Shown here: piece after piece, positions 1 through 5,481 of the stretch
Numbering within the stretch: the stretch's first letter is position 1
Layout of the letters: every line of letters starts with the position of its first letter
From: Nitrososphaeraceae archaeon
GTDB lineage: Archaea; Thermoproteota; Nitrososphaeria; Nitrososphaerales; Nitrososphaeraceae
Length of the DNA: 5,481 nucleotides
Reading direction: 5' to 3'
Assembly (NCBI GenBank): GCA_025922735.1
Contig: JAICHI010000091.1
Span: 1-5,481, forward strand
Notes under the pieces: model-generated
Seen by the model: only the letters and a program-made list of their open reading frames with translations
Databases searched by the model: none
What the model was told of the DNA's origin: nothing
Made by a program: the position numbers and the translations under genes

Positions 1-2
1 GT

Positions 3-113
3 ATACCTTGTATCACAGAAGTCAAGCAGATCATACAACTATGCAAAAGGCTAGAAGCATCAGCTAACGCAACCAGTAAAGACCGTACCATCCGGAGTAA
101 GAGAATCCCATGA
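3..113 (+). CDS. 3' end of an unidentified gene (partial)
   Basis: The frame is open from the left edge of the window to a TGA at 111-113 and gives 36 residues with a helix-like, charged composition (EVKQIIQLCKRLEA near the start, then a basic tail ending RSKRIP). The other forward frames stop within about 65 bases. This could be the C-terminus of a protein whose body lies outside the window. No family can be recognised from so short a piece, and an open frame of this length can also arise by chance. Confidence 0.3.
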   Translation: MPCITEVKQIIQLCKRLEASANATSKDRTIRSKRIP

Positions 114-176
114 AGCCGCTTCTACTATGGCAAATCAGTAGATTTCTTGTGTGAGTTGATGAGGCTGCTGATAGAG

Positions 177-293
177 TGGCGTTACTAGTCGGTTTTGTCC
201 TACAATTATCAAAAAAGAGCTCAAAGTTAATGCCGTAGTTACCTCGTAGATAAAAATGGACTGGGTGGGAGTGGAACCCACGATGTCATTATA
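177..293 (-). repeat. Dispersed repeat copy A (tRNA 3' end plus conserved downstream tail)
   Basis: Read on the minus strand, this copy consists of a tRNA-like T arm and acceptor 3' strand (ending ACCCAGTCCA), a T-rich run, and then about 80 bp of tail. The same tail, in the same order and orientation, follows the tRNA-like ends at copies C (4078-4184) and D (5304-5411). Shared landmarks on the plus strand are TTTGTCC (194-200), AGCTCAA, CCGTAGTT, GATAAAAATGGAC and GGGTGGGAG. Copies differ by scattered substitutions and small indels, so they are old. It could be an attachment-site remnant or a tRNA-derived mobile repeat. Confidence 0.75.
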
Positions 294-336
294 AGGGTTC
301 AATTTTTCGCATACAACCATGAATTGTTGGCTGAGT
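257..336 (-). pseudogene. Decayed tRNA-like sequence A
   Basis: On the minus strand the 3' portion has a T stem GTGGG, T loop TTCCACT, T stem CCCAC, acceptor strand CCAGTCC and discriminator A, followed by TTTTT as after a real tRNA gene. Upstream there is a weak D-arm-like stretch (CTCAGCC, then GGTTGTATGCG), but no 5' acceptor strand able to pair with CCAGTCC, and no clean anticodon stem. It is therefore not a functional tRNA as it stands. The amino-acid identity of the parent cannot be assigned. Confidence 0.5.
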
Positions 337-337
337 T

Positions 338-352
338 TTAAAAATTTTTTTG
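338..352 (-). terminator. Possible oligo-T terminator after the regulator gene
   Basis: On the minus strand, 23-37 nt after the regulator stop codon, there is a TTTTT run (340-344 on the plus strand) next to an A run. Archaeal RNA polymerase often terminates at oligo-T alone. The site is short, so the call is weak. Confidence 0.25.
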
Positions 353-374
353 AGAAGACGAAATTTCAATCTTT

Positions 375-1151
375 CTAGATGCGCACCTTTTTCCCCGCCT
401 TGTTCCAGTGAAATTCAAATAGGTCCTGACACCACATGCGAAATACCGGATCACTACTCCCAAAACCACTGTTAAAGTCAAGCTTTCCCGTAATATCGGG
501 GAATGTCAATCCTGCTATCTTTTCATTCAGAGATATGCCTGCATTAATGTCATTAGGATCTTCCATCAAATGATATTCAATTCTACCCTTATGGGTTCCA
601 GCGGATGCACGGAGCCTTGTCCAGTCGATGCTGCTGCCAGCAGGAATAATTACTCTCCATGTCACAGTGGTGCTGCTCTCAAGCTTTCCACTTCCAGTGA
701 CATATTCCTCCCCGCCTAGAGGATGATCTGCCATCAACCAGATGTAATCTTCTGCGTCTTTTACAACTTGTTGTGTATGTGCTAGAATCGAGCCTACTCG
801 CCCAGCAAATCCCGATTCTCGTAGCTCTCCGATGCGCTCTATGAATTCTAGGGGAAGAGAAGATATATCGTGGGATAAGAAGTACTCTCTGTTTTGGACA
901 AGAAATCTAATTGACGGTAGAAGATTCACGATGATCTTGCCAAAAGCAGTCAGACCAAAGAACCCCTCAGAATCCTTCTCTATGAGCTTTGCATTACGGA
1001 GACGCATCAAGTGCTTGGAAGTTTCCTGGGGCGTGGCTGATAGCTTGGCAGTAAGCTGGCTCAACCTGCGTTTTTCGATTGCTATTTCAGAAAGCAGTGT
1101 CAGCCTGTCAACGCTAGCAAGAATGAAGAGAAGCTCTGCCAGATGTTCCAA
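375..1151 (-). CDS. Winged-helix transcriptional regulator with FilR1-like domain
   Basis: This encodes 258 residues. Residues about 5-75 read as an ArsR-like winged helix: LLFILASVDRLTLLSEI, then a recognition-helix region SATPQETSKHLMRLRNAKLIEK and a wing up to GLTAFGK. The remainder, from about residue 78 (LLPSIRFLVQNREYFLSHDISSLPLEF is split here as LLPSIRFLVQ and NREYFLSHDISSLPLEF), matches the pattern of the middle domain of FilR1 and related archaeal regulators (formerly DUF1724), expected to bind a small ligand. The length fits that family. The start is TTG at 1151, directly after an in-frame TAG (1152-1154). The next Met is residue 49, inside the DNA-binding domain, so TTG is the only sensible start. 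A TATA-like box 25-30 nt upstream and no ribosome binding site suggest a leaderless mRNA. It is divergent from the ferritin-like/2TM/monooxygenase-like block, which it may control. The true ligand and targets are unknown. Confidence 0.88.
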   Translation of the reverse strand: MEHLAELLFILASVDRLTLLSEIAIEKRRLSQLTAKLSATPQETSKHLMRLRNAKLIEKDSEGFFGLTAFGKIIVNLLPSIRFLVQNREYFLSHDISSLPLEFIERIGELRESGFAGRVGSILAHTQQVVKDAEDYIWLMADHPLGGEEYVTGSGKLESSTTVTWRVIIPAGSSIDWTRLRASAGTHKGRIEYHLMEDPNDINAGISLNEKIAGLTFPDITGKLDFNSGFGSSDPVFRMWCQDLFEFHWNKAGKKVRI

Positions 1152-1175
1152 CTAGATGTCATCAATGTGTCGGTT

Positions 1176-1185
1176 GATATTTAAC
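1176..1185 (-). promoter_or_regulatory. TATA-like box for the regulator gene
   Basis: The minus strand reads GTTAAATATC, a good archaeal TATA element centred about 29 nt before the TTG start at 1151. The spacing places transcription start at or within a few bases of the start codon. A copy of the CCGTTA(A/G) motif (1181-1187) overlaps the box, so a protein binding there could block transcription (autoregulation, inferred). Confidence 0.5.
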
Positions 1186-1260
1186 GGTCTCGTTGAAGAG
1201 GCTTGATCTACCACGACATCGTATGTTAATGCATGGAAAATAAGAACTCAAATGGTGATG

Positions 1261-1294
1261 CCGTTAGGTCACCTAAAAGCAAACGGGCTAACGG
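1261..1294 (+). promoter_or_regulatory. Inverted repeat CCGTTAG...CTAACGG, candidate operator
   Basis: CCGTTAG at 1261-1267 is mirrored by CTAACGG at 1288-1294, with 20 bases between the arms, 30 bases before the ferritin-like gene. The spacer contains CCTAAAAGC (1272-1280), the best TATA-like sequence for the + strand operon. The same core occurs at 1181-1187 in the regulator promoter and at 1866-1872 at the ferritin/2TM junction. The 12-mer GCTAACGGTCAA is identical at 1287-1298 and 1865-1876. Winged-helix regulators bind such paired sites, so this is a plausible operator; binding is inferred. Confidence 0.45.
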
Positions 1295-1323
1295 TCAACC
1301 TTCTGTGGGAGTGAAGCATTAGG

Positions 1324-1869
1324 ATGGGAAGTGCTGGAAATTCCTTAATCAGAGGGATAGACATACAGGAAATAATCGATACCCTTGACAGCTTTCACGC
1401 ACAGTCGTGGGTGGTAGTGCATTTCTCCCTGGCACTGAAGAACAGGCTGGAGGGACAGGCTGCTTTCTTGCTGTCAAGAGAACTAGAAGACAAAGCTCAG
1501 GAGAGTACGAAGCATGCCAAAAAACTTGCTGAACGCATTGCAGAACTTGGAGGAACTGAAACAGGCGATCCGACAGAGTTTGTCATGCTGTCTCCATTGA
1601 AGCGTTTTTCCATGCCAAGTAGTACCTCAGATGTCAAAGTAATTCTCTCCTACATTCTCGAGCAAGAGCAGGCAATCATTAGTAAATATGGAGACTTTAT
1701 GATTAAGATTAGAGAGAAGGATGATCTTACCTATCATCTGCTCCGTGAAATCCTGGAAGACGAGATAAGACGAGAAAGCGAAATAGAGGCTATTATCAAT
1801 TCGAGCAGCAGGGACCGCGAGTCGAACGAGATGCAAAAGACCCAAGAGCAGTTGAATCTGCAGCGCTAA
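1324..1869 (+). CDS. Ferritin-like (Dps/bacterioferritin-type fold) protein with altered metal ligands
   Basis: This encodes 181 residues, mostly helical, in the order of a four-helix ferritin-like bundle: helix A about 13-43, helix B about 47-77 ending in the family-typical HAKKLAERIAELGG, a loop with TGDP, helix C about 102-130 (ILEQEQAIISKY), helix D about 132-158 (LLREILEDEIRRESEIEAII), then a charged Ser/Arg/Gln tail. Ferritin-like proteins of this kind usually oxidise and store iron or protect DNA. The metal ligands look eroded: the first ExxH reads S61..H64 and the second reads E147..R150. The helix-A carboxylate position reads AQSW, where relatives usually have a Glu. Enzyme activity is therefore doubtful. 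The start is ATG 1324, the only start after the in-frame TGA at 1312; GGAGTGA (1308-1314) is a possible ribosome binding site. It is the first gene of a three-gene block. Confidence 0.75.
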   Translation: MGSAGNSLIRGIDIQEIIDTLDSFHAQSWVVVHFSLALKNRLEGQAAFLLSRELEDKAQESTKHAKKLAERIAELGGTETGDPTEFVMLSPLKRFSMPSSTSDVKVILSYILEQEQAIISKYGDFMIKIREKDDLTYHLLREILEDEIRRESEIEAIINSSSRDRESNEMQKTQEQLNLQR

Positions 1870-1880
1870 CGGTCAAGAAC

Positions 1881-2201
1881 ATGGTGAGTAGAATAACAAT
1901 GTCATCGAATGTGACGCTTGAACGGTACAAAGAGGCATATCGAGATATGATCGTAAGAAGAGAAAGGAAAGCCTTCACCATACACGCTATAGCATATGCG
2001 ATCGGCAATTCCATTCTAATTGCAATCAATTTGCTATTCGTTCCTCAGTTCTTATGGTTCGCGTTTCCAGTGGTCGGATGGGGCGCAGGTCTCGCGATCC
2101 ATTATTATCTTGGAGTTCATATGGCTCCACGACGTATCGGAAGAGATGAAACGAGAGCAGAATACATTGCAAGAGAAGGTCTAGGTGCTTCGCTTGCCTG
2201 A
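1881..2201 (+). CDS. Small two-helix membrane protein (2TM domain)
   Basis: This encodes 106 residues and matches the 2TM-domain pattern: a basic amphipathic lead (YKEAYRDMIVRRERKAF, residues about 16-32), TM1 about 31-53 (HAIAYAIGNSILIAINLLF), a short turn VPQ, TM2 about 57-77 containing FPVVGWGAGLAIHYY, and a charged cytoplasmic tail (RRIGRDETRAEYIARE). In this family the domain often stands alone or is fused to histidine kinases or DNA-binding domains. Its own role is unclear. It begins 11 bases after the ferritin-like stop codon, so the two are very likely cotranscribed. ATG 1881 has no ribosome binding site. ATG 1899 (residue 7) has GGTGA at 1883-1887 a suitable distance upstream and may be the true start, giving 100 residues. 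The CCGTTAG motif at 1866-1872 (minus orientation) lies just before it. Confidence 0.82.
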   Translation: MVSRITMSSNVTLERYKEAYRDMIVRRERKAFTIHAIAYAIGNSILIAINLLFVPQFLWFAFPVVGWGAGLAIHYYLGVHMAPRRIGRDETRAEYIAREGLGASLA

Positions 2202-2239
2202 CATAAGTTTTTTAGCGAATCTCGGCATAGTTGATCGAA

Positions 2240-2641
2240 ATGCAAAACCATCTTGACTCTGATTCCCAAACTCGGGAAAATTATACTCATGCTGCTACTT
2301 TCCTGCCGCTAAAGGGTTGGCGCTACATGATTCCATTCCAATTGATGACATCAAAAGTGCTAAAGCAGGCAAAGCAAAGCGACGGGATGGTGGATTATGC
2401 AGTAAAGGCTGATTTTCCAAAGAAGCACTTCTGGACACTTTCAATTTGGAAGGATCCGAATTCATTGAGACAGTTTGTGATGGCAGAACCTCATTTCACG
2501 GCTATGAAGAAATTTGAAGAATGGGCTGGGGATGGATCTGCATTTGCAGATTGGACTAGCTCCAGCAGTTCAATTGACTGGGAAGAAGCAATGAGAAGGC
2601 TTCAGAACCCAACCTTCTTTTACAATAAAAGAAAAACGTAG
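2240..2641 (+). CDS. Dimeric alpha/beta-barrel protein, antibiotic-monooxygenase-like (DUF3291/ABM superfamily type)
   Basis: This encodes 133 residues. The order of elements fits a ferredoxin-like ABM fold: beta strand around 18-34 (THAATFLPLKGWRYMIPF), helix about 36-46, strand with YAVKADFPKKHFWTLSIWKD (52-71), helix SLRQFVMAEPHFTAMKKFEEW (75-95) with the conserved-looking His85, then a C-terminal helix EEAMRRLQ. Small proteins of this group include heme-degrading and quinol monooxygenases and many of unknown substrate; none can be specified here. TTG 2231 in the same frame would add three residues. ATG 2240 was preferred because the T-rich box at 2207-2214 lies about 27 nt upstream, as expected for a leaderless start. 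The gap of 38 bases from the 2TM gene also allows cotranscription. Confidence 0.75.
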   Translation: MQNHLDSDSQTRENYTHAATFLPLKGWRYMIPFQLMTSKVLKQAKQSDGMVDYAVKADFPKKHFWTLSIWKDPNSLRQFVMAEPHFTAMKKFEEWAGDGSAFADWTSSSSSIDWEEAMRRLQNPTFFYNKRKT

Positions 2642-2704
2642 GCAATTGAAAACGAATGATGTGTCCAAATCTTGCGCATGTAGAGTACTACTAATTGTTA
2701 AAAG

Positions 2705-2822
2705 TGGACCGGGTGGGAGTTGAACCTACAACCTCAGCCAGCTTAGATTGATCTTTTTATCTCATACCAAACGGGCACCTATGGAAGAAGCATAACTGTA
2801 CTGCTCAAATCCCACCCGCGAG
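2705..2822 (-). pseudogene. tRNA-like element B with inverted 3'-end arms
   Basis: The minus strand from about 2770 to 2705 reads GTTTGGTATGAGAT (D-arm-like), AAAAGATCA, AAGCTGGCTGAGGTTGTAGG, TTCAACTCCCACC, CGGTCCA, then a T-containing run. It aligns with element C at 4211-4280. The T stem has one A-C mismatch and no 5' acceptor strand is found, so it is not a working tRNA. At the other end, on the plus strand, CTGCTCAAATCCCACCCGCG (2801-2820) resembles the same tRNA 3' end in opposite orientation. The whole therefore forms an imperfect inverted repeat of about 118 bp. Unlike A, C and D it lacks the conserved 80-bp tail. Confidence 0.5.
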
Positions 2823-3007
2823 AAGAATAGTAGGGTTTGGTATTAGTTGTTTGTCAAAAAGTGAAAATATAAAACAAGTATAACGAGCAACAACATCAAC
2901 CATACCGCTGAGTGATATAGCAAACCATAAGCTTTTTGCAAACATAACAGCTTTGGTGTTGTTGTTATGCATCATACCCAAATAGTACGCGCTACTAACA
3001 TGCAATC
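2823..3007. other. Intergenic stretch with no supported gene
   Basis: The plus strand is full of stop codons. The minus strand carries an open frame of 66 codons (ATG at 3005) with a hydrophobic middle, but no recognisable family, no promoter-like box and an unusual composition. AT-rich stretches such as AAAATATAAAAC near 2864-2875 could act as promoter elements, but no gene follows them at the right distance. Confidence 0.4.
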
Positions 3008-3091
3008 ATGGGAAAGATTAAGAAAAGGAAAAAAAGCTCAACTAAAAAGAGCATGAATGCAAAATCAAGTTACCGAAGAAGGTCAGCTTAG
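3008..3091 (+). CDS. Possible 27-residue strongly basic microprotein
   Basis: ATG 3008 to TAG 3089-3091 gives 27 residues, of which about half are Lys or Arg (MGKIKKRKKSSTKKS at the start, SYRRRSA at the end). Such composition suggests binding to nucleic acid if it is made, and small basic proteins are common in archaea. There is no ribosome binding site; AAATAGTA near 2980-2987 lies about 25 nt upstream and could be a weak TATA box for a leaderless message. A small hairpin with a T run follows at 3108-3135. Chance AT-rich sequence (AAA/AAG codons) is the main alternative. Confidence 0.3.
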   Translation: MGKIKKRKKSSTKKSMNAKSSYRRRSA

Positions 3092-3107
3092 AATATTTGC
3101 ATATTTT

Positions 3108-3135
3108 AGATGTTGTCAACAATTACACATCTTTT
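3108..3135 (+). terminator. Hairpin plus T run between convergent genes
   Basis: AGATGT (3108-3113) pairs perfectly with ACATCT (3127-3132), and the 3' arm runs into TTTT on the plus strand. It sits between the basic 27-residue ORF (+) and the end of the PRC-barrel-like gene (-), a natural place for a terminator. The stem is short, so the call is tentative. Confidence 0.3.
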
Positions 3136-3139
3136 GAAC

Positions 3140-3412
3140 TTACAGGTTCTTCTCTTCTTCTGTCAATTTATCCATCGGCTCGCCTGTTGGCAGTGGCGCA
3201 TCCCTATATACTCTATACTTCAATATCGCAGGAAAGTCCATTCCAACTATAATGTTTCTGCCGGCTGCCACTATCTCTGATTTTGGTTTATCAAATCGAT
3301 AGTCGCAGTGTCCAAACACTACAATTTTATCATCTGTTTCTCGTACGACATGTCCCACATGAGGAGAATCAAGCGCCTTCACTTCCTTGTTGATAGATTG
3401 TCCTGATGTCAT
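3140..3412 (-). CDS. Small PRC-barrel/DUF2171-like protein
   Basis: This encodes 90 residues from ATG 3412. The core VKALDSPHVGHVVRETDDKI-VVFG followed by RFDKPKSEIVAAG-RNIIVGMDF has the layout of a PRC-barrel-type small beta protein: a Gly-His-Val turn where the family has GKV, a strand of hydrophobic residues, then a Pro-Lys-Ser-Glu-Ile segment, then a valine/isoleucine strand. It ends in a charged tail with DAPLPTGEPMDKLTEEE. Such proteins are thought to bind partners or RNA, or to have stress roles; no specific function can be given. The frame stays open to a TTG at 3433, which would add seven residues. ATG was chosen because it fits the conserved domain start and is the stronger codon. 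Neither start has a clear ribosome binding site. Confidence 0.72.
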   Translation of the reverse strand: MTSGQSINKEVKALDSPHVGHVVRETDDKIVVFGHCDYRFDKPKSEIVAAGRNIIVGMDFPAILKYRVYRDAPLPTGEPMDKLTEEEKNL

Positions 3413-3572
3413 GATGAGTCGAAGTAAGCTCAATCATCTAATCCAACCCACTGTTTTTCAGGTGTAAAATGAGTCAGCAAAAACACCAGAACCATTAATA
3501 GTGTAGGGAATGTGTCATTATCAAGAAGAGAGTATACTATATGCCAATAAATGCAAAAGATAAGTCATCCCG

Positions 3573-3764
3573 GTGCTGACTCCTTACCCCACATGCGGGG
3601 CTACAATGGACTTGAAACGTTGGAAGTATTTTACAAGCAGGCATATTAGCGATAATGGAAAATTATGTTATTGTAATAATCCAATACGTCCTCCTGATGA
3701 ATGGGAACGAAAACAGAGAGTATTGTTGCCATACAGCTTTTTGCAGAATAATCGCAATGCATGA
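3573..3764 (+). pseudogene. Remnant of a small zinc-ribbon-like gene, probably decaying
   Basis: The open frame from GTG 3573 gives 63 residues: YPTCGATMDLKRWKYF near the start, HISDNGKLCYCNNPIRPPDEW in two pieces (HISDNGKLCYC and NNPIRPPDEW), then a basic tail. PTCG followed about 23 residues later by CYC looks like a zinc ribbon whose first knuckle should be CPTCG. Here the first Cys codon position is TAC (Tyr), one transition from TGC. A better start, ATG 3541 (MPINAKDKSSRC, then TGA at 3577), lies in another frame, as if a one-base frameshift had separated the N-terminus. TATACTATA at 3533-3541 is a possible promoter for the GTG start. It could instead be a genuine short gene with a different metal site. 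Confidence 0.45.
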
Positions 3765-3788
3765 GTGGTAGTAGAGAGACAAGCAATA

Positions 3789-3816
3789 GGTTAAACCTGC
3801 AACTCCGCAGCAGACC
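3789..3816 (-). repeat. Weak match to the tRNA-like T-arm region
   Basis: GTTAAACCTGCAACTCCGC (3790-3808) resembles GTTGAACCTACAACCTCAGC at 2720-2739 in element B, in the same orientation. The acceptor part is absent. It may be a further, older fragment of the same tRNA-derived family, or a chance similarity. Confidence 0.2.
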
Positions 3817-3835
3817 ATGAAAAAGAAAATAGGGA

Positions 3836-3847
3836 TAAGATATATTT
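3836..3847 (+). promoter_or_regulatory. TATA-like box before the 42-residue charged ORF
   Basis: AAGATATATTTC is a strong archaeal TATA-like sequence centred about 30 nt before TTG 3872, the spacing expected for a leaderless transcript. Confidence 0.35.
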
Positions 3848-3871
3848 CTCATATACAAACGAAATATCTCA

Positions 3872-4000
3872 TTGAAGCAAGAGGAGGAGAAGGAGCAACT
3901 TCGAGTAACGAGTACAGCAACACCTGCGGAAGACAAAGAAGAAGAAGAAGCGAAGGATGATAAGAAGAAGAAGAAAAAAGAGAGGGCAACTACCAAGTGA
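3872..4000 (+). CDS. Possible 42-residue highly charged microprotein
   Basis: TTG 3872 to TGA 3998-4000 gives a protein with blocks of opposite charge: KQEEEKEQLR, a TSTATPAEDK linker, EEEEAKDD, then six lysines and ERATTK. The blocks could form a polyampholyte or nucleic-acid-contacting tail. A TATA-like box about 30 nt upstream supports a leaderless start at TTG. A second forward frame (ATG 3818, to TGA near 3958) overlaps it and encodes a less regular sequence. The purine-rich GAA/AAG run (3930-3980) could also be simple-sequence expansion rather than coding, so confidence is modest. No family is recognised. Confidence 0.35.
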   Translation: MKQEEEKEQLRVTSTATPAEDKEEEEAKDDKKKKKKERATTK

Positions 4001-4077
4001 TACGAATACGAGACGATACTTCAAAAATAGTCTATCCTAAGAATTACCGTGGTGATGTTTTTTCAGGTCTTACCATC

Positions 4078-4184
4078 TGGCATTGTTGGTAGGTTTTGTC
4101 CGACAATGACCGAAAACAAGCTCAATTCAATATCGTAGTTCTATAACAAGAAGAAGAAATGGACTGGGTGGGAGTTGAACAGTT
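4078..4184 (-). repeat. Dispersed repeat copy C
   Basis: This is the same unit as copies A (177-293) and D (5304-5411): TGGCATT, TTTGTCC (4095-4101), AGCTCAATTCAATA, CGTAGTT, a purine-rich linker and then the reverse complement of a tRNA 3' end (TGGACTGGGTGGGAGTTGAA, 4160-4179). The T-arm part stops after GAAC, where copies A and D continue into CCA. It abuts element C in inverted orientation. Confidence 0.75.
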
Positions 4185-4280
4185 AGGTTCTTTTTCAACA
4201 GCTCTGCACTTTGGATAGGAGGTTAAAAGATCAGCCTGAAAAGCTGGCTGAGGTCGTGGGTTCCACTCCCACCCGGTCCA
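4160..4280. repeat. Inverted repeat with tRNA 3' ends at both tips
   Basis: The left arm 4160-4180 and right arm 4256-4280 are near-perfect reverse complements (TGGACTGGGTGGGAG against CTCCCACCCGGTCCA, with one T-G wobble). The two arms enclose about 75 bases. A single-stranded copy would fold into a hairpin whose tips look like tRNA acceptor/T-arm sequences. Element B has the same architecture in weaker form, and element D keeps a trace of it (GGTTCCACAATC at 5443-5454). Confidence 0.6.
4201..4280 (+). pseudogene. tRNA-like sequence C, best-preserved member
   Basis: A perfect T arm is present (GTGGG 4256-4260, TTCCACT 4261-4267, CCCAC 4268-4272), followed by acceptor 3' strand CCGGTCC, A at 4280 and a T-rich run (TCTTTTTCTT). 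AGGTC sits in the variable-loop position. TCAGC-CTGAAAA-GCTGG (4231-4247) can form an anticodon arm, which would read GAA (Phe), but this leaves an unusual 8-nt variable region. An alternative CAGCC/GGCTG stem has a 9-nt loop. AGCTC, TTTGGATAGGAGG resembles a D arm. The only pairing partner for the acceptor is GGACTGG at 4161-4167, which belongs to the inverted copy and is too far away. Probably a defective tRNA; an intron-bearing tRNA was considered but not supported. Confidence 0.45.
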
Positions 4281-4375
4281 TCTTTTTCTTTGTATTTCTG
4301 TAGCCTATACCATCAAGCAAAGTTTGAGAAAGCCAGCCATGTGAAATAAAACAAGACAAGTATGGCAGCTTTTTG

Positions 4376-4396
4376 ACAGAAAGGAAAAATAGAAAA
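4376..4396 (-). terminator. T-rich terminator after the cupredoxin gene
   Basis: On the minus strand, beginning about 9 nt after the cupredoxin stop codon, the sequence is CCTTTTCTATTTTTCCTTTC, a pyrimidine tract with T4 and T5 runs. This is typical of archaeal intrinsic termination. Confidence 0.45.
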
Positions 4397-4404
4397 GGCG
4401 GAGG

Positions 4405-4974
4405 TCAGCTCACACTGACTGTTCCGACCATGTTTGGATGGAGTATACAGAAGTATGGGAACTCGCCTGCTTCTGTAAAGGTATACTCAAATGTTCCTGC
4501 TGGAGGCATTATAGGAGAGTCAAACAGCCCACTAGGCGTTGCGTTTTCGCCTGAATTGACTGTGTGTGGTTGTGCGTCATCATTTGTCCATGTTACTGTA
4601 GTGCCTACGCTAACTTGAATTGGATTTGGTGAGAATGCATCAGTAGTCAGGGTTGAAGAACCGGGGACTATGGAAACGCTGGTAGATGCATTACCACCAC
4701 TAGCGCCAGTGGCAGTGGCATTAGTTGCATTACCTGTTCCTGTCATGGTTGCATTAGTTGCATTACCTGTTCCTGTCATGGTTGCATTAGTTGCATTACC
4801 TGTTCCTGTCATGGTTGCATTAGTTGCATTACCGCTACCTTGTCCTGTAACTCCTTGCGCGGTTGCATAATGTGGTGTACTTATAGCTATAGATGACGCC
4901 ACGCTTAATGAAAGCAGAATAAGCGCCAAGGTTGCAAGTACAGCTTTATTGTTGTCGTCGTTTTTTGATTGCAT
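4405..4974 (-). CDS. Secreted plastocyanin/azurin-like cupredoxin with a repeated Asn-Ala-Thr stalk
   Basis: This encodes 189 residues. Residues 1-40 form a Sec-type signal: a charged start (MQSKNDDNNK), a hydrophobic core (ALILLSLSVASSIAI) and a likely cleavage near ATAQG (37-41). Residues 45-97 form a low-complexity stalk made of repeated NATNATMTGTG units with nine N-X-T/S sequons, so N-glycosylation outside the cell is likely. Residues about 98-189 are a type-1 blue-copper domain: VSVGTTVTWTNDDAQPHTV supplies His137, and YFCILHPNM supplies Cys176, His179 and Met182, the complete copper ligand set. Thaumarchaea use many such proteins as electron carriers in place of cytochromes c, probably linked to ammonia oxidation or respiration. 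The start is ATG 4974, with a TATA-like box about 27 nt upstream (leaderless). The gene is monocistronic, flanked by repeat copies C and D. Confidence 0.92.
   Translation of the reverse strand: MQSKNDDNNKAVLATLALILLSLSVASSIAISTPHYATAQGVTGQGSGNATNATMTGTGNATNATMTGTGNATNATMTGTGNATNATATGASGGNASTSVSIVPGSSTLTTDAFSPNPIQVSVGTTVTWTNDDAQPHTVNSGENATPSGLFDSPIMPPAGTFEYTFTEAGEFPYFCILHPNMVGTVSVS
4718..4833 (-). repeat. 33-bp in-frame tandem repeat in the cupredoxin gene
   Basis: Three complete 33-bp units (4718-4750, 4751-4783, 4784-4816) are identical in sequence, and a fourth is partial (4817-4833). Each encodes NATNATMTGTG. Because 33 is divisible by three, gain or loss of units keeps the frame. The lack of any synonymous difference points to recent expansion by slippage or recombination. 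Confidence 0.95.
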
Positions 4975-4997
4975 AAGAAATTAAATAAGAATCGTGG

Positions 4998-5005
4998 CTT
5001 TTAAC
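4998..5005 (-). promoter_or_regulatory. TATA-like box for the cupredoxin gene
   Basis: The minus strand reads GTTAAAAG, centred about 27 nt before ATG 4974, which predicts transcription starting at the start codon. A TATATATA run at 5031-5038 is too far upstream to serve the same start. Confidence 0.45.
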
Positions 5006-5038
5006 AGTTGTAGTCTTTAGTTAAGGTATGTATATATA

Positions 5039-5278
5039 TTAATGAATCTCCACATGCTGAAAATAAACCCAAGTAAAATCTAATGTATGGTTTGTTAACA
5101 TTTGCTTGCGACTCTTTATTTTACTGTATATCCACCATCCTACACCAACAATTATTGCCAAAATGATTATCCCTATAAAGAGAGGTGCAAGTAGTTCTAT
5201 GAGAATACTATTATGGCAACTATAACTAGTAGAGCAATTATTCCAATAATTATAGAGGATTTATCAACGTTTGATTGT
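5039..5278 (-). pseudogene. Remnants of small membrane-protein gene(s), frame-broken
   Basis: Two hydrophobic segments lie in tandem in different minus-strand frames. The first (about 5278-5198) reads QSNVDKSSIIIGIIALLVIV plus AIIVFS and stops at TAG. The second runs on to TAA at 5039-5041 and contains LLAPLFIGIIILAIIVGVGW, then WIYSKIKSRKQ and a tail ending HVEIH. The sequences overlap at the frame change. Neither has an ATG, GTG or TTG before its membrane segment; a TTG lies only inside the second. Both follow the positive-inside pattern (KIKSRK after the helix). This fits either one broken two-helix protein or two degenerated single-helix proteins. No family is recognised. Confidence 0.45.
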
Positions 5279-5303
5279 TAGAGATAAATTTTGTTCCAGA
5301 CAA

Positions 5304-5411
5304 GGGCATTACTGCTATATTTGTCCTCCAACCACTAAAAAAAGCTCAATTCAATACCGTAGTTCCATAGCAGATAAAAATGGACAGGGTGGGAGTGGAA
5401 CCCATGACCCC
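5304..5411 (-). repeat. Dispersed repeat copy D
   Basis: This is the third full copy of the tail-plus-tRNA-end unit. TTTGTCC (5320-5326), AAAGCTCAATTCAATACCGTAG (here given as AAAGCTCAATTCAA then TACCGTAG), GCAGATAAAAATGGAC and GGGTGGGAGTGGAACCCA match copy A and copy C in the same order and orientation. The CGTAGTTCCATAGCAGATAAAA part is closest to copy A. Confidence 0.75.
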
Positions 5412-5462
5412 AGCTAGCTTTCTAAGCTCTGCGTCTGAATTCTTGGTTCCACAATCTTACTG
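5380..5462 (-). pseudogene. Decayed tRNA-like sequence D
   Basis: The minus strand ends GGGGTC, ATGGG, TTCCACT, CCCAC, CCTGTCC, A and then TTTTT, the order of a tRNA variable loop, T arm, acceptor strand and terminator. The T stem has one mismatch (A against C). Upstream, GCAGAGCTTAGAAAGCTAGCTG aligns with CCTGAAAAGCTGGCTG of element C. No 5' acceptor strand complementary to CCTGTCC exists, so this is not a working tRNA. On the plus strand, GGTTCCACAATC near 5443-5454 looks like a worn inverted copy of the T arm. Confidence 0.45.
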
Positions 5463-5481
5463 ATGATAATTACAAAAAGAC

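Follow-up and report, generated by a model that had tools for sequence, protein, structure and literature searches.

Introduction

Integrons arrange small gene cassettes in a directional array and use a partly palindromic site. In excerpts of the literature on them, archaeal integrons are included (PMC9668308). In the case of the Dehalococcoides ssrA islands, the available text describes tandem islands that all lie within 100 kb downstream of a structural RNA gene and are delimited by directly repeated copies of its 3' end, with an 84-bp region aligned around each repeat and with accessory cargo; a serine recombinase module, DsiB, was found in 16 of 31, and the integration module was absent from the other 15 of 31 (PMC3146451). 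The additive flexible islands of 'Ca. Methylopumilus' (fGI-2, PMC10872708) and 'Ca. Actinomarinales' (fGI1, PMC7771536) have bacterial hosts, and in the accessible portions of both reports the repeat is the tRNA part alone. The integrated elements of Thaumarchaeota mainly target tRNA 3' ends, and the consulted sections mention arrays that arise when a site is used again (PMC6563490).

Here we analysed a stretch of 5,481 nucleotides (the window, contig JAICHI010000091.1) from a Nitrososphaeraceae archaeon (GCA_025922735.1, in the following G000). Its repeats consist of the 3' end of tRNA-Ala(GGC) and a shared arm, and are likely the att junctions at which small cassettes were added in tandem behind that tRNA. 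As far as the excerpts go, the ssrA islands resemble this array in their tandem direct repeats of the 3' end of an RNA gene and in their accessory cargo, whereas they are anchored at tmRNA, with a 20-bp repeat and DsiB; here the anchor is tRNA-Ala, the units measure ~0.55-3.1 kb and the array yielded no recombinase. Thaumarchaeal hosts and tRNA 3' end targets are shared with the tandem elements of Thaumarchaeota, which are however multigene iMGEs with short att sites (median 17 bp), the sections at hand describing no mini-cassette array (PMC6563490). Unlike fGI-2 and fGI1 as described in those portions, the archaeal array keeps an extra ~65-bp arm, and some units add a second core, which is inverted and has an arm of its own. 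By analogy, a directional array of small cassettes with a partly palindromic site would resemble an integron; unlike integrons, the site derives from a tRNA gene.

Repeat copies in the window

Three copies in the same orientation had been proposed by a sequence-only reading of the window. All three, A (177-283), C (4078-4184) and D (5304-5414), were recovered and align pairwise at 74-82% identity over 86-105 bp. When copy A was compared with its own genome by BLAST, D was recovered at E 1.3e-17 and C at E 1.4e-10, far beyond chance. Two additional cores had been missed, namely copy B and an inverted core next to copy C (Table 1). The inverted core makes copy C a composite unit of ~265 bp. The full unit, in the order arm, inverted core, middle, core and arm, recurs in contigs C91, C159, C169 and C186, and the inverted middle, as in copy C, is the rarer of two orientations.

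Table 1. Features of the window, with coordinates and strand
Feature	Position	Strand	Remarks
Distal tail edge, copy A	177..192	-	inverted tRNA anticodon arm match not significant in copy A (p ~0.5)
Copy A	193..283	-	core is tRNA-Ala 3' end (257-283), then tail Y (193-256); R1 match 84.7 bits
Winged-helix regulator, cargo (HVO_A0261_N/ArsR-like)	375..1151	-	below Pfam cut-offs
Ferritin-like protein, cargo	1324..1869	+	PF00210 7.3e-17
2TM-domain protein, cargo	1881..2201	+	PF13239 5.3e-13
DUF3291 / monooxygenase-like protein, cargo	2231..2641	+	PF11695 5.5e-6; common to G009 up to core
Copy B core, without tail Y	2705..2743	-	5' edge is end of G009 C118 homology
Upstream arm X of copy B	2744..2817	-	inverted acceptor/T-arm repeat at 2799-2817
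Copy C	4094..4184	-	core 4160-4184, tail Y 4094-4159; R1 match 74.5 bits
Middle of copy C	4185..4246	.	D-arm-like motif at 4209; inverted relative to tail
Second, inverted core of copy C	4247..4280	+	
Second arm ('tail2') of copy C	4281..4343	+	common to C159, C169 and C186
Cupredoxin (plastocyanin-like), cargo	4405..4974	-	PF00127 1.8e-9; 33-bp internal repeats
Copy D	5304..5414	-	core 5381-5414, tail Y 5304-5380; R1 match 81.6 bits

The core of ~34 bp reads GCTGAGGTC...GGTCCA in the best copies, and tail Y (~65 bp) follows a core at 13 places in G000. Loose motif matches of tail2 and Yend include many chance ones and were used only beside cores. At its distal end the tail resembles an inverted tRNA anticodon arm in 11 of 25 copies at p <=0.04 (200 shuffles each, uncorrected for number), the match on C169 aligning away from the expected edge; the remaining 14 of the 25 are unproven. 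Features of the upstream arm (X) were detected at 16 of 33 tailed copies, 2 of these depending on the weakest motif alone, compared with 15 of 400 random stretches, and are absent from the other 17. A general claim of a foldback site was dropped, as the single-stranded DNA of copy C folds strongly (z -3.1) and that of the C159 unit does not (z -0.84).

A repeated RNA unit had also been suggested, and a family of transcribed tRNA-like RNAs would fit the conservation of the T arm, the acceptor end and a T-rich run, which almost none of the aligned copies has lost. Furthermore, the middle of copy C is part of a tRNA match at 4213-4280, the sole Rfam match of the window, with 27.7 bits and thus under the gathering score of 29. 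However, 3 predicted pairs showed 0 compensatory changes among 24 copies, ARAGORN called the parent tRNA only and no tRNA among the other copies, and the 5' half is absent or variable. We therefore consider this explanation highly implausible, and a functional RNA was rejected for core plus tail, which show no covarying fold.

Copy number, clustering and orientation

The repeat family had been called dispersed, which turned out to be wrong once the copies in the host genome were counted, as had been recommended: the G000 draft holds 13 full-length copies, clustered on 6 contigs only. The 12 full copies outside the tRNA locus form 7 neighbouring pairs within 4 kb, matched by 0 of 100,000 random placements under a uniform model in which contig breaks are ignored. 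The clustering confines them to 36 kb in a draft of 1.65 Mb. On the 8 multi-copy contigs of G000 and G003, the 23 copies that have Y or a part of it are all co-oriented per contig (2^-15), a count that leaves out the tail-less inverted cores inside composite units. Tailed copies mostly stand 0.55-3.1 kb apart (16 core-to-core spacings, median 1.36 kb). The contigs of G000 carry up to 3 full R1 copies each, the draft breaks falling between them, and all six are presumably part of one island. The mean pairwise identity is 69% over core plus tail (62% for tails, 85% for cores). Regarding other genomes, the sister species G003 has 17 copies, while G009 and G072, the latter assigned to another genus and with its copy on C252, have 1 each.

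Several copies per contig could also arise by segmental duplication of a chromosomal block containing the tRNA end, and the sequence-only reading would have settled on this if the genome held just three copies inside larger duplicated blocks. With 13 copies found, the segments between them encode unrelated genes, and apart from the repeats no more than four matches (53-182 bp) connect the six G000 contigs with each other. Segmental duplication is thus refuted for these contigs, and we give it next to no credence.

Parent tRNA and proposed ends of the island

An intact parent tRNA, which the earlier reading had proposed to look for, was found as tRNA-Ala(GGC) at G000:C10:446-519, and the same tail lies behind it. 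Among 10 further genomes of the genus in which this tRNA gene was located, none has the tail behind it, the downstream flank of one of these being visible for 23 bases only. In G004 and G016, the ancestral flank gene begins <=22 bases from the tRNA; by eye it also follows directly in G011, G013 and G015, where the match to the flank gene starts further in. On both G000:C21 and G003:C58, the same flank gene has a decayed tRNA end as its neighbour, whose position and orientation are as expected. Judging from these sequences, the tRNA on C10 and the decayed end at the displaced flank probably form an attL/attR pair with the island between them. Near the decayed att end, an island stretch of ~4 kb on C21 is common to G003 at 87-91% identity without an R1 copy, indicating that part of the island does not turn over.

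The tail-less tRNA in relatives and the old att end beside the ancestral flank support the proposal that the copies are att scars. The objection raised with it, that att cores stop near the end of the tRNA whereas here the flank is copied as well, would be answered if the tail is an arm of the element, since such an arm follows every core in a tandem array, including that of the tRNA. An arm of the att site that belongs to the mobile element is indeed the most fitting interpretation of the tail.

Homology breakpoints against relatives

To one side of copy B, homology to G009 C118 (88%, window 1791-2742) ends at the 5' edge of the core; the opposite end of this match falls inside the ferritin gene, at no core. 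When G003 C2 and G000 C41 were compared, homology begins at the distal edge of the tail and the other side shares nothing. A third comparison (C68/C117) breaks ~120-190 bp from cores, not at cores, which counts against att junctions, as does the ferritin-gene end of the G009 match. No locus was found in which both flanks of a copy are common to a relative; one side only is common in 2 comparisons.

These junctions bear on a further alternative of the sequence-only reading, the tRNA-derived mobile repeat, taken here as a non-autonomous, MITE- or SINE-like unit of ~100-260 bp that moves on its own by transposition and sits between genes by chance. Such a repeat would fit the recurrence of a full unit of defined structure and copies that differ by decay, as well as one truncated copy on C117. 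It would however be expected to scatter in both orientations, which is contrary to the confined and uniformly oriented tailed copies, and the tail is present on the parent tRNA itself. In addition, in the two cleanest comparisons a copy matches the relative on one flank while the other is unrelated, and an unsystematic look at the junction alignments noticed no target duplication. Because the tailed copies are clustered and co-oriented and have only one flank in common with a relative in those comparisons, we regard a mobile repeat as quite improbable.

Against the cassette array, which is the preferred explanation, stands a SnoaL-like cassette common to G003 C37 and G009 C98 whose att copy is inverted relative to the gene, implying that the gene is not firmly coupled to its site when it moves. 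In favour of the array, the cargo order is not colinear with the sister species in 3 of 3 contigs tested, although two backbone stretches are 91-94% identical. Synteny of the window genes in 19-20-kb stretches of three complete genomes gave single-gene matches or none. The gene of the winged-helix regulator has a 72% DNA match in G015 at ~0.44 Mb, the tRNA-Ala of that genome lying at 1.87 Mb.

Genes between the copies and search for a recombinase

Forty chosen proteins of the array contigs were compared with Pfam: 27 match at E <=0.01 and 13 match nothing, and no recombinase and no evident viral or plasmid family is among the matches. Regarding the cupredoxin gene of the window, its own tandem repeat makes up one of the four matches between contigs.

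Tyrosine recombinases (PF00589) number 0 in G000, a draft that is 84% complete, so that the gene may lie in the missing part. In G003 one PF00589 protein was found, whose contig has no R1 copy among those listed, and serine resolvases (PF00239) occur once each in G000 and G003, off the array contigs, with one resolvase on C136. The tRNA-Ala core motif was present near none of the integrases in 25 loci scanned within the genus. Likewise, no record bearing an attP was found in viral contigs (two patterns) or in plasmids and phages (one 191-base query), and a search of genome contigs for another source of the site (one pattern) gave no match.

An array in which no recombinase was found may also be an accretion of a few full-size integrative elements in tandem at tRNA-Ala, whose integrases and most genes decayed to leave short remnants between att sites, with no cassette system. 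According to the excerpts at hand, archaeal elements are known to integrate in tandem at a single site (PMC6563490, PMC8371274), and the stronger divergence of tails than of cores, together with a distal att end that is decayed in two species, points to an old array. The short core spacings argue against accretion, as do the Pfam results, with neither a recombinase nor an evident viral or plasmid family among the 27 matching proteins. Overall we find accretion rather unlikely; it includes the same att junctions as the cassette array, and the odds of the two explanations therefore overlap.

Proposed mechanism and meaning

In the proposed mechanism, an incoming DNA circle would carry X-core-Y and recombine with a core, either that of the tRNA or one left by a previous cassette. 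As a result the tRNA would be followed by core and Y, and internal junctions would consist of X-core-Y. The recombinase, which the array did not yield, would work in trans, and the inverted core edges within a unit may lead to an occasional flip of its middle.

As in tandem islands anchored at a tRNA or tmRNA, an intact RNA gene stands at one end with co-oriented partial 3' copies, the site is unoccupied in relatives and a distal att end lies at the ancestral flank; a recombinase in some units was found neither by the PF00589 search of G000 nor among the 40 array-contig proteins. The integron integrase was likewise unseen in G000 by the PF00589 search, which bears on an integron and not on an integrase-less CALIN. 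The kind of system is already known in bacteria, from the ssrA islands and the additive tRNA islands; the archaeal version, which is miniature and partly palindromic and whose array has no recombinase, seems to be a novel form of it.

More tentatively, integron-like gene capture might have arisen from a tRNA gene in ammonia-oxidizing archaea. Its site would be composite and partly palindromic, with arm X, an inverted core, a tRNA-like middle, a core and an arm Y ending in an inverted anticodon arm, and a recombinase acting in trans would add and invert small cassettes and pass them between species, even genera, with none encoded in the array. We consider this broader proposal possible, though doubtful.

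If the reading as att junctions holds, these archaea gain accessory genes, such as those of cupredoxins, SnoaL-like proteins, transporters and ferritin-like proteins, via cassettes that are arrayed directionally at a single tRNA gene. The core with its arm would then be a searchable signature of gene capture in the lineage, and the array would account for the small contigs that this region yields in draft genomes. It would be an archaeal counterpart to integrons, grown from a tRNA attachment site.

The repeat unit

The three window copies that join a tRNA 3' end to a conserved tail (A, C and D) were found as the sequence-only reading had described them, together with two additional cores (one of them B), both without the tail. 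The core is around 34 bp long, its best copies reading GCTGAGGTCGTGGGTTCAAATCCCACCCGGTCCA, and corresponds to the 3' part of tRNA-Ala(GGC), starting on the 3' side of the anticodon stem and running through to the gene end. It is followed by a tail of around 65 bp, referred to in the following as Y. Mean pairwise identity among 24 copies was 85% for the cores and 62% for the tails, and no covarying fold could be detected in core plus Y. At the distal edge of Y, the inverted tRNA-Ala anticodon arm was matched in 11 of 25 copies (p of 0.04 or below, uncorrected), one of these matches lying just past the edge; the best one (22 of 23 bases) lies on contig C149 of the sister species, G003.

Some junctions additionally carry an upstream arm, X, in which an inverted acceptor/T-arm repeat is combined with a middle bearing a D-arm-like motif and, past the inverted repeat, with a second arm ('tail2'). 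In a three-motif scan, 16 of 33 tailed copies had at least one X motif on their upstream side, versus 15 of 400 random stretches, two of the 16 carrying the weakest motif alone. Where the D-arm motif was found, it ran with Y in 9 of 10 copies and against it in copy C, a full unit. As it is reversed there and, by eye, also in a unit on C169, an inversion of the middle between inverted cores is suggested. A truncated unit was also seen on C117, a contig with a SnoaL gene, outside the count of the sequence model.

Coordinates of the main features (draft genome unless another genome is named)
Feature	Contig	Position	Remarks
Core B	C91 (window)	2705-2743	minus strand; X and core present, Y absent
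Further core	C91	4247-4280	plus strand
Composite unit, copy C	C91	~4078-4343	full unit
Second inverted-middle unit	C169	2540	judged by eye
Truncated unit	C117 (L153)	420-580	arm X and partial core, cut in T loop
Repeat tract in cupredoxin gene	C91	4682-4840	internal 33-bp tandem repeats, GNATNATMTGT units
Shared stretch	C91	2957-3138	182 bp, 98% identical; small basic open frame
Same stretch	C169 (L036)	3686-3867
Parent tRNA-Ala(GGC)	C10	446-519	intact
Serine resolvase/invertase	C136 (L203)	602-1261	PF00239
Match to C118 of G009	C91	1791-2742	88% identical
Match to C41	C2 of G003	5955-6051	83% identical
Full copy in another genus	C252 of G072	1592-1681 (L211/L208)	84-87% identical to best matches

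Copy number and distribution

The window is the whole of C91 in an archaeal draft genome of 1.65 Mb (334 contigs, 84% complete); three complete relatives of the same genus have 2,833,868, 2,527,938 and 2,954,373 bases. A model of core plus Y built from 24 copies found 13 full copies in the draft, on C91, C186, C169, C159, C138 and C10 (together 36 kb). Leaving aside the copy at the tRNA, the other 12 form 7 neighbour pairs within 4 kb, a number reached in 0 of 100,000 uniform placements. All 23 copies with at least part of Y, on eight multi-copy contigs of the draft and G003, are co-oriented within their contig (2^-15), a count that omits the tail-less cores, i.e. core B and the inverted partners in composite units (C91, C169, C186, C159 and C149 of G003). 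Core-to-core spacings (n=16, B included) range from 550 to 3080 bp with a median of 1.36 kb; if B is disregarded, 3.9 kb separate A from C.

Segmental duplication, which would place the copies within larger duplicated blocks, is ruled out for the six contigs, since beyond the repeats they have just four matches in common, of 53-182 bp. A 182-bp stretch common to C91 and the end of C169 is either another short repeat or a branch in the assembly.

At an E-value of 1e-9, 4 of 70 family genomes matched the model: the draft (13 copies), G003 (17), G009 (1) and G072 (1). The last belongs to another genus and its copy, adjoining what looks by eye like a GMC-type oxidoreductase frame, represents either a transfer between genera or a misplaced or misbinned contig. 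Copy D as BLAST query matched 2 of 41 genomes. Viral and genome contigs gave no match to site patterns, and plasmid and phage records none to a 191-base query; these collections may lack records near this genome.

The parent tRNA and its flank

The intact parent tRNA, which the earlier reading had proposed to locate, is the sole tRNA that ARAGORN reported on thirteen contigs of the draft, and the same tail follows it. No such tail stands behind tRNA-Ala(GGC) in the 10 other genus genomes with a located gene, the contig of G017 showing just 23 bases. On its side 5' of the tRNA, C10 matches relatives. In G004 and G016, translated comparison places the gene of the flank contig C21 at most 22 bases from the tRNA; by eye it also adjoins the tRNA directly in G011, G013 and G015, where the matches lie further in. 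The distance is around 300 bases in G008, around 570 in G010 and 1.2 kb in G007 (weak match), and the gene was not found within 1.5 kb in G014. On C21 and on C58 of G003, a decayed tRNA 3' end precedes the flank in the expected position and orientation. Altogether, the tail-free tRNA beside the flank in relatives and the decayed ends indicate that an old island lies between the tRNA (attL) and the flank (attR). Around 4 kb adjoining the decayed end are common to the draft and G003 at 87-91%, with no copy matching the model.

Breakpoints and cargo

Two backbone pieces are 91-94% identical between the draft and G003. For three array contigs (the window, C159 and C2 of G003), sister-genome matches were single genes or gene parts, at 65-89% and elsewhere, repeats and the short C41 match being set aside and 16 of 44 G003 candidates being scored in one comparison. 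The 5' edge of core B marks one end of the C118 match, and the sequences differ past it; the other end of the match falls within the ferritin gene, where there is no core. The C41 match begins at the distal edge of Y; C41 has neither core nor tail and, on the other side, no similarity to C2. These two breakpoints favour recombination at the site. One SnoaL-like gene is common to C37 of G003 and C98 of G009 with att copies oppositely oriented, and another to C68 of G003 and C117 with breaks around 120-190 bp from the cores. These comparisons show that gene and site form no rigid pair.

Pfam matched 27 of 40 chosen array-contig proteins, some below curated cut-offs: ferritin-like, 2TM, DUF3291, cupredoxin, methyltransferase, TerC, inositol monophosphatase, histidine kinase, response regulator, SnoaL, cupin, amino-acid permease, alpha/beta hydrolase, MFS, Rieske and others, with malic enzyme on the tRNA side of C10. 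The cupredoxin gene of the window contains internal repeats. SnoaL-like (NTF2-fold) genes are a recurrent cargo, carried by several array contigs in two species (L044, L097, L099, L100, L041), the L099 match being below cut-off and L100 assigned from its likeness to L099.

Possible mechanism

No recombinase was found among these 40 proteins. PF00589 had no match in the 84% complete draft and is found in 11 of 18 genus genomes, including one in G003 on a contig without a listed copy. The draft has a serine resolvase beside bioA/bioD-like genes (named by eye), away from the array contigs, and G003 has one on C268. By its presence only, the former is a possible trans-acting recombinase.

The published accounts considered cover Dehalococcoides ssrA islands (PMC3146451), additive islands with tRNA repeats (PMC10872708, PMC7771536), integrated elements of Thaumarchaeota (PMC6563490), archaeal tyrosine recombinases (PMC8371274), tRNA fragments (PMC9897764) and archaeal integrons (PMC9668308); searches restricted to open-licence papers listed none that describes an array of this kind for Nitrososphaera.

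A circle carrying X-core-Y would enter at the core by tandem integration. The tRNA locus would then read tRNA-core-Y, internal junctions X-core-Y, and the far end X-core-flank. C10 shows the form expected at the tRNA, and roughly half of the tailed copies show the internal one; the far end has just a decayed core with X unrecognizable. It had been objected that att cores normally do not include the flank past the tRNA end. The flank is indeed copied, and this would not speak against att sites because the sequence following the tRNA end would be the element's own arm. The analysis demonstrates the sequence relations, the unoccupied site and the breakpoints, and we infer a recombinase, circular cassettes and a linkage of all the contigs. 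On this reading, the repeats would probably be the att junctions of a tandem gene-cassette array behind tRNA-Ala(GGC).
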